A DNA stretch of 64,000 bases from Maricaulis salignorans (GTDB lineage: Bacteria > Pseudomonadota > Alphaproteobacteria > Caulobacterales > Maricaulaceae). The position numbers were made by a program, and so were the translations under genes. The notes below the pieces were generated by a model. It was not told where the DNA came from. It ran no database searches and saw nothing but the letters and a program-made list of their open reading frames with translations. Below are positions 1 through 64,000 of this stretch, piece by piece. The first letter of the stretch is position 1. The number at the start of each line of letters is the position of its first letter. The stretch spans positions 1 to 64,000 of the forward strand of contig NZ_FNHG01000004.1 of assembly GCF_900103475.1 (NCBI RefSeq), in the 5' to 3' direction.

Positions 1-245
1 CGGGCCAATTCCTCGAACACCCTCAACCAGATACCTCGCTTGGCCCAGCGATTGAACCGGTTGTAGACCGTTGTGTAAGGGCCGTACCGACCGGGAAGGT
101 CGCGCCACGGAGCCCCGGTGCGCAGCACATAGAAGATCGCGTTCACCACCCGCCGATCGTCCACCCGCCGCTTGCCCTTGCCCGGCTTGGGCAAGAGCGG
201 CCCGACAAGCGCCCACTCTTCATCGCTCAAATCATAACGTGCCAT
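1..245 (-). CDS. IS5 family transposase, N-terminal fragment (runs off the window)
   Basis: The minus-strand frame from ATG 245 reads MARYDLSDEEWALVGPLLP, then RRVVNAIFYVLRTGAPWRDLP and a YTTVYNRFNRWAKRGIW segment. This is the DUF4096-type N-terminal domain of IS5/IS427 transposases, whose OrfA precedes the DDE catalytic part. About 81 codons are visible and the frame is open at the window edge. An AGGAGGAG Shine-Dalgarno sequence lies just upstream of the ATG. In IS427 elements the transposase is often split in two frames joined by frameshifting; the junction is not visible here. Confidence 0.85.
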   Translation of the reverse strand, partial: MARYDLSDEEWALVGPLLPKPGKGKRRVDDRRVVNAIFYVLRTGAPWRDLPGRYGPYTTVYNRFNRWAKRGIWLRVFEELA

Positions 246-319
246 GATCTCCTCCTGCTTCGCGCAGAAGTGAATCACGCAATCAACGATCCGGGAATCC
301 CCTTATTGAGTACAGACCC
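1..319 (-). mobile_element. IS5-family (IS427-like) insertion sequence, 5' end only
   Basis: The transposase start lies at 245 and the element appears to end near 319, where the minus strand reads GGGTCTGTACTCAATAAG, typical of the terminal inverted repeats of IS427-group elements as I recall them. A TA dinucleotide lies just outside. The rest of the element, including the other inverted repeat, is beyond the window, so intactness cannot be judged. The boundary is inferred from the terminal motif. Confidence 0.7.
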
Positions 320-426
320 TAGACCTGGGTCTGCCTGGGGCCCGGCCATCACTATTTGCTGGTCTACCGCGCGAATTCCCGGAAGATTGCCCGGCAGCGC
401 CGAATCCACGGTGCCCGGAGTTCTTC

Positions 427-1317
427 GTGCTGACACCCCGTCCTGCCGCGCCCGCTTTCCGCCTCTGCCTGCCGGAGGAGGCTGCAACCCTTCCGCTGGT
501 GCTGGATTCGCCGCATAGCGGCACAGCGCTGCCGCCCGGCTTCCAGACACTGGCGACACGCGAGCAGCAGCTCACCGCCTGGGATGCCTTCATTCCGGAT
601 TTGTGGCGCGGCGCGGTCGCGGCAGGCGCCAGCCTGATCGAGGCGGATTTCGCCCGCATCGTCATCGACCCGAACAGGGCGGTCGATGATATCGATCCGG
701 ATATGGTCGACGGGGCATGGCCGCTCGCCTGGGGCAAGCTGGCACCGACGCGCTATAGCGCGCGCGGCATGGGCCTGATCCGCAAGCTGATCCTGCCCGG
801 CCTGCCCATGTATGCCGGACCGCTGACGCCGCAGGAAATTCACCAGCGGATCGACACGCTCTACACGCCCTATCACTGCGCCCTCGCCGACCGGCTCGAT
901 GCCCTGCACGCCCGCTTCGGAGCGGTCTGGCATATCGATTGTCACTCGATGAAATCGCGGGCCAATGCGATGAATATCGATCTGGGCCAGGCGCGGCCCG
1001 ACATCGTGCTCGGCGATCTCGACGGAAGCAGTGCAGCGGCGGAATTCACCGATCTGGTCGAGTGTGAATTGCGCGCCTGCGGCTATTCCGTCGCGCGTAA
1101 CCAGCCCTATAAGGGCGGCGATATCGTGCGCCGCCATGGCGATCCGGCGCGCGATCGCCACAGCCTGCAGATCGAGATCAATCGCGCCCTCTATCTCGAC
1201 GAGACCCGTTTCGAACCCTCGCCCGGCTTTGACCAGCTCCAACGCGATCTCACCCGCCTCGCCCAGGCGATTGCCACCGATCTGCGCGCGCGGATCCAGC
1301 CAGGACAGAGCCGATGA
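427..1317 (+). CDS. N-formylglutamate amidohydrolase family protein
   Basis: This 296-residue protein probably hydrolyses N-formylglutamate or a related N-formyl amino acid to formate and the free amino acid in the cytoplasm. The family is recognised by SPHSG near residues 28-32, DPNRAVDDID near 78-87, HIDCHSM near 168-174 and a YKGGDIVRRHG segment, which contain the His/Asp/Arg residues expected for metal and substrate binding. The start is GTG 427; no alternative upstream start is better supported. It overlaps the next carrier gene by 4 bases (ATGA), so the two are very likely co-translated. No other histidine-utilisation genes are adjacent, so a Hut role is not shown. Confidence 0.85.
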   Translation: MLTPRPAAPAFRLCLPEEAATLPLVLDSPHSGTALPPGFQTLATREQQLTAWDAFIPDLWRGAVAAGASLIEADFARIVIDPNRAVDDIDPDMVDGAWPLAWGKLAPTRYSARGMGLIRKLILPGLPMYAGPLTPQEIHQRIDTLYTPYHCALADRLDALHARFGAVWHIDCHSMKSRANAMNIDLGQARPDIVLGDLDGSSAAAEFTDLVECELRACGYSVARNQPYKGGDIVRRHGDPARDRHSLQIEINRALYLDETRFEPSPGFDQLQRDLTRLAQAIATDLRARIQPGQSR

Positions 1318-2705
1318 CAAGCACTGCCAAACCGGCCCGCCCGATGAATCCGGTCATCATCTTGCTGGGAATTCTGCTGCTGGCGACACTGATGACCTGG
1401 CTGGTCGGCTCGGGCAGCTATGAGCGCAGCGGACGGCTCATCGTGCCCGACAGCTATGCGCCCATGGCCAAGGACTGGTCGCTGACGGGAGTTTTCGTCC
1501 CGGTCGACGCCCGCGAGGGCATGGCCACACCGGTCAGCCTGACCGAGACCGTGCGCGCGATTCCCGAAGGCCTGCAGCGCGCCGCCAATCTCATCTTCAT
1601 GGTGTTGATCATTGGCGGGCTGTTCGGGATTCTCGACCGAGCCGGCGTGGTGGAGAATGGCATTAACCGGCTGCTGCATGCCGTGAAGGGCAATGTCATG
1701 GTGCTGGTCGCAGCCCTGATGACCATCTTCTCGGCCGGCAGTGCCTTTCTCGGACTCGCCTCGGAATATCTGATCGTTATCCCGGTGATGACAGCGCTGG
1801 CCCTGCGCATTGGCCTGTCGCCGATCATCGGCTTCGCGATCGTCACCATCGCGGTCAAGGTCGGCTATCTCGCCTCGGTCACCAATCCGATCCCCCTGAC
1901 CATCGCCCAGCCGCTGGTCGGTGTGCCTATCTTTTCCGGCGCCGGATTGCGCCTCGCCTTCTATGCCGTCTTCCTCGCTGCCGGGATCGGCTTTCTGCTC
2001 TATCGCGTCCGCGGCATGACGGATGGCCGCGCCATCACCGTCAGCGATCACCCGGTCCCCGACATGACATGGCGTGAAGGCGCCATGCTGGCCATCCTGG
2101 TCGCCGGAATCGGTATCATCCTCACCGGATCGACCCGCTGGGAATGGTCGCATCACGAGCTTTCAGCCTGCTATATCGCCATGAGCCTCGGCCTCGCCGC
2201 CGCCAGTGGCCTGTCGCCGAATGACAGCGCTGACGCCTTTATCTCCGGCATGAAGAAGGTGCTGCTCGCCAGCGCCCTGATCGGCGTCGCCATGGCCGTC
2301 ACCGTGGTACTGGAGGATGGCCGCATCCTCGATACCATCGTGCATGCCCTCAATGGGGCGGTCGGCGAGCACGGCGCCTATGTCACCGCCCTGTCGATGT
2401 TCGGTTCGCAGCTCCTGCTCGACTTCCTCATCCCCTCGACCTCGGGCCAGGCGGCCGTCACCATGCCGATCCTGGCGCCACTGGCGCAATTGGCCGATGT
2501 CGGGCCGCAAACCACCGTCATCGCCTTCCTGTTCGGCAATGGCATCACCAATATGCTGACCCCGACCTCGGGCACGCTGCTGGCCTATCTCGCCGCCGGC
2601 CGTATTGACTGGCTCGACTGGGCCAAATTCATCGCCCCGCTCTGGGCCGGCTTTATCGTCATCGCCAGCATCCTTCTTGCGATCGCGGTCTGGCTGGGCG
2701 CCTGA
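1314..2705 (+). CDS. YfcC-family (DcuC-like) inner-membrane carrier
   Basis: A 463-residue polytopic membrane protein with about eleven hydrophobic segments. The C-terminal part has the signature of YfcC/DcuC-type ion-coupled transporters: an IPSTSGQAAVTMPI re-entrant-loop motif (about residues 372-385) and a matching GNGITNMLTPTSGTLLAYL segment; a related hairpin (GLASEYLIVIPVM) is in the first half. Family members carry dicarboxylates, amino acids or peptides. It overlaps the upstream amidohydrolase by 4 bases, which suggests that its substrate is the amidohydrolase substrate or product, or a peptide degraded by the downstream M20 enzyme. The substrate is inference only. Confidence 0.8.
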   Translation: MTSTAKPARPMNPVIILLGILLLATLMTWLVGSGSYERSGRLIVPDSYAPMAKDWSLTGVFVPVDAREGMATPVSLTETVRAIPEGLQRAANLIFMVLIIGGLFGILDRAGVVENGINRLLHAVKGNVMVLVAALMTIFSAGSAFLGLASEYLIVIPVMTALALRIGLSPIIGFAIVTIAVKVGYLASVTNPIPLTIAQPLVGVPIFSGAGLRLAFYAVFLAAGIGFLLYRVRGMTDGRAITVSDHPVPDMTWREGAMLAILVAGIGIILTGSTRWEWSHHELSACYIAMSLGLAAASGLSPNDSADAFISGMKKVLLASALIGVAMAVTVVLEDGRILDTIVHALNGAVGEHGAYVTALSMFGSQLLLDFLIPSTSGQAAVTMPILAPLAQLADVGPQTTVIAFLFGNGITNMLTPTSGTLLAYLAAGRIDWLDWAKFIAPLWAGFIVIASILLAIAVWLGA

Positions 2706-2780
2706 GACGGGCGGCGGGCGCTGGCCAGCCCTGTCATTCCCGTTATATTTGACCGCAAATCCGCCGCGTCAGGAGTTATC

Positions 2781-4127
2781 ATGCCCACCAGAACGATCAT
2801 CGCCAGTCTTGCCGCCCTCGCCCTGCTCGGCGGCTGTGCCAGCACGGGCTGGATGACGCCCCCGGCTGCGCCTGCCGGGATAGTCGCTCCAGTGGAGCCG
2901 GCAGCGCCGGTCGATGACGGCATCGTCGCCGGTCTGCTGACCGACAATCAGGTCCAGACCGCCTTTGCCGAGATCGAGGCGATGCGCGCGCTCAATAATG
3001 AGCGCCTGGTCGAGCTGACGGAAATCCCCGCCCCGCCCTTCGCCGAACAGGCGCGCGGCGCTGACATGGCGGCGCGGATGCGGGCGCTCGGCCTGAGCGA
3101 TGTCTCGATTGACGCGGTTGGCAATGTCATCGCCCGCCGTCCCGGCACCGCCGGCAGCGAGGCGCGCAGTATCGCCATTGTCGCCCATCTCGACACCGTC
3201 TTCCCGGAAGGCACAGACGTCACCGTGCACCGTGAGGGCGATCTGTTCACCGCGCCGGGCATTGGCGATAATTCGCGCGGACTTGTGGTCCTGCTCAGCC
3301 TGATCGACGCGATGCAGCGCGCCGGGATCGAGACCCGCGATGACCTCGTCTTCATCGCCTCGGTCGGCGAGGAAGGCCTCGGAGATCTGCGCGGTGTGCG
3401 CCATCTCTATGAGACTGACGCCTCCCCCTTTGCCAGCTTCATCGCGATTGATGGCGGCGATGCCGCGCGCCTGGTCGTCACCGCGGTTGGCTCGATCCGC
3501 TACCGCGTCACCTTCCGGGGCCCCGGCGGCCATTCCTACGGACATTTCGGCCGCGCCCAGCCGCACCAGGCCCTGGCCGAGGCGATCCTGCGCTTCACCG
3601 AAGCGGCAACACCGATCACCCTGGACGGCACCAAGGCGACCTTCTCCTTCGGCCGCGTCGGCGGTGGCACCTCGGTCAATTCCATTCCCTTCGAGAGCTG
3701 GATGGAGGTTGATATGCGTTCGGCCAATCCACAAAAACTCGATGCCCTGCACCAGGCCTTCCTGAATTCGGTCGATGCGGCACTGGAGGCGGCCAATGCG
3801 CGCCGGCGCGAGAATGAAGCCCTGACCGTCGATCTCGATCCCGTCGGCTCCCGGCCGCCGGGCGAAGGCGATCTCAACGCGCCGATCGTACTGCACGCCA
3901 TGGCAGCGATCCGGGCCATGGGCCAGGAGCCGGAACTGACCGCATCCTCCACCGACGCCAATATTCCCATCTCGCGGGGCGTCCCGTCGGTGACGATGAG
4001 CCGCGGCGGCATCTCGCGCAATGCCCACGCGCCCAATGAGAGCTGGCTTGATCAGGACTCGCACGAGGCGATCCAGATGGCCTTGCTCGTCGCATTGGCC
4101 GAGGCGGGACTGGTAAGCAGCGAGTAG
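2781..4127 (+). CDS. M20 family metallopeptidase, predicted lipoprotein
   Basis: This 448-residue protein starts with a lipoprotein signal (LALLGGCAS, lipid-modified Cys near residue 19), so it should act in the periplasm or on the outer membrane. The M20 di-zinc core is visible: HLDTVFPEG, GIGDNSRGLVVLLSL with the bridging Asp, the ASVGEEGLGDLRG catalytic Glu segment, AIDGGDA, and a dimerisation domain with GPGGHSYGHFG. A final NAHAPNE contains the last His. The layout is closest to PepT/PepD-like amino- or dipeptidases. An AGGAG ribosome site precedes ATG 2781. It follows the carrier by 75 bases and may be cotranscribed with it. Confidence 0.85.
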   Translation: MPTRTIIASLAALALLGGCASTGWMTPPAAPAGIVAPVEPAAPVDDGIVAGLLTDNQVQTAFAEIEAMRALNNERLVELTEIPAPPFAEQARGADMAARMRALGLSDVSIDAVGNVIARRPGTAGSEARSIAIVAHLDTVFPEGTDVTVHREGDLFTAPGIGDNSRGLVVLLSLIDAMQRAGIETRDDLVFIASVGEEGLGDLRGVRHLYETDASPFASFIAIDGGDAARLVVTAVGSIRYRVTFRGPGGHSYGHFGRAQPHQALAEAILRFTEAATPITLDGTKATFSFGRVGGGTSVNSIPFESWMEVDMRSANPQKLDALHQAFLNSVDAALEAANARRRENEALTVDLDPVGSRPPGEGDLNAPIVLHAMAAIRAMGQEPELTASSTDANIPISRGVPSVTMSRGGISRNAHAPNESWLDQDSHEAIQMALLVALAEAGLVSSE

Positions 4128-4244
4128 TATCGCTGCCGCATATGGCGTCGCTCCGGTTTCCGTTTGACTTGCGATGCGCGCTCATTCATTTTTGATTGAA
4201 AGGCCTACATTTTGGGCTAGCTCTTAATCATTTTTGGATACCCG

Positions 4245-5126
4245 ATGATACGCGACTTCGATTGGTCCCACCTGCAAACCTTCCTGTCGGTCGCCGAACA
4301 CGGCACGCTGTCCGGTGCCGCCCGCGCCACCGGCGGCAGTCAGCCGACCATGGGCCGCCATATCGCGGCGCTGGAAGACCAGCTGGGCGTGCGCCTGTTT
4401 GATCGCGCGCCGCATGGCCTCGCGCTGACGCCGACCGGCGCCGACCTGGTCGAGCATGCCCGCGCGATGGCAACGGCCGCCAACCAGCTCTCCCTCACCG
4501 CCAGCGGCCGCAGCGAACGCATTGGCGGCACGATCCGGATCACCGCCTCGGAGATCATGTCGACCTATACCTTGCCCGCCATATTGACCGCCCTGCACCG
4601 GGCCGAGCCGGAGATCGAAGTCGAACTGGTTTCTTCCGACCGCAGCGAAAACCTGCTGCAGCGCGAGGCCGATATCGCAATCCGCATGTACCGTCCCACC
4701 CAGGCGGACGTGTTCACGAAAAAGGTCGGAGACCTGCAACTCGCCATGTTCGCGGCGCATGACTATATCGCCCGGCGCGGCGCACCGACGACGCTGGAGG
4801 AATTCCGTAGTCATGACGTGATCGGCTATGACCGCAGCGAGGTGATGCTGCGCGGCTTCGCCGAAGCCGGGCTCCACGTCGACCGGCATTTCTTCGGCTT
4901 CCGATGCGACAGCCAGGTCGTGGGGTGGCAAATGGTCATCGCCGGTTTCGGGATCGGCTTCAATCAGCTGGAAATCGGGCTCGCAGAACCGGCGGTGCAA
5001 CGAATCGTAACCGACACGCCCATGCCCGCCCTGCCGATCTGGCTCACCGCCCATTCCGAACTCAAGACCAGCCGCCGGGTCCGGCGCGTGTTCGATTTCC
5101 TCGCCGAAGCGCTGAAGACGCACTGA
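4245..5126 (+). CDS. LysR family transcriptional regulator
   Basis: A 293-residue LysR-type regulator. The N-terminal winged helix-turn-helix is clear: FLSVAEHGTLSGAARATGG, SQPTMGRHIAALEDQLG and LFDRAPHGLALTPTG within residues 10-70. The rest is a periplasmic-binding-like effector domain. A 117-base, AT-rich upstream region should hold its promoter. LysR regulators usually control divergent or adjacent genes. Here both flanking protein genes are on the same strand, so the target could be the formyl-amino-acid/peptidase genes upstream or a distant locus. The effector cannot be predicted. Confidence 0.9.
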   Translation: MIRDFDWSHLQTFLSVAEHGTLSGAARATGGSQPTMGRHIAALEDQLGVRLFDRAPHGLALTPTGADLVEHARAMATAANQLSLTASGRSERIGGTIRITASEIMSTYTLPAILTALHRAEPEIEVELVSSDRSENLLQREADIAIRMYRPTQADVFTKKVGDLQLAMFAAHDYIARRGAPTTLEEFRSHDVIGYDRSEVMLRGFAEAGLHVDRHFFGFRCDSQVVGWQMVIAGFGIGFNQLEIGLAEPAVQRIVTDTPMPALPIWLTAHSELKTSRRVRRVFDFLAEALKTH

Positions 5127-5211
5127 AGACAGCACGAACACCATCCGGCACAGCCCGGCTGGCAAGCAGGGGCTCGCCGGTTCGGTCACGATCTCAATGT
5201 CTGAAAAGAAA

Positions 5212-5287
5212 TGGTGAGCCCGCCGGGGCTCGAACCCGGGACCTACTGATTAAAAGTCAGTTGCTCTACCAGCTGAGCTACAGGCTC
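5212..5287 (-). tRNA. tRNA-Lys (anticodon UUU)
   Basis: The minus strand folds as a full cloverleaf: acceptor arms GAGCCTG/CGGGCTC, D-arm GCTCAGCTGGTAGAGC, anticodon stem ACTGA/TCAGT around loop CTTTTAA (anticodon TTT), T-arm CCGGGTTCGAGCCCCGG, discriminator A and an encoded CCA. The T-rich run TTTCTTTT directly after the CCA could act as terminator. Length is 76 nt. Confidence 0.97.
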
Positions 5288-5307
5288 CTCATTTGAGGAG
5301 GGCTCTA

Positions 5308-5334
5308 CCTATAGGGCCGATTCCGGCGGGTCAA
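5308..5334 (-). promoter_or_regulatory. Probable sigma-70 promoter of tRNA-Lys
   Basis: Read on the minus strand, TTGACC (5334-5329) is followed after 15 bases by TATAGG (5313-5308), about 20 bases before the tRNA 5' end. The spacer is shorter than the usual 17; an overlapping TAGGTA gives 17. Position and sequence fit a housekeeping promoter. Confidence 0.45.
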
Positions 5335-5403
5335 TCGCGCTTTGCCTATGGATTTCAGCAATCCGGATGCGATTTTGCCATAATTGGCGGTAATATCGAA
5401 TGC

Positions 5404-6012
5404 ATGAGTGGAAAGATCAGTCTCCTGACATGTGTGATGGTGGCGTTAGCCGCCAGCGCATGCTCGTCGACCGGCCAGAGCGCCGGAAATTTTGGCCGTG
5501 AAGAAACCAGCACGGCTGTCGAGGATGCCATCGGCCTGCCGCGCGACCGGCCCGGCCCTGTCATGGTCGATGAGGGCGACGACACCGTGCCCACACCCTA
5601 TGGCGGCGAGGGCTCGCCGCGGCGGTGTTCGACCATTGCGCGCGATGTCGCCCGGCTGACGGTTGTGCTCGGGGCTGATGTCGAGGAAGCACAGCGCCAG
5701 CAGGCCGAGGAAGACACGCAGCGCGAGGGCTGGATCAGCCAGGGCGCGCAGTTCGCCTCGCAGGCACCGGAACTCGCCACGGACGGTGCCTGGGGCCTGT
5801 ATCACTCCACGATTGTCGGTCTCAACCCGGTCCGCCCGGTGATCCGCTTCATCGGCGGTGCCGGCCGGATCGAGACCGATGCCCGCGAACGCCGTGAAAT
5901 GGCCCAGCGCCGCCGCGCCTATCTGCGCGGAATTTATGACGGGTTTGGCTGTCCGGCTGTTCAGATGCGACGGGCTTTCGAGGCCTATGGGCTGGTGGAA
6001 GCCTCGAATTAG
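5404..6012 (+). CDS. Hypothetical lipoprotein
   Basis: A 202-residue protein of unknown function. ATG 5404 is chosen over the longer in-frame opening because it places a lipoprotein signal (LAASACSS) right at the N-terminus. The mature part has a conserved-looking RRCSTIARDVARLTVVLGADVEEA segment followed by a charged helical region and a central GLYHSTIVGLNPVRPVIRFIGG stretch, then a basic ERREMAQRRRAYLRG helix. Two Cys residues remain after processing and could form a disulfide. It overlaps the convergent acetyltransferase gene by 4 bases at the stop codons. I recognise no family. Confidence 0.75.
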   Translation: MSGKISLLTCVMVALAASACSSTGQSAGNFGREETSTAVEDAIGLPRDRPGPVMVDEGDDTVPTPYGGEGSPRRCSTIARDVARLTVVLGADVEEAQRQQAEEDTQREGWISQGAQFASQAPELATDGAWGLYHSTIVGLNPVRPVIRFIGGAGRIETDARERREMAQRRRAYLRGIYDGFGCPAVQMRRAFEAYGLVEASN

Positions 6013-6551
6013 GACGCGGGGCCGAGCTGGCGCCAGAAAAGACGCGTATCGCACGCCGCCCCGTCGGGCATCAGCGCATAGCCGGGAATAACGCCCAGCG
6101 CCGTCCAGCCGGCGCGGTGATAGAGACGATCAGCGGGCGTACCCGGCACCGTGTCCAGCACGAGCAGGGTCTTGCCAGCCTCAAGCGCTGCCGTCTCGAC
6201 TGCGGCCAGCAAGGCCGCGCCGAGCCCCTGACGCCGGGCGCTGGAATGAACCAGCATTTTGGAGACATCACCGCGATGCGGCTGATTGTCCGGCTGGGCC
6301 AGGACCAGCTGGACGGAACCGGTCACGCGGCCTCCCTCACCGTCCGTCGCCGCCAGCAGGATGCGCTCGCCGCGCTCGACACTGGCAATAATTCCCTGCC
6401 AGAACAGGCGCGCCCGCTCTGCGGAGAGCGGCGCCATGAAGCCGATCGACGCCCCGCCACCAACGATATCGAGCAGCAGGTCGCAGAATTCATCCAGCCG
6501 GACGGCGATATCTTCCGCCGTCAGGGCACGGATATGGGGCGCGCCGCTCAT
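6009..6551 (-). CDS. GNAT family N-acetyltransferase
   Basis: A 180-residue acetyl-CoA-dependent acetyltransferase. The acetyl-CoA binding motif A is visible as [20 protein letters not shown] (about residues 97-116; R/Q-x-x-G-x-G/A type), followed by the motif B region ending [11 protein letters not shown]. The ATG at 6551 overlaps the tgt stop as ATGA, so this gene is translationally coupled as the last gene of queA-tgt-GNAT. The substrate is unknown; proximity to tgt does not by itself imply tRNA modification. Confidence 0.85.
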
Positions 6552-7690
6552 GCGCTGCGCGTCGCCGCCTCGGCGATGCCCTGATCCCATTTCGCCCGGA
6601 ATTCGCGCCGGAATGCCTCGTACTCACCGGCTGCGATGGCGGCGCGGATGCGGGCCATCAAGTGTTCGAAATAGGCGATATTGTGCCAGGAGATCAGCAT
6701 GGCCGAGAGGTATTCGCCTGATTTAAAGAGGTGATTGAGATAGGCCTTGGAATAGTCGCGGCTGGCGGGGCAATCGATCTCCGGCGCCAGCGGCGTGTCA
6801 TCCTCGATGAATTCGGCGCGCTTGATATTGATCGGACCATAATCCGACCAGGCCTGGCCATGGCGGCCCGAGCGGGTCGGCAGGACGCAATCGAACATGT
6901 CGACGCCGCGCGCGACCGCCTCGACCAGATCGATCGGCTTGCCGACGCCCATCAGATAGCGCGGACGTTCCACCGGCAGATGCGGTGTGGTGAAATCGAG
7001 CACATCGCACATCTGCTCGAAGCCCTCACCGACGGCGAGGCCGCCAATGGCATAGCCATCAAATCCGATTTCCTTAAGCCCTTCAGCCGATTGGCGCCGC
7101 AGGTCTTCAAACACCGAACCCTGGACAATACCGAACAAGACCTGGTCATCGCGGCTGCCGAACGCGTCTTTTGAGCGCTGGCCCCAACGCAGGGAAAGCT
7201 CCAGCGAGGCCTGGGCCTCCGCAGGGGTGCAGCCAAAAGCGGTGCATTCATCGAGCTGCATGGAGATATCAGCGCCGAGCAGATCAGCCTGGATCTCGAT
7301 CGAGCGTTCCGGCGAGAGGTGATGTTTCGAGCCGTCGATATGGCTCTGGAAGGTCACGCCCTGCTCGTTCATCTTGCGCAGTTTCGACAGTGACCAGACC
7401 TGGAAACCACCGCTATCGGTCAGGATGGGGCCTTGCCAGGTGGAGAATTTTTGCAATCCGCCCATGCGCTTGACGCGTTCGGCACCGGGGCGGAGCATGA
7501 GGTGATAGGTATTGCCCAGAATGATGTCGGCACCGGTCTCCTTGACCTGGTCCATATAGAGCGCCTTGACCGTGCCCGCCGTGCCGACCGGCATGAAGGC
7601 CGGGGTGCGAATATCGCCGCGCGGGGTCTTGAGCACGCCGGTGCGCGCCGCCCCGTCTGTCGCGTGGATTTCATAGGCAAAGACGCTCAT
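6548..7690 (-). CDS. tgt: tRNA-guanine transglycosylase, with an altered zinc site
   Basis: This 380-residue enzyme should exchange guanine-34 of GUN-anticodon tRNAs for preQ1 in queuosine synthesis. The TIM-barrel motifs are intact: [20 protein letters not shown] with the base-recognising Asp, the QLDECTAF segment and the [15 protein letters not shown] motif with the nucleophilic Asp. The C-terminal zinc site normally reads CxCxxC...H. Here the residues are [11 protein letters not shown], so only the second Cys and the downstream His (SWHN) remain. The start overlaps the queA stop as ATGA. The product of the next gene, QueA, acts directly on the TGT product. Confidence 0.95.
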
Positions 7691-8745
7691 CGGGCGCGCT
7701 CCAACAGGCTGGTATCCCCGTAGGAATAGAAACGGTAACCGTTTTCAATGGCATGGGCATAGGCGCGCTGCATGGTTTCGAGCCCGGCCAGGGCGCTGAC
7801 CAGCATGAAAAGCGTCGAGCGCGGCAGGTGGAAATTGGTCAAAAGCGCGTCGGTGATGCGGAAATCATAGCCGGGCGTGATGAAAATCTCGGTGTCGCGG
7901 CTGCCCGATTCGATGCGGCCGATTTCCGGCGCCAGGCTCTCCAGGGTGCGCAGCGCCGTGGTGCCGACCGCGATGACGCGGCGGCCCTGTAACCTTGCCG
8001 TATTGATGGCGTTGGCTGCCTGCTCGCTGACCGTACACCATTCGCCATGCATCCGGTGGTCTGCCGTATCCTCGGCCTTGACGGGCAGAAAGGTGCCGGC
8101 GCCGACATGCAGGGTGACATCGCAGCGCTCGACGCCGCGCGCGGCCAGGGCGTCGAACAGGCGCTCGGTGAAATGCAGGCCGGCGGTCGGTGCGGCCACG
8201 CTACCATCTTCGCGTGCGAACAATGTCTGGTAATCCTCGACATCGGCCGCATCAACACTTCGCTTGCGAGCAATATAGGGTGGCAGAGGCGGCACACCGG
8301 TCGCGGCGATAGCTTCATCGAGCACGGCGCCGGACAGATCGAAGGCCAACAGCGTGTCGCCGCCGGGCCCCTTCTCGATCACTTCGGCGGAGAATGTGCC
8401 AAATGCGATGCTGTCGCCGATCTTCAGCCGCTTGGCCGGGCGGATGAAGGCGCGCCAGCGATCCGGCCCGGCGCGCTTGTGCAGATTGATCTCGCAGCTG
8501 ACATCTCCGCCGCCGCCAAGCGCGCGCGCGGCGCGGGTGCCGACCAGGGCTGCCGGAATGACGCGGGTATCATTGAAGACCAGAAGATCGCCGGCCCGCA
8601 ACAGGTCCGGCAGGTCCAGCACTTGCCTGTCCGCGAGCGCGCCGGAGGCATCAACATGCAGCAGCCGCGCGCTGTCGCGGGGCCGCGCCGGGCGCAAGGC
8701 AATACTGGCCTCGGGCAGGTCAAAATCGAAATCATCTACGCGCAT
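7687..8745 (-). CDS. queA: S-adenosylmethionine:tRNA ribosyltransferase-isomerase
   Basis: A 352-residue enzyme that converts preQ1-34 in tRNA to epoxyqueuosine using the ribosyl group of S-adenosylmethionine. Recognisable segments include [19 protein letters not shown] at the N-terminus, [32 protein letters not shown] and ALRTLESL, and the C-terminal [17 protein letters not shown]. The frame stays open far upstream, but homology begins exactly at [10 protein letters not shown], so ATG 8745 is the start; the upstream extension only mirrors the opposite-strand nuclease gene. It overlaps tgt by 4 bases. Confidence 0.95.
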
Positions 8746-8829
8746 CCGCAGGGGTCTAGCTTCGGACTCACGGCTTCGCAATCTTTGCGGTGTAGTGAAA
8801 GGCTCAAACGCCGCGACCGGATCCTTGCC

Positions 8830-9846
8830 TTGCGTCATACAATCAGCGCCATTCTCGTCCTCGCCGGACTGATCGGTCTCGCCGTCATACTGGCCCTGGC
8901 CCCGCTCTGGCGCGGTTTTGACGCCTTGCGCGAGCTGTGGCCCATCCTGGTGGTCCTGGCGACGCTCGGGGTCCTGTTTCTGCTCGGCAATCGTCACAGA
9001 CAGGTCCGCTGGATCGCACTGGCCGCCCTGCTGGCCATCATCGCGCCGGGCCTTGGTGAAAGCTGGCGCGCGATGCCTGACCCGTTTGCGGCAACCCCCG
9101 CCTCGCCCCGCCCGGGCGAAATCGACCTCGCTATCGGCACCCATAATCTGTGGGGCCGCAATGCTTCCCCCGACGCCGCAGCAAACCTGCTCCCGCCGAT
9201 GGCACCCGATGTGCTCGCTCTTCAGGAGGCGTTCGGGCAAGCGCGCGCCGCTGCCGATGCCATGCAGGCGCAATACGCTTTCGCGGCGCGCTGCCGCTCC
9301 AACCGGCTGCTGAGCAATCTGCCCATTCTTGCATCGGGCTGTGTCGAGACCCCGCCCGAAGTGATGGCTGCGGCGACCATTCCCTGCGACTGGGAAATGC
9401 CGCCCGCCGTCTGGGCCCGCCTGCAATTGCCCGATGGCAGCGAGGCCGTCTTCGTTTCGGTACATCTGACCTGGCCCTTCCCCGGCGCCACCCAGGACTG
9501 CCAGCGCCGCGGCCTGGCGCGGGCGCTGGCGCACTGGCCGCAGGACCGCCTCGTCATAATGGGCGATTTCAACGCCGCCGCCCCGGCCCTCGCGCTCTCC
9601 CGGCTCAGCCGCGATTTCGGCCTGGAACGCCGCTCGATCGGCATCGCCACCTTCCCCGCCGAGGGCCGGTTCGAACAGGCCGGCTGGGGCACGCCGCCCT
9701 TTGCGCCGATGCTGCTGGGGATTGATCATATCTTCGCCGGGGAAGCCTGGCAGACGATCTCGATCCACGCCGGACCGAATACGGGGTCGGATCATCGGCC
9801 CTTGCTGGCGAGGCTGCGGCTGAGGGCGGCGGACGCTCAGCCGTGA
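8830..9846 (+). CDS. Endonuclease/exonuclease/phosphatase family protein with N-terminal membrane segments
   Basis: About 338 residues: two or three N-terminal transmembrane helices (roughly residues 3-75), then an EEP-fold domain with [40 protein letters not shown] and a terminal GIDHIF...[11 protein letters not shown]. These are the metal and catalytic residues of the fold (Asn, Glu, His, DxN, DH). The layout matches a common membrane-tethered EEP family whose substrate may be a nucleic acid or a phosphodiester lipid. The start is uncertain: no ATG fits, and TTG 8830 and TTG 8785 are candidates; I chose 8830. It is divergent from queA. Confidence 0.8.
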
Positions 9847-9996
9847 GAGCAGTTTTCCGGGTCCTGACCATGTCTGCCCTCCCGATCAAACCGCCTCAAT
9901 CAAACGTCATGCTGACGACGGTCAGGCCCCGGTTTCAGCCGTCACGCGAATAGAACAGGCGACAGACTTCATTGCGTCGCCGCTCTATGAACTTGG

Positions 9997-10027
9997 CCCT
10001 GACCGTTGTCAGGGTGACGATATTTTT
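9997..10027 (+). terminator. Possible rho-independent terminator
   Basis: A perfect 7-bp hairpin CCCTGAC-CGTT-GTCAGGG (9997-10014) is followed six bases later by a T run (ATATTTTTG). It is about 150 bases after the EEP gene stop, on its strand. The distance lowers confidence. Confidence 0.4.
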
Positions 10028-10052
10028 GAACTTTTGAGAATTAATTGTCTCA

Positions 10053-10158
10053 AGCTCTTCCCCCGGAGGAGCACAGCGAATTCCGGGGCCTACCACGCGT
10101 TGACCGCCTGGCTGGATTTCCCTCCGGCAGACCCCGGAACACGTCCGGGGAAAAAGCT
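10053..10158. repeat. REP-like intergenic inverted element (type 1)
   Basis: The outer 15 bases AGCTCTTCCCCCGGA (10053-10067) match the reverse complement of the right end (10144-10158) at 13 of 15 positions, and each half holds its own small CCGG-rich hairpin (CCCCGGAGG...TTCCGGGG and CCCCGGAAC...GTCCGGGG). This is the paired-REP layout common in alphaproteobacterial intergenic DNA. It has no coding potential. It lies 39 bases before the covarying palindromic element. Confidence 0.6.
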
Positions 10159-10197
10159 ATGTTGTGTTTAGTCCCGAGTAGGCCCGTGGCCACACCT

Positions 10198-10361
10198 CGC
10201 CCTGAAGCCCATGCCGGGATCCGGCCAGACTGGAATTATCTAGTCAAGGGTGAAACCGCGAAGCGGCGCTACGCGCCCTTGACTAGATAATTCCAGTCTG
10301 GCGCCCTGCTTGGCAAGGATTTCAGGGGTCGATGCGCCCGGCGCGGGCAAGTTTTGAAGGG
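10198..10361. repeat. Palindromic dispersed element, copy A
   Basis: A 164-bp element with a near-identical copy at 12408-12571 in the same orientation (about 147 of 164 positions equal by eye). Its core is a perfect 26-bp inverted repeat, 10225-10250 against 10276-10301, around a 25-nt loop that contains a nested CCGC-GAA-GCGG hairpin. CCTGAA (10201-10206) can also pair with TTCAGG (10321-10326), closing an outer helix. The short frames crossing it are not credible genes. The compensated differences between copies suggest that the folded form matters. Confidence 0.85.
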
Positions 10362-10458
10362 AAGTAATTTTGCAGAAATTTGGACCGAGGGTGATGGTGT
10401 GCGCGCCCGTGCCCGTTATTTGTGGGCAATATGATCTGGACGAGAAATAGAGGTAGCC

Positions 10459-10668
10459 ATGCAGCACGTCATATTTGTGGGCCGGGCATTATTGATCGCC
10501 GCTCTGGTCGGGCTTTTCACCGGGGCGCTTCTCGACCTCCTTCTAGCTTGGACCCAAGACGAGCCGCTTTTGCTCTCCTGGGGCCGCCCATTACTCCTGG
10601 CAGGCATCCTCGTATTTGTCCAAGCGGTGGCGGTGGCTTCTCGGTACATATCCAAGAATAAACAGTAA
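10459..10668 (+). CDS. Small two-helix membrane protein, unknown function
   Basis: A 69-residue protein with two hydrophobic helices (about residues 5-29 and 42-61), an acidic connecting loop (TQDEP) and a basic C-terminal tail (SRYISKNKQ), so the tail is probably cytoplasmic. The ribosome site AGAGG lies 5-9 bases before ATG 10459. It sits alone between the first repeat pair and the convergent propeller gene. I recognise no family. Its codon use and topology make it plausible, but its small size leaves some doubt. Confidence 0.55.
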   Translation: MQHVIFVGRALLIAALVGLFTGALLDLLLAWTQDEPLLLSWGRPLLLAGILVFVQAVAVASRYISKNKQ

Positions 10669-10812
10669 CAGCCGTCTATTGCGACGCGCATCTGTCTGAG
10701 TAGGGAGGACACTCCACCAGCCTTTTGTTGTGCAGGGGGCCTATGCCTCAGACAAGACCATGCGGTCTTGAGAGGCGACCCGCGCCCGCCCCAGGATGCG
10801 CGCGCCCCCTCC
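10669..10812. other. Intergenic region between convergent genes
   Basis: No gene is seen. It contains the inverted repeat CAAGACC-ATGC-GGTCTTG (10754-10770) enclosed by GCCTC/GAGGC, which could form a strong hairpin between the two convergent stops, but there is no T run. Confidence 0.5.
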
Positions 10813-12042
10813 TCAACGCCCCTCCACACTCACCCGCGCAATATGATTGGTCCCGCTCTGATGGATCAGCAGGGCCTCGCCATCGCGGCTGGTGCGCATG
10901 TGGCGCAAGATGCCGGCATGGACCGGGCCTGAAGGGATGGGCCAGCTCTGAAAAGCCTCGGTTTCGGGGTCGAAGCGCACCAGCATGTCGGGCCTCACGC
11001 CGCTTTCATTGTACCAGATCGCGCCATCAAACACGGCGATGGCATAGGGGTGCGAATCCGGACCGCTGGGCGAGGCCCATTCGCGGATATCGCCGGTGGC
11101 CGGTTCGTAGCGGCCGAGCCGTCCCAGTGCCGAATTGACCCACCAGATGATGCCATCGCTATCGATATCGAGGCGGCGCACGGTCGTGCCGGCGTCCGGC
11201 AGCGTGATTTCCTCGACGGCCATCGTGTCCGGATCGACGCGCAGCAGGCAATTGGCGCCATTGCAGGCGACCCAGACCATGCCATCGGCGGCGATCTTCA
11301 CGCCATAGGGGCGCGAGCGTTCGCGCGGGCTGGTGACCAGGCGGACCTCGCCGCTTTGCGGGTCGAGACGGCCGATCATATTGCTGCCCTGGAGCGAGAA
11401 CCAGAGGATGCCATCGGCGTCGAACTCGGCCGTGTGCGGATCGCGCGCAGCCTCGTCGGGCATCGGATACTCGGTGATCTCGCCGGTCGCCGCATCGAAG
11501 CGGCCAATGGTGGCGTTGCGATTGCCGGTATACCAGGCATCACCATCCGGGCCGATCGTCACCGAATGCGGCCGCGCGCCGGCGGGCAGATCGAATTCCT
11601 CCATCGCCCCCGTTTGCGGATCGAGCCGGCCGAGAATATCCAGCCATTGCCCCACCCACCAGATATGGCCATCGGGCCCCTCGACCGGATCGCGCGAACG
11701 CTGCCCCAGGGTCGGCACCTGCCATTCCTCGAAGCGGATGGTGAGCGGCCCGTCGACCGGTGTCGCGGCCCGGTTATCGTTCGGCGGGTAATGTTCCGCC
11801 AGATAGTCGAGGATCTCGGCCTGCATCTCCGGCGCGCCTGACAGATCCACCATGGTCGAGGTCAGCGCGCGCCAGTCATCGCGGGTATAGCCGGAGCTAC
11901 GCTCGACCGTGCTGATCGCATGACAGGCCGCGCAGACGGATTCGACGGTGTCGCGGGCATGGCTGTCCGTTTGCGCGAAGGCTGCAGCGGGATAGCAAAG
12001 CGCGGCGGCGAGGATGAGAGCGGGAAGCGTGTGGCGCGGCAT
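10813..12042 (-). CDS. Exported cytochrome c / virginiamycin-B-lyase-like beta-propeller protein
   Basis: This 409-residue protein has a cleavable signal peptide (residues 1-23, ending AAAFAQ), one haem-binding CAACH motif at residues 37-41 with a small cytochrome c-like region to about 90, then a seven-bladed propeller of repeats such as GPDGHIWWVG, GPDGDAWYTGN, DADGILWFSL and AADGMVWVACN. The propeller matches the Vgb/streptogramin-lyase-like family (COG4257), most members of which are not antibiotic lyases. A periplasmic redox role is inferred from the haem site. ATG 12042 is chosen because it directly starts the signal peptide. The gene lies between the two palindromic repeat copies. Confidence 0.8.
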   Translation of the reverse strand: MPRHTLPALILAAALCYPAAAFAQTDSHARDTVESVCAACHAISTVERSSGYTRDDWRALTSTMVDLSGAPEMQAEILDYLAEHYPPNDNRAATPVDGPLTIRFEEWQVPTLGQRSRDPVEGPDGHIWWVGQWLDILGRLDPQTGAMEEFDLPAGARPHSVTIGPDGDAWYTGNRNATIGRFDAATGEITEYPMPDEAARDPHTAEFDADGILWFSLQGSNMIGRLDPQSGEVRLVTSPRERSRPYGVKIAADGMVWVACNGANCLLRVDPDTMAVEEITLPDAGTTVRRLDIDSDGIIWWVNSALGRLGRYEPATGDIREWASPSGPDSHPYAIAVFDGAIWYNESGVRPDMLVRFDPETEAFQSWPIPSGPVHAGILRHMRTSRDGEALLIHQSGTNHIARVSVEGR

Positions 12043-12186
12043 GTCAGGGCTTTCGGCGGTGGCATGATCGGGGCAGTGTAGCGGGGAAGTTTGGTTTGGG
12101 GGAGGGAAAACGGCGATGCGGTATCGCCAGCGGCGGCGACCGCCCTGGCAAGCGCAACGAACGCCACCTCCCAACAAGAACAACAC

Positions 12187-12362
12187 ATGTCATCCCTGAC
12201 GGATGCCCCGCAAAAGCGGGGCGCAGATCAGGGACCCAGAACCTCCATCGCGACTCCAGCTTGATGAGTTCAGCCAATCGCGCAAGCCACATGCGTCGGG
12301 CGTCTGGGTCCCTGATCTCCGCCCGGATCGCTGGCGCGTCCGGGCATCCGTCAGGGATGACA
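12187..12362. repeat. MITE/REP-like element with long imperfect terminal inverted repeats
   Basis: The left arm (12187-12239, starting TGTCATCCCTGACGGATGCC and ending CAGATCAGGGACCCAGA) and the reverse complement of the right arm (12303-12362) share their outer 21 bases exactly and their inner 17 bases nearly exactly, with a variable hairpin in the middle of each. The 63-bp centre has no gene. A non-autonomous element or a paired REP (BIME) is the best reading. Confidence 0.7.
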
Positions 12363-12407
12363 ACGCGTGGTGATTTGAGGTGAGAGGCCCCACGCAGGGC
12401 CAGAGCC

Positions 12408-12571
12408 CGCCCTGAAAACCATGCCGGGATCCGGCCAGACTGGACTTGTCTCGTCAAGGGTGAAACCGCGAAGCGGCGCTGCGCGCCCTTGACGAGACAA
12501 GTCCAGTCTGGCGCCCTGCTTGGCAAGGGCTTCAGGGATCGCTCTGCCCGGCGCGGGCGTGTTTTGAAGGG
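12408..12571. repeat. Palindromic dispersed element, copy B
   Basis: The second copy of the 164-bp element at 10198-10361, same orientation. Its 26-bp arms (12435-12460 and 12486-12511) are again perfectly complementary even though three bases differ from copy A in each arm; every change in one arm is matched in the other. The loop differs at one base. It begins 45 bases after the inverted element ending at 12362, mirroring the arrangement of copy A. Confidence 0.85.
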
Positions 12572-12671
12572 GCCTAATCGTCATCGAGATTTGGCCGCGA
12601 AAAGAGGAGGAGCGTCGTTTCCCATGTGCGGCGCAGGGCATCCACCGCACTACGCTCGCCCCCCAGCGAAC

Positions 12672-12704
12672 AAAAAGCCGCGACACCCCCAGGGCATCGC
12701 GGCT
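12672..12704 (-). terminator. Rho-independent terminator of the ppi operon
   Basis: On the minus strand AGCCGCGA (12704-12697) pairs with TCGCGGCT (12683-12676) around a 13-nt loop and is followed by a TTTTTG run. It lies 27 bases after the cyclophilin stop codon. Confidence 0.8.
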
Positions 12705-12730
12705 CTTCAATTCAGCACATCCGCCGGGGC

Positions 12731-13183
12731 CTAAACCTCAACGATGCTCGCCTTGACGATCTTGCCAGGCTTTGCCGGTGGCTCGCCCTTGGGGATGGCG
12801 TCGACATGGTCCATGCCGTCGATCACTTCGCCCCAGACCGTGTACTGGTTGTCGAGATAGGGCACGGCATCCAGGCAGATGAAGAACTGGCTGTCGCCGC
12901 TGTTCGGGTCGGATGCGCGCGCCATCGACATGGTGCCGCGGACGTGTTTTTCGGCATTGAATTCAGCCGGGATCTTGGTGCCCGATCCGCCCATGCCATT
13001 GCCGTCCGGGCAACCGCCCTGGGCGACGAAACCGTCGATCACGCGGTGAAAGGTCAGACCGTCATAAAAGCCGGACTTCACCAGTTCGGTGATGCGGGCG
13101 ACATGTTTGGGCGCCAGGTCGGGACGCAGTTTGATCGTCACGTCGCCACCCTCGAGGGTGAATACGAGTTGTTCTTCAGCCAT
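12731..13183 (-). CDS. ppiB: Peptidyl-prolyl cis-trans isomerase, cyclophilin type (cytoplasmic)
   Basis: A 150-residue single-domain cyclophilin without a signal peptide. It catalyses proline isomerisation in protein folding. Diagnostic segments are FYDGLTFHRVIDGFVAQGG (catalytic Arg), GTMSMARASDPNSGDSQFFI and a YTVWGEVIDGMD C-terminal part. ATG 13183 is preferred over an upstream in-frame start because GGAGT sits 6 bases before it; this ribosome site overlaps the stop codon of the upstream cyclophilin, so the two are coupled. Confidence 0.93.
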   Translation of the reverse strand: MAEEQLVFTLEGGDVTIKLRPDLAPKHVARITELVKSGFYDGLTFHRVIDGFVAQGGCPDGNGMGGSGTKIPAEFNAEKHVRGTMSMARASDPNSGDSQFFICLDAVPYLDNQYTVWGEVIDGMDHVDAIPKGEPPAKPGKIVKASIVEV

Positions 13184-13188
13184 TGAAT

Positions 13189-14139
13189 TTACTCCAGAAT
13201 TCGTGTCGGCACGGGAATTTCGCAAACATCCGGCAGAGCGCCGGCGGCATTGCGCAGTGAATCGAGATAGGCGGTGAAGGCGGCACTCTCGGTGTCGATC
13301 ACCTGGACATGGGTGCGCTCGGCCTCGGGCAGGTCGGCGGCGACGCGCATGGAATCAATCGTGTCCGGCACGAAGCCCGGATCCTGACCCAGCGTGCCGA
13401 GGCGCAGGGCGTCAACCGCCTCCTGGCCAGCGCGCACGCGGCCCCACACCGTATAGATCGTGTTGAGGTGCTCGGCATTGCCGCGCGTGATGTAGAACTG
13501 GCTGCCGGCGCTGTTGGGATCATTGGTCCGCGCCATGGCGGCGGCGCCGGTGCAATGCAGGAGCCAGCTATTGATCATGCCATCGCCGGTCAGGGCCGCG
13601 GCGGCCAGCGTCTGGGTGCCGGCCGGGAAGCCGTTCCAGAAACCGGCGCGGGCTGAACGTGGATTGGCATCGCGATTGATCATCCGGTCCTGCAATTCGC
13701 TGACCGGCAATTCGGCGCCGCGGCGCACCGTGAATTCCGAGTTCATCGAGGGCAGTTCGCTGCGGTGATTGGGATTGGCGCGCGAGCCGCCGCCTTGGGC
13801 CATGAAGCCGTCGAGCACGCGGTGCCAGACGAGGAAATCATAGAATTGCGCCCGCGCCAGCGTCTTCATGCGCTCGACATGGGTCGGCGCGAATTCCGGG
13901 GCCAGCTCGACGACAACGCGGCCATGCGGCGTCTCGATATAGAGCGTGTTTTCCGGGTCGAGATCGCGCCAGGCGTCCTCGGGGAAATCATAGGCGACAG
14001 CACCGCCGCCCAGGGTCTCGTCCTGGACGAGTGTGGTGATGGCTGGATCGGATGTCTGCGGGGTCTCGGCTTCGCGCGCACAGGCAGCAGCGGTCAGCCC
14101 CATAGCCAGGACAAGGGAGAGTGAGAGATGCTTGATCAC
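13189..14139 (-). CDS. Peptidyl-prolyl cis-trans isomerase, cyclophilin-type lipoprotein
   Basis: A 316-residue cyclophilin with a lipoprotein signal (LTAAACAR), so it is expected in the periplasm facing the membrane. The core motifs are FYDFLVWHRVLDGFMAQGG (catalytic Arg near residue 115) and MARTNDPNSAGSQFYIT. It differs from the 150-residue ppiB product by an insertion of about 60 residues between these motifs and by a C-terminal extension of about 60 residues after the YTVWGRV strand. It overlaps coaD by 4 bases and is followed at 5 bases by ppiB. Confidence 0.9.
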   Translation of the reverse strand: MIKHLSLSLVLAMGLTAAACAREAETPQTSDPAITTLVQDETLGGGAVAYDFPEDAWRDLDPENTLYIETPHGRVVVELAPEFAPTHVERMKTLARAQFYDFLVWHRVLDGFMAQGGGSRANPNHRSELPSMNSEFTVRRGAELPVSELQDRMINRDANPRSARAGFWNGFPAGTQTLAAAALTGDGMINSWLLHCTGAAAMARTNDPNSAGSQFYITRGNAEHLNTIYTVWGRVRAGQEAVDALRLGTLGQDPGFVPDTIDSMRVAADLPEAERTHVQVIDTESAAFTAYLDSLRNAAGALPDVCEIPVPTRILE

Positions 14140-14624
14140 GCGAGACGCTCCTTCAAACGGGCCTTGATGGCCGCCGGCACAAACGCCGAAACTTCACCGC
14201 CGAGCGAAGCAATTTCCTTCACGAGGCGGGATGAAATGGCCTGGTGGCGTGGGTCCGCCATCAGGAAGACGGTCTCGATATCATCATTGAGCTGCTGATT
14301 CATCGCCACCATCTGGAATTCATATTCGAAATCGGACACGGCACGCAGTCCGCGTACAATCGATTGCGCCCCGACCTGTTCGGCGAAATGCATCAACAGG
14401 CCTTCAAAGGGCATGACCTCGATCACCGCATGGTCCGAGAATTGGGCCGCCTGCGAGCGCACCATGGCGACGCGCTCTTCAAGCGTGAAGAGGGGCTGTT
14501 TGGCGGCGTTGATCGCGACACCGATGATCAGGCGATCAACCAGTTTCACCGCCCGTCCGATAATATCGAGATGGCCATTGGTGAGCGGGTCGAAAGTACC
14601 TGGATACAGCGCGGTTCGGGTCAT
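14136..14624 (-). CDS. coaD: Phosphopantetheine adenylyltransferase
   Basis: A 162-residue enzyme of coenzyme A synthesis that joins AMP from ATP to 4'-phosphopantetheine. The nucleotidyltransferase motif ALYPGTFDPLTNGHLDII (TxGH) is at residues 5-22, and the C-terminal AISSRLVKEIASLGG motif (ISSxxVRE type) is present. Length matches the family. ATG 14624 begins directly before the conserved strand. It is the first gene of coaD, cyclophilin lipoprotein, ppiB, all overlapping or closely spaced. Confidence 0.96.
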   Translation of the reverse strand: MTRTALYPGTFDPLTNGHLDIIGRAVKLVDRLIIGVAINAAKQPLFTLEERVAMVRSQAAQFSDHAVIEVMPFEGLLMHFAEQVGAQSIVRGLRAVSDFEYEFQMVAMNQQLNDDIETVFLMADPRHQAISSRLVKEIASLGGEVSAFVPAAIKARLKERLA

Positions 14625-14928
14625 GAAAATCAACTCTCCCGGCAACGGCAATCTGCCCGCAGCATTCACCAACTCATCGCCTATTAGCGTGTTTGGCCGG
14701 GATTTTAAACGCCTGAAGCTGCAAGCCGGCCACAAAGCGCGCCTGCGTCCGTCGAAAAATACAGCGCGTGTCCGGGCAGGCGGGCCGCATCGGCGCGACG
14801 AATGACGGCTGGATACGACCGGCGCCGGTGCACGCCGCCTTCGTCGCATAAGCGGCCCGACGCGGTTTGAAACCGGTCTCGGCACGGGTAAATATGGTGT
14901 CGTCTGCCTTGCCCGTCCGGAGGATCCG
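14625..14928. other. Divergent intergenic region
   Basis: 304 bases between divergent coaD and the TPR-sulfotransferase gene. I see no gene or strong hairpin. The end carries CGGAGGATCCG just before ATG 14929, the ribosome site of the sulfotransferase. Promoters for both directions must lie here. Confidence 0.5.
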
Positions 14929-16380
14929 ATGGCCACGCCCGGTGAGTTACGCAACCAGGCCATCGCCGCCCTGAAGGCCCGCGACCGGCCGGCCTGTCTC
15001 GCAGCGCTCACCCGTCTGAACGCGCTGGAATCGGATACCGCCCTGCCCTGGCAGGCGCTGGCGCGGATGGCTGATGCGCTCAATGCCTGCGACCTCGCCC
15101 AGACCCTGTCCGCCCGGGCGCTGGCGCAGGGCCCGGGGCAACTCGCCGACCACCTCACCCATCTCGCCCTGATGGCGAAATGCGGCCAGGTCGAGCCCGC
15201 CCTCGACCGCGCGCGGGCGCTCAGGCCCGCCCATGGCGACCCGCCATCGCTCAATCACCTCATCGGAGTCCTGGCGGCACAAATGGGCGAGAATGACGCC
15301 GCGATCGAGGCGCTGCGGGCGGCGCTCGAGCAGGCTCCGCTGAGCGGTGCCAGCTGGATCATCCTGGTCTCGGCAAAACCCGTCACCGCGGATGATGCCG
15401 ACTACAGGCGACTGGCATCACTGCGTCCAGACTTCGCCGGCCAGCCGCCGGAAGTTCACGCCAGCCTGCTCTTCGCGCTCGCCAAATGCCGGCATGATAT
15501 CGGCGCCCATGATGACGCATTCCGCGATTATCAAGCGGGCGCAGCGATCATGCAGACCTTGCGGCCCTGCCAGAGCGGGGCGGCATCCGCGCTCGCGCGT
15601 CAGGTGATCCATGAATTTGACCGCGCCGAAACGGGGCTGAGGCCGAGCCAATGCCGGTCCGATCGCCCGATCCTCGTTACCGGCTTGCCGCGCTCGGGAA
15701 CCACACTGGTCGAACAGATACTGACATCACATCCCGCCATCAGCGGCGGCGGCGAGCTCAACCTGCTTTCCGCCGCACTCGCGCCGGTTGGCCAGCTTTC
15801 GATGGCGGCAGCGCGCCGTTTCGAAGCGGCGGACCGGGGCGGCTGGACCGGGATCGGCAACACCTATCTGGACATGCTCACCGCACGCTTTGGCCCTGAA
15901 GGGCGGATTGTCGACAAGAGCCTGAACACGGCACCGATGACGGGATTGATCCGCCACGTCCTGCCCGATGCACCGATCATCTGGATCCGGCGCACCCCGG
16001 AGGACGCGGCCCTCTCCTGCTTTCGGACCTGGTTCAGCCAGGGCATGGAGTGGAGCTGGTCACTGACCGATATCGCGGCGAAGTTTCGGGCCGAGGACCG
16101 GCTCTATCACCACTGGGCCGGCCTGTATGGCGAGGCCATTCTGACGGTGGAATATGAGGCCCTGATCGCCGAGCCCGCCGCCCAGATCGCGCGCATGCTC
16201 GCCCATTGCAAACTCGATGCGCATCCCGGTCTCGAGGCGTTTCATCAGACCCGGCGCGCCGTCACGACCGCATCACGGGCACAGGTCCGCCAGGCCCTGC
16301 ATGCGGGCTCCATCGGCAGCGCCCGGCATTATCGCCAGCAGATGGAGGTTTTCCGGACCGCCTATCGAGGCGATCGGTGA
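14929..16380 (+). CDS. TPR-domain sulfotransferase family protein
   Basis: A 483-residue protein with tetratricopeptide-like helical repeats in residues 1-220 and a C-terminal PAPS-dependent sulfotransferase domain. The 5'-phosphosulfate loop is LPRSGTTLVEQILTSHP near residues 249-265, followed by GGELNLL and a second nucleotide-binding segment, IIWIRRTPEDAALSCFRTWF. No signal peptide is present, so it should act in the cytoplasm, probably on a glycan, lipid head group or peptide. The acceptor is unknown. It sits between gyrA and coaD, where I would not expect it in related genomes. Confidence 0.88.
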   Translation: MATPGELRNQAIAALKARDRPACLAALTRLNALESDTALPWQALARMADALNACDLAQTLSARALAQGPGQLADHLTHLALMAKCGQVEPALDRARALRPAHGDPPSLNHLIGVLAAQMGENDAAIEALRAALEQAPLSGASWIILVSAKPVTADDADYRRLASLRPDFAGQPPEVHASLLFALAKCRHDIGAHDDAFRDYQAGAAIMQTLRPCQSGAASALARQVIHEFDRAETGLRPSQCRSDRPILVTGLPRSGTTLVEQILTSHPAISGGGELNLLSAALAPVGQLSMAAARRFEAADRGGWTGIGNTYLDMLTARFGPEGRIVDKSLNTAPMTGLIRHVLPDAPIIWIRRTPEDAALSCFRTWFSQGMEWSWSLTDIAAKFRAEDRLYHHWAGLYGEAILTVEYEALIAEPAAQIARMLAHCKLDAHPGLEAFHQTRRAVTTASRAQVRQALHAGSIGSARHYRQQMEVFRTAYRGDR

Positions 16381-16410
16381 GCCCGCCAAATCCGGCAGGC
16401 TCACCGATCG
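16371..16410. terminator. Hairpin between convergent sulfotransferase gene and gyrA
   Basis: A perfect 13-bp inverted repeat, CGATCGGTGAGCC (16371-16383) with GGCTCACCGATCG (16398-16410), encloses a smaller GC-rich pairing. It includes the stop codon of the plus-strand gene and ends 6 bases before the gyrA stop. No long T run is present, so bidirectional termination is likely but not certain. Confidence 0.6.
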
Positions 16411-16416
16411 CATTGA

Positions 16417-19224
16417 CTAGTTTTCGGAGGCGTCGCCGGCATCGGAGGCGCTGGCGTCTGGATGGCCATCAAGGCCGCCATCTACGCCGTCATGCTCCTC
16501 GTCATCCTCATCGCCTGCATCCTGGATGCGCACGACGGCGACGACATTCTCTTTCTCATTGAGCCGGATCAGACGCACACCGCGGGTCGAACGGCCCGCT
16601 ATGCGCACCGTGTCGACCGGGAAGCGGATCAATTGCCCGCCATCGGTGACCGCCATGATCTGGTCGCTGTCATCGACGGAGAAACTCGCCGCCAGTTCGA
16701 CACCGCGCTTGAGATCGGTCGCGGCAACGCCCTGATTGCCACGTCCCATGACGCGGTAATCATAGGCGCTGGAGCGTTTGCCCATGCCATCGACACCGAC
16801 GGTGAGGAGGAATTCCTCGGCGGCGCCCAGCTCGGCGATACGCTCCGGCGACAGGGCGGCAATCTCGCCCTCATCATCGCCATCAACGGGCTCGGCCACG
16901 GCCTGGTCATCACTCTCATCGCCGAGCGCGAGGCGCATGGCGGTGGCGTGTTTGAGATAGGCGCGCGCTTCCGGCGAGGTGACATCAACATGGTTGAGGA
17001 TCGCCATCGAGATCAGGCTGTCGCCCTCGGCCAGACGGATACCGCGCACACCGACCGAAGACCGGCCGGCAAAGATGCGGACATCATCGACCGGGAAGCG
17101 AATGGCGCGGCCGCGATTGGAGACCAGGAAGACGTCATTGTCCTCGGTGCACAGGCGCACGGCGACAATGCTGTCATCCTCTTCCAGCTTCATCGCGATC
17201 TTGCCATTGCGATTGACCTGGACGAAGTCGGACAGGCGGTTGCGGCGAACCGTGCCGCGTCCCGTCGCGAACATCACATTCAGTTCGCTCCAGCTGTCCT
17301 CGTCCTCCGGCAGCGCCATGATTGAGGTGATGGTTTCACCCTGGTCGAGCGGCAGGAGATTGATCATCGCCTTGCCGCGCGTGTTCGGCGCGCCCAGTGG
17401 CAGGCGCCAGGCCTTGGTCTTGTAGACCATGCCGCGATTGGAGAAGAAGAGCAGCGGCGCATGGGTCGAGGCCACGAACAGGGTCGTGATGAAATCCTCA
17501 TCCTTGGTCGCCATGCCCGAACGGCCCTTGCCGCCGCGGCGCTGGGCCCGGTAATCGGACAGCGCCGTACGCTTGGCATAGCCGCCATGGGTGACGGTGA
17601 CGACCATCTCTTCGCGCGGGATGAGATCCTCGTCCTCGAAATCGAACTCGCCATCGATGAAGATGGAGCGGCGCGGGGTTCCGAAATTCTCGCGCACATC
17701 GGTGAGTTCGTCGCGGATGATCTCGATCACCCGATCCCGCGAACGCAGGATGTCGAGCAGATCCGCGATCTGTTCGGCCAGGGTTGCCGCTTCATTGCCG
17801 AGCTCGTCGCGGCCCAGACCGGTCAGGCGGTTGAGGCGCAGCTCGAGAATGGCGCGCGCCTGTTCCTCGGTCAGCTTCAATGTCCCGTCCGGCTGCAGCA
17901 CCGAGCGCGGATCCGCGACCAGGCTGACCAGCGGAGCGACATCATTGGCCGGCCAGGCGCGGGCCATCAGGCCTTCACGCGCAGCGGCCGGATTCGGCGC
18001 GGCACGGATCAGGGCGATGACTTCATCGATATTGGCGACGGCCAGAGCCAGACCGACGATCACATGCGCACGATCGCGCGCCTTGGCGAGATCATGCTTG
18101 GCACGGCGCGCCACAACTTCTTCGCGGAAACGCAGGAATTCCTTGAGGATATCCATAACGCCGAGCAATTGCGGACGACCGCGCACCAGGGACAGCATAT
18201 TGGCGCCAAAACTCGTCTGCATCGGCGACCAGCGATAGAGCTGGTTGAGGATGACATCGGCATTGGCATCGCGCTTGAGCTCGATCACGACACGCATACC
18301 GGTGCGGTCGGATTCGTCGCGCAGATCGGCAATGCCTTCGATCTTCTTGTCGCGCACAAGGTCGGCGATCTTTTCGATCATCGTCGCCTTGTTCACCTGG
18401 AAGGGGATCTCGTGAACAATGATCGCCATGCGATCCTTGCGCACTTCCTCGACGGTGGTCAGCGAGCGCATGATAATCGAACCGCGCCCGGTCGCCACCG
18501 AGCTGCGGGCACCGGAGCGCCCCAGGATCTGGGCGCCGGTCGGGAAATCCGGACCGGGAATATGCTCGAGCAATTCCTCTTCGCCCATCAGCGGGTTGTC
18601 GAGCAAGGCCAGGGTGCCATTGATCACTTCGACCAGATTGTGCGGCGGAATATTGGTCGCCATACCGACGGCAATACCGCCCGCGCCATTGACGAGAAGA
18701 TTGGGGAAGCGGGCCGGCAATACCGTCGGCTCGTGCTCCTGGCCATCATAATTCTCGCGGAAATCGACGGTCGATTTGTCGATATCGGCCAGCAGCGCGC
18801 TGGCGGGCTTGTCCATGCGCACTTCGGTATAACGCATGGCGGCGGGCGGATCGCCATCGACCGAGCCGAAATTGCCCTGCCCGTCGAGCAGCGGCAGACG
18901 CATCGACCAGGGCTGGGCCATGCGGACCAGCGAGTCGTAGACGGCCTGATCGCCATGCGGGTGGTATTTACCGATCACATCACCGACGACCCGCGCCGAC
19001 TTGCGATAGGGTTTGTCAGGCGTGTAGCCGTTTTCATGCATCGACCAGAGAATACGGCGGTGCACGGGCTTGAGACCGTCACGCGAATCCGGGATGGCAC
19101 GGCTCACGATCACGCTCATCGCGTAATCGAGATAGGAGGTGCGCATCTCGTCTTCGATGGAAATATTGCCAACGCCTTCCGGAAGACCGGGCGGCGGGGT
19201 CAGAACATCATCGTGATCGCTCAA
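16417..19224 (-). CDS. gyrA: DNA gyrase subunit A
   Basis: A 935-residue type II topoisomerase subunit that cleaves and rejoins DNA during ATP-driven negative supercoiling with GyrB. The winged-helix/tower region has the active-site Tyr at about residue 132 (AAMRYTE). The beta-pinwheel domain carries the GyrA box QRRGGKG. The quinolone-determining region reads [11 protein letters not shown]: the position equal to E. coli Ser83 is Gln93 here, while the Asp87 equivalent is kept. It is about 60 residues longer than the E. coli protein, through an acidic insert in the C-terminal domain ([19 protein letters not shown]) and an acidic tail. Confidence 0.97.
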
Positions 19225-19542
19225 GGCGGTCCTCTCTCATTCGCGTCGCTGCCGGGCCCAAAACCCCGCTGCGCAAAGCAAAACGCCGCCTTGTATCGAG
19301 CACACAGAATCGGTGCGTGAATCAGGCGGCTTTCCTGTCACCAACACTTAACAATCACAGGCCCGTAGGGCAAATGCGCTCGGCGGTAGCGTCGGCTGGC
19401 CGGGACCGCTCCTGAGGCTGACAAGAAACTGTCTCGCAAGGGTGCTAATCGGGGAAGGCTTGCCAAAACCGGCGCAGTGTCGAAACCTGCCGCTCAAACG
19501 CATCAGCTGGCGGAAATCGCCTGGCCAGACGGGATGATGATC
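19225..19542. other. Divergent intergenic region upstream of gyrA
   Basis: 318 bases between divergent gyrA and the phosphodiesterase gene. I see no RNA gene, LexA box or repeat copy. GCCGCCT and AGGCGGC about 32 bases apart near 19288-19328 are a weak inverted repeat. It should contain both promoters. Confidence 0.45.
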
Positions 19543-20826
19543 ATGACCAACCCTCGCCTGTTCTTTCGGGCCATCACCGGCTTCGCGCTGCTCGCTCTCT
19601 CTGCCTGCGCCCACACCCCGGCGCTGCCGGTGGTCAGCGAGGAGCCGATCGTGCTGATGATCGGTCTCGACGGGCTGCGCCCGGATGCGATTGACCGCTG
19701 GGATGCGCCCAATTTGCGCGCCCTGGCAGCGCGAGGCGTGCGGCCGCAAAGCATGTATCCGGTGATGCCGTCCAAGACCTTCACCAATTTCTATTCGCTG
19801 GCGACCGGTCTCTATCCGCAACATCACGGCATGGTCTCCAACGCGCCCTATGACCGCAGCTATGACGAGGTTTTCTCGAACCGGAATGGCGGCCCGCAGG
19901 ATCCGCGCTGGTGGGGCGGCGAACCGATCTGGATCACGGCCGAGCAGCAGGGCGTGCGCTCGGGCATCATGTTCTGGCTTGGCTCCGAGATCGAGCATGA
20001 CGGCATCCGCCCCACGGTCTGGCACACTTATGTCCACGAAATGCCCTATGAGGATCGTGTCGCCGAAGTGCTGTCATGGTTTGACGCCCCGGCCGACCAG
20101 CAGCCGCGCCTGGCCGCCGTGTATTTCGACCATGTCGACACCATTACCCATGGCGCCGGCCCCTTCACGCCCGAAGAGGGCGAAGCCGTCTCCCGCGTCG
20201 ATGCGCTGGTTGGCGAGCTGATTGACGGCCTGACCGCGCGCGGCCTGATCGACCGCACCAATATCATCATCGTCTCCGATCACGGTATGGCGGAGGTCAC
20301 GATGGAACGCTCCGTCGCGCTCGACACGCTGGCCGATCTGGACGGGCTCTTCATCCCGGAATTTTCCGGGCGGTATGGCCCCGGGCTCGAACCCTATGTG
20401 ATGGGCTATGGAGACAGCGCGGCGGTCGAGCGGGCCTATGCCGCGCTCGATGGCGCCAATGAACATGTCTCTGTCTATCGCCGCGGCGAGATGCCCGGCA
20501 CCTGGCATTTCGACCATCCCGACCGCGGCCCCGACCTCTTCATTCTGGCGGAGCCAGGCTGGCTGCTGACGCGCAGCGATGCGGACCTCTCCGGTCCGTG
20601 GCCAGCGGGCATGCATGGCGCGCACGGCTATGACAGCCGTGACGAAAGCATGGGCGCGACCTTCATCGGTGCCGGTCCGATCTTCCCCCGGGGCACGCAG
20701 CCGGACGCCTTCGAGAACGTCAATGTCTATCTGATGATCGCCTGTGCGCTCGGCCTTGACCCGGCCGTCACCGACGGCGATCCGGCCGTTGTGGCGCGGA
20801 TCACCGGCGGTCGCTGCCCGGCGTAA
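19543..20826 (+). CDS. Ectonucleotide pyrophosphatase/phosphodiesterase family lipoprotein
   Basis: A 427-residue member of the alkaline phosphatase superfamily, close to the ENPP group. The first metal Asp is in MIGLDGLRPDAI, the nucleophilic Thr in MPSKTFTNFYSLATGLYPQHHG (quoted here as its key part KTFTNF), then DHVDTITHG, IIVSDHGMAEV and HGAHGYD provide the remaining metal ligands. A lipoprotein signal (LLALSACAH) predicts periplasmic location. It should cleave phosphodiester or pyrophosphate bonds of nucleotides or phospholipid head groups. ATG 19534 and ATG 19543 are both possible starts; spacing from GACGGG favours 19543. Confidence 0.87.
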   Translation: MTNPRLFFRAITGFALLALSACAHTPALPVVSEEPIVLMIGLDGLRPDAIDRWDAPNLRALAARGVRPQSMYPVMPSKTFTNFYSLATGLYPQHHGMVSNAPYDRSYDEVFSNRNGGPQDPRWWGGEPIWITAEQQGVRSGIMFWLGSEIEHDGIRPTVWHTYVHEMPYEDRVAEVLSWFDAPADQQPRLAAVYFDHVDTITHGAGPFTPEEGEAVSRVDALVGELIDGLTARGLIDRTNIIIVSDHGMAEVTMERSVALDTLADLDGLFIPEFSGRYGPGLEPYVMGYGDSAAVERAYAALDGANEHVSVYRRGEMPGTWHFDHPDRGPDLFILAEPGWLLTRSDADLSGPWPAGMHGAHGYDSRDESMGATFIGAGPIFPRGTQPDAFENVNVYLMIACALGLDPAVTDGDPAVVARITGGRCPA

Positions 20827-20844
20827 CAGGACAGGCGCGACGCC

Positions 20845-21456
20845 CTACTGTCGGGCGGCAAGGAATTCAGCGAGACTGACGCGGTCGTCCTGGTCCGTGT
20901 CCAGATCCGTGAAGGCCTGATCGACGCCGCTACGGGCGCCGGATTCCGCACTTTCCATCACACCCTCGACGAATTCGGGGTCGAGCATGTCCTCCTGCAA
21001 GGAAGGGCCAAACTGGGCCATGGCCTCGGTGATGGACCCCATCGCCTCGCTGCGCAGCCCCTCGCCCAACCGGCCATCATCGGTCAGACCGGCCGCATGG
21101 TAGAGATCGACACGATTGAAATAGCCGTCACCATCGGCATCGAGCCGGGCGAAACTGTTTTCCGGATCCTCCCGATTGGCGGTCGCCGGCTGGAGCGGCA
21201 ATAATGTGCTGGCGGCCAGGCTGGTGGCGAGCAGGGCGGTGAGGGTGAGAGTCATGGGATACTCCGTGAGCTGGGTTGGCAAACGGGCCCAGGGGCGCCG
21301 GACGGGACTCACGGGATAGGTCTCCACGAAATGCCGGACCACCTCACTGGCGGTCATGCCCTTTTCACGGCACGCCTCCATGAAGGCGCGCTTGGCGTCA
21401 AAGCCAAGGCGAACCTCGAGGGATTCGGATTGTTTCTCGTGTCGTCCTGTCACCAT
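20845..21456 (-). CDS. RHH-like / EF-hand protein with possible second internal start
   Basis: A 203-residue frame. Residues 10-45 (SESLEVRLGFDAKRAFMEAC...TASEVVRHFV) resemble a ribbon-helix-helix fold. Residues 68-92 form a hydrophobic signal or membrane segment. Two EF-hand loops follow: DADGDGYFNRVD at 106-117 (last position Asp rather than Glu) and DTDQDDRVSLAE at 186-197 (canonical). A strong GGAGT site lies 6 bases before the internal ATG 21255, which would give a 135-residue secreted EF-hand protein. So the gene may make a membrane-anchored long form, a secreted short form, or both. The function is unknown. Confidence 0.75.
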   Translation of the reverse strand: MVTGRHEKQSESLEVRLGFDAKRAFMEACREKGMTASEVVRHFVETYPVSPVRRPWARLPTQLTEYPMTLTLTALLATSLAASTLLPLQPATANREDPENSFARLDADGDGYFNRVDLYHAAGLTDDGRLGEGLRSEAMGSITEAMAQFGPSLQEDMLDPEFVEGVMESAESGARSGVDQAFTDLDTDQDDRVSLAEFLAARQ

Positions 21457-21777
21457 GGGTCACGCATCTCCACTTGTCTGGCCGGCGCTTCGGCCCGAGC
21501 CGGACTCAAACGCCCTACCCGGCCGATGAAAACAAATCGCGCGTCCCGATGCACGCAAAACCGTGTCCGGACAGGATTAAATTACTGAAATACCTCGGTC
21601 ACTTTCCGGCGTCCGGCGCGTCACCCACCCCTGGCTTTGCGTCGCCGGTCTGGCTTCATCGGCCCCGCCTCGCCCGCTCCTGGCTGGAGCCCGCCTGCGC
21701 CAATGCTGGCCGATCGGGCCCGGGCAGCGTAGAGCTGAGGCCTGACAGAAATTGCCCGCAGCAAATCGGAGGCTCCC
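21457..21777. other. Divergent intergenic region
   Basis: 321 bases between the EF-hand gene and sodC. No credible gene is seen. ATCGGAGGCTCCC directly before 21778 is the sodC ribosome site. A short AT-rich part (AGGATTAAATTACTGAAAT, near 21571-21592) is the likeliest promoter zone. Confidence 0.45.
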
Positions 21778-22338
21778 ATGATCCCGCGCATCCTGATCGC
21801 AACCACTTGCGTCCTGCTTCTGCCCGCCACAGCGTGCAGCCAGGCCGAGACACCGCCAGCCGCAGCCATCGAAACCGCCAGCGGTGAGCTGATCATCCGC
21901 GACCGCAGCGCTGCCGGCTCGGCAAGCCTGCACCAGGGGCGTGAAGGCGTTGTCATCCGTATCGAGGCCGATGACCTGCCACAGGATGCCCGCAATCAAT
22001 GGCATGGCGTCCATCTGCACAGTATTGGTGATTGCTCGTCGGAGGACTTCACCTCCTCGGCCGGCCATATCAACCCGTCGGGGCGCCAGCACGGCCTGCT
22101 CAACCCTGAAGGCCCCGACAATGCCGACCTGCCCAATATCTGGGTCGATGGCGATGGCTCGATCCGGGCCGAGGTCTATACGACCCGCGTCAGCCTGAAT
22201 GGCTCCGACGCCCTGCCCGCCCTGCTGGATGAAGACGGTTCCGCTCTGGTGATCCATGCCGGCAGCGACGACCAGACCAGCCAGCCCATCGGCGGCGCCG
22301 GCGCGCGCATTGCCTGCGCCGTGATCACAGCCACCTGA
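21778..22338 (+). CDS. sodC: Cu/Zn superoxide dismutase family lipoprotein
   Basis: A 186-residue periplasmic dismutase-like protein with lipoprotein signal (LLPATACSQ). Copper ligands are visible in HGVHLHSIGDC, SAGHINP and VIHAGSDD. The disulfide Cys pair (GDC and RIACAVI) and the active-site Arg of GARIAC are present. The zinc part reads QHGLLNPEGPDNADLPN: the first zinc His and the last Asp are kept, but the middle ligand, His in E. coli SodC (GHLGDLP), is Asp here. Asp can bind zinc, so activity is not excluded. GGAGG lies at ideal spacing before the ATG. Confidence 0.85.
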   Translation: MIPRILIATTCVLLLPATACSQAETPPAAAIETASGELIIRDRSAAGSASLHQGREGVVIRIEADDLPQDARNQWHGVHLHSIGDCSSEDFTSSAGHINPSGRQHGLLNPEGPDNADLPNIWVDGDGSIRAEVYTTRVSLNGSDALPALLDEDGSALVIHAGSDDQTSQPIGGAGARIACAVITAT

Positions 22339-22569
22339 TGCCGGGCCCTGGACGGGCATGATTCTCTGAAGAACGGGCGAGCAACCAGGGGCGCGCTTGG
22401 TGGCGCTTGATTCGAACGACCCCCGCCATGCCCCCAGGACCGGTCCCGTCACCCGCCCGCCAGGCCATAACGTGTAGCGGTCCAATACAACCCTAGACTC
22501 GGTTTCGATTCCGTATAACGTTTGCGGTGCTGCAGCGTTAGATTGCAGTGAAACCGGAGGAGAATACCG

Positions 22570-22824
22570 ATGTTACGTAAAACAGTTCTGGCCGCCGCTG
22601 CGGTCGCAATGCTTGGCGCAGTCAGCATCAGTGCCGCCCTCGCCGGGGGGCCGGGAACTTTCTACGAATACACGTATTACAGCGATGCGACCCTGACCGA
22701 GGATGTCGGATATGCCTCGGAATACTGCCATGGCAGCCAGGTCCTGATGGGCCAGGCGGTCGGTACCATCACACCGTATTACACCCGCTTTCCGCTCGGA
22801 AACTGCTCGGGCGGTCCGGACTGA
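22570..22824 (+). CDS. Small secreted protein, DUF6289-like
   Basis: An 84-residue protein with a signal peptide (residues 1-25, ending SAALAGG) and a mature part of about 59 residues that begins TFYEYTYYSDATLTEDVGY and holds two Cys residues (EYCHGS and GNCSGG). The pattern of a YTYYSD strand, a CHG/CSG motif and a second C-terminal Cys resembles the DUF6289 family as I recall it; the assignment is moderate. CCGGAGGAG is a strong ribosome site. It is probably monocistronic, with a hairpin after the stop. Confidence 0.75.
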   Translation: MLRKTVLAAAAVAMLGAVSISAALAGGPGTFYEYTYYSDATLTEDVGYASEYCHGSQVLMGQAVGTITPYYTRFPLGNCSGGPD

Positions 22825-22844
22825 TCCGGTCACAGGCTGAAGGG

Positions 22845-22867
22845 CGGTCCGCATCGCGGGCGGACCG
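22845..22867 (+). terminator. Hairpin terminator after the small secreted protein gene
   Basis: CGGTCCGC (22845-22852) pairs perfectly with GCGGACCG (22860-22867) around 7 bases. It is 20 bases after the stop codon. The following sequence is only weakly T-rich. Confidence 0.5.
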
Positions 22868-22973
22868 TCGCTTCCGGTCCATACCGTGCTTGCCGGCTCG
22901 CTTGCCGCGCGCCGTCTCTGTGCCAGACCGACGGAGCGGCCGGGACATGTCAAAGCGCTGCCGTCAGCCTTTG

Positions 22974-23540
22974 TCAGTCGGGCAACGCAGGCAGGTCGTC
23001 GATTTCGTCCGCGAGTGGCGCCGCGTCGCTCCGGATCTCGAATTCCCGCTCGACGATGCGGGTGCCGAACAGGGCGTACAGCACAGCGCAACACAGAACC
23101 GCCGCGACAAAGCCGGCGATGAAGCTGTTACGGTCGAGGCCAGACAATAACGCGCCCAGCGAGGCGGATGACCGCTCGCCCGCCGGCAATCCTGCCAGAA
23201 CGCCCGGTGCCGGATCGAGCGCCAGCCGATAACCGATGCGCGGCAGGGTGACGATCAGGTCGGCGCGCCCCAGCAAGCGGCGCAGGCGAGAGATCGCCTG
23301 GTTCAGCGCTTCATCGGAGCCGTCCTCATCCCACACGGTTTCCAGAAACTCATCGCGCGTCACCGGCGCCCCGGCCCGCCGCACCAGCAGATCAAGCACG
23401 CCGGCCAGGCGCGGCTCCAGGCGGTGGCTGCGGCCATCAATCTCCAACACACCGCTACGCAAATCGCAGACGGCCGCGCCGATCTGAACCGTGGTTAGGG
23501 CAGGCGAAGGGTGCGATGGACGAGCGCTGGGAATAGACAT
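22974..23540 (-). CDS. Membrane-anchored winged-helix regulator (CadC/ToxR-like, short)
   Basis: A 188-residue protein. Residues 18-107 form an OmpR-type winged helix-turn-helix (LEIDGRSHRLEPRLAGVLDLL...VTRDEFLETVW...LNQAISRLRRLLG...LPRIGYRL). One transmembrane helix lies at about 139-158 (FIAGFVAAVLCCAVLYALF) and only about 30 residues follow. This is the topology of CadC/ToxR regulators, with cytoplasmic DNA-binding domain and periplasmic tail, but the sensory domain is nearly absent. It is divergent from the serine hydrolase gene, 89 bases apart, which is its most obvious target. Confidence 0.82.
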   Translation of the reverse strand: MSIPSARPSHPSPALTTVQIGAAVCDLRSGVLEIDGRSHRLEPRLAGVLDLLVRRAGAPVTRDEFLETVWDEDGSDEALNQAISRLRRLLGRADLIVTLPRIGYRLALDPAPGVLAGLPAGERSSASLGALLSGLDRNSFIAGFVAAVLCCAVLYALFGTRIVEREFEIRSDAAPLADEIDDLPALPD

Positions 23541-23629
23541 TATCTTCTTTCGGAGAGGTTTTGGTCAGGACAGTGAGGGAGTGATTTTCTAGGCCTCAAG
23601 CCTTAGCACAAATCAGGAAAGCCCCGTCC

Positions 23630-25102
23630 ATGAAAGCTCTTTCATCTCCCCTCGCCCTCGCCGGCCTCAGTCTCAGCCTCGCCTGTTCGGCCGTGGCCCT
23701 GAAGCCCGCCACAGCCCTCGCCGCAAGCCAGGCCACAACTCGAACCGAGATCCAGGACGCCGCGCTCGAGGCCCGGCTCCAGGCCCGGTTCGACGCGCTG
23801 GCCGAGGCCGGCTTCACCGGCTTTGCCGCAATTTCCCGTCATGGCGAGATCATTTTTGCGCAAGGTGCCGGCCTCGCCGACCCGGCCACAGGCCGCCCCT
23901 TCACCCTCGACACCCAGTTCGATATCGGCTCGATCACCAAGAGCTTTACCGGCATGGCCATCGCCGCCCTGGTCGATGCGGGCCGCCTCTCCCCCGACGC
24001 GATCCTGGCGGATTTCTTCCCGGACGCCCCGGCCGACAAGGCGGCCATCACGGTGCAGCAATTGCTCACCCACACGGCCGGCCTGCCCGATGCCGTCGGC
24101 GATGACTTCTCCGAGGAGGACTGGGCCAGCGTCCGCGACACGATTTTCAATGCAGAGCTGCGCCACGAGCCGGGCTCGGCCTATCGCTATTCCAATGTCG
24201 GTTTCACGCTTCTGGCCGCGATCATCGAGGTGGTGACCGGTCAAAGCTATGAGGACTATCTGATCAGGGAAATTCTCGCGCCTGCCGGGATCGAACATAC
24301 CGGCTATATGGCGGTTTATGATGACGCCCTGGCCGCGCGCAGCCGTCATGGCGAAGCGGTGATCGACGCGTCCTGGGGTGGCCATGCTCCAAACTGGCAT
24401 CTGATGGGCAATGGCGGACTGGTCTCGACACCACGCGACATGCTCGCCTGGGAGGCGGGCTTCCACAATGGCAGTCTTGTCTCGCCACAGGCCCGCGACC
24501 TGGCGATGACGCCGCTCGTCCGCGAGGGCGAGGGCGCGGCCTCCTTCTATGGCTATGGGCTGGTCGTCGAGGATGATGCCGAGCTCGGCCGCATCTATTG
24601 GCACAATGGCGGCAATCCCTCCTTCAACTCACATTGGCGGGTTCTGGCGGATCAGGGCTATGAAATGTTTGCCACCACCAATCAGCGCGCCATCTCGGCC
24701 GACACGGTCATCGCGGCCCTGGTCGCAGCCCTGATGGACCAGGATTTCCAGGTGCAGCATCCGCGCGAGGCCGGTACCGACCCCGTCGCCCTGCCCGACA
24801 CGGCCGGCGGAGCCGCTGCCGCCGATTTTCTCGCCATGATCGCCAGCGATGATGAGGCGGTCTGGCAGGATTATGTCCTGAACCGGATGAGCGGCGACAT
24901 GCGCGCCGTCGCGCCGATGGACGGGCATTTGGGGATGATGCGGCAGCTGCATCGCGATTTCGGTCAGAGCGAGACCATTGCCGTCTTCGAGACCGAAACC
25001 GCCATCACCCTGTCGCTGCGTGATCCGCATTCGGGTGAAACCATCCCGGTGGTGATCGAATACAATGCCGAGGGCCAGGTGACGGGCCTGATGATCGGCT
25101 AG
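23630..25102 (+). CDS. Serine hydrolase of the beta-lactamase class C / penicillin-binding fold, exported
   Basis: A 490-residue exported protein (signal about residues 1-32). The SxxK motif is SITKS near residue 101, the YxN motif is YSN near 187, and a final HNGG stands in the KTG-box position. The C-terminal 130 residues form an extra domain with beta-rich character (VVIEYNAEGQVTGLMIG), typical of esterase or D-aminopeptidase-like members. Hydrolysis of an ester or D-amino acid substrate is more likely than true beta-lactam resistance. The stop overlaps that of the convergent DUF2269 gene by 4 bases. Confidence 0.87.
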   Translation: MKALSSPLALAGLSLSLACSAVALKPATALAASQATTRTEIQDAALEARLQARFDALAEAGFTGFAAISRHGEIIFAQGAGLADPATGRPFTLDTQFDIGSITKSFTGMAIAALVDAGRLSPDAILADFFPDAPADKAAITVQQLLTHTAGLPDAVGDDFSEEDWASVRDTIFNAELRHEPGSAYRYSNVGFTLLAAIIEVVTGQSYEDYLIREILAPAGIEHTGYMAVYDDALAARSRHGEAVIDASWGGHAPNWHLMGNGGLVSTPRDMLAWEAGFHNGSLVSPQARDLAMTPLVREGEGAASFYGYGLVVEDDAELGRIYWHNGGNPSFNSHWRVLADQGYEMFATTNQRAISADTVIAALVAALMDQDFQVQHPREAGTDPVALPDTAGGAAAADFLAMIASDDEAVWQDYVLNRMSGDMRAVAPMDGHLGMMRQLHRDFGQSETIAVFETETAITLSLRDPHSGETIPVVIEYNAEGQVTGLMIG

Positions 25103-25572
25103 CCCCAGGCCGGCCGCGAGACCATCAACGCAAAGATCATGATCAGCGCGAGGAAGGCCGGCCAGCCGAGCAGGAACCAGATCCGCATCAGGCGGTGAAC
25201 GCGGTCGGGCACAGGCTGTCCGGCCGCGACCGCCTTGGTCATCAATTGACGGACTTTGAGCTGGATCCACACCACGGGCAGCCAGCAGGCGCCGATGAAA
25301 ATATAGAGCCCGTAACTGATCATCAGCCAGGGCGCGGTGAGCGGCCAGCCGGCCAGATGCGCCAGTGCGATACCGGTCAGGGGCTGGGCGATGACTGCAC
25401 TTGTGGTGAAAATCCAGTCGGCGAGCACGACATGTTTGGCGGCCAGCGCGAAGCCAGCGGCATCGCCGGAACGCCAGGCCATCAGCATGAAGAAGGCAAT
25501 CGCGGCACCGGAGCCGAACAGGACGCAGGCCGACAGGATGTGCAGCGTCTTGACGATCCAGTAGGCTTCCAT
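25099..25572 (-). CDS. DUF2269 family integral membrane protein
   Basis: A 157-residue protein with four predicted transmembrane helices. It begins YWIVKTLHILSACVLFGSGAAIAFFM, a pattern typical of DUF2269, with conserved His in the first helix and TGIALAHLAGWP in the second. Its ATG shares one base with the stop codon of the upstream SDR-DoxX gene (TGATG), so the two are translated together. DUF2269 has no proven function; members are often encoded beside oxidoreductases. Confidence 0.82.
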   Translation of the reverse strand: MEAYWIVKTLHILSACVLFGSGAAIAFFMLMAWRSGDAAGFALAAKHVVLADWIFTTSAVIAQPLTGIALAHLAGWPLTAPWLMISYGLYIFIGACWLPVVWIQLKVRQLMTKAVAAGQPVPDRVHRLMRIWFLLGWPAFLALIMIFALMVSRPAWG

Positions 25573-26867
25573 CAGCGCTCATCCTCGGTGGCGGCGATCA
25601 TCAAGGCCAGCGCCATCATCGGGAAGACTTTCAGGATCGGTCCGAGCGCGTCGGCCCACAGCGATGGCAGTGTCAGGCTGAGCGCGAGAATATAGGCGAA
25701 TGTGCCGGCAATCATGATCGCACTGATCAGCCTCACCCGCCATTTGGCCAGCATGGCCAGGCCCATTGAGAGATCGAAGGCGGATCCGAACCAGAGCAGG
25801 AAAGTCTGCATGGCCGGTTCATAGCCGGCCGCCTGGAGCACATCATAGGCATCACCACGCGCAATCGTCAGCGAGAGAATGCCGGTTATCAGCCAGTAGA
25901 GGCCCAGCACCCAGCGCGCGACGGGACGGGCAAAGCCGAGCCGGGCGTGCCAGCGGTCCTGCAGGCCGGCCGGGGCGCTGGCGAGACAGGCGTCGAAGCC
26001 GCGCGGCGTCGCGCCGGTCGCAGCGATCCAGTCAGAAGGGTCGCCCTCGACATCGAAATCGAGTTGTTTCAGTGCCGTCGTCCGCATCGAGGTGCGCACG
26101 CCCAGCCAGCCCAGCGCATCGCCAAGCCCAAAGGCCGGCGCGGCGAGCCAGCGCGGCACATGCCAGATCCGGGTTTTGCCAAAACCGAGCCAGCGGCGAT
26201 AGCCGCGCACCAGCTCGTCCATCGAGACACGCTGCGGTCCACCGACATCCCAACTGACCCGCGCGGGCGCATCGGGCTGCACCAGGTCACTGATCGCGGC
26301 GCAGAGATCCTCCATCCCGATCGGACGGAAGACCTGTTTCCCGCCGACCACGGGGGTGAGCCAGGGAAGACCACACAGCGCCCGCACCAGGGCCGTCCCG
26401 CCATAGACGTTACGGGCAATCACCAGTGAGGGTCGCAGGATGACCCAGTCGAGATCGAGCGCCTTGAGGGCCGCCTCGCCATCCTGTTTGTCGCGCGCAT
26501 AGGCCGAGCCGGACGCGGCGTCAGCCCCGACGGCCGAAATGTGGATCACGCGGCGTACGCCAGTCTCGGCGCAGGCGGCAAACAGGGCGGCGGCGCCATC
26601 GACATGGGCCGCGCGGCTATGATCGCCAAGCCCGTCCTGCAGGACGCCCACGCAATTGATCACCGCATCAATCCCGGCCAGACGTGGCCGCCAGTCCGCA
26701 GCGCCGTCATGACGGAAGTCGCAGGCAATCCAGTGAAGATCGGGGGCGAGGCTGCGCGCCCTTTCAATGCCGCGGCCGGCCGCGGTGACGGTATGGCCCT
26801 GGCGGCGCAGGTCGGCGGCGATGTGCGAGCCGATAAAGCCGGTCGCTCCGGCGATTAGGATATGCAT
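25572..26867 (-). CDS. SDR (NmrA-like) NAD(P)-binding protein with C-terminal DoxX-like membrane domain
   Basis: This 431-residue protein has an atypical/extended SDR domain at its N-terminus: GATGFIGSHIA (residues 6-16) for the nucleotide, DAVINCVG, VIHISAVGADA and an SAYARDKQDGE motif with the YxxxK-like region (Y-A-R-D-K). Residues from about 300 form four hydrophobic helices of DoxX type. It resembles the NDUFA9/complex I-associated SDRs and the DoxX-fused SDRs. ATG 26867 is preferred, with an AGGGGGAGCGG ribosome site. It forms a two-gene operon with the DUF2269 gene. Confidence 0.85.
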   Translation of the reverse strand: MHILIAGATGFIGSHIAADLRRQGHTVTAAGRGIERARSLAPDLHWIACDFRHDGAADWRPRLAGIDAVINCVGVLQDGLGDHSRAAHVDGAAALFAACAETGVRRVIHISAVGADAASGSAYARDKQDGEAALKALDLDWVILRPSLVIARNVYGGTALVRALCGLPWLTPVVGGKQVFRPIGMEDLCAAISDLVQPDAPARVSWDVGGPQRVSMDELVRGYRRWLGFGKTRIWHVPRWLAAPAFGLGDALGWLGVRTSMRTTALKQLDFDVEGDPSDWIAATGATPRGFDACLASAPAGLQDRWHARLGFARPVARWVLGLYWLITGILSLTIARGDAYDVLQAAGYEPAMQTFLLWFGSAFDLSMGLAMLAKWRVRLISAIMIAGTFAYILALSLTLPSLWADALGPILKVFPMMALALMIAATEDER

Positions 26868-26924
26868 GGCCGACCGCTCCCCCTGCACTCGCTGATCGGT
26901 CTGGTCGCGCCCCGATCGCGTCGC

Positions 26925-27617
26925 CTATTGCGCTGACGCCGCCTGGCCTTCGCGGATCATCGCCAGATTGGCATCCAGATTATTGCTGATCGCCGCGCGC
27001 AGGGCTGGCCAGACGGCTTCAACCTTGAGCCATTCGGCCCCGGGCATGTCGGCCTGGTTCACGGCGGCGAAATAGGCCGCATTCCCGTAGGAACAGGCCC
27101 ACCAGGGTGAAGCCTGGCTGGTGAAGATCTCACCCGATGCGATGGTGGCGGCGAGCGCCGCCTCGAGCCGCGCCGGATCGGAATTCATCAATTCGGTGAC
27201 CTCAGGCCCGGCATATTCAGAGGCCGCGCCGACGACGTTCAATGCGGAGGAGTCGATACAGCGCGAGGCATCGTAAATCGACCGCGCCCGTCCGAGGAAA
27301 TAGGCCTGCAGGGCCCGGTCAGGATCGGTGGCCACGGTCAGACGTGCGACCTCAAACAGGAAAAAGGGCGGATTGATATCGCGCCGCTCCCATAATTGCT
27401 GGGCAATGGCCGGAGATTGCCCGGTCTCGGTATTGCGCAGGGCTGACAGCGTCACAAGGACATCGCCCCAGGCCGCATCGCCGACGACAAACTGGGCTTC
27501 ACCGCCCTCCGTGTCGACCGACATGATCCCCGGGCGGCGCAGATTGGCGTCGCCGCTCTGGGACCAGGCGGGTGCGGCCAGCATGAGACAGGCCAGGATC
27601 AAGATCATTCTACGCAT
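26925..27617 (-). CDS. Hypothetical exported protein
   Basis: A 230-residue protein with signal peptide (residues 1-20, LMLAAPAWSQ). The mature part is helical, with sel1/TPR-like character around DRALQAYFLGRARSIYDASRC, and two Cys residues about 88 apart (SRCIDSS and WWACSYGN). A WWACSYGNAAYFAAVNQ segment near the C-terminus is the most distinctive part. It sits 36 bases downstream of ssb on the same strand and may share its transcript. I recognise no family. Confidence 0.7.
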   Translation of the reverse strand: MRRMILILACLMLAAPAWSQSGDANLRRPGIMSVDTEGGEAQFVVGDAAWGDVLVTLSALRNTETGQSPAIAQQLWERRDINPPFFLFEVARLTVATDPDRALQAYFLGRARSIYDASRCIDSSALNVVGAASEYAGPEVTELMNSDPARLEAALAATIASGEIFTSQASPWWACSYGNAAYFAAVNQADMPGAEWLKVEAVWPALRAAISNNLDANLAMIREGQAASAQ

Positions 27618-27653
27618 TGCGGCTCCTCGCCCCCCGGCCCTGCCCCGTATCGG

Positions 27654-28139
27654 CTAGAACGGGATTTCGTCATCCATGTCAGCGCTGCGGAAATCTTCCT
27701 TCGGCCCGTCGACGGCGCGCTGTGGCGAACGGTCGCTGGACTCGAAACTGCCGCCGCCACCGCCGCCGCCATAGGAACCGCCCTCACCCTTGGAATCGAG
27801 CATCTGCAATTCGCCGCGATATTTCTGAAGGACGATTTCGGTATTGTATTTGTCGACGCCGTTCTGGTCGGTCCATTTGCGCGTCTGCAGCGCGCCTTCG
27901 ATATAAACCTTGGCGCCCTTCTTGAGATAATTGTCGGCGACCTTGGCGAGCTGGTCGTTGAAGATCACGACGCTGTGCCATTCGGTCTTCTCGCGGCGCT
28001 CGCCGGAGGTCTTGTCGCGCCAGCTTTCCGAGGTCGCGATCCGCAGATTGCACACCGGATCGCCATTCGGCAGACGCCGGGTCTCCGGATCCTTGCCCAG
28101 ATTGCCCACCAGAATGACCTTGTTCACAGATCCCGCCAT
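27654..28139 (-). CDS. ssb: Single-stranded DNA-binding protein
   Basis: A 161-residue SSB that coats single-stranded DNA in replication, repair and recombination. The OB-fold is clear ([52 protein letters not shown]). A glycine-rich linker follows, and the protein ends DDEIPF, the acidic tip that recruits partner proteins. A GTTC-N7-GTTC LexA box lies 50 bases upstream of the start, so SOS induction is expected. Confidence 0.97.
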
Positions 28140-28189
28140 CGCCCATTCTCCATGTTTTCTTGTCGCACGGCTTGCACGCCGGCCAGTTT

Positions 28190-28204
28190 GTTCACATTAT
28201 GTTC
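28190..28204. promoter_or_regulatory. LexA operator (SOS box) of ssb
   Basis: GTTC ACATTAT GTTC matches the alphaproteobacterial LexA consensus GTTC-N7-GTTC exactly. It lies between the divergent ssb start (28139) and a lipoprotein gene (28432), much closer to ssb. Confidence 0.8.
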
Positions 28205-28431
28205 CACAGGTCAATTGCGCCCGCGAGTCGGAGGCGATTTGAACGGAGAGCAGCAGCAGAGTCCAGTGAGGCGCGCGGCGGCAGGTAGCGGAAGCACAGC
28301 CGGCCTGATTGCCACCCACCGCCGCGGTGAGCGGGCAGCCTCATGCCACTTGGCGCCCCCTGGCAAAAACAACTTGTAGTCATCCCAACGGTCTGCCTAT
28401 TCTGCCCGAATATCTTCCAGGGGGAATCCAT

Positions 28432-28950
28432 ATGTCCAGACTATTTATCGTGGCGCTGTGCGCCGCCTTCATGACGGCGTGCGCGTCGACACCAAATCCG
28501 ATTGCCGCCGAAACCCGGTCCGGCACCTATGTCACCGGCGCCGATCTGGTCTGGTCCGTCGACGACGCCGACGAGCAGGATGACAACGGCAATTACGCCG
28601 CCGGCCGGGACGACCTGCTGGCACGGCTGGAAGCCGCAGTGGAAACAGAGTTTGCCCACTCTCCCGCCGGCTCGCAGCCCGTCAGCTTCTCCATCGACAT
28701 CCAGCGCTATAATCGCGTCAACGCGCTGACCGGCAATATCATCGGCGGCAGCAATATGGTCATCGCCGACGTCTCCGTGATCGATGAGAACGGCAATGTC
28801 CTGGGTGTCTATGAGGATGTCACCGGCTACCACGCCAGCGGTGCCGGCATTATCGGCGCCATCGCCCAGGCGGCCATCCAGCCCGACATCGTCGGCATTA
28901 TGAGCAATTCCTTCGTCGCCGATTTGCGGCGGCGGTTTGACCGGGACTAG
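28432..28950 (+). CDS. Hypothetical lipoprotein
   Basis: A 172-residue protein with a lipoprotein signal (FMTACASTP). The mature protein has a VSFSIDIQRYNRVNALTGNIIGGSNMV core, followed by ADVSVIDENGNVLGVYED, alternating strands that suggest a small beta-rich envelope protein. It ends in a NSFVADLRRRFDRD helix. ATG 28432 is chosen because AGGGGGA lies 6 bases upstream and the signal peptide starts there. The next lipoprotein gene starts 4 bases after its stop, so the pair is an operon. The overall fold recalls DUF4410-type lipoproteins, but I cannot assign it. Confidence 0.75.
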   Translation: MSRLFIVALCAAFMTACASTPNPIAAETRSGTYVTGADLVWSVDDADEQDDNGNYAAGRDDLLARLEAAVETEFAHSPAGSQPVSFSIDIQRYNRVNALTGNIIGGSNMVIADVSVIDENGNVLGVYEDVTGYHASGAGIIGAIAQAAIQPDIVGIMSNSFVADLRRRFDRD

Positions 28951-28954
28951 GCGC

Positions 28955-29680
28955 GTGAAGCGTCTCGTCCTCGGCCTGGCACTGGCGGGTGTCGCGGCTT
29001 GCGCTGCGACACCCTCGGCGCCGCTCAATCCGGATTCTTTCACGGTCAGTGGCCGTTACGCCCTGCCCCACGCCAATGCCGCGCCCTTCGCCGGGCGGAT
29101 GCGGGTGTCCGATATCGAATTGTCGCACGGATTGGCGGCCTTCGATTATGAGGTGATCGAGTTCGATCAGACCATCAGTACAGCGATCGGCAAGTCACTC
29201 GAGAATTACGGCTATGCCGGCAGCCAGACGGATGAAGGGATCAACCTGGAAATCCGGCTGTCAGAGATCGAGATCCAACAATCGGACGAAGCGATCACAG
29301 CCCTTGTCTCGCTCGGCTTCCGGCCCATTGAGGCTGATCCGGCGCTGCAATGCGCCGCCCACACGTCCAATGCGCAATTCCATGCGCTGACACCGGTTCG
29401 TTCAGGCGGCGGTCAGCGCGCTGTCGGGATCATCGCAGGCATCGGGCTCGCCTTTGTCGGCGTCGACGGCTCGACCTTCATGGTCGATCAATTCGTCAAT
29501 GCCAGCCAGAATAATGCCGCAATCAATGCCGATCTCGGCCTGGCGCGCAGTGAAGGCGTGGCCCCCCATGGCGAACAGGCTGCGATCCGCTTCGCCTCGA
29601 CCTATGCCATCCAGCTCGCCATTGCCGACTACATCGCTCATCTCGGCACCTGCGCCGGCGGTATAGCCGAGCCGGTCTGA
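28955..29680 (+). CDS. Hypothetical lipoprotein
   Basis: A 241-residue protein starting at GTG 28955, with lipoprotein signal LAGVAACAAT. It has no family that I recognise. Visible segments are an N-terminal SGRYALPHANAAPFAGRM motif, a QTISTAIGKSLENYGYAG region typical of envelope proteins that take multiple short helices, and a hydrophobic GIIAGIGLAFVGV stretch around residue 165 that could contact the membrane. Three Cys residues remain after lipid modification. It directly follows another lipoprotein gene, so a joint envelope role is likely but unspecified. Confidence 0.72.
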   Translation: MKRLVLGLALAGVAACAATPSAPLNPDSFTVSGRYALPHANAAPFAGRMRVSDIELSHGLAAFDYEVIEFDQTISTAIGKSLENYGYAGSQTDEGINLEIRLSEIEIQQSDEAITALVSLGFRPIEADPALQCAAHTSNAQFHALTPVRSGGGQRAVGIIAGIGLAFVGVDGSTFMVDQFVNASQNNAAINADLGLARSEGVAPHGEQAAIRFASTYAIQLAIADYIAHLGTCAGGIAEPV

Positions 29681-29825
29681 GCCCGTCGCGATCGGCGGGC
29701 CATCCCGCCCCGGCCTGACAGCGGACCGACGCTGCGTTCCAATACCGGCAGCGCTTGCCCACACCGACTTCCTGCCTACATGGTGTCAGCAGACTTGCAT
29801 CTCGCTGCTGGACGCCGCGCGGCTT

Positions 29826-29840
29826 GTTCTCTAAATGTTC
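29826..29840. promoter_or_regulatory. LexA operator (SOS box) of uvrA
   Basis: GTTC TCTAAAT GTTC is an exact GTTC-N7-GTTC match, 57 bases before the preferred uvrA start. It overlaps the alternative ATG at 29835, which argues against that earlier start. Confidence 0.85.
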
Positions 29841-29897
29841 AGCACGAATCCAGCCCCGACTGGTCCCGCCCGCGAATTGGCAGACGAAAGACATTTC

Positions 29898-32774
<2,877 letters not shown>

Positions 32775-32847
32775 GTCACCGACCGGATGAGCGGGATCAG
32801 CCCTGGCTTGCAGGCCCGATACCGCTCACCGGCAGGATGTCCCGCCA

Positions 32848-33840
32848 TCAGTCCCGTGACTCGGGACCGACCTCCCCCGTGCCAACCCCCGGCGCAGGCT
32901 CAACCGCCGCAACCGGTGCCACCGGTGCCTCAGCCGCGGCACGCTTGCGGGCGTCCCAGTTGGCGACGGCCGCTGTCGGGCCGCAGAGCAGGAAGAGCAG
33001 CGTGGTCTGCAGCGGCACGGCGATGATCAGCCAATGGCCATAGGGATTGATCATCGAGGCTGCCATCTGCTCGGGGTCTGGCATGACGCCCGGCTGGGTC
33101 GCTCCGGAAAAGGCCGTTTCCATCAGCCCCGGCGCCAGCAGGAACTGGCTGGCAAGCATCACGATGTAGATCACGACATGCGCCCACAGGAGCTGCATGC
33201 CCGCCCCTTTCGACGCGGTCCAGCCATCAAGACTGATCCTGCGATCACGGATCACCAGGGCGAAACCGACACTCGCACGGCCCATGACATAGCCCAGCGC
33301 GAGCATCAGCGGGAACATCACGGCGATGCCGACAAACCCGCCGATCAAACCCGCCTGCGATGCGTCACCGCCGCCAGAGCCCAGCAGGGGCGCAAGCAGG
33401 AGCGTGAACACAATGATGAGGATGAACATCGCGATAACGACTGCGAGCATGACACCAATCATCATGCCGAGCAGGACCAGGTAGAAGCCGAATGTACGGA
33501 TTTCATCCGCACCGAGCTGGAGCGGCAGGCTGAGCGCGGGCTGTTCGCGGACATAGACGCGGTAAGCGCCGGCGATCAGCACACAGCTGATAATCATGGA
33601 TACGCCCATCAATGCTGCGAAATAGCCGCCATAGCTGGAGAAATCGCCCTGGGCCATGTCCATTGTCGCGTTCATATAGCCGGTGAAGAAGGCGATCCCG
33701 GCATCAGACTGGGCCCAGAGATAATAGCCAAAGCTCAGCAGTGTGACGACGGCGATATAGGATAGCGCCCGCACCGGCCGCCAGAACAGCGTGCGGATGC
33801 CATAGGTCAGCGCATCGAAAAAACGAAAACGGTCGGTCAT
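32848..33840 (-). CDS. Polytopic membrane protein, unknown function (paralogue 1 of 3)
   Basis: A 330-residue protein with about six hydrophobic segments after a short charged N-terminus (MTDRFRFFDALTYGIRTLF) and a C-terminal Ala/Pro-rich cytoplasmic tail. A central motif, RDRRISLDGWTASKGAGMQLLW, closely parallels VDRRIRFFESWTASKGVFWHMAL in the gene at 34018-35073 and NRKIMVLSAWSLSGGNAARIAA in the gene at 35150-36082. The arrangement recalls membrane domains seen in glycerophosphodiester phosphodiesterase-associated proteins, but no enzymatic motif is present. It is separated from the neighbouring paralogue by a terminator. Confidence 0.8.
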   Translation of the reverse strand: MTDRFRFFDALTYGIRTLFWRPVRALSYIAVVTLLSFGYYLWAQSDAGIAFFTGYMNATMDMAQGDFSSYGGYFAALMGVSMIISCVLIAGAYRVYVREQPALSLPLQLGADEIRTFGFYLVLLGMMIGVMLAVVIAMFILIIVFTLLLAPLLGSGGGDASQAGLIGGFVGIAVMFPLMLALGYVMGRASVGFALVIRDRRISLDGWTASKGAGMQLLWAHVVIYIVMLASQFLLAPGLMETAFSGATQPGVMPDPEQMAASMINPYGHWLIIAVPLQTTLLFLLCGPTAAVANWDARKRAAAEAPVAPVAAVEPAPGVGTGEVGPESRD

Positions 33841-33963
33841 GATTCCCCCCCTGGTTCAGACCCCAGTCTGGCACATCACGCTGCGAGCGCACAGCTTGAA
33901 AACACAACCTGAAAACCGAACCGGAATGGCCGCGCCCCGCTCATCCCGCCCGGGTGAAACAAA

Positions 33964-33991
33964 GCGGCCCGCCGGAAATCCGACGGGCCGC
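33964..33991 (-). terminator. Rho-independent terminator
   Basis: On the minus strand a 12-bp stem, GCGGCCCGTCGG with CCGGCGGGCCGC (one G-U pair), closes an ATTT loop and is followed by TTTGTTT. It is 26 bases after the stop of the gene at 34018-35073, separating it from the paralogue at 32848-33840. Confidence 0.85.
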
Positions 33992-34017
33992 GTAGCGCTT
34001 GCATCTGCCGTCAGGGG

Positions 34018-35073
34018 TCAGCCTTCGCTGGGCGAGGCACCGGCAGGATGATCGGCGGTCAGGGTGGGCGAGTCGGTTTCCTCCGGTCCGCCATCGGCAC
34101 GGTAGCGCACGGCATTATAGGCGCCGACACCATGCCACATGCCCTCGAACATGATCTGCATCGCATAGCCCAGCACGAGACCGGTCGCGAGGCCGATCAC
34201 AACACCGGGCGTGTTGAGCATGCCCTGCAACATGGCGATCACTTCGTCCGGCGAGACATCACCACGGCCCTCGGCCAACTGCGCGAACTCCATGAGAACC
34301 GGCAGAAATGCGCCCAGGAAAACGAGCTGGATCACGGTGCCCAGAATGGTCGAGAGCACGAGGATCAGACCGATCACCACCAGATAGCTCAGCGCCATAT
34401 GCCAGAACACACCCTTGCTGGCAGTCCAGCTCTCAAAGAAGCGGATACGGCGATCGACCACGGTCAGCGCCGGGGCCGAAGCCAGGCGGATACAGAAGAC
34501 GATGACCATGATGGAAATCGCCAGAATGCCGAGAAAGACGATCAGGCCGGTCGCCATCCCACCCACCATCGAGCCGTCACTGCCGGCGAACACGCCAGCG
34601 GCGAGCAGCGCGACAATACCGGCGGCCATGGCGATGCCGAGATAGGCCGCAATACCGACCACGATATAGAGAAGATTGACGCCCAGCAGACGCAATTCAT
34701 CGCCGCCGAAACGGAAGGGAATGACCGCAGCGATCTCGCCGCGGGTCAAAAAGCGCAGCCAGGCCGCCTGGAACATCAGCGCCGAGACAATACCCAGCAG
34801 GGCGATCAGGGGCATGGAAGCGAGGAATGGACCGATCAGTGCCAGGACTTCGCGCTCCATCTGAGATTCCGACAGGGTGCCGCCCGCTTCCTGCGCCACC
34901 AGGTCAAACAGACCGATATAGAAGGGGCCGAGCAGCATGAAGGCCAGCGCGGCGAGCGCGCCAACCACCAGAGCCTGACAGGCCGCAATCCAGATCACGC
35001 CCAGCGGATTCTCGCCGAAACGCTTGAAGAAGAAAAAGATACCGTCTCCGATATCGAAAGCCTTGCCTGTCAT
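34018..35073 (-). CDS. Polytopic membrane protein, unknown function (paralogue 2 of 3)
   Basis: A 351-residue protein with about six or seven transmembrane segments. It starts MTGKAFDIGDGIFFFFKRFGENPLGVIWIA, shows an AWLRFLTRGEIAAVIPFRFGGDELRLLG loop shared in outline with its neighbours (EIRTFG in paralogue 1), and carries the family motif DRRIRFFESWTASKG. The C-terminal tail is polar and Pro/Thr-rich. Its function is unknown. It lies in the series TonB-domain gene, paralogue 3, paralogue 2, all on the minus strand with 76-89-base gaps, and a strong terminator follows it. Confidence 0.8.
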   Translation of the reverse strand: MTGKAFDIGDGIFFFFKRFGENPLGVIWIAACQALVVGALAALAFMLLGPFYIGLFDLVAQEAGGTLSESQMEREVLALIGPFLASMPLIALLGIVSALMFQAAWLRFLTRGEIAAVIPFRFGGDELRLLGVNLLYIVVGIAAYLGIAMAAGIVALLAAGVFAGSDGSMVGGMATGLIVFLGILAISIMVIVFCIRLASAPALTVVDRRIRFFESWTASKGVFWHMALSYLVVIGLILVLSTILGTVIQLVFLGAFLPVLMEFAQLAEGRGDVSPDEVIAMLQGMLNTPGVVIGLATGLVLGYAMQIMFEGMWHGVGAYNAVRYRADGGPEETDSPTLTADHPAGASPSEG

Positions 35074-35149
35074 ATCGATCCCCTTTTTACAGCCTGTGCT
35101 GCTCTATCCGATCATCATGACGGATTGGCGACCAAATGCCAGAGGGATG

Positions 35150-36082
35150 CTAGACGGTGCGATCCCCTGCCGCGGCGACGGCGGTGCGATTGCGATAGAT
35201 ATAGGCATAAAGCCCGGAAAAGACCGGCACATTGATGAAGGCCATCAGGCCGTTCCAGCGCAAATACTCCTCCGCAGCGGCCAGGGCCGGTGCGTTGATC
35301 TGCTCGCTGCCGACGGGGACCGCCAGGTAGAGCGGCCGGAATCCGAGCATGGCGCAGATCAGCTCATACAGGCCCAGTTCAAGCACCAGAAGCGGCAGGC
35401 CGGTCAACAGCAAAGCCGCGGCGATCCGCGCCGCATTGCCGCCGCTCAACGACCAGGCGCTCAGCACCATGATCTTGCGATTGGCGATCGTCGCAGGAAG
35501 CGCCAGCGCCAGGCGGGCCGACAGCCAGACCAGAAGCGCTGCGGCGGCCAGCCCAACCACACCGGCGACAACCCAGTCAGCGGCACCGAGATAGGCCATG
35601 GCATCGACGAGTTCGAGGCCTTCGGCTTCCGGGTCAATCCCGGCGCGGCTCATCGCACCGGCGGCGATCGAGCCGAGCACGACGGCCCAGAACATGAAGG
35701 CCATGATGAAGACCAGCAGGGTCAGCGCTGCGACCAGCAGGCTGACGATAAAGATACGGCCCTCATCAGCGCCGGCCTTGAGTGAATGCCAGCCGCTGTA
35801 ATCGCCCAGCACCGCCATGCGCAGACAGGCGGCCGAGAGCGCCAGACTGGCGACAACGGTGACCAGCGAAAGCAGGAACATCCCCATCGCCAGCACCGGA
35901 TTGCCTGTCGCCCCGCCAATCGCCTGCATCAGCACAAGCTGTGCCGCATAGGCCAGCGTATAGGGCGCGGCAGCGATCAGGGCGCGTTGCCAATGCGAGA
36001 TCAAAAAGGCATAGGCCGCCAGGACGCTGCGCAGGATCGGGACCGGCGCCGCCGGAGGTGTCGCGCTGGATGGATGGGTCAT
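35150..36082 (-). CDS. Polytopic membrane protein, unknown function (paralogue 3 of 3)
   Basis: A 310-residue protein with about six hydrophobic segments, led by a 17-residue Pro/Ala-rich cytoplasmic start. It has the same overall plan as the two neighbouring proteins: a charged loop after the second or third helix (LRMAVLGDYSGWHSLKAGADEGRIF), then LALPATIANRKIMVLSAW in the position of their DRRI...WTASKG motif. Divergence among the three is considerable, so the duplications appear old. No catalytic or transport motif is visible. Confidence 0.78.
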   Translation of the reverse strand: MTHPSSATPPAAPVPILRSVLAAYAFLISHWQRALIAAAPYTLAYAAQLVLMQAIGGATGNPVLAMGMFLLSLVTVVASLALSAACLRMAVLGDYSGWHSLKAGADEGRIFIVSLLVAALTLLVFIMAFMFWAVVLGSIAAGAMSRAGIDPEAEGLELVDAMAYLGAADWVVAGVVGLAAAALLVWLSARLALALPATIANRKIMVLSAWSLSGGNAARIAAALLLTGLPLLVLELGLYELICAMLGFRPLYLAVPVGSEQINAPALAAAEEYLRWNGLMAFINVPVFSGLYAYIYRNRTAVAAAGDRTV

Positions 36083-36171
36083 GCCGGGCTCCGCAGACGG
36101 GGTTTGCGTTCAACGCCCCCGATCTGGACGCAGCGCGATGGGAAGGCAAGTTCCCCGCTGCATCCGAAGCG

Positions 36172-37374
36172 TCATTCCGCGTCGGCTTCCGCTTCGGCCT
36201 CGCTCTGCATCCGGCATTGCCACGCCGTCGGCAACTCGCACATGGTGAACTGGAACTGCGTCAATAACCCGACACGCCTCACGGCCTGGCCGCCGATTTG
36301 CGCCGGCTCATAGCGCCAGCTTGCGACAGCCTGTAGCGTTTCATCATCGAACACGCCGCCCGGTGCGGCCGCGACAACGGTCGCCGAGTCCGTTCGGCCG
36401 CTCTCGGTCACATCGAACCGGACGACAACAATCCCGTCGATACCGGCTTCGGCGGCCCGCACCGGATAGCGTGGCTGCGCCCGCGTGCCCGCGACCACCG
36501 CGTCGACATCATAGATATTGGCCCCTTCACGATCACTCCACGACGGGTGCGCGCCGGTTTCGGGATAGGCGGAAGCCGCGATCCGGGCATCGACCAGCGC
36601 ACGATCCTCGGCCGTCGCAGCGCCGCGCGCCAGCTGGATCCATGCCGTGGTCGTGCGGACATTATCGGTATCCGCCCCCGCAGCCTCGACCGAGGCGAAC
36701 ATGCTGCGCGAGATATGGAAGTTATACAGGGCGTCCAGCCGCTCACCCTCGAAATACTGGCCGACGCCGGCCAGATAGTGTGCATTGGCGAGGACACGGT
36801 CCGGACTGCGCCCGCTTGCCTCAAAGGCCTCCAGCGCGAGGGCTGCATGCCCGGACATTGTGCGCAGTCGGCCCAATTGGCCGCTGCTGAGCGCGACCAT
36901 GTAATGGATATCTCCGGCCAGCGACGGGGCCACACTATCCTCGCGCCCGCCTACCGAACGCGATGCCCGCAGCGAACATTGCCGGGCGTCGCGGATATCG
37001 CCATTGGCAAAGGCCGACAGGGATGCCTGATACCAGCGCGTCGCGCGCTCCGTCTGCGAGGCCCGCAAGCGGTCGGAGATTTCCGCCGCACTGCGCCAGG
37101 CGGGATAAGCTTCTTCCGGAAGGCCGCGACGGAGCGCGAGATTGCCGTAATTTTCCGCCAGGATGCCAATCAGCCCGGCATCAATGCGCTCATCACGCGC
37201 CGCCTGCCAGGCGGCTCGGGCGGCTTCGCTGGCCGCGACATAATCCTGGGCTGCCATCGCGTTTTCATACGCCAGATAGGCCTGGGACACGCTGTCCGGC
37301 AGCGGATCGTCCTGGGCGCTGGCCGCAAGAGTGACCAGCACCACCAGGCTCAATGCAACTATGAACTGCTTCAT
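36172..37374 (-). CDS. Exported TPR-like protein with C-terminal TonB domain
   Basis: A 400-residue protein with a cleavable signal (residues 1-20, TLAASAQ), helical TPR-like repeats from about 25 to 290 and a TonB C-terminal domain from about 305 to 385 ([27 protein letters not shown]...[17 protein letters not shown]). Typical TonB proteins have an uncleaved N-terminal helix with a His residue for ExbB/ExbD coupling and a Pro-rich linker; neither is seen, so this is more likely a periplasmic scaffold than an energy transducer. ATG 37374 has a GGGGGAGTGGAAAG ribosome site. It is divergent from trmFO. Confidence 0.82.
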
Positions 37375-37482
37375 CTTTCCACTCCCCCAGGACGCGATCA
37401 TTCGCCGCGCAGCGCGCACATGTCAACGCCCCACTGCCCCGCGCCGCTTGACTTGCACCCGCCCCCGCTCGATATGCCGCGC

Positions 37483-38868
37483 ATGACCCATAACGCTCAC
37501 AAACCTGTTCACATCATCGGCGGCGGCATGGCCGGCTCCGAAGCGGCCTGGCAACTCGTCTCGCAAGGCGTGCCCGTCATCCTGCACGAGATGCGCGGCG
37601 TGAAGGAGACCGAGGCCCACAAGACCGACGGGCTGGCCGAGCTGGTCTGTTCCAACTCTTTCCGCTCCGACGACGCCAAGACCAATGCGGTCGGGCTGTT
37701 GCACGAGGAAATGCGGCGCTGCAATTCGATCATCCTGGCCGAGGGCGATAATCACCGCCTGCCGGCCGGCGGCGCCCTCGCCGTTGATCGCGACGCCTTC
37801 TCCGCCGCCGTCACCAAGACGCTCACCGAGCACCCGCTGGTGACGATCTCGCGCGAGGAGATCACCGGTCTGCCGCCGGAAGACTGGGACAGCGTCATCA
37901 TCGCCACCGGTCCGCTGACCTCGGAAAGCCTGTCGGAAGCCATCCTCAAGGAGACCGGCGAGGACGAACTGGCCTTCTTCGACGCCATCGCACCGGTCAT
38001 CCATCGCGACAGCGTCAATATGGACAAGGCCTGGTTCCAGTCGCGCTATGACAAGGGCGAAACCCTCGCCGACCAGACCGCCTATCTCAATTGTCCGATG
38101 GACAAGGAGCAATACGACGCCTTCATCGACGCGCTGATCGCCGGCGAGAAGACCGAATTCAAGGAATGGGAAGGCACGCCCTATTTTGAAGGCTGCCTGC
38201 CGATCGAAGTGATGGCCGAGCGCGGCCGCGAGACCCTGCGGCATGGACCGATGAAACCGGTCGGACTGACCAATCCGCACAATCCCACCGTCAAGGCCTA
38301 TGCCATCGTGCAATTACGCCAGGACAATGCGCTGGGCACATTGTTCAACATGGTCGGCTTCCAGACCAAGCTGAAATACGGCGTCCAGACCGAAATCTTC
38401 CGCCTCATTCCCGGCCTTGAGGAGGCGCAATTTGCCCGCCTCGGCGGCATTCACCGCAATACCTTCCTCAACTCGCCGCGCCTGCTCGATGACCAGCTGC
38501 GCCTGAAATCCCGGCCGCGCCTGCGCTTCGCCGGACAGCTGATCGGCGTTGAAGGCTATGTCGAAAGCGCCTCGATGGGCTTGCTCGCCGGACGCTATGC
38601 CGCTGCCGAACGCCTCGGCAAGACGTTGGCCCCGCCGCCGGAAACCACCGCCATGGGCGCCCTGATCCGCCACGTCACCGGCGGCCATCTCGACGCCGGC
38701 AAGGGCAGTTTCCAGCCGATGAATGTCAATTTCGGCCTTTTCCCGCCGATTACCCAGCCGACCGAGGATGCCGAGGGCAATCGCATTCGCGGCAAGGCCA
38801 AGACGCCGGCGCGCAAGACAGCGATGTCGGCACGGGCGCTCGATGACCTGGCGGCATGGTTGGGCTAG
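37483..38868 (+). CDS. trmFO: Methylenetetrahydrofolate-tRNA-(uracil-5-)-methyltransferase
   Basis: A 461-residue FAD enzyme that makes ribothymidine-54 in tRNA from methylenetetrahydrofolate. The FAD-binding start is [17 protein letters not shown]. Family hallmarks include [23 protein letters not shown], the [11 protein letters not shown] catalytic-Cys region and the [17 protein letters not shown]-terminal motif. The in-frame opening extends far upstream through sequence that merely mirrors the opposite-strand gene; homology and length support a start at ATG 37483 or 37474. Confidence 0.95.
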
Positions 38869-38934
38869 CCGCCTCATTTCAACTTGAAATAGCCGATCAA
38901 AGCGTGTGAACTCCCGGCGAGATTGGGGGAAATC

Positions 38935-40887
38935 ATGTTCAGATCAGTTTTGACGGGCCTTGCGGCCGCTATCCTCGCCTGCGGCGGAAACGCTGTACGC
39001 GCCGATGCGCCACCCGCGCTCGAGCTGTTCGCTCAAATGCCCAATATGGACATGGTCACCCTGTCACCGGACGGCCAGCGGATCGCTTTCCTGGGCAATT
39101 ATGAGGGCCGCCGTATCCTGATCGTGCGTGAACTGGCCAACGGCGAGGAACAACTCGCCAATGTCAGCGAGATCAGGCCCGAAACCATGCTCTGGGCCAA
39201 TGACCGGATCCTGCTTCTCTCGGCCAGCGAGGCGACCAATACCCGGCGCGTTCACGGTGTGCTGGACGTCTCTGCCGTGCTGGCCTTCGATGTCGAGAAC
39301 GGCCTCGAATTCCGCCAATTGCTGCGCGGATCCCGCCGCACGGGCGTCAATTTCCGGCTCGGCCGCGTTCTGGGAATCAGCGCCGAGGACGGCTTTGTCC
39401 TGATCCCGGCCTGGGATGAGGGTGGCAATTACGACCTGCTCGCGGCCAACCCGGCCCGGCGCGGCTCCCGTGTCGAGGCGGGCGGAAGCACGATTACCCG
39501 CGACTGGATCATCGACCGCAATGGCGCAGCCGTGGCACGGGTCGAGTATTCCAATGCCCGCAATACCCAGCGCATCATGGTGCGCGGCAATGATGGCTGG
39601 ACACCCATCCTGGAAGAAGATGATGCCGACCGCCCGGTCTATTCCGCCTGGGGCCTCGTCGAGGACGGCTCGCTGGCGATCCGGGTGACCTATAATCGCC
39701 AGGACCAGGCGACAACGAGCGGGCTCTATGCCGTCTCGCTCGAAACCGGCGCGATCACGCGGCGGCTGTTTCGCGACGATGATTACGATATCGGCGCCGT
39801 CCTCACCGACCCCTACACCAATCTCGTCGTCGGCATCGCCTATAGCGATGTGTTTGACGAGCATGTCTGGTTTGACGAGGACCTCGCAGCCCGGCAGGCC
39901 ATGCTCGACGCCGGCTTTGGCGGCAAGTCAGTACGGATCGAGAGCTGGTCACGCGACCGCTCCCGCTTCGTGATCTCGGCCGAGGCCGAGGACCAGCCGC
40001 GCGTTTACTATCTCTATGATGTCGCGAGCCGCAATGTTCAGGCGATCGGCAGCGCCTATGGCAATCTGGCGCTGGGCGGTTTGCGCCCGCGTCTGCACAT
40101 CCATTATCCGGCGCGCGACGGAACCGAGATACCCGGCTATCTGACGACACCGGACGGTGACGGCCCCTTCCCGACCGTCATCCTGCCCCATGGCGGTCCG
40201 GCCAGCCGCGACACGGGCGGGTTTGACTATCTGGCGCATTTCCTTGCCTCGCGCGGTTATGCCGTGCTGCAGCCGGAATTCCGCGGCTCGGACGGCTATG
40301 GCCGGGAGTGGGAAGTGGCGGGCTATGGCGAGTGGGGCACCGGCCTCATGCAGCATGATGTCAGCGACGGCGCCCTCGCCCTGATCCAGGCCAATATCGC
40401 CGATCCGGACCGGATCTGCATTGTCGGCTCAAGCTATGGCGGCTATGCGGCCCTGGCCGGCGCGAGCTTCACACCGGACCTCTATCGCTGCGCCGCTGCC
40501 ATCGCCCCCGTCACCGACCTCCAGGGCCTGATCCGCTATGATCGCGACCGCCACGGCAATCTGCACTGGACCGTCGCCTATTGGGATGAAGTCATGCACG
40601 GCGTCGATGAGGCCCGCCGCGCCGCCCGGCTGCGGGCCGCCTCGCCGGTCCACCATGCTGACCGGATTCATATTCCGGTGCTCTTGATGCATGGCCGTGA
40701 CGACAGCGTCGTTCCGATCGAGCAGAGCCGCGACATGCGGGATGCCTTGCGTCGCAACCGCGCCGATCTCGACTATATCGAAATGCCCGGCACCGATCAC
40801 TGGCTGACGTCGTCAGAGATGCGCACGCAGGTCCTCACCGAACTGGAGCGCTTCCTGGGCGAGCATATCGGCGACGGCGCGAACTAA
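38935..40887 (+). CDS. S9 family peptidase (prolyl oligopeptidase-like), exported
   Basis: A 650-residue protein: signal peptide (residues 1-23, ending AVRADA), a beta-propeller domain to about 390, then an alpha/beta-hydrolase catalytic domain with GSSYGGYAAL (Ser near 500), HGRDDSVVPI (Asp) and GTDHWL (His). It should hydrolyse oligopeptides in the periplasm, similar to dipeptidyl or acylaminoacyl peptidases widespread in Caulobacterales. ATG 38935 is preferred to one at 38923 because GGGGGAAATC precedes it. It overlaps the convergent phytoene-synthase-like gene by 4 bases at the stops. Confidence 0.9.
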   Translation: MFRSVLTGLAAAILACGGNAVRADAPPALELFAQMPNMDMVTLSPDGQRIAFLGNYEGRRILIVRELANGEEQLANVSEIRPETMLWANDRILLLSASEATNTRRVHGVLDVSAVLAFDVENGLEFRQLLRGSRRTGVNFRLGRVLGISAEDGFVLIPAWDEGGNYDLLAANPARRGSRVEAGGSTITRDWIIDRNGAAVARVEYSNARNTQRIMVRGNDGWTPILEEDDADRPVYSAWGLVEDGSLAIRVTYNRQDQATTSGLYAVSLETGAITRRLFRDDDYDIGAVLTDPYTNLVVGIAYSDVFDEHVWFDEDLAARQAMLDAGFGGKSVRIESWSRDRSRFVISAEAEDQPRVYYLYDVASRNVQAIGSAYGNLALGGLRPRLHIHYPARDGTEIPGYLTTPDGDGPFPTVILPHGGPASRDTGGFDYLAHFLASRGYAVLQPEFRGSDGYGREWEVAGYGEWGTGLMQHDVSDGALALIQANIADPDRICIVGSSYGGYAALAGASFTPDLYRCAAAIAPVTDLQGLIRYDRDRHGNLHWTVAYWDEVMHGVDEARRAARLRAASPVHHADRIHIPVLLMHGRDDSVVPIEQSRDMRDALRRNRADLDYIEMPGTDHWLTSSEMRTQVLTELERFLGEHIGDGAN

Positions 40888-41699
40888 CGCCCGGTCAGGG
40901 ACAACCAGCCGAGCCTCGCCTGTCGCGCCAAAAGGGAGCGCTCGGCCGGCACCTCGAACGGATTGTCGGGCAGGCGTTTGAGATAGGCCCGGGCCAGCAC
41001 GACATAGCCGACCGCAGGCACAGCCTCGACCGCTAGCGGTCCCGCCGCCGCGAAGCCGCGCGCGGCGTCCTCGGCGATCGCGCGCACGGGCTGGATCGCG
41101 GCCTTCGCCTTGTCGGAGCCCAGCCCCTGCGCGAGCATGGCGGGGCTGCCGCCCAGTTCGGTGAGATAGTCTCCGGCCACCGGCGCACGGCCGATGCGGG
41201 CGCGCCAGGCGAAGGCGCGCATCAGGCCGGTCAGACCCCAGGCCCGGCCGGCGTCACGGATTTGCGGCTCGGGCAATTCGCCGCCGGTCAGGATCAGCCC
41301 CAGGCGGATCAGGCGCCCGGAGGTGCGGTCGACATAGTCGAGCAATGCGTCGAGATCGGCATGTGGTGCGGCAGCGACATCCTCGAAACGCGCATCGATC
41401 AGATCGAGCAATTCGGTCTGCGGCAGCAGGCCTGTCAGGGGCGCCAGCGCCTCTGTCACATCATGCCGGCGGACCTTGGGCGTCGCGGCATAGAGGTCGC
41501 TGATCGCATCATGCCACCAGGTCAGCTTCATCTCGCCGATCAGGCTTTCCGAGGTCGCATCGGCGATGCGGGCGATTTCGTGATTGAGGGCGTAGAGGGC
41601 AAACAGGCGCGCACGCGCGCCGGCCGGTGCGAACAGCGCTGCCAGGCGCCGGTCCGGGTCAGCGCGCTGCAAAAGCTGGGATAAATCTTCAGCGCTCAT
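40884..41699 (-). CDS. Squalene/phytoene synthase family protein lacking the Asp-rich motifs
   Basis: A 271-residue all-helical protein of the trans-isoprenyl synthase family. The first Asp-rich motif (DDxxD) is replaced by HEIARIAD in LYALNHEIARIAD, and the second (NILRDVxED) by GLMRAFAWRARIGRAPVAGD. So metal-diphosphate binding is unlikely. This matches the NDUFAF6-like branch of the family, implicated in complex I assembly in mitochondria. No carotenoid or hopanoid genes are near. An assembly or scaffold role is inferred, not shown. Confidence 0.85.
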   Translation of the reverse strand: MSAEDLSQLLQRADPDRRLAALFAPAGARARLFALYALNHEIARIADATSESLIGEMKLTWWHDAISDLYAATPKVRRHDVTEALAPLTGLLPQTELLDLIDARFEDVAAAPHADLDALLDYVDRTSGRLIRLGLILTGGELPEPQIRDAGRAWGLTGLMRAFAWRARIGRAPVAGDYLTELGGSPAMLAQGLGSDKAKAAIQPVRAIAEDAARGFAAAGPLAVEAVPAVGYVVLARAYLKRLPDNPFEVPAERSLLARQARLGWLSLTGR

Positions 41700-41819
41700 G
41701 CGCTCCTCCGGTGGACATTGGCGGGTAGAGGCCCATATGCAGTCATATCACCGTGCGCCGCATCCGCCCGCACGCCGTGCACCTGTTTTGTCACACTCGA
41801 AATCGATGGAGATATATTC

Positions 41820-42425
41820 ATGAGCTTTACCCTGCCCGACCTGCCCTATTCCCGCGATGCCCTCGCACCGCATATCTCCGCCGAGACCCTCGACATCCAT
41901 CATGGCAAGCACCACGCTGCCTATGTCACCAATCTCAACAAACAGCTCGACGGCCATGAGCTGGCCGGCAAGTCGCTGGAAGACGTCGTCAAGGCGACCG
42001 CTGGCAAGGCTGACAAGGCCGGCATTTTCAACAATGCGGCCCAGGTCTGGAACCACACCTTCTACTGGCAGTCGATGACGCCCAAGGGCGGCGGCGCCCC
42101 GACCGGCGAACTGGCCAAGCTGATCGATCGTGATTTCGGCTCGTTCGACGATTTCAAGACGGCCTTCGCCACTGCCGGCGCAACCCAGTTCGGCTCCGGC
42201 TGGGCCTGGCTGGTCGCGAAGGACGGCAAGCTGGAGATTCGCAAGACCGCCAATGCCGAGACCCCGGTCAGCGAAGCCGGCGTGACGCCGCTATTGACGA
42301 TGGATGTGTGGGAGCACGCCTATTATGTCGACTTCCGCAATCGCCGCCCGGACTATATCGCGACCTTCCTCAGCGATCTGGTGAACTGGGATTTTGCCGC
42401 CGCCAACCTGGCTGCCGCGAAATAA
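41820..42425 (+). CDS. sodB: Superoxide dismutase (iron type)
   Basis: A 201-residue cytoplasmic dismutase. Metal ligands are visible: the first His in IHHGKHHAAYVTNLN, the second in WNHTFYW, and Asp and His in DVWEHAYYVDFRN. FNNAAQVWNHTFYW with Gln at the E. coli Gln69 position and the GSGWAWL pattern favour iron over manganese. No signal peptide is present. ATG 41820 is placed by homology and a GGAG site; the frame opening upstream of it has no family match. Confidence 0.95.
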   Translation: MSFTLPDLPYSRDALAPHISAETLDIHHGKHHAAYVTNLNKQLDGHELAGKSLEDVVKATAGKADKAGIFNNAAQVWNHTFYWQSMTPKGGGAPTGELAKLIDRDFGSFDDFKTAFATAGATQFGSGWAWLVAKDGKLEIRKTANAETPVSEAGVTPLLTMDVWEHAYYVDFRNRRPDYIATFLSDLVNWDFAAANLAAAK

Positions 42426-42511
42426 GGCGGTAAACCTATCGCCAAACGGGCCATGGCCGCCTAAATTCCCCCTCGGTTGATTGATAAGAAAAATCCCGAG
42501 GGGGGATAACC

Positions 42512-43810
42512 ATGTTCCGACGTATTCTTTGGGCCAGTGCTGCCGTAGCGCTTTTGGCGCTGGCACCGGCGTGCAGCCGGGGCGTACAGCTTGCCACCGT
42601 CAACGCCGACACGCCCGCCCGTGCAGCGGTTGCGAATTTCGATACCGCCGGCCTGGAGCGTTATGAGGCAGCGATTGCCGAGCGCGCCGCGCGCCAGGAT
42701 CGCGCTGGCTATGCCTCCATCCTGATCCGCAATGGCGAGACCCATATCGTCACCGCCGGGGTGCGCGATGTCGCCAGCGGCGAGCCCATGCTGGCCGACA
42801 CACGGGTGCGCCTGGCCTCCATGACCAAGCCGGTGACGGCCATTGCCGTGATGATGCTGGTCGAGAGCGGCGATATCGCCCTGGACGATCCGGTCTCTGA
42901 TTATATCCCCGCCTTCGCCGACACCCGGGTGGCGACAAGTCTCGAACCCGATGCCGATGGCAATTTCCCCACCGAGCCGCTGGCCAGACCGATCACCATC
43001 CACCATTTGCTGACCCATAGCGGCGGTGTCGGCTATATCTTCGACAATGATACAGCGCTGGGCCATGAATACATCGAGCACACGCTGTATCAGGGCACGG
43101 GCGATCTGGCAGAGAAGGTCGACGAACTGGCTGCCCTGCCCCTCTATGCCCAGCCGGGCGCCCACTGGATCTATTCCTATTCCAACGACATTCTCGGCCG
43201 TGTGGTTGAAGTCGCTTCGGGCTTGCCTTTCGAGGACTTCCTGCGCACCCGCATTTTCGAGCCGCTCGGCATGCATGACACCAGCTTCTTCGTCACCGAC
43301 GAACAGCGCGCCGCAGCCGCAACGCTCTATGTCCACGACGCTGACGGCCGGATCCAGCCGGCCTTCTCCGAGGCGAACCTGGAATATGTGCCCAGCTGGG
43401 CATCGGGCGGCGGCGGGCTGATCTCGACGGCGAGTGATTATGCGCGTTTCGCCAGCATGCTGGCTGGCCGGGGCCGTCTGGGCGATGTCACCATCGTGCA
43501 ACCGGAAACCCTTGCGGCCATGACCACCAATCAGATCGAGACCACGCGACTGCCCGCGTATATGGCCGGGCTGGGCTATGGCTATGGTTTCGGCATCGTG
43601 CTGCCGGGCACCGATGAGACGCCACCCCTGGGCATTCCCGGCGATTACAGCTGGGGCGGGCTCTATGATACGGAATTCTTCGTCAGCCCCTCGACTGGCC
43701 TGGTGGCGATCATCATGACCCAGGAGTTTCCGACCGAAAACATGCCCGGAGGCCGCACCCGCACCTGGTGGCGCTCTGCGGTCTACGACACCCTGCCCCA
43801 GCCCGAATAA
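42512..43810 (+). CDS. Serine hydrolase of the beta-lactamase class C fold, lipoprotein
   Basis: A 432-residue protein with lipoprotein signal (LALAPACSRG). SxxK is SMTKP near residue 103; the YxN motif is YSYSN near 224; GFGIVLPG and GLYDTEFFVSPSTGLVAII mark the C-terminal beta-sheet with the usual third motif altered. It differs considerably from the other serine hydrolase at 23630-25102, which has an extra C-terminal domain. A role as esterase or D-peptidase in the periplasm is likely; a resistance role is not supported. GAGGGGG lies just before the ATG. Confidence 0.87.
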   Translation: MFRRILWASAAVALLALAPACSRGVQLATVNADTPARAAVANFDTAGLERYEAAIAERAARQDRAGYASILIRNGETHIVTAGVRDVASGEPMLADTRVRLASMTKPVTAIAVMMLVESGDIALDDPVSDYIPAFADTRVATSLEPDADGNFPTEPLARPITIHHLLTHSGGVGYIFDNDTALGHEYIEHTLYQGTGDLAEKVDELAALPLYAQPGAHWIYSYSNDILGRVVEVASGLPFEDFLRTRIFEPLGMHDTSFFVTDEQRAAAATLYVHDADGRIQPAFSEANLEYVPSWASGGGGLISTASDYARFASMLAGRGRLGDVTIVQPETLAAMTTNQIETTRLPAYMAGLGYGYGFGIVLPGTDETPPLGIPGDYSWGGLYDTEFFVSPSTGLVAIIMTQEFPTENMPGGRTRTWWRSAVYDTLPQPE

Positions 43811-43831
43811 CCGGCTCGGCCATCACAGACA

Positions 43832-43863
43832 AAAGGGCCCGCCGGCATGACCGGCGGGCCTTT
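43832..43863. terminator. Bidirectional rho-independent terminator
   Basis: AAAGGGCCCGCCGG, loop CATGA, CCGGCGGGCCTTT: a 10-bp GC stem at 43836-43845 and 43851-43860, flanked by A and T runs on both sides. It lies between the convergent serine hydrolase and membrane protein genes. Confidence 0.9.
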
Positions 43864-43888
43864 CGCATTTCAGCATGCCGGATTGGCG

Positions 43889-44497
43889 CTAGCCAAACAC
43901 GGTCTGTGCCATCGCCATGGCGACCAGCATTGGAAATGAGAGCAGCGTATTGGTGCGCGAGAACAGCATCGCCGTGCGCGCTGCCTTCGGCTTGGCTTCG
44001 ACATCGGCCTCGACCAGGCCGAGCGCGATCTTCTGGTTCGGCCAGATAATGAACCAGACATTATAGGCCATGATGATGGCCATCCACATGCCGATCCCAA
44101 TGAAGCTGTACTGCGGCGTATAGTTTTCCGCCGCCAGGCCGAAGCTCAACACCTCAACGGTATAGCCGCGCAGACCCGCCACCGCGAGACCGGTCACGAC
44201 CGTCGCCAGGGCGCCCCAACGGAACCAGAACAGTGCGGCGGGCGCGATGACCTTGCCGATCGCCGGCTTCTGCTCATCGGGAATATTCGGCATGTTCGGG
44301 ATCTGGACGAAATTGAAATACCACAACAGCCCGATCCACATGATGCCCGACACGACATGGGTCCAGCGGGCAACGCCCATCCATAGCGCGTCATTGACCG
44401 GGATAGCACCGCTGAAAATATAGGCGCCGATATAGATGATCGTCAGCAGCAACGACACATGAACGGTCGTTCGCAGATTGCTCAGAATTGCAGGCAT
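43889..44497 (-). CDS. Urate hydroxylase PuuD-like membrane protein lacking the cytochrome domain
   Basis: A 202-residue membrane protein with about five hydrophobic segments. RWTHVVSGIMWIGLLWYFNFVQIPNM and the GMWMAIIMAYNVWFIIWPNQK region are characteristic of the DUF989 domain of PuuD-type urate hydroxylases. Known PuuD has a C-terminal cytochrome c domain with CxxCH; this protein ends before it. So it may be a membrane subunit working with a separate cytochrome, or a different function. ATG 44497 has GGGGAGGAAC upstream. It is the last minus-strand gene after secF. Confidence 0.82.
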   Translation of the reverse strand: MPAILSNLRTTVHVSLLLTIIYIGAYIFSGAIPVNDALWMGVARWTHVVSGIMWIGLLWYFNFVQIPNMPNIPDEQKPAIGKVIAPAALFWFRWGALATVVTGLAVAGLRGYTVEVLSFGLAAENYTPQYSFIGIGMWMAIIMAYNVWFIIWPNQKIALGLVEADVEAKPKAARTAMLFSRTNTLLSFPMLVAMAMAQTVFG

Positions 44498-44591
44498 AAT
44501 GTTCCTCCCCAGGACAGGACAGATTGTCTCTGTTGGGGAATTTACAGCAATTCGCGTCTGGCGATAGCCCGGTAATCGGCTCGGGTATGGC

Positions 44592-45524
44592 TCAGTCCTC
44601 GCTGCTCTCACGCTTGACACCAATGAGAAGCAGCAGCGGTGCGGCGACGAAGACCGAGGAATAGGTCCCGATCACCACGCCCCAGATCATCGCGAAGGAG
44701 AAGCTCTTCAGGGCTTCGCCACCGATCATATAGAGCGAGATCAGCGCCACCAGCGTCGTCGACGAGGTCAGAATTGTGCGCGACAAGGTCTCGTTGATCG
44801 ACATATTGAGCAGTTCGCCCAAAGGCATCTTCTTGTACTTGCGCAAGTTTTCCCGGATTCGGTCATACACGATCACGGTATCATTCATCGAATAGCCGAC
44901 AATTGTCAGGATCGCCGCGACCGTCGCGAGGTCGAAGGTCATCTGGGTGACCGAGAACATGCCGACGGTGGCGATAACGTCATGGGTCAGGGCCAGGATG
45001 GCGCCGACCGAGAACTGCCACTCGAACTGGAACCAGATATAAATCAGCATCAGGAAGAGGGCGAGCGTGATCGCCATGACGCCCTTCACCACCAGCTCGC
45101 CGGAAACCGCGCCGCCAATCACATCCGTGCCGCGCAGCTCGATGCCGGGGAAATTCGTCTCGAGGGTCGCCTCCAGTGCGCGCCGTGCGTCCTGCTGGGC
45201 TTCCTCGCCCTCCAGACCTTCACCCGGCTGCAGCGGCAGGGAGATCAGCACTTCACGCGGATCGCCGGTCTGCTGGATGCGGGGGTCACCCAGCTCGAGC
45301 TCGCCAACGACGGTCCGCATCGCCTCGACATCGGCCGGGCCTTCCGTGCGAACCTCGGTCTGGATACCGCCACGGAAATCGATCCCGAAATTGATCCCGA
45401 CATTGGCGAATTCGAACAGCGAACCCACCACAAGGAAGAGCGAAAACGCGATCGCCCACTTGCGGATCTGGATGAAGGGGACATTGCCGGTAGTCGGCAG
45501 AAATCTGATCAGAGCGAGTGACAT
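44592..45524 (-). CDS. secF: Protein translocase subunit SecF
   Basis: A 310-residue inner-membrane protein with six transmembrane helices. The first periplasmic domain follows FGIDFRGGIQTEVR, and the proton-pathway part has GAILALTHDVIATVG and ATVAAILTIVGYSMNDTVIVYDRIRENL. With SecD and YajC it uses the proton gradient to complete protein export through SecYEG. It starts 13 bases after the secD stop. Residues 75-120 include an acidic insertion (GEGLEGEEAQQDARR) before the central helices. Confidence 0.96.
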   Translation of the reverse strand: MSLALIRFLPTTGNVPFIQIRKWAIAFSLFLVVGSLFEFANVGINFGIDFRGGIQTEVRTEGPADVEAMRTVVGELELGDPRIQQTGDPREVLISLPLQPGEGLEGEEAQQDARRALEATLETNFPGIELRGTDVIGGAVSGELVVKGVMAITLALFLMLIYIWFQFEWQFSVGAILALTHDVIATVGMFSVTQMTFDLATVAAILTIVGYSMNDTVIVYDRIRENLRKYKKMPLGELLNMSINETLSRTILTSSTTLVALISLYMIGGEALKSFSFAMIWGVVIGTYSSVFVAAPLLLLIGVKRESSED

Positions 45525-45537
45525 GGGAATACCTCTC

Positions 45538-47196
45538 CTACAACGGCATGGTCTTGGGCTTCAGGGCCCGCAACCAGATGACCGCCAGCAGGCGGGAGAA
45601 GACAAAGGCGGTGAACACCGAGGTGATGATACCAATGCCCAGGGTAATCGCGAAGCCGCGCACCGGACCGGCGCCGAGCAGATAGAGCACGGCAGCGGCG
45701 ATGAATGTGGTGATATTGGCGTCGAAAATGGCCGAGAAAGCGCGCTCATAGCCGGCCTGCAGCGCATTCGCCGGCGTTCGCCCGAGCTTGCTCTCTTCGC
45801 GGATACGCTCATAGATCAGCACATTGGCATCGACCGCCATACCGATCGTCAGGATGATCCCGGCAATACCTGGCAGGGTCAGCGTCGCGCCGATGCCCGA
45901 CAGACCGCCCATGATCAGGATGACATTGACCAGCAGGGCCAGGGTCGCGAAGACGCCAAACACGCCATAGGCGGCAATCATGAAGATGATGACGGCGAGG
46001 AAGCCGATCATCACCGCCGTCTGGCCGCTCTGGATCTGGTCCTGGCCAAGGCTGGCGAGCACGGTGCGTTGTTCGACCGGCGTCAGCGAGGCCGGCAGCG
46101 CACCGGCATTGAGCAGGACGACGAGTTGTTGCGCGGTCTCGTAATTATAGCTGCCACCGATGACGCCGGAACCGGACAGGATAGGCTCATTAATGGTCGG
46201 GGCGGTGATGATCTCGCCATCGAGCAAAATGGCAAAACGCTTGCCGCGATTGGACCGCGTCATATCGCCAAAGACGAGGGCGCCCTGGGTATCAAAGCGG
46301 AAGCCGACCACCGGACCCACATAATTGGGGTGGGTCGTGACATTGGCCTGGGTGAGATTTTCGCCGGTCAGCCGCGAGGCGGTTTCGACGGCGAGATACT
46401 GCACCGGATTGGTGTCGGTCATCGGATAGATGGTGCGGCCGGGCGGCACGCGCGCCTGGCCATTGGGGCCCGGATTGATGGTCTCGTCGACGAGATGGAA
46501 GCTCATGCTCGCCTGGGCGCCGACAATGGCGATGATGGCATCGGGATCGCTGGCGCCAGGAACCTGGACCAGGACCCGGGTATCGCCCTGGCGGGCAATC
46601 GTCGGATCGGTGGTGCCAAGCCCGTCGAGCCGGCGCCGGATCACTTCGATCGACTGGGTCACGGTGCGGTTGCGGATTGCCAGCAACTGCTCCGGCGTCA
46701 CCGCGATGCGGATCGCATTGGCGTCACTGGGATCACGGCGAACGGTCAGCGTCTGGGCCAGGCCCGGCTGGCCCAGCGCGGTTGTGACAGGCTGTGACAG
46801 ATCGGAGAGGCGCTCGAACGCGGCATCGCGATCCTCGGGACGCGCCATCAGGACCACGACTTCTTCGCCGATCACGGCAACACTGCGAGCCAGCAGAGGC
46901 GGCGTCTCGCCGCGCAGGGTCTGACGCGCATCAGCGGCCAGGGTCTCCAGCTGACCGGCGCGCACCTCGGCCATATTCACTTCGAAGACGATGTGGGAAC
47001 CGCCCTGCAAATCGAGGCCGAGATTGACGGTACTGCTGGGAATCCAGCGCCAGATACCACGCGGTTCGCGCGAATTGTCGATCTCGTTAATGCTGTAGCG
47101 ATCAGCTTCCGGAACCAGGTTCGGAAGCGTGTACAGCACGCCCAGGATAATAATGGCAAAGATGGAAATTAGCTTCCAGCGCCCGAATTGCAGCAT
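45538..47196 (-). CDS. secD: Protein translocase subunit SecD
   Basis: A 552-residue membrane protein. The N-terminal helix is followed by a large periplasmic part (about residues 30-360) with GLDLQGGSHIVFEV and DPDAIIAIVGAQASMSFH, and the C-terminal five-helix part contains GIAGIILTIGMAVDANVLIYERIREE. It interacts with SecF and YajC. The ATG at 47196 follows yajC by 28 bases, making yajC-secD-secF an operon. Confidence 0.96.
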   Translation of the reverse strand: MLQFGRWKLISIFAIIILGVLYTLPNLVPEADRYSINEIDNSREPRGIWRWIPSSTVNLGLDLQGGSHIVFEVNMAEVRAGQLETLAADARQTLRGETPPLLARSVAVIGEEVVVLMARPEDRDAAFERLSDLSQPVTTALGQPGLAQTLTVRRDPSDANAIRIAVTPEQLLAIRNRTVTQSIEVIRRRLDGLGTTDPTIARQGDTRVLVQVPGASDPDAIIAIVGAQASMSFHLVDETINPGPNGQARVPPGRTIYPMTDTNPVQYLAVETASRLTGENLTQANVTTHPNYVGPVVGFRFDTQGALVFGDMTRSNRGKRFAILLDGEIITAPTINEPILSGSGVIGGSYNYETAQQLVVLLNAGALPASLTPVEQRTVLASLGQDQIQSGQTAVMIGFLAVIIFMIAAYGVFGVFATLALLVNVILIMGGLSGIGATLTLPGIAGIILTIGMAVDANVLIYERIREESKLGRTPANALQAGYERAFSAIFDANITTFIAAAVLYLLGAGPVRGFAITLGIGIITSVFTAFVFSRLLAVIWLRALKPKTMPL

Positions 47197-47224
47197 GACG
47201 GCGAACCTTGTTCAGCAGGAGCGT

Positions 47225-47533
47225 TCAGGTATTGGCCGCATCATTGGCCGGCTTCGGCTCGGTCCGGTTACGGACGTCGGCGATGGTGTGCTTGATCAGG
47301 CGAACTTCGACGCCCTTGGACAGTTCGATGACCGCTTCGGTTTCTTCGACCTTGACCACTTTGCCGACCAGGCCGCCCTGGGTGACGACAACATCGCCGC
47401 GCTTCAGGGCTTCAATCATCTCACGATGTGCCTTGGCACGCTGTTGTTGCGGACGGAACAGCAGGAAGTAGAAGACAAGTCCCATCAGGACGAGCATCGG
47501 GATCGGCGATTCGAGAATGGTCTGGAGATTCAT
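47225..47533 (-). CDS. yajC: Preprotein translocase subunit YajC
   Basis: A 102-residue single-helix membrane protein (PMLVLMGLVFYFLLFRPQQQRAKAH) with a cytoplasmic domain beginning MIEALKRGDVVVTQGGLVGKV, both diagnostic of YajC. It associates with SecDF. ATG 47533 is chosen by homology and a GGAG ribosome site; a longer frame adds 16 residues with no match. Confidence 0.95.
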   Translation of the reverse strand: MNLQTILESPIPMLVLMGLVFYFLLFRPQQQRAKAHREMIEALKRGDVVVTQGGLVGKVVKVEETEAVIELSKGVEVRLIKHTIADVRNRTEPKPANDAANT

Positions 47534-47655
47534 GCTGGGCTCCGCTTGCCGGCAACCTGCCGCCGGATACGGGGCAGGCATAATTCAGTTTGGGCGGACT
47601 ATATCGGGGCGACGGCGCGTTGCAACAAGACTGACTGCAGGAAATGATGCTGCAC

Positions 47656-48588
47656 TCAGCGTAAATAGCGCATCGGGTCTTCCGGATTGACGCCGCGGCG
47701 GATCTCGAAATGCACCTGGGCGATCTCGACCGTGCCGCTCGATCCGGCTGCCGCGATCACCTGACCGCGCGTCACCTGGTCGCCCTCACGCACCATCAAC
47801 CGGCTGTTATGGGCGTAGGCGGTCACGAAGCCGCCCTCATGGCGCAACAGGATGAGTTGACCATACCCGGCCAGTTCCGATCCGGCATAGACGACCTGGC
47901 CGGGCGCCGCGGCGCGCACCTCGGCCCCCGTACGGGCCTCGATATTGATACCGTCATTGCGGCTGCCATCAGGCTTGCGGCCAAATTCCGACAGGATTGA
48001 ACCGCGGATCGGCCAGTCGAAGCTGACAGAGGAATTGGCGACCTGTTGCGTCGCCGGCAATGTCGATTGCGGCGGCGGCGTCTGGGTCCGCGCCGGCGGA
48101 CGCGTCGACCGGGCCGGGGCGCTAGTCGCAGCGGTGGCAAGGGTGGTGCCCGAAGGCAGCTGGATGGATTGCCCGACTTCCAGCTCATAGGGCGCAGGAA
48201 TGCCGTTATGGCTGGCCAGACGCTGGAAGGGAATGTCGTAGCGAAGACCGATCCGGTACAGATTCTCGCCACGCTGCACGACATGCACCGGCGGGCGCGG
48301 CATTGTCAGGGTCTGCCCCGGACGCAGCGTATAGGGCCGGCTGAGACTATTGGCGCTGGCCAGCGAGGCCATGGCGACATTGCAGCGTTCGGCAATTTCC
48401 GAGAGCGTGTCGCCGGAGCGAACCGTATAGCCGCCATCGACGCAGGCGCGCGAGACTGGTTGCGGGCTGGCCGAATAGGCTGAACCGGAACGATAATCGA
48501 CACGCGCAGGCTCGCGCGGCGTGGATGAACACCCCGCCAGCCCTGCACCCAGGGCCGCCATAACGCAGATCAAAACACTCCAGCGCAT
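47656..48588 (-). CDS. LysM and degenerate LytM (M23) domain lipoprotein, DipM/NlpD-like
   Basis: A 310-residue lipoprotein (signal GAGLAGCSS). Two LysM domains bind peptidoglycan (about 50-97, YTVRSGDTLSEIAERCNV, and 100-146, HVVQRGENLYRIGLRY), then a Pro/Thr linker and a LytM domain from about 195. The metallo-site residues are changed: NDGIN instead of HxxxD-type and QVHFEIR instead of HxHFEIR, so it probably activates amidases rather than cutting peptidoglycan. Position next to pcm-surE fits NlpD (E. coli) and, as I recall, DipM in Caulobacter, whose LytM domain is also inactive. Confidence 0.88.
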   Translation of the reverse strand: MRWSVLICVMAALGAGLAGCSSTPREPARVDYRSGSAYSASPQPVSRACVDGGYTVRSGDTLSEIAERCNVAMASLASANSLSRPYTLRPGQTLTMPRPPVHVVQRGENLYRIGLRYDIPFQRLASHNGIPAPYELEVGQSIQLPSGTTLATAATSAPARSTRPPARTQTPPPQSTLPATQQVANSSVSFDWPIRGSILSEFGRKPDGSRNDGINIEARTGAEVRAAAPGQVVYAGSELAGYGQLILLRHEGGFVTAYAHNSRLMVREGDQVTRGQVIAAAGSSGTVEIAQVHFEIRRGVNPEDPMRYLR

Positions 48589-48643
48589 CGTCCCGACACG
48601 GACCTCCGGCTATTCGTTCCGGCGATATCAAGCCAGAGAAGAC

Positions 48644-48658
48644 TTAACCGGCGGTTAG
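48644..48658. promoter_or_regulatory. Possible CtrA-binding site
   Basis: TTAA CCGGCGG TTAG resembles the CtrA box TTAA-N7-TTAA with one mismatch; the reverse strand reads CTAA-N7-TTAA. It lies 56 bases upstream of the LysM/LytM gene start in a 142-base gap. Function is inferred from the family consensus and the division-related gene. Confidence 0.4.
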
Positions 48659-48730
48659 CCATGCACGGGAAAATGCGAAAGATCGCGAAGGGGACAGGGG
48701 CCGGCGTTCAGACGGTGCGCAAGACTGCCC

Positions 48731-49384
48731 CTAAAGCGATTTCGCCTCGCCCTTCACCAGCGGAACGAAGCGCACATCCATGATGTCGCTGGTCGTCAGC
48801 TCATCGCCCTCGCGCTGATAGCGCACCAGGACCTGTTTCGTGCCGCGATCAACCGGCGCGATGGCGATGCCGCCATCCTTGAGCTGGGCGAGGATCGCGT
48901 CGGGGCGGACCGGCGCCGAGGCCGTCAGGATGATGCGATCAAACGGCGCCTGTTCCGGCCAGCCCAGCGTGCCATCGCCAACGCGGGTGGTGATATTGGT
49001 CAGCCGCATCTGCTCAAATCGCGCCTCGGCTTCCTTCGACAGGGTGCGATAGCGCTCGACCGAATAGACCCGCCGCGCCAGACGCGACAGGACAGCGGCC
49101 TGATAGCCCGATCCGGTGCCGATCTCGAGCACCTTGCAGCGATCATCGAGTTTGAGCGCCTGGGTCATCAGGGCCACGATCAGCGGCTGGGAAATCGTCT
49201 GGCCACAATCGATCGGCAGGGCGCGGTCATCAAAGGCCTGGTCGCTGAAACGCTCCGGCACGAAGAGATCGCGCGGTGTACGCTCGATTGCGGCCATGAC
49301 ACGCGCATCGGTCACGCCGCCGCCGCGCAGCGACATCACCAGCTGGATCATGCGCGGGTCTGGCATTTTCATCGCGTCGGCCAT
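48731..49384 (-). CDS. pcm: Protein-L-isoaspartate O-methyltransferase
   Basis: A 217-residue S-adenosylmethionine-dependent enzyme that repairs isoaspartyl residues in aged proteins. The motif I loop is VLEIGTGSGYQAAVLSRLA (about 85-103), with ALPIDCGQTISQPLIVALM before it and the GDGTLGWPEQAPFDRIILTA segment after. ATG 49384 starts 5 bases after the surE stop; the two are cotranscribed, as in many proteobacteria. Confidence 0.95.
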   Translation of the reverse strand: MADAMKMPDPRMIQLVMSLRGGGVTDARVMAAIERTPRDLFVPERFSDQAFDDRALPIDCGQTISQPLIVALMTQALKLDDRCKVLEIGTGSGYQAAVLSRLARRVYSVERYRTLSKEAEARFEQMRLTNITTRVGDGTLGWPEQAPFDRIILTASAPVRPDAILAQLKDGGIAIAPVDRGTKQVLVRYQREGDELTTSDIMDVRFVPLVKGEAKSL

Positions 49385-49389
49385 GGGTT

Positions 49390-50187
49390 TCAGCTCCGCG
49401 GCGGGACGCCGCCCAGCATGCGCTTGAGCTTGCCCAGGGTCTCGCCATGGGTGAGATCCATATGCAGCGGCGTCACCGAGATCTTGCCCTCATAGATGGC
49501 GCGCAGATCAACGCCTTCAGGCGGGTTGGACAAGAGGCCCTTGAAGGCGAGCCAGTAATAATCCTCGCCGCGCGGATCGACGCGGCGTTCCCCGTGCAGG
49601 ATATGCTGGTCGCGCCGGCCCTGGCGGGTGACCTCGACCTCGGTCACATCCTCGACCTTGGCATCGGGGAAATTGATATTGATCAGCACGTCTTCCGGCC
49701 ATTTCAGATCGAACAGCCGGCGCAGGATCGGCGCGCCGAAAGTCTGCGCGGTGTCCCACTCGATCGGATCATCTTTCTTGAAGCCATAGGCCTGCGACAG
49801 GGCCACCGAGGGAATGCCCAGCTGCATGCCCTGCATGGCGCCGGCGACCGTGCCGGAAAACGTGACGTCCTCAGCGATATTCTGGCCGCGATTGACGCCG
49901 GACAGGATGATATCGGGCTTCTTGCCCTTGACCAGATCCTGCACCCCGATCAGCACCGCATCGGTCGGCGTGCCGGACACGGAGAAACGCTTCTCGTCAA
50001 ACTGGCGGATGCGCAGCGGCGCATGCAGCGACAGCGAGCGCCCTGCCCCCGATTGTTCCAGCGCCGGCGCCACGATCCAGACATCATTCGACAATTCGCG
50101 CGCAATCGCCTCGAGCACCTTGAGGCCGCGCGCGTGCACGCCATCATCATTGGTGAGCAAAATACGCGGATTTGTCTTCGGGATCAT
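49390..50187 (-). CDS. surE: 5'/3'-nucleotidase SurE
   Basis: A 265-residue metal-dependent survival protein nucleotidase that dephosphorylates nucleoside monophosphates. The N-terminal metal motif is [14 protein letters not shown] (Asp-Asp), with [20 protein letters not shown] and the [27 protein letters not shown] region holding Ser and Asn ligands. Pairing with pcm fits the stress and protein-repair module. Confidence 0.96.
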
Positions 50188-50301
50188 GGCGGGCGGCTTT
50201 CATCGCGGCGATTGAGTGGCCCGCTTCTAGACGATGGGAGACGCGCTGCACATAGCGCGATGCGGTGGCGGGGGGCGTGCGCGCATTTTCCGCGACGCCC
50301 A

Positions 50302-50348
50302 GGCTGCGCTCCCTCCTCTTCCTTGATGGAAGAGGAGGGAGCGCAGCC
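50302..50348. repeat. Perfect 21-bp inverted repeat (REP-like hairpin)
   Basis: GGCTGCGCTCCCTCCTCTTCC (shown in parts; 50302-50322) is exactly complementary to 50328-50348, with loop TTGAT. It lies between divergent surE and the small RHH gene. No T run follows, so it is more like an intergenic repeat than a terminator. Confidence 0.8.
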
Positions 50349-50434
50349 GGAGGAACCGGTGACGATGCCGGGCTCCACAGCTTGAGGCGATTATGGTACA
50401 TTGTGCTCGTCAACCCCATCGACCGGAGACAGCC

Positions 50435-50665
50435 ATGCTCCCCGCCGCCTCGCTGTTCGGCGCCCGCTTCAGCCCCGACGACCTCGCCGCAATCCGCGAG
50501 CGGGCGGGGACCGAAGGCCGCAGCATCGCCGATGTTTTTTCCGAAGCCGTCGAGGATCAGGTCAGGCGACGCCAGCAAGCCGGCGTGAGACCGGAGGTCA
50601 GGGCGTTGATGGAGGACATACACCGCAAATATGCGTCAGTGTTTGAAGCGCTGGCGAGGATGTGA
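50435..50665 (+). CDS. Small RHH/antitoxin-like protein
   Basis: A 76-residue, highly charged helical protein: FSPDDLAAIRERAGTEGRSIADVFSEAVEDQVRRRQ resembles the helix-helix part of a ribbon-helix-helix domain, and a second helix (VRALMEDIHRKYASVFEAL) follows. A very good ribosome site (CCGGAGACAGCC) precedes ATG 50435. No toxin gene is downstream on its strand; instead it converges with parE, 6 bases from stop to stop. It may be an unpaired antitoxin or a regulator. Small size limits certainty. Confidence 0.6.
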   Translation: MLPAASLFGARFSPDDLAAIRERAGTEGRSIADVFSEAVEDQVRRRQQAGVRPEVRALMEDIHRKYASVFEALARM

Positions 50666-50671
50666 GGCGCG

Positions 50672-50965
50672 CTACCGCCCCGCCTCATCCCAATCCTCGC
50701 GCCCATGGCGGATACGCAGGATTTCAATCCGGTCCAAGGCCGCGTCCCGATAGATCACGATATGCGAGCCGCACGGGTGTATCCGCACCGGTGGATCGAT
50801 CTCCATTCGCAACCGCGCGAGCCGCGGATTGGCGGCGAGCCTCTCAAAGCTCACGATGAGAGCCGCGAAATAGGCCTCAGATTGTGCCACGCCAAACCGA
50901 GCAGCCCCGTCCCGATAAATGCCGACCAGATCGCCCTCCGCAGCCCGCGTCAGCCGATAGCGCAT
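50672..50965 (-). CDS. parE: ParE/RelE family toxin
   Basis: A 97-residue toxin of the ParE type, expected to inhibit DNA gyrase (ParE) or, less likely, translation (RelE). The fold is clear: YRLTRAAEGDLVGIYRDGAARFG, SFERLAANPRLARLRMEI, IHPCGSHIVIYRDA and IEILRIRHGREDWDEA. It starts 3 bases after the parD stop and is translated after its antitoxin, the usual ParD-ParE order. Confidence 0.9.
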   Translation of the reverse strand: MRYRLTRAAEGDLVGIYRDGAARFGVAQSEAYFAALIVSFERLAANPRLARLRMEIDPPVRIHPCGSHIVIYRDAALDRIEILRIRHGREDWDEAGR

Positions 50966-50968
50966 CGG

Positions 50969-51211
50969 CTAGTCCGCCTCTGAGAGCCCGCGTGCCTCGG
51001 CCAGCACATCGGCGATCGGGCGGTCGCTGAACCCGCTCGTCAGGCCTTCGGTGACGAGATGCTGCATGTTCGCCAGCTTCGCAGCCCGGTCCTGATCTCG
51101 ACGGATCAGGTCGCGGACATAATCGCTGGAATTACTGTAGCGCCCTGTCGCGGCCTGCGCCTCGACCCAGTCCTTCATCCCGTCAGGGAGCGAGATATTC
51201 ATTGTGGCCAT
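50969..51211 (-). CDS. parD: ParD family antitoxin
   Basis: An 80-residue type II antitoxin. It begins MATMNISLPDGMKDWVEAQAA with the DNA-binding ribbon-helix-helix, then YSNSSDYVRDLIRRDQDR, and its C-terminal half should wrap ParE. ATG 51211 is chosen because GGAGG lies 5 bases upstream; an earlier in-frame ATG at 51223 lacks this. It should autoregulate the operon. The module sits between serS and surE, neighbours in related genomes as I recall. Confidence 0.92.
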   Translation of the reverse strand: MATMNISLPDGMKDWVEAQAATGRYSNSSDYVRDLIRRDQDRAAKLANMQHLVTEGLTSGFSDRPIADVLAEARGLSEAD

Positions 51212-51531
51212 CTGGGCCTCCACGGCTGCGATGGCAAAGATTGGCCGATTTCCGGCAAAGCTTCAAGCGCGGAGCCCTGGGCCATGCAGCCTTGTGTCAC
51301 GCCCGCAACTTATCCGCCTGCCGCGCCGCGCCCGTATACTGGCAGGGACGAAAACGGTGCGGCAGGCGGAAAATCGGGGAAATGGATCGGAAAACGCCTC
51401 GGAAACACATTAACCAGCTGGTTTCATTGCCCTTTGTCGAAACAAAGTCCGAAACCAAACTGTCACCCAGGCACACCCCCGGCACCACCAGCGCCACACC
51501 AGGCCACCATCAATGTCACTCCCGGGGCAAA
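51212..51531. other. Intergenic region upstream of parDE
   Basis: 320 bases between the serS stop and the parD start. A 12-bp palindrome AACCAGCTGGTT lies at 51412-51423. The parDE promoter and operator should be here. No convincing gene: an ATG at 51383 opens a frame that runs into the antisense of serS. Confidence 0.5.
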
Positions 51532-52809
51532 CTACGCCTCCAGCCGCTCCAGCCCGCCCATATAGGGGCGCAGCACGGCCGGGATGGTGATCGAGCCATC
51601 CTCGTTCTGGTGGTTTTCCATCACGGCCAGCATGGCGCGTCCGACGGCGACGCCGGAACCGTTGAGCGTGTGCAGGAAGGCCGGTTTCTTCTCGCCCTCC
51701 TTGCGGAAGCGGGCATTCATCCGCCGCGCCTGGAACTCACCGCAATTGGAGCAGGACGAAATCTCGCGATAGGCATCCTGGCTGGGCAGCCAGACTTCGA
51801 GGTCATAGGTTCGCTGGGCGGAAAAACCCATATCGCCATTGCACAGCAGCATCACCCGATAGGGCAGTTCCAGCAATTGCAGGACTTTTTCGGCACACCC
51901 CGTCATGCGGTCAAGTTCGGCGGCGCTGTCTTCCGGCTTCACCAGGGCGACCATTTCCACTTTCTGGAACTGGTGCATGCGGATCATGCCACGCGTATCG
52001 CGGCCGGCCGAACCGGCTTCGGCGCGGAAACAGGGCGTATAGGCCGTCATGCGCATTGGCAGCGCGGCATCGTCATGAATTGCATCGCGGGCCAGATTGG
52101 TCAGCGGCACTTCCGCCGTCGGGATCAGCCAGCGGCCATCCGTGGTGCGGAAAAGATCGTCAGCGAATTTGGGAAGCTGGCCGGTGCCGAACATGGCCTC
52201 GTCGCGCACCATATAGGGCGGGCTGACTTCCATATAGCCGTGCTCGCCCGTGTGCAGATCGAGCATGAATTGCGCCAGGGCGCGTTCCAGCCGGGCCAGT
52301 CCGCCCTTGAGCGCCACAAAGCGCGCGCCGGACATGGCGGCAGCGGCCTCGAAATCCATCTGACCGAGGCCCTCACCGAGATCGACATGGTCTTTCGCCT
52401 TGAAGCCCAGAGCCTTGGGCTCGCCCCAGCGACGGATTTCCTGGTTGTCATTCTCATCCTTGCCCATCGGCACATCGGCCTCGGGCAGATTGGGAAGGGC
52501 GGCGAGATGCTGGTTCAGCGCCTCGTCAAAATGCTTCGCCTGCTCGCTGCTTTCCTCGAGCACGGTCTTGAGCCGGTCGACTTCGCCGCGCAGCCGGTTG
52601 AACTCGGCCTCATCACCGCTGGCCTTGGCGCGCCCGACCAGTTTGGACAGGGCATTGCGCTCGGTCTCAGCCTCCTGCTGGCGGCCAAGCGCTTCGCGGC
52701 GCTGGACGTCGAGCTTGAGCAGAGCCGGCGATTGCGGCTCCATGCCACGCCGGGCGAGGGCGGCGTCGAAAGCGGCAGCATCGTCGCGAATGAGCTTGAT
52801 ATCGTGCAT
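51532..52809 (-). CDS. serS: Seryl-tRNA synthetase
   Basis: A 425-residue class II aminoacyl-tRNA synthetase. The N-terminal long coiled coil that binds tRNA-Ser is at about residues 30-105 (rich in Glu, Lys, Arg). Class II motifs are in the second half: motif 2 [22 protein letters not shown] and motif 3 near [16 protein letters not shown], with the [11 protein letters not shown] serine-binding loop. It lies after tatC with an 82-base gap. Confidence 0.97.
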
Positions 52810-52891
52810 GGCGGTGATCTCAGTTCAACAGGGTGTCAGCGGGCTATAACCCTCAGCGCCGCTGGCGTAAACCGGCCCCGCGCAAAGCGGA

Positions 52892-53698
52892 TCAGGCTTC
52901 GTCGACCTCGGTCGATTTCGGTTCCATCCAGCGCATCAGGCCGATGGAGATGAAATACAGCAGCAGAAGCGCCGAGCCGAGCATCAATTGGCTGATCGGA
53001 TCGGGCGGCGTCACGAAGGCCGCAAACAACGCAATCCCGACCACGGCAAAGCGCCAGCTGCCCAGCATTTGCTTCGAATTAATAATGCCGGCCTTGGCCA
53101 GAAGCATCATCAGGATCGGCATCTGAAAGGAAATCCCGAACACCAGCATCAGCGTCGTGATCAGATTCATGTAGTCGGAGACATTGAGCAGAAGCTCGAT
53201 CGAAATCCCTGGCCCCGCACTGGCCTGCTCCTGGCCGAGCGAGAAGCGCATCACCATCGGCAGGACGAGGAAATAGACAAAGCTCACCCCGGCCGCAAAC
53301 AGGACGGGTGAAAGTGCCAGGAAGGGCGCGAAGGCACCGCGCTCATTCTTGTAAAGGCCCGGCTGAACGAAGCCATAGATCTGCCAGGCGATGACCGGGA
53401 AGACGACCATGATGGCGCCAACCAGGGCCAGTTTGAGCTTGACGAAGAAGAATTCGAGCGGCGCAAAGAAATTCGCGGTCAGGTCGAGCTCCTCGACCGG
53501 AACGCCGCGCACCAGCGAGGCCGCGTCGCTATAGGGTGCGAGCAGCCATTCATACAAAAGCGCCGAGATCAGGAAACAGCCGATGAAACCGGCGGTCAGG
53601 AATCCGATCACCAGCAGCAGACGCTGACGCAGCTCGATCAGATGATCCATCAACGGCGCGCGGCTCGACTCGACCTCGTCATGTTCGATTTCGGCCAT
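52892..53698 (-). CDS. tatC: Sec-independent protein translocase TatC
   Basis: A 268-residue membrane protein with six helices. It has the N-terminal SRAPLMDHLIELRQRLL motif that binds the twin-arginine signal, and FAPLEFFFVKLKLALVGAIMVVFPVIAWQIYGFVQPGLYKNER, quoted here only by its end QPGLYKNER. With TatB it forms the receptor for folded substrates. It starts 5 bases after the tatB stop; tatA-tatB-tatC is one operon. Confidence 0.97.
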   Translation of the reverse strand: MAEIEHDEVESSRAPLMDHLIELRQRLLLVIGFLTAGFIGCFLISALLYEWLLAPYSDAASLVRGVPVEELDLTANFFAPLEFFFVKLKLALVGAIMVVFPVIAWQIYGFVQPGLYKNERGAFAPFLALSPVLFAAGVSFVYFLVLPMVMRFSLGQEQASAGPGISIELLLNVSDYMNLITTLMLVFGISFQMPILMMLLAKAGIINSKQMLGSWRFAVVGIALFAAFVTPPDPISQLMLGSALLLLYFISIGLMRWMEPKSTEVDEA

Positions 53699-53703
53699 GG
53701 GGG

Positions 53704-54159
53704 CTATTCAGTGTCCCTGGACGCGTCTGGCCGTGGCGGCTCAGGACTGGAAGGTTCGGACTTGGCCGGCTCAGGTTTCGACGGCATGGGCTTCGATGGC
53801 ACTGGCCGCGGCGGTTGAGGCGCGCCAAACCCGCTATCGCCGATACGATTGGCGCTCGCCATTTTCAATTGCCGGATCTTGTCATTCTGGGCTTCGAGCG
53901 CGGCCTTGTCGAGTTCGCCGGAGATTTCCTCGATCGGATTGCCGCGCTTCAGCGCTTCGATTTCCTTGCGCAAATCGGACAATTCCGTCTCGCGGCCGAG
54001 CTCGTCAAAACTGGCCTGGAATTCGCGCGCCATGCCGCGGGCCTGGGCCAACATGCGGCCAATCCGGCGCATCAGCACCGGCAATTGCTGCGGACCGACC
54101 ACAACCAGTGCCAGAACAAGCACCACCAGCATTTCCGGCATTCCGATGCCGGGCGCCAT
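53704..54159 (-). CDS. tatB: Sec-independent protein translocase TatB
   Basis: A 151-residue protein: one N-terminal helix (MLVVLVLALVVVGPQQLP with the Gly-Pro hinge), an amphipathic helix to about 65 (RRIGRMLAQARGMAREFQ), then a charged region and a Pro/Ser-rich tail built of short KPxPSKPEPAKSEP-like repeats. It partners TatC in substrate binding. Confidence 0.94.
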   Translation of the reverse strand: MAPGIGMPEMLVVLVLALVVVGPQQLPVLMRRIGRMLAQARGMAREFQASFDELGRETELSDLRKEIEALKRGNPIEEISGELDKAALEAQNDKIRQLKMASANRIGDSGFGAPQPPRPVPSKPMPSKPEPAKSEPSSPEPPRPDASRDTE

Positions 54160-54164
54160 AGCGG

Positions 54165-54389
54165 TTAAACTCCGGTTTTTTCGTCTTCGCGCGCCGCGGC
54201 GTCGAGGCCGGGAGCAGGAGCGGCAGCGTCGTCGCCTTCGCCGTCCTCTTCCTCATCCTTCAGCCCCTTGCGGAAGCTGGTGATGCCCTTGGCGAAATCG
54301 CCCATGACGGCTGCAATCTTGCCGCGGCCGCCGAACAACAGCACCGCGAGCAATACGACGAGAAGGATTTGCCACATTCCGGGAGCCAT
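54165..54389 (-). CDS. tatA: Sec-independent protein translocase TatA
   Basis: A 74-residue protein: hydrophobic helix WQILLVVLLAVLLFGGRGKI, the FG hinge and amphipathic DFAKGITSFRKGLKDEEED, then an acidic tail. It forms the variable-size pore of the Tat pathway. It is the first gene of tatABC, 67 bases after scpB. Confidence 0.95.
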   Translation of the reverse strand: MAPGMWQILLVVLLAVLLFGGRGKIAAVMGDFAKGITSFRKGLKDEEEDGEGDDAAAPAPGLDAAAREDEKTGV

Positions 54390-54456
54390 TTGCCCCTCCG
54401 TCTAACCAATTGTCACAAGGTCTAATCCAGTTACCCGGCCCCGTCCAATGCGGGGA

Positions 54457-55260
54457 TCAGATATCTTCGCTGCCAACATCAGCATCATCATCCATGAAGT
54501 CGATATGGAAAGTGCGCTGATCCTCTTCATCGAGCGGGTCTTCGCCATCGACATCGCCCTCCGAACGGCCCGGATCGGGCATGAAGAAATCCGCCGGAAT
54601 GCGGGCGTCGAGCAGGCCGGCCGCCTTGAGATCGGCCTGACCGGGCAAATCGCCGATCGAGGCCAGTCCGAAATATTCCAGGAAGCGCGGCGTCGTGCCA
54701 TAGGTCAAAGGCCGCCCCGGTGTGCGGCGACGACCGCGCGGACGGATCCAGCGCAGCTCGAACAGAAGGTCCAGCGTGCCCTTGGAGACCGCGACACCGC
54801 GGATCTCCTCGATCTCGGCGCGCGTCACCGGCTGGTGGTAGCCGATGATGGACAGGGTCTCGAGCGCCGCCTGCGAGAGCTTGCGCGGCTCCTGACGCAC
54901 CTCATTGAGGGCGTCGGCCAGATCCGGCGCCGTCTCGAAACGCCAGCGCCCGCCAACCTCGACCAGACGCACGCCGCGCGAGGCGTATTCCTCGGCCAGG
55001 GTTGCCAGCAGGGCCTGGATATTGGCCTCCAGCGGCAGGCGACCAATCAGGGTTTCCTCGTCGAGGGGCTCGGCAGCGGCAAACAACAGGGCCTCGAGCA
55101 GGCGCAGATTCTCCCGCTCGGTATCCACTGCCAGCCTCAGGCCGAGCGCTTCAGATGCCTCGCGATCAGCGCTCGGACCCTGATGCTCGGCGCGCGCACG
55201 CAGGCTGGCAATCGCGTCGCTGATCGGGTCGGCAATCCGGGTTTCCTCGTCATCACTCAT
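54457..55260 (-). CDS. scpB: Segregation and condensation protein ScpB
   Basis: A 267-residue protein that joins ScpA and SMC in the chromosome condensation complex. The two winged-helix domains are visible from about 48 (RLLEALLFAAAEPLDEETLI) to about 215 (LSIIGYHQPVTRAEIEEIRG, TPGRPLTYGTTPRFLEYFGL). It has an acidic N-terminal extension and an acidic C-terminal tail (SEGDVDGEDPLDEEDQRT). Its start overlaps the scpA stop by 8 bases. Confidence 0.93.
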   Translation of the reverse strand: MSDDEETRIADPISDAIASLRARAEHQGPSADREASEALGLRLAVDTERENLRLLEALLFAAAEPLDEETLIGRLPLEANIQALLATLAEEYASRGVRLVEVGGRWRFETAPDLADALNEVRQEPRKLSQAALETLSIIGYHQPVTRAEIEEIRGVAVSKGTLDLLFELRWIRPRGRRRTPGRPLTYGTTPRFLEYFGLASIGDLPGQADLKAAGLLDARIPADFFMPDPGRSEGDVDGEDPLDEEDQRTFHIDFMDDDADVGSEDI

Positions 55261-56062
55261 CGGCAGTCTCATCCCTCTGGCAGGCCCGCACATAGAGTGG
55301 AGCATAGGGCTCGCGCTGCCGCAGCTGCGCATGCCCGTCCCTGGTGATTTCCAGCGCCGCCAGCACCGAGCTCGCCCGCACGGAGATGCGCGGCGGCGGG
55401 TTGGCTCCCAGATCCGCTTCGTCCGGCAGCAAGCTATCAAACTCGCGCCAGTCTTTCACCTGCGGCAGCACTGTTTCCAACCGCTCACGCGCAGTTTCCA
55501 GACCGTAAACGCGTGGCGTTTGTGGCCGGTAGACCGAGCGGATCCGGGCCGAACGGCGTGTGCCATAGGCGGAGAGGAGATCATGCAGATCGGCCTCGTA
55601 AATCACCGAACGGGTCGAGCGCACGCCTTCCGGCGCCCCGCGCAGGAAGACATCACGGTTTTCCAGCGGCCGCGCATGCAGGGCTTCACCGGCGGCGCGC
55701 ATCGCATCGAGCCGGCGCAGGCGGAAAGCCAGCGCCTGGGCCAACACCTCGACCGGTTCATCGTCATCCTTGGGCGGTTTTGGCAGGAGAAGTTTGGACT
55801 TGAGGAAGGCGAGCCAGGCCGCCATCACCAGATAATCGGCCGCCAGATCAAGCCGCTTGCGGCTGGCAGCGGCCATGAAGCCGAGATATTGCTCGGCCAG
55901 TTCAAGGATGGAGATGCGGGCCAGGTCGATTTTCTTCTTGCGCGCCAGGGCGAGCAGAAGGTGAAGCGGGCCTTCAAACCCGTCGAGATCGACGACGAGC
56001 GCATCCGTTTCGGCCTCCTCGGCCGCCTCGAATTTCAGCTCTTCCTCGAACTCAGTGTTCAC
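55253..56062 (-). CDS. scpA: Segregation and condensation protein ScpA
   Basis: A 269-residue kleisin that bridges SMC heads. DLDGFEGPLHLLLALARKKKIDLARI is the classic N-terminal motif (about 24-49), and LEQYLGFMAAASRKRLDLAADYLVMAAWLAFLKSKLLLP is represented here by YLVMAAWLAFLKSKLLLP. The start is GTG 56062, with a GAGGGCGGC ribosome site; a longer frame overlapping nagZ is not supported. The nagZ stop is 7 bases upstream. Confidence 0.92.
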   Translation of the reverse strand: MNTEFEEELKFEAAEEAETDALVVDLDGFEGPLHLLLALARKKKIDLARISILELAEQYLGFMAAASRKRLDLAADYLVMAAWLAFLKSKLLLPKPPKDDDEPVEVLAQALAFRLRRLDAMRAAGEALHARPLENRDVFLRGAPEGVRSTRSVIYEADLHDLLSAYGTRRSARIRSVYRPQTPRVYGLETARERLETVLPQVKDWREFDSLLPDEADLGANPPPRISVRASSVLAALEITRDGHAQLRQREPYAPLYVRACQRDETADE

Positions 56063-56069
56063 GCCGCCC

Positions 56070-57086
56070 TCACCGTCTGGCCAACTCCAGCAGCTCATTG
56101 AGCTCTGATTCGCCGGTTTCCGGGTCGAAATCCTCGATTGCCTCGCGCGCCGTCTCGGCCAGATGTGCCCGTTCGAGCGCCTTGCCGTCCAGCCTTGGAG
56201 CGGCCTCCGCGACCTGGCGCATTTCATCGCGATCACCATTGCAGTGCAGCAAAACATCGCAGCCGGCGCGGATCGAGGCCTCGCCGCGCTGACGGAATGT
56301 ACCCGACAGCGCTTTCATGGAGAGGTCGTCGGTCATCAGGAAACCGTCAAAGCCGATCTCGCCGCGGATCACATTGCCGACCACATCGGGCGAGGTGGTG
56401 GCCGGATTTTCCGGGTCGATATCGGCGTAGACAATATGCGCCGTCATCGCCATCACGGCCGTATTGAGCTTGCGGAAGGCGGCGAAATCCGTCTCCGAGA
56501 GCAGGCCATGTTCCTCGGTGACGCGCGGCAGTGCCAGATGACTATCGGCATCGGCACGGCCATGACCGGGGATATGCTTGATCACCGGCGCAACACCCCC
56601 CGCCATCAGCCCGTCCATCGCCGCCTGGCCCAGCAGGGCAACAATATCGGGCGTCTCGCCAAAGGAGCGATCGCCGATAATGTCGTCAGCGCCGGGAATG
56701 CGCAGATCAAGCACGGGCGCACAATCAACATCGACGCCGACACCGCGCAGTTCATGCGCCAGCAGGCGGTGATTGAGGCGCACCGCTGCGATCGCCGCTT
56801 CCGGCTCGCGCTCGAACAGATCGCCAAACAGCTGGGCCGGCGGCGCCTTGCGCCAGGTCGGCGGTTTGAGGCGGGCGACGCGTCCGCCCTCCTGGTCGAT
56901 CAGGATCGGCACATCGCGGCCAAGCGCATCGCGCAGGCTTCCGGTCAGGCGGGTGAGTTGTTTCGGCCCGTCGATATTGCGCGCGAAGAGGATGAAACCC
57001 CAGGGATCGGCATCGCGGAAAAAGGCCTTCTCGACCGTCGTGAGCTTGGGCCCAGACAATCCGTAGATCGCTGCACTGATGCTCAT
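56070..57086 (-). CDS. nagZ: Beta-N-acetylhexosaminidase (peptidoglycan recycling)
   Basis: A 338-residue glycoside hydrolase family 3 enzyme that removes N-acetylglucosamine from anhydro-muropeptides in the cytoplasm. It shows LIDQEGGRVARL, RSFGETPD, VIKHIPGHGRADADSH (the His/Asp acid-base dyad loop) and FLMTDDLSMKALSG with the nucleophilic Asp. It overlaps the SPOR gene by 4 bases (ATGA), tying peptidoglycan recycling to the division protein. Confidence 0.95.
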   Translation of the reverse strand: MSISAAIYGLSGPKLTTVEKAFFRDADPWGFILFARNIDGPKQLTRLTGSLRDALGRDVPILIDQEGGRVARLKPPTWRKAPPAQLFGDLFEREPEAAIAAVRLNHRLLAHELRGVGVDVDCAPVLDLRIPGADDIIGDRSFGETPDIVALLGQAAMDGLMAGGVAPVIKHIPGHGRADADSHLALPRVTEEHGLLSETDFAAFRKLNTAVMAMTAHIVYADIDPENPATTSPDVVGNVIRGEIGFDGFLMTDDLSMKALSGTFRQRGEASIRAGCDVLLHCNGDRDEMRQVAEAAPRLDGKALERAHLAETAREAIEDFDPETGESELNELLELARR

Positions 57087-57946
57087 CGACGCGCCACCAG
57101 GCAATCCTGCCCGCCCTGTTGCAGCCGGCCACAATAGGCCACCGCTGCATCCCGGCTGGCGAAGGCGGCAATGCGCAGGCGATGGTAAATGCCGCGATTG
57201 GGAATATCGACCTCGACCACATCGGGAGCCACACCCGCAGCAATGCTGGAGAAACGGGTGCGGAAGGCCAGCCAGGCGGCCTCGGCATCAGCTTGCGAGC
57301 GGAAGGACGCGATCTGAACCACCCATTCGCCACTCGTATCGACAGCGATCCCGGATGCCGCCGGGGCGGGCTCCGGCTCACGCGCCGGCGCAGGGGCTGG
57401 CGCTTCCGGCTCGGCGCGCTGCGGCTGGGAGGGTGCGGAGCGCTCGGGCTCCGGGCGGGCCGGCTCGGGGCGGTCAGGAGCCTGACGCGGCGTCACATCG
57501 GGCGAACGGGCCGTGTCCGGCTCGGTCTGCGTGCCGGTCTGATCGGCTGTCACTGTTTCGATCCGCAGGGCCGGACGGCTCTCATCGAGCGGCTCTTCCG
57601 GTCCGGGACGCGTCGTGACGGCCTCATCGGTATGATCCTCGCCACTCAGCCGGTCATAGACTTCCATATCGGTATCGGGCGTCTGCACACCGCCGGGATC
57701 GAGCGGGCGTTCGCGATACGGCTCGGTATTGGCCAGCAGGCGCGGCGCGCCATCGCGGCCGCTTTCGCGCAGGCCCTGATTATAGGCGCTCCAGACAACG
57801 GCGAGAAACAGTACGAAAACGGCAAAGGCCGCAGCCAGCAAAAGCGGGCCGCGGCGCGAATCTTCATCGCGCGCATCAAATGTCGCGAACTCATCAGTCG
57901 GTGGTGCATAGGCCCCGAGGCGAGCGTCGTCGTCCTGATCGGTCAT
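57083..57946 (-). CDS. SPOR-domain protein, FtsN-like
   Basis: A 287-residue bitopic membrane protein: cytoplasmic N-terminus of about 32 residues, one helix at about 33-53 (GPLLLAAAFAVFVLFLAVVW), a long periplasmic linker rich in Pro, Glu and Thr, and a SPOR domain at about 205-287 (GEWVVQIASFRSQADAEAAW...YHRLRIAAFASRDAAVAYC). SPOR domains bind denuded glycan at the division site. This layout and its place beside nagZ-scpAB-tat match the FtsN-like protein of Caulobacter as I remember it. The start is taken from the charged N-terminus MTDQDDD. Confidence 0.88.
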   Translation of the reverse strand: MTDQDDDARLGAYAPPTDEFATFDARDEDSRRGPLLLAAAFAVFVLFLAVVWSAYNQGLRESGRDGAPRLLANTEPYRERPLDPGGVQTPDTDMEVYDRLSGEDHTDEAVTTRPGPEEPLDESRPALRIETVTADQTGTQTEPDTARSPDVTPRQAPDRPEPARPEPERSAPSQPQRAEPEAPAPAPAREPEPAPAASGIAVDTSGEWVVQIASFRSQADAEAAWLAFRTRFSSIAAGVAPDVVEVDIPNRGIYHRLRIAAFASRDAAVAYCGRLQQGGQDCLVARR

Positions 57947-58061
57947 TTTATCCCGGCGTCTGGCAATGATCCTGCGCCGCGCGAATCGCACGGCACCCCA
58001 TTACGATAACATTGTCTGTCCCATGCACTTACCGGTCTGGCAGGCCGTGAGGCAAGGCGCA

Positions 58062-59270
58062 TCAGAAATATCCCTGCACGGTAAACAGCCGGCGATGTTC
58101 CTCGACGGCAAAGCGGTCGGTCATCCCGGCGATGTAATCGCAAACCGCCCGCGCTGTCTGCGCCGAACCGGCCTCGCCCATATCGCGTTGCACATCGGGC
58201 GGCAGCACACCGGGATCGGAGAGGTAGAGATCGAACAGATCGCTCATCACCCGCTGGCCCTGGCTCATCATGCGGTTGACCTTGTAATGGCGGTACATAT
58301 TGGCGAACAAATGCCGCCGTAGCGCCGCCAGGATTGCCAGCATGTCCTCGGAGAAGGCGACCATGGGCTGATCCAGCTGGCGCAGGGCATCGGCACTGGC
58401 CGGCTGTGCTTCGGTCAGACGCCGTTTCGTCTCCTCGAGCACATCGCCCACCATCAGGCCGATCAGCTCGCGCACCGCTTCATGGATCATCACATTGCGC
58501 TTGATATCGGGCCAGCGCGTCTCGACGCGGCGAAAGATGTCGCCCAGCAAAGGCAGGTCGAGCAGCGGCTCAAGCTCCAGCAGACCGGACCGCAACCCGT
58601 CATCCAGATCGTGATTATTATAGGCGATATCATCCGACAGCGCCGCGATCTGGGCTTCAAGCCCGGCATGGGTGTGCAGCTCGAGCGAGCGCCAGTCCTC
58701 ATAGTCGGTGAAGGCCCAGGCAAGACCGGAACCATCACCGCCGGCCGGCATGAGCGGGCCATTATGCTTGACCACGCCCTCAAGGGTTTCCCAGGTCAGA
58801 TTGAGCCCGTCGAATTCCGGATAGCGCACCTCCAGCTTGGTGACGACGCGCAGGGTCTGGGCATTGTGATCAAACCCGCCAAACGCCTTCATCTTCTCGG
58901 CCAGAACCCGCTCACCGGAATGGCCGAAAGGCGGATGACCGAGATCATGGGCCAGGGCCAGCGCCTCGGCGAGATCCTCATCGCCGCCCAGCGCCCGCGC
59001 CAGGGTGCGCGCGATCTGCGAGACTTCGAGCGAATGCGTCAGGCGGGTGCGATACTGATCGCCCTCATGGGCAACGAAGACCTGGGTCTTCTCCTTCAGA
59101 CGCCTGAAGGCACCGGAATGGATAATCCGGTCGCGATCGCGCTGGAAGGCGTTGCGCATGGCACTGTCGGGCTGGGCAAACAGCCGGCCGCGCGATTGTG
59201 AAGGATGGCACGCATAGGGCGCGCGAAACCGGTCATTGGCCGCTATCATCATGTCGCTCAGCTCTTTCAT
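58062..59270 (-). CDS. dgt: Deoxyguanosinetriphosphate triphosphohydrolase-like protein
   Basis: A 402-residue HD-domain enzyme. The metal ligands are in TRLTHSLEVSQIARTLA and ALAHDLGHPPFGHSGE (H...HD), with a further Asp in ALSDDIAYNNHDLDDG. It belongs to the shorter dGTPase group that hydrolyses dNTPs to the nucleoside and triphosphate. ATG 59270 is taken as start; ATG 59252 is possible. It begins the minus-strand series, divergent from the Fe-S carrier gene, 65 bases apart. Confidence 0.93.
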   Translation of the reverse strand: MKELSDMMIAANDRFRAPYACHPSQSRGRLFAQPDSAMRNAFQRDRDRIIHSGAFRRLKEKTQVFVAHEGDQYRTRLTHSLEVSQIARTLARALGGDEDLAEALALAHDLGHPPFGHSGERVLAEKMKAFGGFDHNAQTLRVVTKLEVRYPEFDGLNLTWETLEGVVKHNGPLMPAGGDGSGLAWAFTDYEDWRSLELHTHAGLEAQIAALSDDIAYNNHDLDDGLRSGLLELEPLLDLPLLGDIFRRVETRWPDIKRNVMIHEAVRELIGLMVGDVLEETKRRLTEAQPASADALRQLDQPMVAFSEDMLAILAALRRHLFANMYRHYKVNRMMSQGQRVMSDLFDLYLSDPGVLPPDVQRDMGEAGSAQTARAVCDYIAGMTDRFAVEEHRRLFTVQGYF

Positions 59271-59335
59271 CAATGCCGGTGCGGGTCCATATAGAGCAAG
59301 ACGCCCTGAAACTGAACGCCGGATATGGCCCAATC

Positions 59336-59665
59336 ATGACGACATCTGTGACACTTTCCGCCAATGCGGCCCGGCAGATCAACACCATCATCTCCAGCCA
59401 GGCGGCAGCCAGCCTCCTGCGCATTGGCGTGGTCGGTGGCGGCTGTTCCGGGTTTTCCTACACATTCGACCTCGACACCGACGTCCAGCCGGACGATCTC
59501 CTGCTTGAGCGCGACGGCGCCAAGGTCGTGATCGACGAGGCCTCCCTGCCCTTCCTGGAAGGTTCGGAGATCGATTATGTCGACGAGCTGATCGGCGCCT
59601 CCTTCAAGATCCACAACCCCAATGCCACCGCCGCCTGCGGCTGCGGCACGAGTTTCTCGGTCTGA
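59336..59665 (+). CDS. erpA: A-type iron-sulfur cluster carrier (ErpA/IscA family)
   Basis: A 109-residue HesB-like protein. The three cluster-binding Cys residues are in GGGCSGFSY (about residue 37) and ACGCGTSF (about 101 and 103). It carries Fe-S clusters to apo-proteins. No isc or suf genes are adjacent, so ErpA or a general A-type carrier is more apt than IscA. ATG 59336 is chosen by homology; an upstream extension reads through sequence that only mirrors dgt. Confidence 0.88.
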   Translation: MTTSVTLSANAARQINTIISSQAAASLLRIGVVGGGCSGFSYTFDLDTDVQPDDLLLERDGAKVVIDEASLPFLEGSEIDYVDELIGASFKIHNPNATAACGCGTSFSV

Positions 59666-59720
59666 TTCAGGGCCGAAACGCTGGCCCGGATTGCCAGCCT
59701 GTCGATGAAGGAGCGATTTG

Positions 59721-60068
59721 ATGGCTTATGTTCAAGGTTATGTCGCAGCCGTACCGAATGCCAATCGAAAGGCGTTTGAGGACAGCAGCGAAATCATGAT
59801 CGCCATGATGAAGGAATATGGCGCTCTGGAATGCGTCGATTGCTGGGGCGTCGATGTGCCCGATGGCAAGATCACCTCATTCCCGCGAGCGGTGAACAAG
59901 CAGGACGACGAGACCGTTACCTTTTCCTGGGCGATCTGGCCGGACAAGGCCACCTGCGACGCCGCGATGGAAAAAATCATGTCCGATCCACGCATGACGC
60001 CGGACGTGATGCCCTTCGACGGCGAACGCATGATCTTCGGCAGTTTTGAAAAGATTGGCGAGGGTTGA
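59721..60068 (+). CDS. DUF1428 family protein
   Basis: A 115-residue soluble protein of the DUF1428 (dimeric alpha+beta barrel-like) family. Typical segments are AYVQGYVAAVPNANRKAF, CVDCWGVDVPDGKITSFPRAV and FSWAIWPDKATCDAAMEKIMSDPRM, followed by PFDGERMIFGSFE. The function is unknown in the family. AAGGAG lies 7 bases before ATG 59721; it is followed by the nitroreductase gene 7 bases after its stop, so they are likely co-expressed. Confidence 0.88.
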   Translation: MAYVQGYVAAVPNANRKAFEDSSEIMIAMMKEYGALECVDCWGVDVPDGKITSFPRAVNKQDDETVTFSWAIWPDKATCDAAMEKIMSDPRMTPDVMPFDGERMIFGSFEKIGEG

Positions 60069-60075
60069 GCGCGAC

Positions 60076-60762
60076 ATGACAATCCCGCATGGCGTCGCTG
60101 ACGCCCTGGCCGCACGCATCTCGACGCGGGCCTATCTCGACACCCCGGTCAGCGAGGCGCAGGTCCGCGACTTGCTGACCCTCGCAGCCCGCGCGCCATC
60201 AGGCGGCAATCTCCAGCCCTGGCAGATCAATGTCGTGACCGGCGAAGCGCGCCAGCGCGTGATCGATGCGGTCAAGGCGACCCAGGCCGAGCATCCCTTC
60301 GGCGAGCCGGAGCTGGAATACCAGATCTATCCCAAGCCGATCATCGACCCCTGGCGCGCCCGGCGTTTCGCCTGCGGCGAGGCCGTCTATGCCGCGATGG
60401 ATATCCCACGCGAGGACAAGATGGCCCGCCTCACCCATGTCGCGCGCAATTTCGAATTCTTCGGCGCACCGGTCGGGCTCTTCGTATCGATCCACAAGGA
60501 CATGCAGCCGGGCCAATGGTCGGATCTGGGCATGTTCATCCAGTCCCTCCTGCTCGCCGCCACCGAAGCCGGCCTGGGCACCTGTGCCCAGGAGGCCTGG
60601 TCGATCTATCCCAAAACGGTCAAGACCGCCGCCGGCATCCCAGCCGACTTCACCCTGTTCTGCGGCATCGCCCTGGGCCATGCCGATCCGCTTGCCCCGG
60701 TGAATGCCACGCGCACCGAGCGCGCGGATGTCGATGAGTTTGCGCGCTTCGCCGGCTTCTAG
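60076..60762 (+). CDS. Nitroreductase family protein
   Basis: A 228-residue flavoprotein of the NfsB/FRase type. FMN-binding features: RISTRAYLDTPVSEAQV, AARAPSGGNLQPWQ near residue 40 with the SxxxxQPW pattern, and DLGMFIQSLLLAATEAGLGTCAQEAW in the C-terminal half (quoted by its core GLGTCAQ). It should reduce nitroaromatic compounds or quinones with NAD(P)H. It follows DUF1428 closely; its stop is near the convergent peptidase gene, 3 bases away. Confidence 0.9.
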   Translation: MTIPHGVADALAARISTRAYLDTPVSEAQVRDLLTLAARAPSGGNLQPWQINVVTGEARQRVIDAVKATQAEHPFGEPELEYQIYPKPIIDPWRARRFACGEAVYAAMDIPREDKMARLTHVARNFEFFGAPVGLFVSIHKDMQPGQWSDLGMFIQSLLLAATEAGLGTCAQEAWSIYPKTVKTAAGIPADFTLFCGIALGHADPLAPVNATRTERADVDEFARFAGF

Positions 60763-60765
60763 CGC

Positions 60766-62028
60766 CTATTCGGCCAGCACCGCCTCGAATGCCTCCCGAT
60801 CCTCGCGCCCGGCGACGGTCTCGAATACGTCCAGCATTTGCGGTGTAGTGGACACACGCGCCTGCATCATCGACCGGATGAAGCGTGCAAACGGCTCGCG
60901 CCCGATCAGCGCTTCGGCGCGTGCCAGCGCCAGCGGCCCTTTGCGGTACGCCACGAGATAGGGCGGACGGTCGGTCGTCTGGGGCGTCCAGACCGGTGGA
61001 AGTTCCTGCGCCGCAGCCTCGACCTGGCGCTGGTAGGCTGCGATGCGGTCTTCATAGGCGGCCTCGCCAAGAGCATCCCGCATGGCGATGATGGCGATGT
61101 AGTCGGCAAAACTCTCATTGAGCCAGTTTTCGACCGTCATGGCATTGCCATGGCTCCAGTAGTGACTCAGCTCGTGGCAGATGAACTGGGTCAGGCTGGC
61201 CTCGGAAGTCTCCGCGATATCGGTCAGCGCGATCAGCGTGCCGCGGGAATAGCCCCCTTCATCGCGGCTGGTTACAATGATGGAAGCATCCGGCAAGGGG
61301 CCGGCACCGGCTGAAAGGTCATTGAGATAGCCTGTGCAATGCTCCAGCGCACCGGCCAGAGCGTCGAGATTCTCGCCGCCCGGATTGCGCGTGTCATGGA
61401 TGACATAGCCAGGCGCCTCGATGCGACGGGCGTCCGACATCAGGGTAAAGGCCAGATCCAGCGCCGGTATGTCCTGGTCAATGTGAAACCCGCCGGCCGT
61501 CCGCGTGATGGCTTGCATGGTGACGCCGTCCCACTCACCCGGCAGCCAGATGTCCAGATCAGCGGTCACCAGGGATGAGAAGCGCTGATCGAAGGGCAGC
61601 CAGAAACTGTCGACGGTGAGCTCGACCTTGTCCGTATCGAGCGTATTGATCGGCGATCGCGCCGGTTCGGCGAAGAGCGCGCCGGAATAGGTCATCGTCA
61701 CCACCCGGTCGGCGCCATTCACGCTGGGCGCGAGCACCACCGTGTAGGTGCGCATTGCGCCGTTGAAGCCCTCGGCCAACACGCTGGTGGCCGAGACGAC
61801 ATCGGGCCCGCCGATCTGCGCCTCCCCCAGCGCCGCGCTGAGCAAGAAGCTGACCTCGGTCAAATCATCCTCATGCGCCGTGATGGTCCAATCGGCTGCC
61901 AGGCGTCCCGTCTGCGGGCTCAGACGCAGATCGCCATCATAGTGAAAGCGGGCCTCCTGAGCCGTGGCCGCAGCACCCAGACTGGCCGCTGAGGCAAGCG
62001 CAAAAAGTATGGATCTGGAAATCGGCAT
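60766..62028 (-). CDS. M1-like gluzincin metallopeptidase, exported
   Basis: A 420-residue protein with a signal peptide (residues 1-23, SLGAAATAQ) and an N-terminal beta-rich part. The zinc site is HELSHYWSHGNAM near 283, followed by WLNESFADY, the M1-type Glu. The spacing between the two is 15 residues, shorter by three than the HExxH-x18-E of typical M1 aminopeptidases. No GxMEN exopeptidase motif is visible, so activity could be endo- or aminopeptidase-like on a narrow substrate. ATG 62028 has a GGGGGAATG site before it. Confidence 0.78.
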   Translation of the reverse strand: MPISRSILFALASAASLGAAATAQEARFHYDGDLRLSPQTGRLAADWTITAHEDDLTEVSFLLSAALGEAQIGGPDVVSATSVLAEGFNGAMRTYTVVLAPSVNGADRVVTMTYSGALFAEPARSPINTLDTDKVELTVDSFWLPFDQRFSSLVTADLDIWLPGEWDGVTMQAITRTAGGFHIDQDIPALDLAFTLMSDARRIEAPGYVIHDTRNPGGENLDALAGALEHCTGYLNDLSAGAGPLPDASIIVTSRDEGGYSRGTLIALTDIAETSEASLTQFICHELSHYWSHGNAMTVENWLNESFADYIAIIAMRDALGEAAYEDRIAAYQRQVEAAAQELPPVWTPQTTDRPPYLVAYRKGPLALARAEALIGREPFARFIRSMMQARVSTTPQMLDVFETVAGREDREAFEAVLAE

Positions 62029-62248
62029 GTCATTCCCCCGAGTGGTCAATCAACACTCTGATGCGCCAGGACCGCAGATCGGATGCAAATGGCGGTCACC
62101 ACGCGGCCGGGGCCCGATGGTTTCGACCGTGCCGGGGAAAGCATCCATCGCCAGAAAATGCTGTGCAGTCCAGCCTGTAGCCTGGCTTCTCTCTCCGCCG
62201 AAACGGGTTAGACTGGACGCCTCCCGATCATCCAGCCCTGGATCACTC

Positions 62249-63037
62249 ATGACCCTCACTATCGCAACCTGGAACGTCAATTCCATCAAGGCCCGCCTGG
62301 CCAATGCGCTCGACTGGCTGGCCGAGGCCAAGCCGGACATTGTCTGCCTGCAGGAGATCAAGACGGTCGATGAGGGCTTCCCGCGCGAGGAGATCGAACG
62401 GCTCGGCTATAACATCATCACCCATGGCCAGAAGAGCTATAACGGCGTCGCCATCCTGTCGAAATTCCCGATCGAGGAGGCCCTGCCCGGCCTGCCCGGC
62501 GATGAGGAAGACGAGCAGGCGCGCTATCTCGAGGCGGTCATCTCGGCACCGAATGGCCCGATCCGCGTCGCCTCGATCTATCTGCCCAATGGCAATCCGG
62601 CACCGGGTCCCAAATATGATTACAAACTGGCCTGGATGGACCGTCTCGCCCGCCACGCCGAAACCCTGCTCAAGCTGGAAGAACCACTGGTCCTGGCCGG
62701 CGATTACAATGTCATCCCGCGCGACAGCGATTGCTGGGATGCGGAAGTCTGGGAGATGGACGCCCTCGCCCTGCCGCAAAGCCGCGCCGCCTTCGACCGC
62801 CTCAAATGGCTCGGCCTGACCGAGGCCTTTGAACAGCTCGATGGCCGCGCCCACCAGTATACATTCTATGATTACCAGGCCGGCCGCTGGAACAAGGGCC
62901 AAGGCATCCGCATCGACCACCTGCTGTGCTCACCACAGGCCGCGGATCATCTGGAAAGCATCGATATCCACAAGGCCACGCGCGGCGAACCCAAGGCGTC
63001 GGATCATATTCCGATCGTCGGGACGTTTTCGCTCTAG
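62249..63037 (+). CDS. xthA: Exodeoxyribonuclease III (AP endonuclease)
   Basis: A 262-residue enzyme that cuts at abasic sites and removes 3'-blocking groups in base-excision repair. ATWNVNSIKARL with the catalytic Asn, CLQEIK with the metal Glu, IYLPNGNP, VLAGDYNVIPRDSDCWD and KASDHIPIVG match ExoIII. ATG 62249 is chosen by homology. No LexA box is seen in the 220 bases upstream, which contain no other gene. Confidence 0.95.
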   Translation: MTLTIATWNVNSIKARLANALDWLAEAKPDIVCLQEIKTVDEGFPREEIERLGYNIITHGQKSYNGVAILSKFPIEEALPGLPGDEEDEQARYLEAVISAPNGPIRVASIYLPNGNPAPGPKYDYKLAWMDRLARHAETLLKLEEPLVLAGDYNVIPRDSDCWDAEVWEMDALALPQSRAAFDRLKWLGLTEAFEQLDGRAHQYTFYDYQAGRWNKGQGIRIDHLLCSPQAADHLESIDIHKATRGEPKASDHIPIVGTFSL

Positions 63038-63046
63038 GCTCAGGCT

Positions 63047-64000
63047 TCAGCCGCCCTCGCCCAGCTCGGGCGGTTTGACCAGGTTTTCGATGATGTCGAT
63101 CACCCGGGTGAGATCATCGATGATGGTCTTGATACGGGCCTCGTCGGCGAGGGGCTTGAACATCGAGCCGGCCTCGAACTGATTGCCGGTCTCGGCCGCG
63201 ATCAGCAGCTCGCCCTCGCCGCTATGCTCGTCAAAGGCGGCGCGGACATTCTTGCCCTTGAGCGCCTTTTCCAGCCGGACCAGGCGTTCCATGAAGGCCG
63301 GGTCGAGCATGTAGCGCGCCAGCACCTGATCGGTGCCATAGACCTCGAAGGCCTTCTCAAATTCTGGATCGACCAGGGCGACGCGTTCGAGCTTTTTCGA
63401 GCCGAAGGAGCGGCCCAGCGCTGCGAGCCCGTTGAAGATGCCGGCATCGCGCGTGATCACGGTGACGCCCTCGACCTTGCGCGGGAAATTGATGCGGATC
63501 AGCACACCGCGGAAGACCGTGACCCAGTGGGTCGATTTGCCGGAGCGGCGGCGCTCCTCGAGATGGGCTTCATAGAGCTCGAAATCACAGCCCAGCCGTT
63601 CGCCCGAAAAATGGTCCTCGAAACGGCAGCGCGTATAGGAGGGCAACAGGCCATAGGCGCGGAAGGTTGCGAAGCGTGCCGGCTCGGACGGCGCGAGGGC
63701 GTAGTTGAGCTGGCAGACCTCGGCGATCTTGGTGTTGAGCTCGGCCTTGATTGTTTTGCGCAGGCGTTCCATCCGCCGGCCGCCGATCAGCATTCCCGCG
63801 ACCAGGCCGAAGAAGGTCCCGATCAGCGGGAACATGAATTCCGGTTCGCGGGTATAGAAATACACGCCGGCGGCAAGGCCGATCAGCGACATGCCCGCAG
63901 TCCAGGCGATGAAGCGCGAGACGCTGGCCTTGCGCTCGGCTTCAAGCGACGCCAACCATGGCTCCAGCGTCTCGCGCCAGAGCCCCTGAAATGCTTCGTT
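63047..64000 (-). CDS. DUF3137 family membrane protein, partial
   Basis: A minus-strand frame open through the window edge, 317 codons plus stop visible. It has an upstream EPWLASLEAERKASV helix, two transmembrane segments (about FIAWTAGMSLIGLAAGVYFY and FMFPLIGTFFGLVAGMLIGG), then a soluble domain with YTRCRFEDHFSGERLGCDFELYEAHLEERR (here cut to CRFEDHFSGERLGCDFELYE), typical of DUF3137 proteins. The first TTG inside the window is not the real start, because the frame with good homology continues beyond 64000. The function is unknown. Confidence 0.8.
   Translation of the reverse strand, partial: NEAFQGLWRETLEPWLASLEAERKASVSRFIAWTAGMSLIGLAAGVYFYTREPEFMFPLIGTFFGLVAGMLIGGRRMERLRKTIKAELNTKIAEVCQLNYALAPSEPARFATFRAYGLLPSYTRCRFEDHFSGERLGCDFELYEAHLEERRRSGKSTHWVTVFRGVLIRINFPRKVEGVTVITRDAGIFNGLAALGRSFGSKKLERVALVDPEFEKAFEVYGTDQVLARYMLDPAFMERLVRLEKALKGKNVRAAFDEHSGEGELLIAAETGNQFEAGSMFKPLADEARIKTIIDDLTRVIDIIENLVKPPELGEGG

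Follow-up and report, generated by a model that had tools for sequence, protein, structure and literature searches.

Template switching at replication may keep the arms of a dispersed palindromic DNA element complementary in Maricaulis

Introduction

Near the start of a contig of Maricaulis salignorans (NZ_FNHG01000004.1), two directly repeated copies of a long palindrome lie about 2 kb apart, and wherever their arms differ from each other the partner position differs as well. The window, which comprises the 64,000 nucleotides analysed here, thus raises the question of what keeps such arms complementary while their sequence changes. The original prediction, made from the letters of the window, had offered selection on a structured RNA, selection on a DNA cruciform, or hairpin-templated correction of one arm by the other. 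In the following, these options are weighed against the sequences of the two copies, their relatives within and beyond the genus, and the changes found at orthologous sites.

Two palindromic copies and their locus

Copy A (10198-10361) and copy B (12408-12571) align without gaps and differ at 17 of 164 positions, as predicted, and the repeat extends over 181 nt with 87% identity between the copies. The arms are indeed perfect but span 27 bp, one pair more than the 26 bp first reported (10224-10250/10276-10302 in copy A and 12434-12460/12486-12512 in copy B). They differ at six positions (10235, 10238, 10242 and 10284, 10288, 10291), which had been read correctly as fully compensated: three A-T pairs of copy A are replaced by C-G, G-C, and C-G in copy B. 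When folded as DNA, both strands of both copies reached z scores of -9.9 to -10.7 (200 shuffles). The loop hairpin CCGC-GAA-GCGG described earlier is present, a second mini-hairpin, CGC-TAC-GCG, had been missed, and the suspected outer CCTGAA/TTCAGG pairing is real in the form CCCTGAA/TTCAGGG. The features of the locus are as follows.

9847-12730, no strand: stretch with both elements and a Vgb_lyase-family gene, absent between the same flanking genes in seven relatives
10181-10191, no strand: GGCC-CGT-GGCC, a small GC sequence resembling a hairpin, immediately outside copy A, read from the sequence
10200-10327, plus strand: element copy A, loop orientation F, with the outer stem CCCTGAA (10200-10206) / TTCAGGG (10321-10327)
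10224-10250, plus strand: left arm of copy A, a 27-bp perfect stem that terminates in the GTCAAGGG core (inverted repeat)
10256-10266, plus strand: tip mini-hairpin 1 of copy A, CCGC-GAA-GCGG, recurrent across the family
10267-10275, plus strand: tip mini-hairpin 2 of copy A, CGC-TAC-GCG, from sequence and family covariation
10276-10302, plus strand: right arm of copy A, which opens with the CCCTTGAC core (inverted repeat)
10336-10348, no strand: GCCC-GGCGC-GGGC, a small GC sequence resembling a hairpin, immediately outside copy A, read from the sequence
12410-12537, plus strand: element copy B, frame and loop orientation as in copy A (alignment and fold)
12434-12460, plus strand: left arm of copy B, with three differences from copy A (inverted repeat and alignment)
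12461-12485, plus strand: loop of copy B with two mini-hairpins, read from the sequence
12486-12512, plus strand: right arm of copy B, with three matching differences from copy A (inverted repeat and alignment)

GC-rich sequences like that preceding copy A were also seen by eye in front of many other copies, in the flanks from the window's own genome (G000) and from three relatives (G009, G015, and G018).

Both elements and the Vgb_lyase-family gene (PF24684) lie within the approximately 2.9 kb between an endonuclease/phosphatase gene (PF03372) and a cyclophilin gene (PF00160). The same interval is element-free in seven relatives, where the alignment ends are approximately 95-110 bp (G009, G011, and G013) or 580-590 bp (G014, G015, G016, and G018) apart; three further genomes (G006, G008, and G017) carry different sequence beside the cyclophilin gene, which is element-free in the stretch inspected. 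A loose core-like match (spacer 18-36) in 10 of 26 relative loci, from five genomes, was dismissed as chance, since it is situated at the 3' end of the cyclophilin gene, has a spacer of 20 nt, and lacks mini-hairpins. Judged from these alignments, the window locus is a lineage-specific insertion, and since the element is absent from the interval of the relatives, the two copies would have arrived in this lineage, either alone or with the gene.

A family of intergenic elements in Maricaulis

The covariance search of related genomes that had been proposed with the original prediction uncovered a whole family. A model built from 16 copies matched 21 of 61 genomes, namely the window's own, 16 of the 18 other Maricaulis genomes (G017 with a shrunken copy only), and four of 24 from the same order (one or two matches per genome, all of them weak), and it matched none of 18 genomes from other genera of the same family. 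In the window's own genome, a DNA search gave 35 matches, many of which were the same place on both strands, and the covariance model gave 51 matches at E ≤ 10 (both strands), with 20 distinct full-length places. A core-only pattern (TCAAGGS-spacer-SCCTTGA), which sets no criterion on the arms, was found 22 times in this genome (one copy, at the ends of contigs C10 and C14, was probably counted twice), 39 times in G015, 54 times in G018 (among the 51 of these that were listed, three contain unrelated spacers and are probably chance matches), and 21 times in G009. Read backwards as a control, the pattern had no match in any of the four genomes scanned. Both window copies are thus members of a family of miniature palindromic DNA elements that are dispersed and intergenic, and each of the four Maricaulis genomes counted contains about 20-50 of them.

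The family has a nearly fixed length of about 134 nt and consists of an outer stem, an internal loop, the 27-bp stem, and a tip of two mini-hairpins. The 27-bp stem ends in the TCAAGG/CCTTGA core, about 20 bp of it are variable, and a GCC at the arm base is near-invariant. For the window copies, the predicted minimum-energy tip is a single hairpin and not two. However, the stem of the second mini-hairpin is fully paired in 157 of the 160 copies that were parsed and occurs in eight distinct versions (18 of 178 copies were unparsed), and this covariation supports the two-hairpin tip despite the fold prediction. A set of 118 copies was compiled from 122 hairpins after removal of one that was unrelated and three that came from other genera, and two copies were re-oriented by hand. 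Not one of the 118 lies within a gene called by a simple codon-score gene caller; 42 are situated between tandem genes, 43 between convergent and 10 between divergent genes, and 23 at edges.

Arm pairing and the nature of the folded molecule

In the 16-copy alignment, covariation was far above that of shuffles. Within the 27-bp helix, 15 pairs had changed on both sides and none on one side, with two unpaired cells, and the outer helix had six one-sided changes and seven unpaired cells. Because a model-based collection could favour paired copies, pairing was recounted on 129 copies found by the core-only pattern (19 of 22 matches in G000, 21 of 21 in G009, 39 of 39 in G015, and 50 of 54 in G018), leaving out matches less than 95 bases from a locus end and the three G018 matches with unrelated spacers. 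Mismatched arms in most copies had been named beforehand as an outcome that would speak against selection on the fold; instead, all 19 scored pairs were Watson-Crick in 102 of the 129 copies, and 17, eight, and two copies had 18, 17, and 16 such pairs, respectively.

The few non-pairs (39 of 2451 cells, scored in loop orientation) comprise 10 GT, seven AC, and 22 others, one of them with an N. A folded RNA should accept GU pairs on its own strand, but the wobble tolerance of a structured RNA family is not seen in the helix, and this lack of G·T preference points to DNA rather than RNA. Some chimeric copies contain multiple mismatches and look like two alleles joined, and one ortholog in G016 is badly mismatched, so that decay and recombination of copies also take place.

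Paired changes and loop inversion at orthologous sites

Elements at orthologous sites, matched by their flanks, reveal how the arms change in place. Among 35 overlapping comparisons, 39 paired and 26 one-sided changes were counted, and 27 of the 39 were transversions. When each copy was used only once, 24 ortholog pairs yielded 14 paired changes, 10 of them transversions, and 16 one-sided ones; independent changes (44 changed letters among 912 arm letters) would be expected to give approximately 42 one-sided changes and less than one complementary pair. This single-use set consisted of 28 pairs, from which four were excluded as possible replacements by another copy. These four differ by 4-5 paired changes each and have 19 paired and no one-sided changes in total. 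A hand-picked set of 22 comparisons had 17 paired and 11 one-sided changes. As G·T and A·C non-pairs are about equally rare, and most paired changes are transversions, to which no G·U route leads, RNA is disfavoured as the molecule whose pairing is maintained.

The clearest case is the element at G009:723828 and its ortholog at G015:748683. Its frame orientation is kept between orthologous flanks, the two loops are reverse complements apart from one difference, and the arms have three paired changes and no others. Two more loci switch loop orientation, but their loops are diverged or replaced and these are not simple inversions; at one locus, the G016 element has the opposite frame orientation and other arms. 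Loop switches were taken only from individually inspected pairs, as the automatic orientation was unassigned in nine of 178 copies and wrong in two. Template switching is described as yielding compensatory change together with loop inversion (Monttinen and Löytynoja, PMC8794818), and in E. coli as making quasipalindromes perfect (Klaric et al., PMC7202029). The two marks of a palindrome maintained in this way, paired substitutions in situ and loop inversion, were both observed in Maricaulis, the latter in one clear instance.

A polar core associated with replication direction

The pair adjoining TCAAGG on its outer side is not accounted for by correction alone. Among the 118 copies it is G-C in 63, C·C in 31, and G·G in 24, and C-G does not occur. 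According to a finer loop classifier, C·C goes with loop F (28 copies, plus three unassignable) and G·G with loop R (24 of 24). In 178 pooled copies counted in loop orientation, 100 had C·C, 74 G-C, and four G·G; the loops of these four were left unassigned or were misassigned automatically and are R by eye. Neighbouring pairs still covary in the mismatched copies. The core is thus polar, with GTCAAGG on at least one of its sides, and this suggests that a protein recognises it. Moreover, the retention of a C·C or G·G mismatch at a fixed position and in a polar manner makes it seem that the DNA hairpin itself is under a constraint.

Core polarity is associated with replication direction and not with gene direction. 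In G015, a complete genome whose parS-like sites at 3.245-3.276 Mb put the origin near the record ends, 21 of the 28 copies on one half had the core in orientation R, compared with two of 11 on the other (p = 0.0026 with the terminus assumed at 1.56 Mb; 0.006 and 0.007 at two other positions, with a range of 0.0026-0.0073). The corresponding counts in G009 were seven of nine and three of 12 (p = 0.03; five assumed terminus positions gave 0.004-0.03). The 49 assignable copies of G018 were grouped by contig, with one of 20000 shuffles as high, and every contig of G000 was uniform in orientation (18 copies; 405 of 20000 shuffles). The tests on replichores assume a terminus, and the pooled p value of 5.7e-5 treats related genomes as independent, which they are not, and is indicative only. 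Between tandem genes, 23 copies had the direction of the genes and 19 the opposite one, so there was no link, and a role as a terminator was rejected on these grounds. Neighbouring copies that point in the same direction and flank genes also called to mind an integron-like gene cassette array. The attC sites of integrons have R and L boxes, conserved AAC/GTT, extrahelical bases, and adjacent cassettes. The cassette array was set aside because the association of orientation with the replichore can explain the shared direction.

Distribution beyond the genus and candidate enzymes

Across named genomes, a 22-base core pattern matched at least 115 stretches, 80 of which were listed. Besides Maricaulis, the matches listed include Hyphomicrobiales, Xanthobacteraceae, Aquisalinus, Marinicaulis, Acidobacteria, Lachnospiraceae, and other Clostridia. 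The 39 non-Maricaulis loci among these 80 contain 41 pattern matches, and 38 were scorable after removal of three too near an end. Although the pattern ignores the arms, at least 12 of 20 arm pairs were formed in 31 of these 38 among the matches listed, and an outer helix of at least 9 bp in 22; the seven that fall below 12 of 20 (for example L221, L228, L236, and L241) include some that are probably chance. Seven stretches in viral contigs also matched the core pattern. Five Maricaulis-type copies occur in three such contigs and may be DNA of the host, L309, L310, and L311 belong to different kinds, and a phage origin of the element was rejected. In Rfam searches at the gathering score, 14 loci gave a match to a tRNA only and the element remained unmatched, and the window stretch had sub-threshold matches only.

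The search for a mobilising enzyme found none. The RAYT/Y1 transposase (Y1_Tnp, PF01797) was rejected as a required partner, since it is encoded in five of 19 Maricaulis genomes and, among the seven genomes with most model matches (at least 36-55 each, both strands), in G000 and G009 only. IS256 was rejected as a current partner, PF00872 being present in two of the 19 genomes and one copy containing stops. In three Clostridia-type loci (L192, L241, and L309), a TCAAGGG...CCCTTGA core lies just downstream of a Transposase_mut gene. These IS256-type loci share the core with Maricaulis, but the arms of L241 outside the core are unpaired (3 of 20). With respect to the features of MITEs, the outer stem and the lineage-specific presence at the window locus were found, and a target-site duplication or a partner transposase was not; a precise empty site with a target duplication was not found among the orthologous regions, which are too diverged or rearranged for the junctions to be read.

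Comparison with known systems

The literature search, from which subscription journals were mostly absent, returned no earlier description of such a family, and several known systems resemble it in part. REPINs are doublets of REP sequences that form hairpins and are associated with RAYT transposases (PMC3116915). They are likewise miniature, extragenic, and present in many copies, but as described there they have invariant 16-bp inverted ends and a less conserved spacer, whereas the Maricaulis element conserves the TCAAGG/CCTTGA block beside the loop and varies in outer stem and arms. The Caulobacter intergenic repeats (CIR), found in related Alphaproteobacteria, are intergenic repeats of about 110 bp that form long stem-loops; they are described as two arms and a linker with a GANTC site at the terminal loop (PMC2229807). 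Compared with this description, the Maricaulis element is one nested hairpin. GANTC does not occur in 10198-10361 or 12408-12571, the two window copies searched for it. GAGTC is present in the internal loop of some family copies. Quasipalindromes altered by template switching resemble the element in that a single event pairs substitutions, makes arms perfect, and can invert a loop (PMC8794818, PMC7202029). The cases described in these sources are RNA genes, engineered reporters, and natural hotspots, whereas in Maricaulis the process would maintain a whole repeat family. The element is internal, chromosomal, and without an identified Rep protein, and differs in this from the terminal hairpins of parvoviruses. 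The latter have a T-shaped tip with two small palindromes and exist in two orientations.

What keeps the arms complementary

The paired changes in place at orthologous sites, together with the one clear loop inversion, are best explained by templated correction, and we consider it probable that these miniature palindromic elements have arms kept complementary by template switching during replication and carry a polar, recognised core. A replication fork would expose the site as a single strand, on which the hairpin could form. A polymerase switching template between the arms would then copy a mutation from one arm to the other, generating a paired substitution in one event, and a polymerase that copied through the loop would invert it. 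The copies may spread as mobile miniature elements for which insertion or retention favours one orientation with respect to the fork, and such a preference would suggest the folded strand as the form recognised by an enzyme. Some observations do not fit easily. Blind correction should erase the C·C or G·G mismatch or yield both outcomes, yet C-G is unseen in 118 copies; chimeric copies, the mismatched G016 ortholog, and two loop switches out of three that are not simple inversions also speak against template switching, and part of the paired changes may stem from ectopic conversion by a different copy.

This polar mismatch, tied to loop orientation, is one reason to consider selection on a folded DNA strand, in which a transposase, recombinase, or replication factor depends on an unbroken hairpin. 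Copies with mismatches would then disappear, and the paired changes would be genuine double mutations that compensate each other. The near-invariant GCC at the arm base, the covarying second mini-hairpin, and the association with replication direction agree with this view. Such selection would have to act strongly on some 20 bp per element in dozens of intergenic elements, however, and paired transversions need unpaired intermediates, while one-sided changes are not in large excess (16 versus 14), so that we regard this explanation as unlikely. Ectopic gene conversion or recombination between copies alone, with elements or cores replaced by other perfect copies and paired changes being apparent, would account for the chimeric copies, for the four ortholog pairs that differ at 4-5 pairs at once, for the G016 locus with its reversed frame and other arms, and for the two loop switches with different loop sequences. 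Only some derived arm strings are unique among the 118 copies compared, but these several cases, and the inability of conversion to create the first pair of a new variant, leave it a rather improbable sole cause. The earlier suggestion that the arms are identical through gene conversion comes close to template switching as favoured here, except that the conversion would run from arm to arm.

It is very improbable that the family is a structured RNA (a small RNA, mRNA stabiliser, or attenuator) conserved by compensatory changes. The strength of the covariation and the position of 43 of the 95 copies with both neighbours called between convergent genes, compared with 10 between divergent ones, would suit such a role; against it stand the missing wobble preference, an orientation unrelated to tandem genes, a loop found both ways round within one frame, and the Rfam results. 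Of the three options first proposed, RNA is therefore disfavoured (G·T 10 versus A·C 7 of 39) and templated correction fits best, and a constraint on the DNA hairpin seems to exist in addition. A more far-reaching reading, which we regard as speculative and rather doubtful, is that the elements represent a previously undescribed class of DNA-level structural elements common to several phyla, in which a stem of free sequence carries a conserved T-shaped hairpin tip. A putative enzyme would recognise these elements in single-stranded form on one of the two strands at the fork and copy them by a hairpin transfer, in which one arm is renewed with the other as template and the tip is flipped.

Implications

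Perfect covariation is normally taken as strong evidence for a functional RNA, and here it points to replication. With dozens of copies in a genome, the family shows covariation that lacks a wobble preference, is dominated by transversions, and is accompanied by loop inversion. The family is thus a warning for covariance-based RNA discovery and, at the same time, a natural assay of arm-to-arm correction by strand and position. The core common to distant phyla points to a putative enzyme that may read folded DNA.

Neighboring repeats and variant copies

Copy B of the hairpin element (12410-12537) is adjoined by a further palindrome at window positions 12188-12362, with the arms TGTCATCCCTGACGGATGCCC and GGGCATCCGTCAGGGATGACA, which bears no relation to the hairpin element. 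Pieces of this palindrome match many sites throughout the genus, and on these sequence matches it is another dispersed repeat, separate from the hairpin element. Upstream of copy A (10200-10327), the window contains a 30-nt inverted repeat with 80% complementarity (9905-10019). A different repeat of approximately 120 nt, seen at positions 3388-3508 of locus stretch L357 (contig C3 of the Maricaulis genome G018), occurs several times in the congeneric genomes G015, G009, G016, and G005. By eye, motifs such as CAGACACAATTAAT and TGTGTCCCC recur close to, yet outside, the hairpin elements in the flanks of some copies in G015, G018, and G000, the genome of the window.

In G000, contigs C14 and C19 have ends within hairpin-element copies, and contig C10 ends 231 bases beyond a copy that is apparently the same as that of C14. 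Thus, the assembly breaks at the hairpin element. Reduced copies, which keep the frame of the element and have lost most of the hairpin, are present in G000 (L023/L030, contig C9, 87026-87095) and in the Maricaulis genome G017 (L066). These shrunken copies look like deletions at short repeats.
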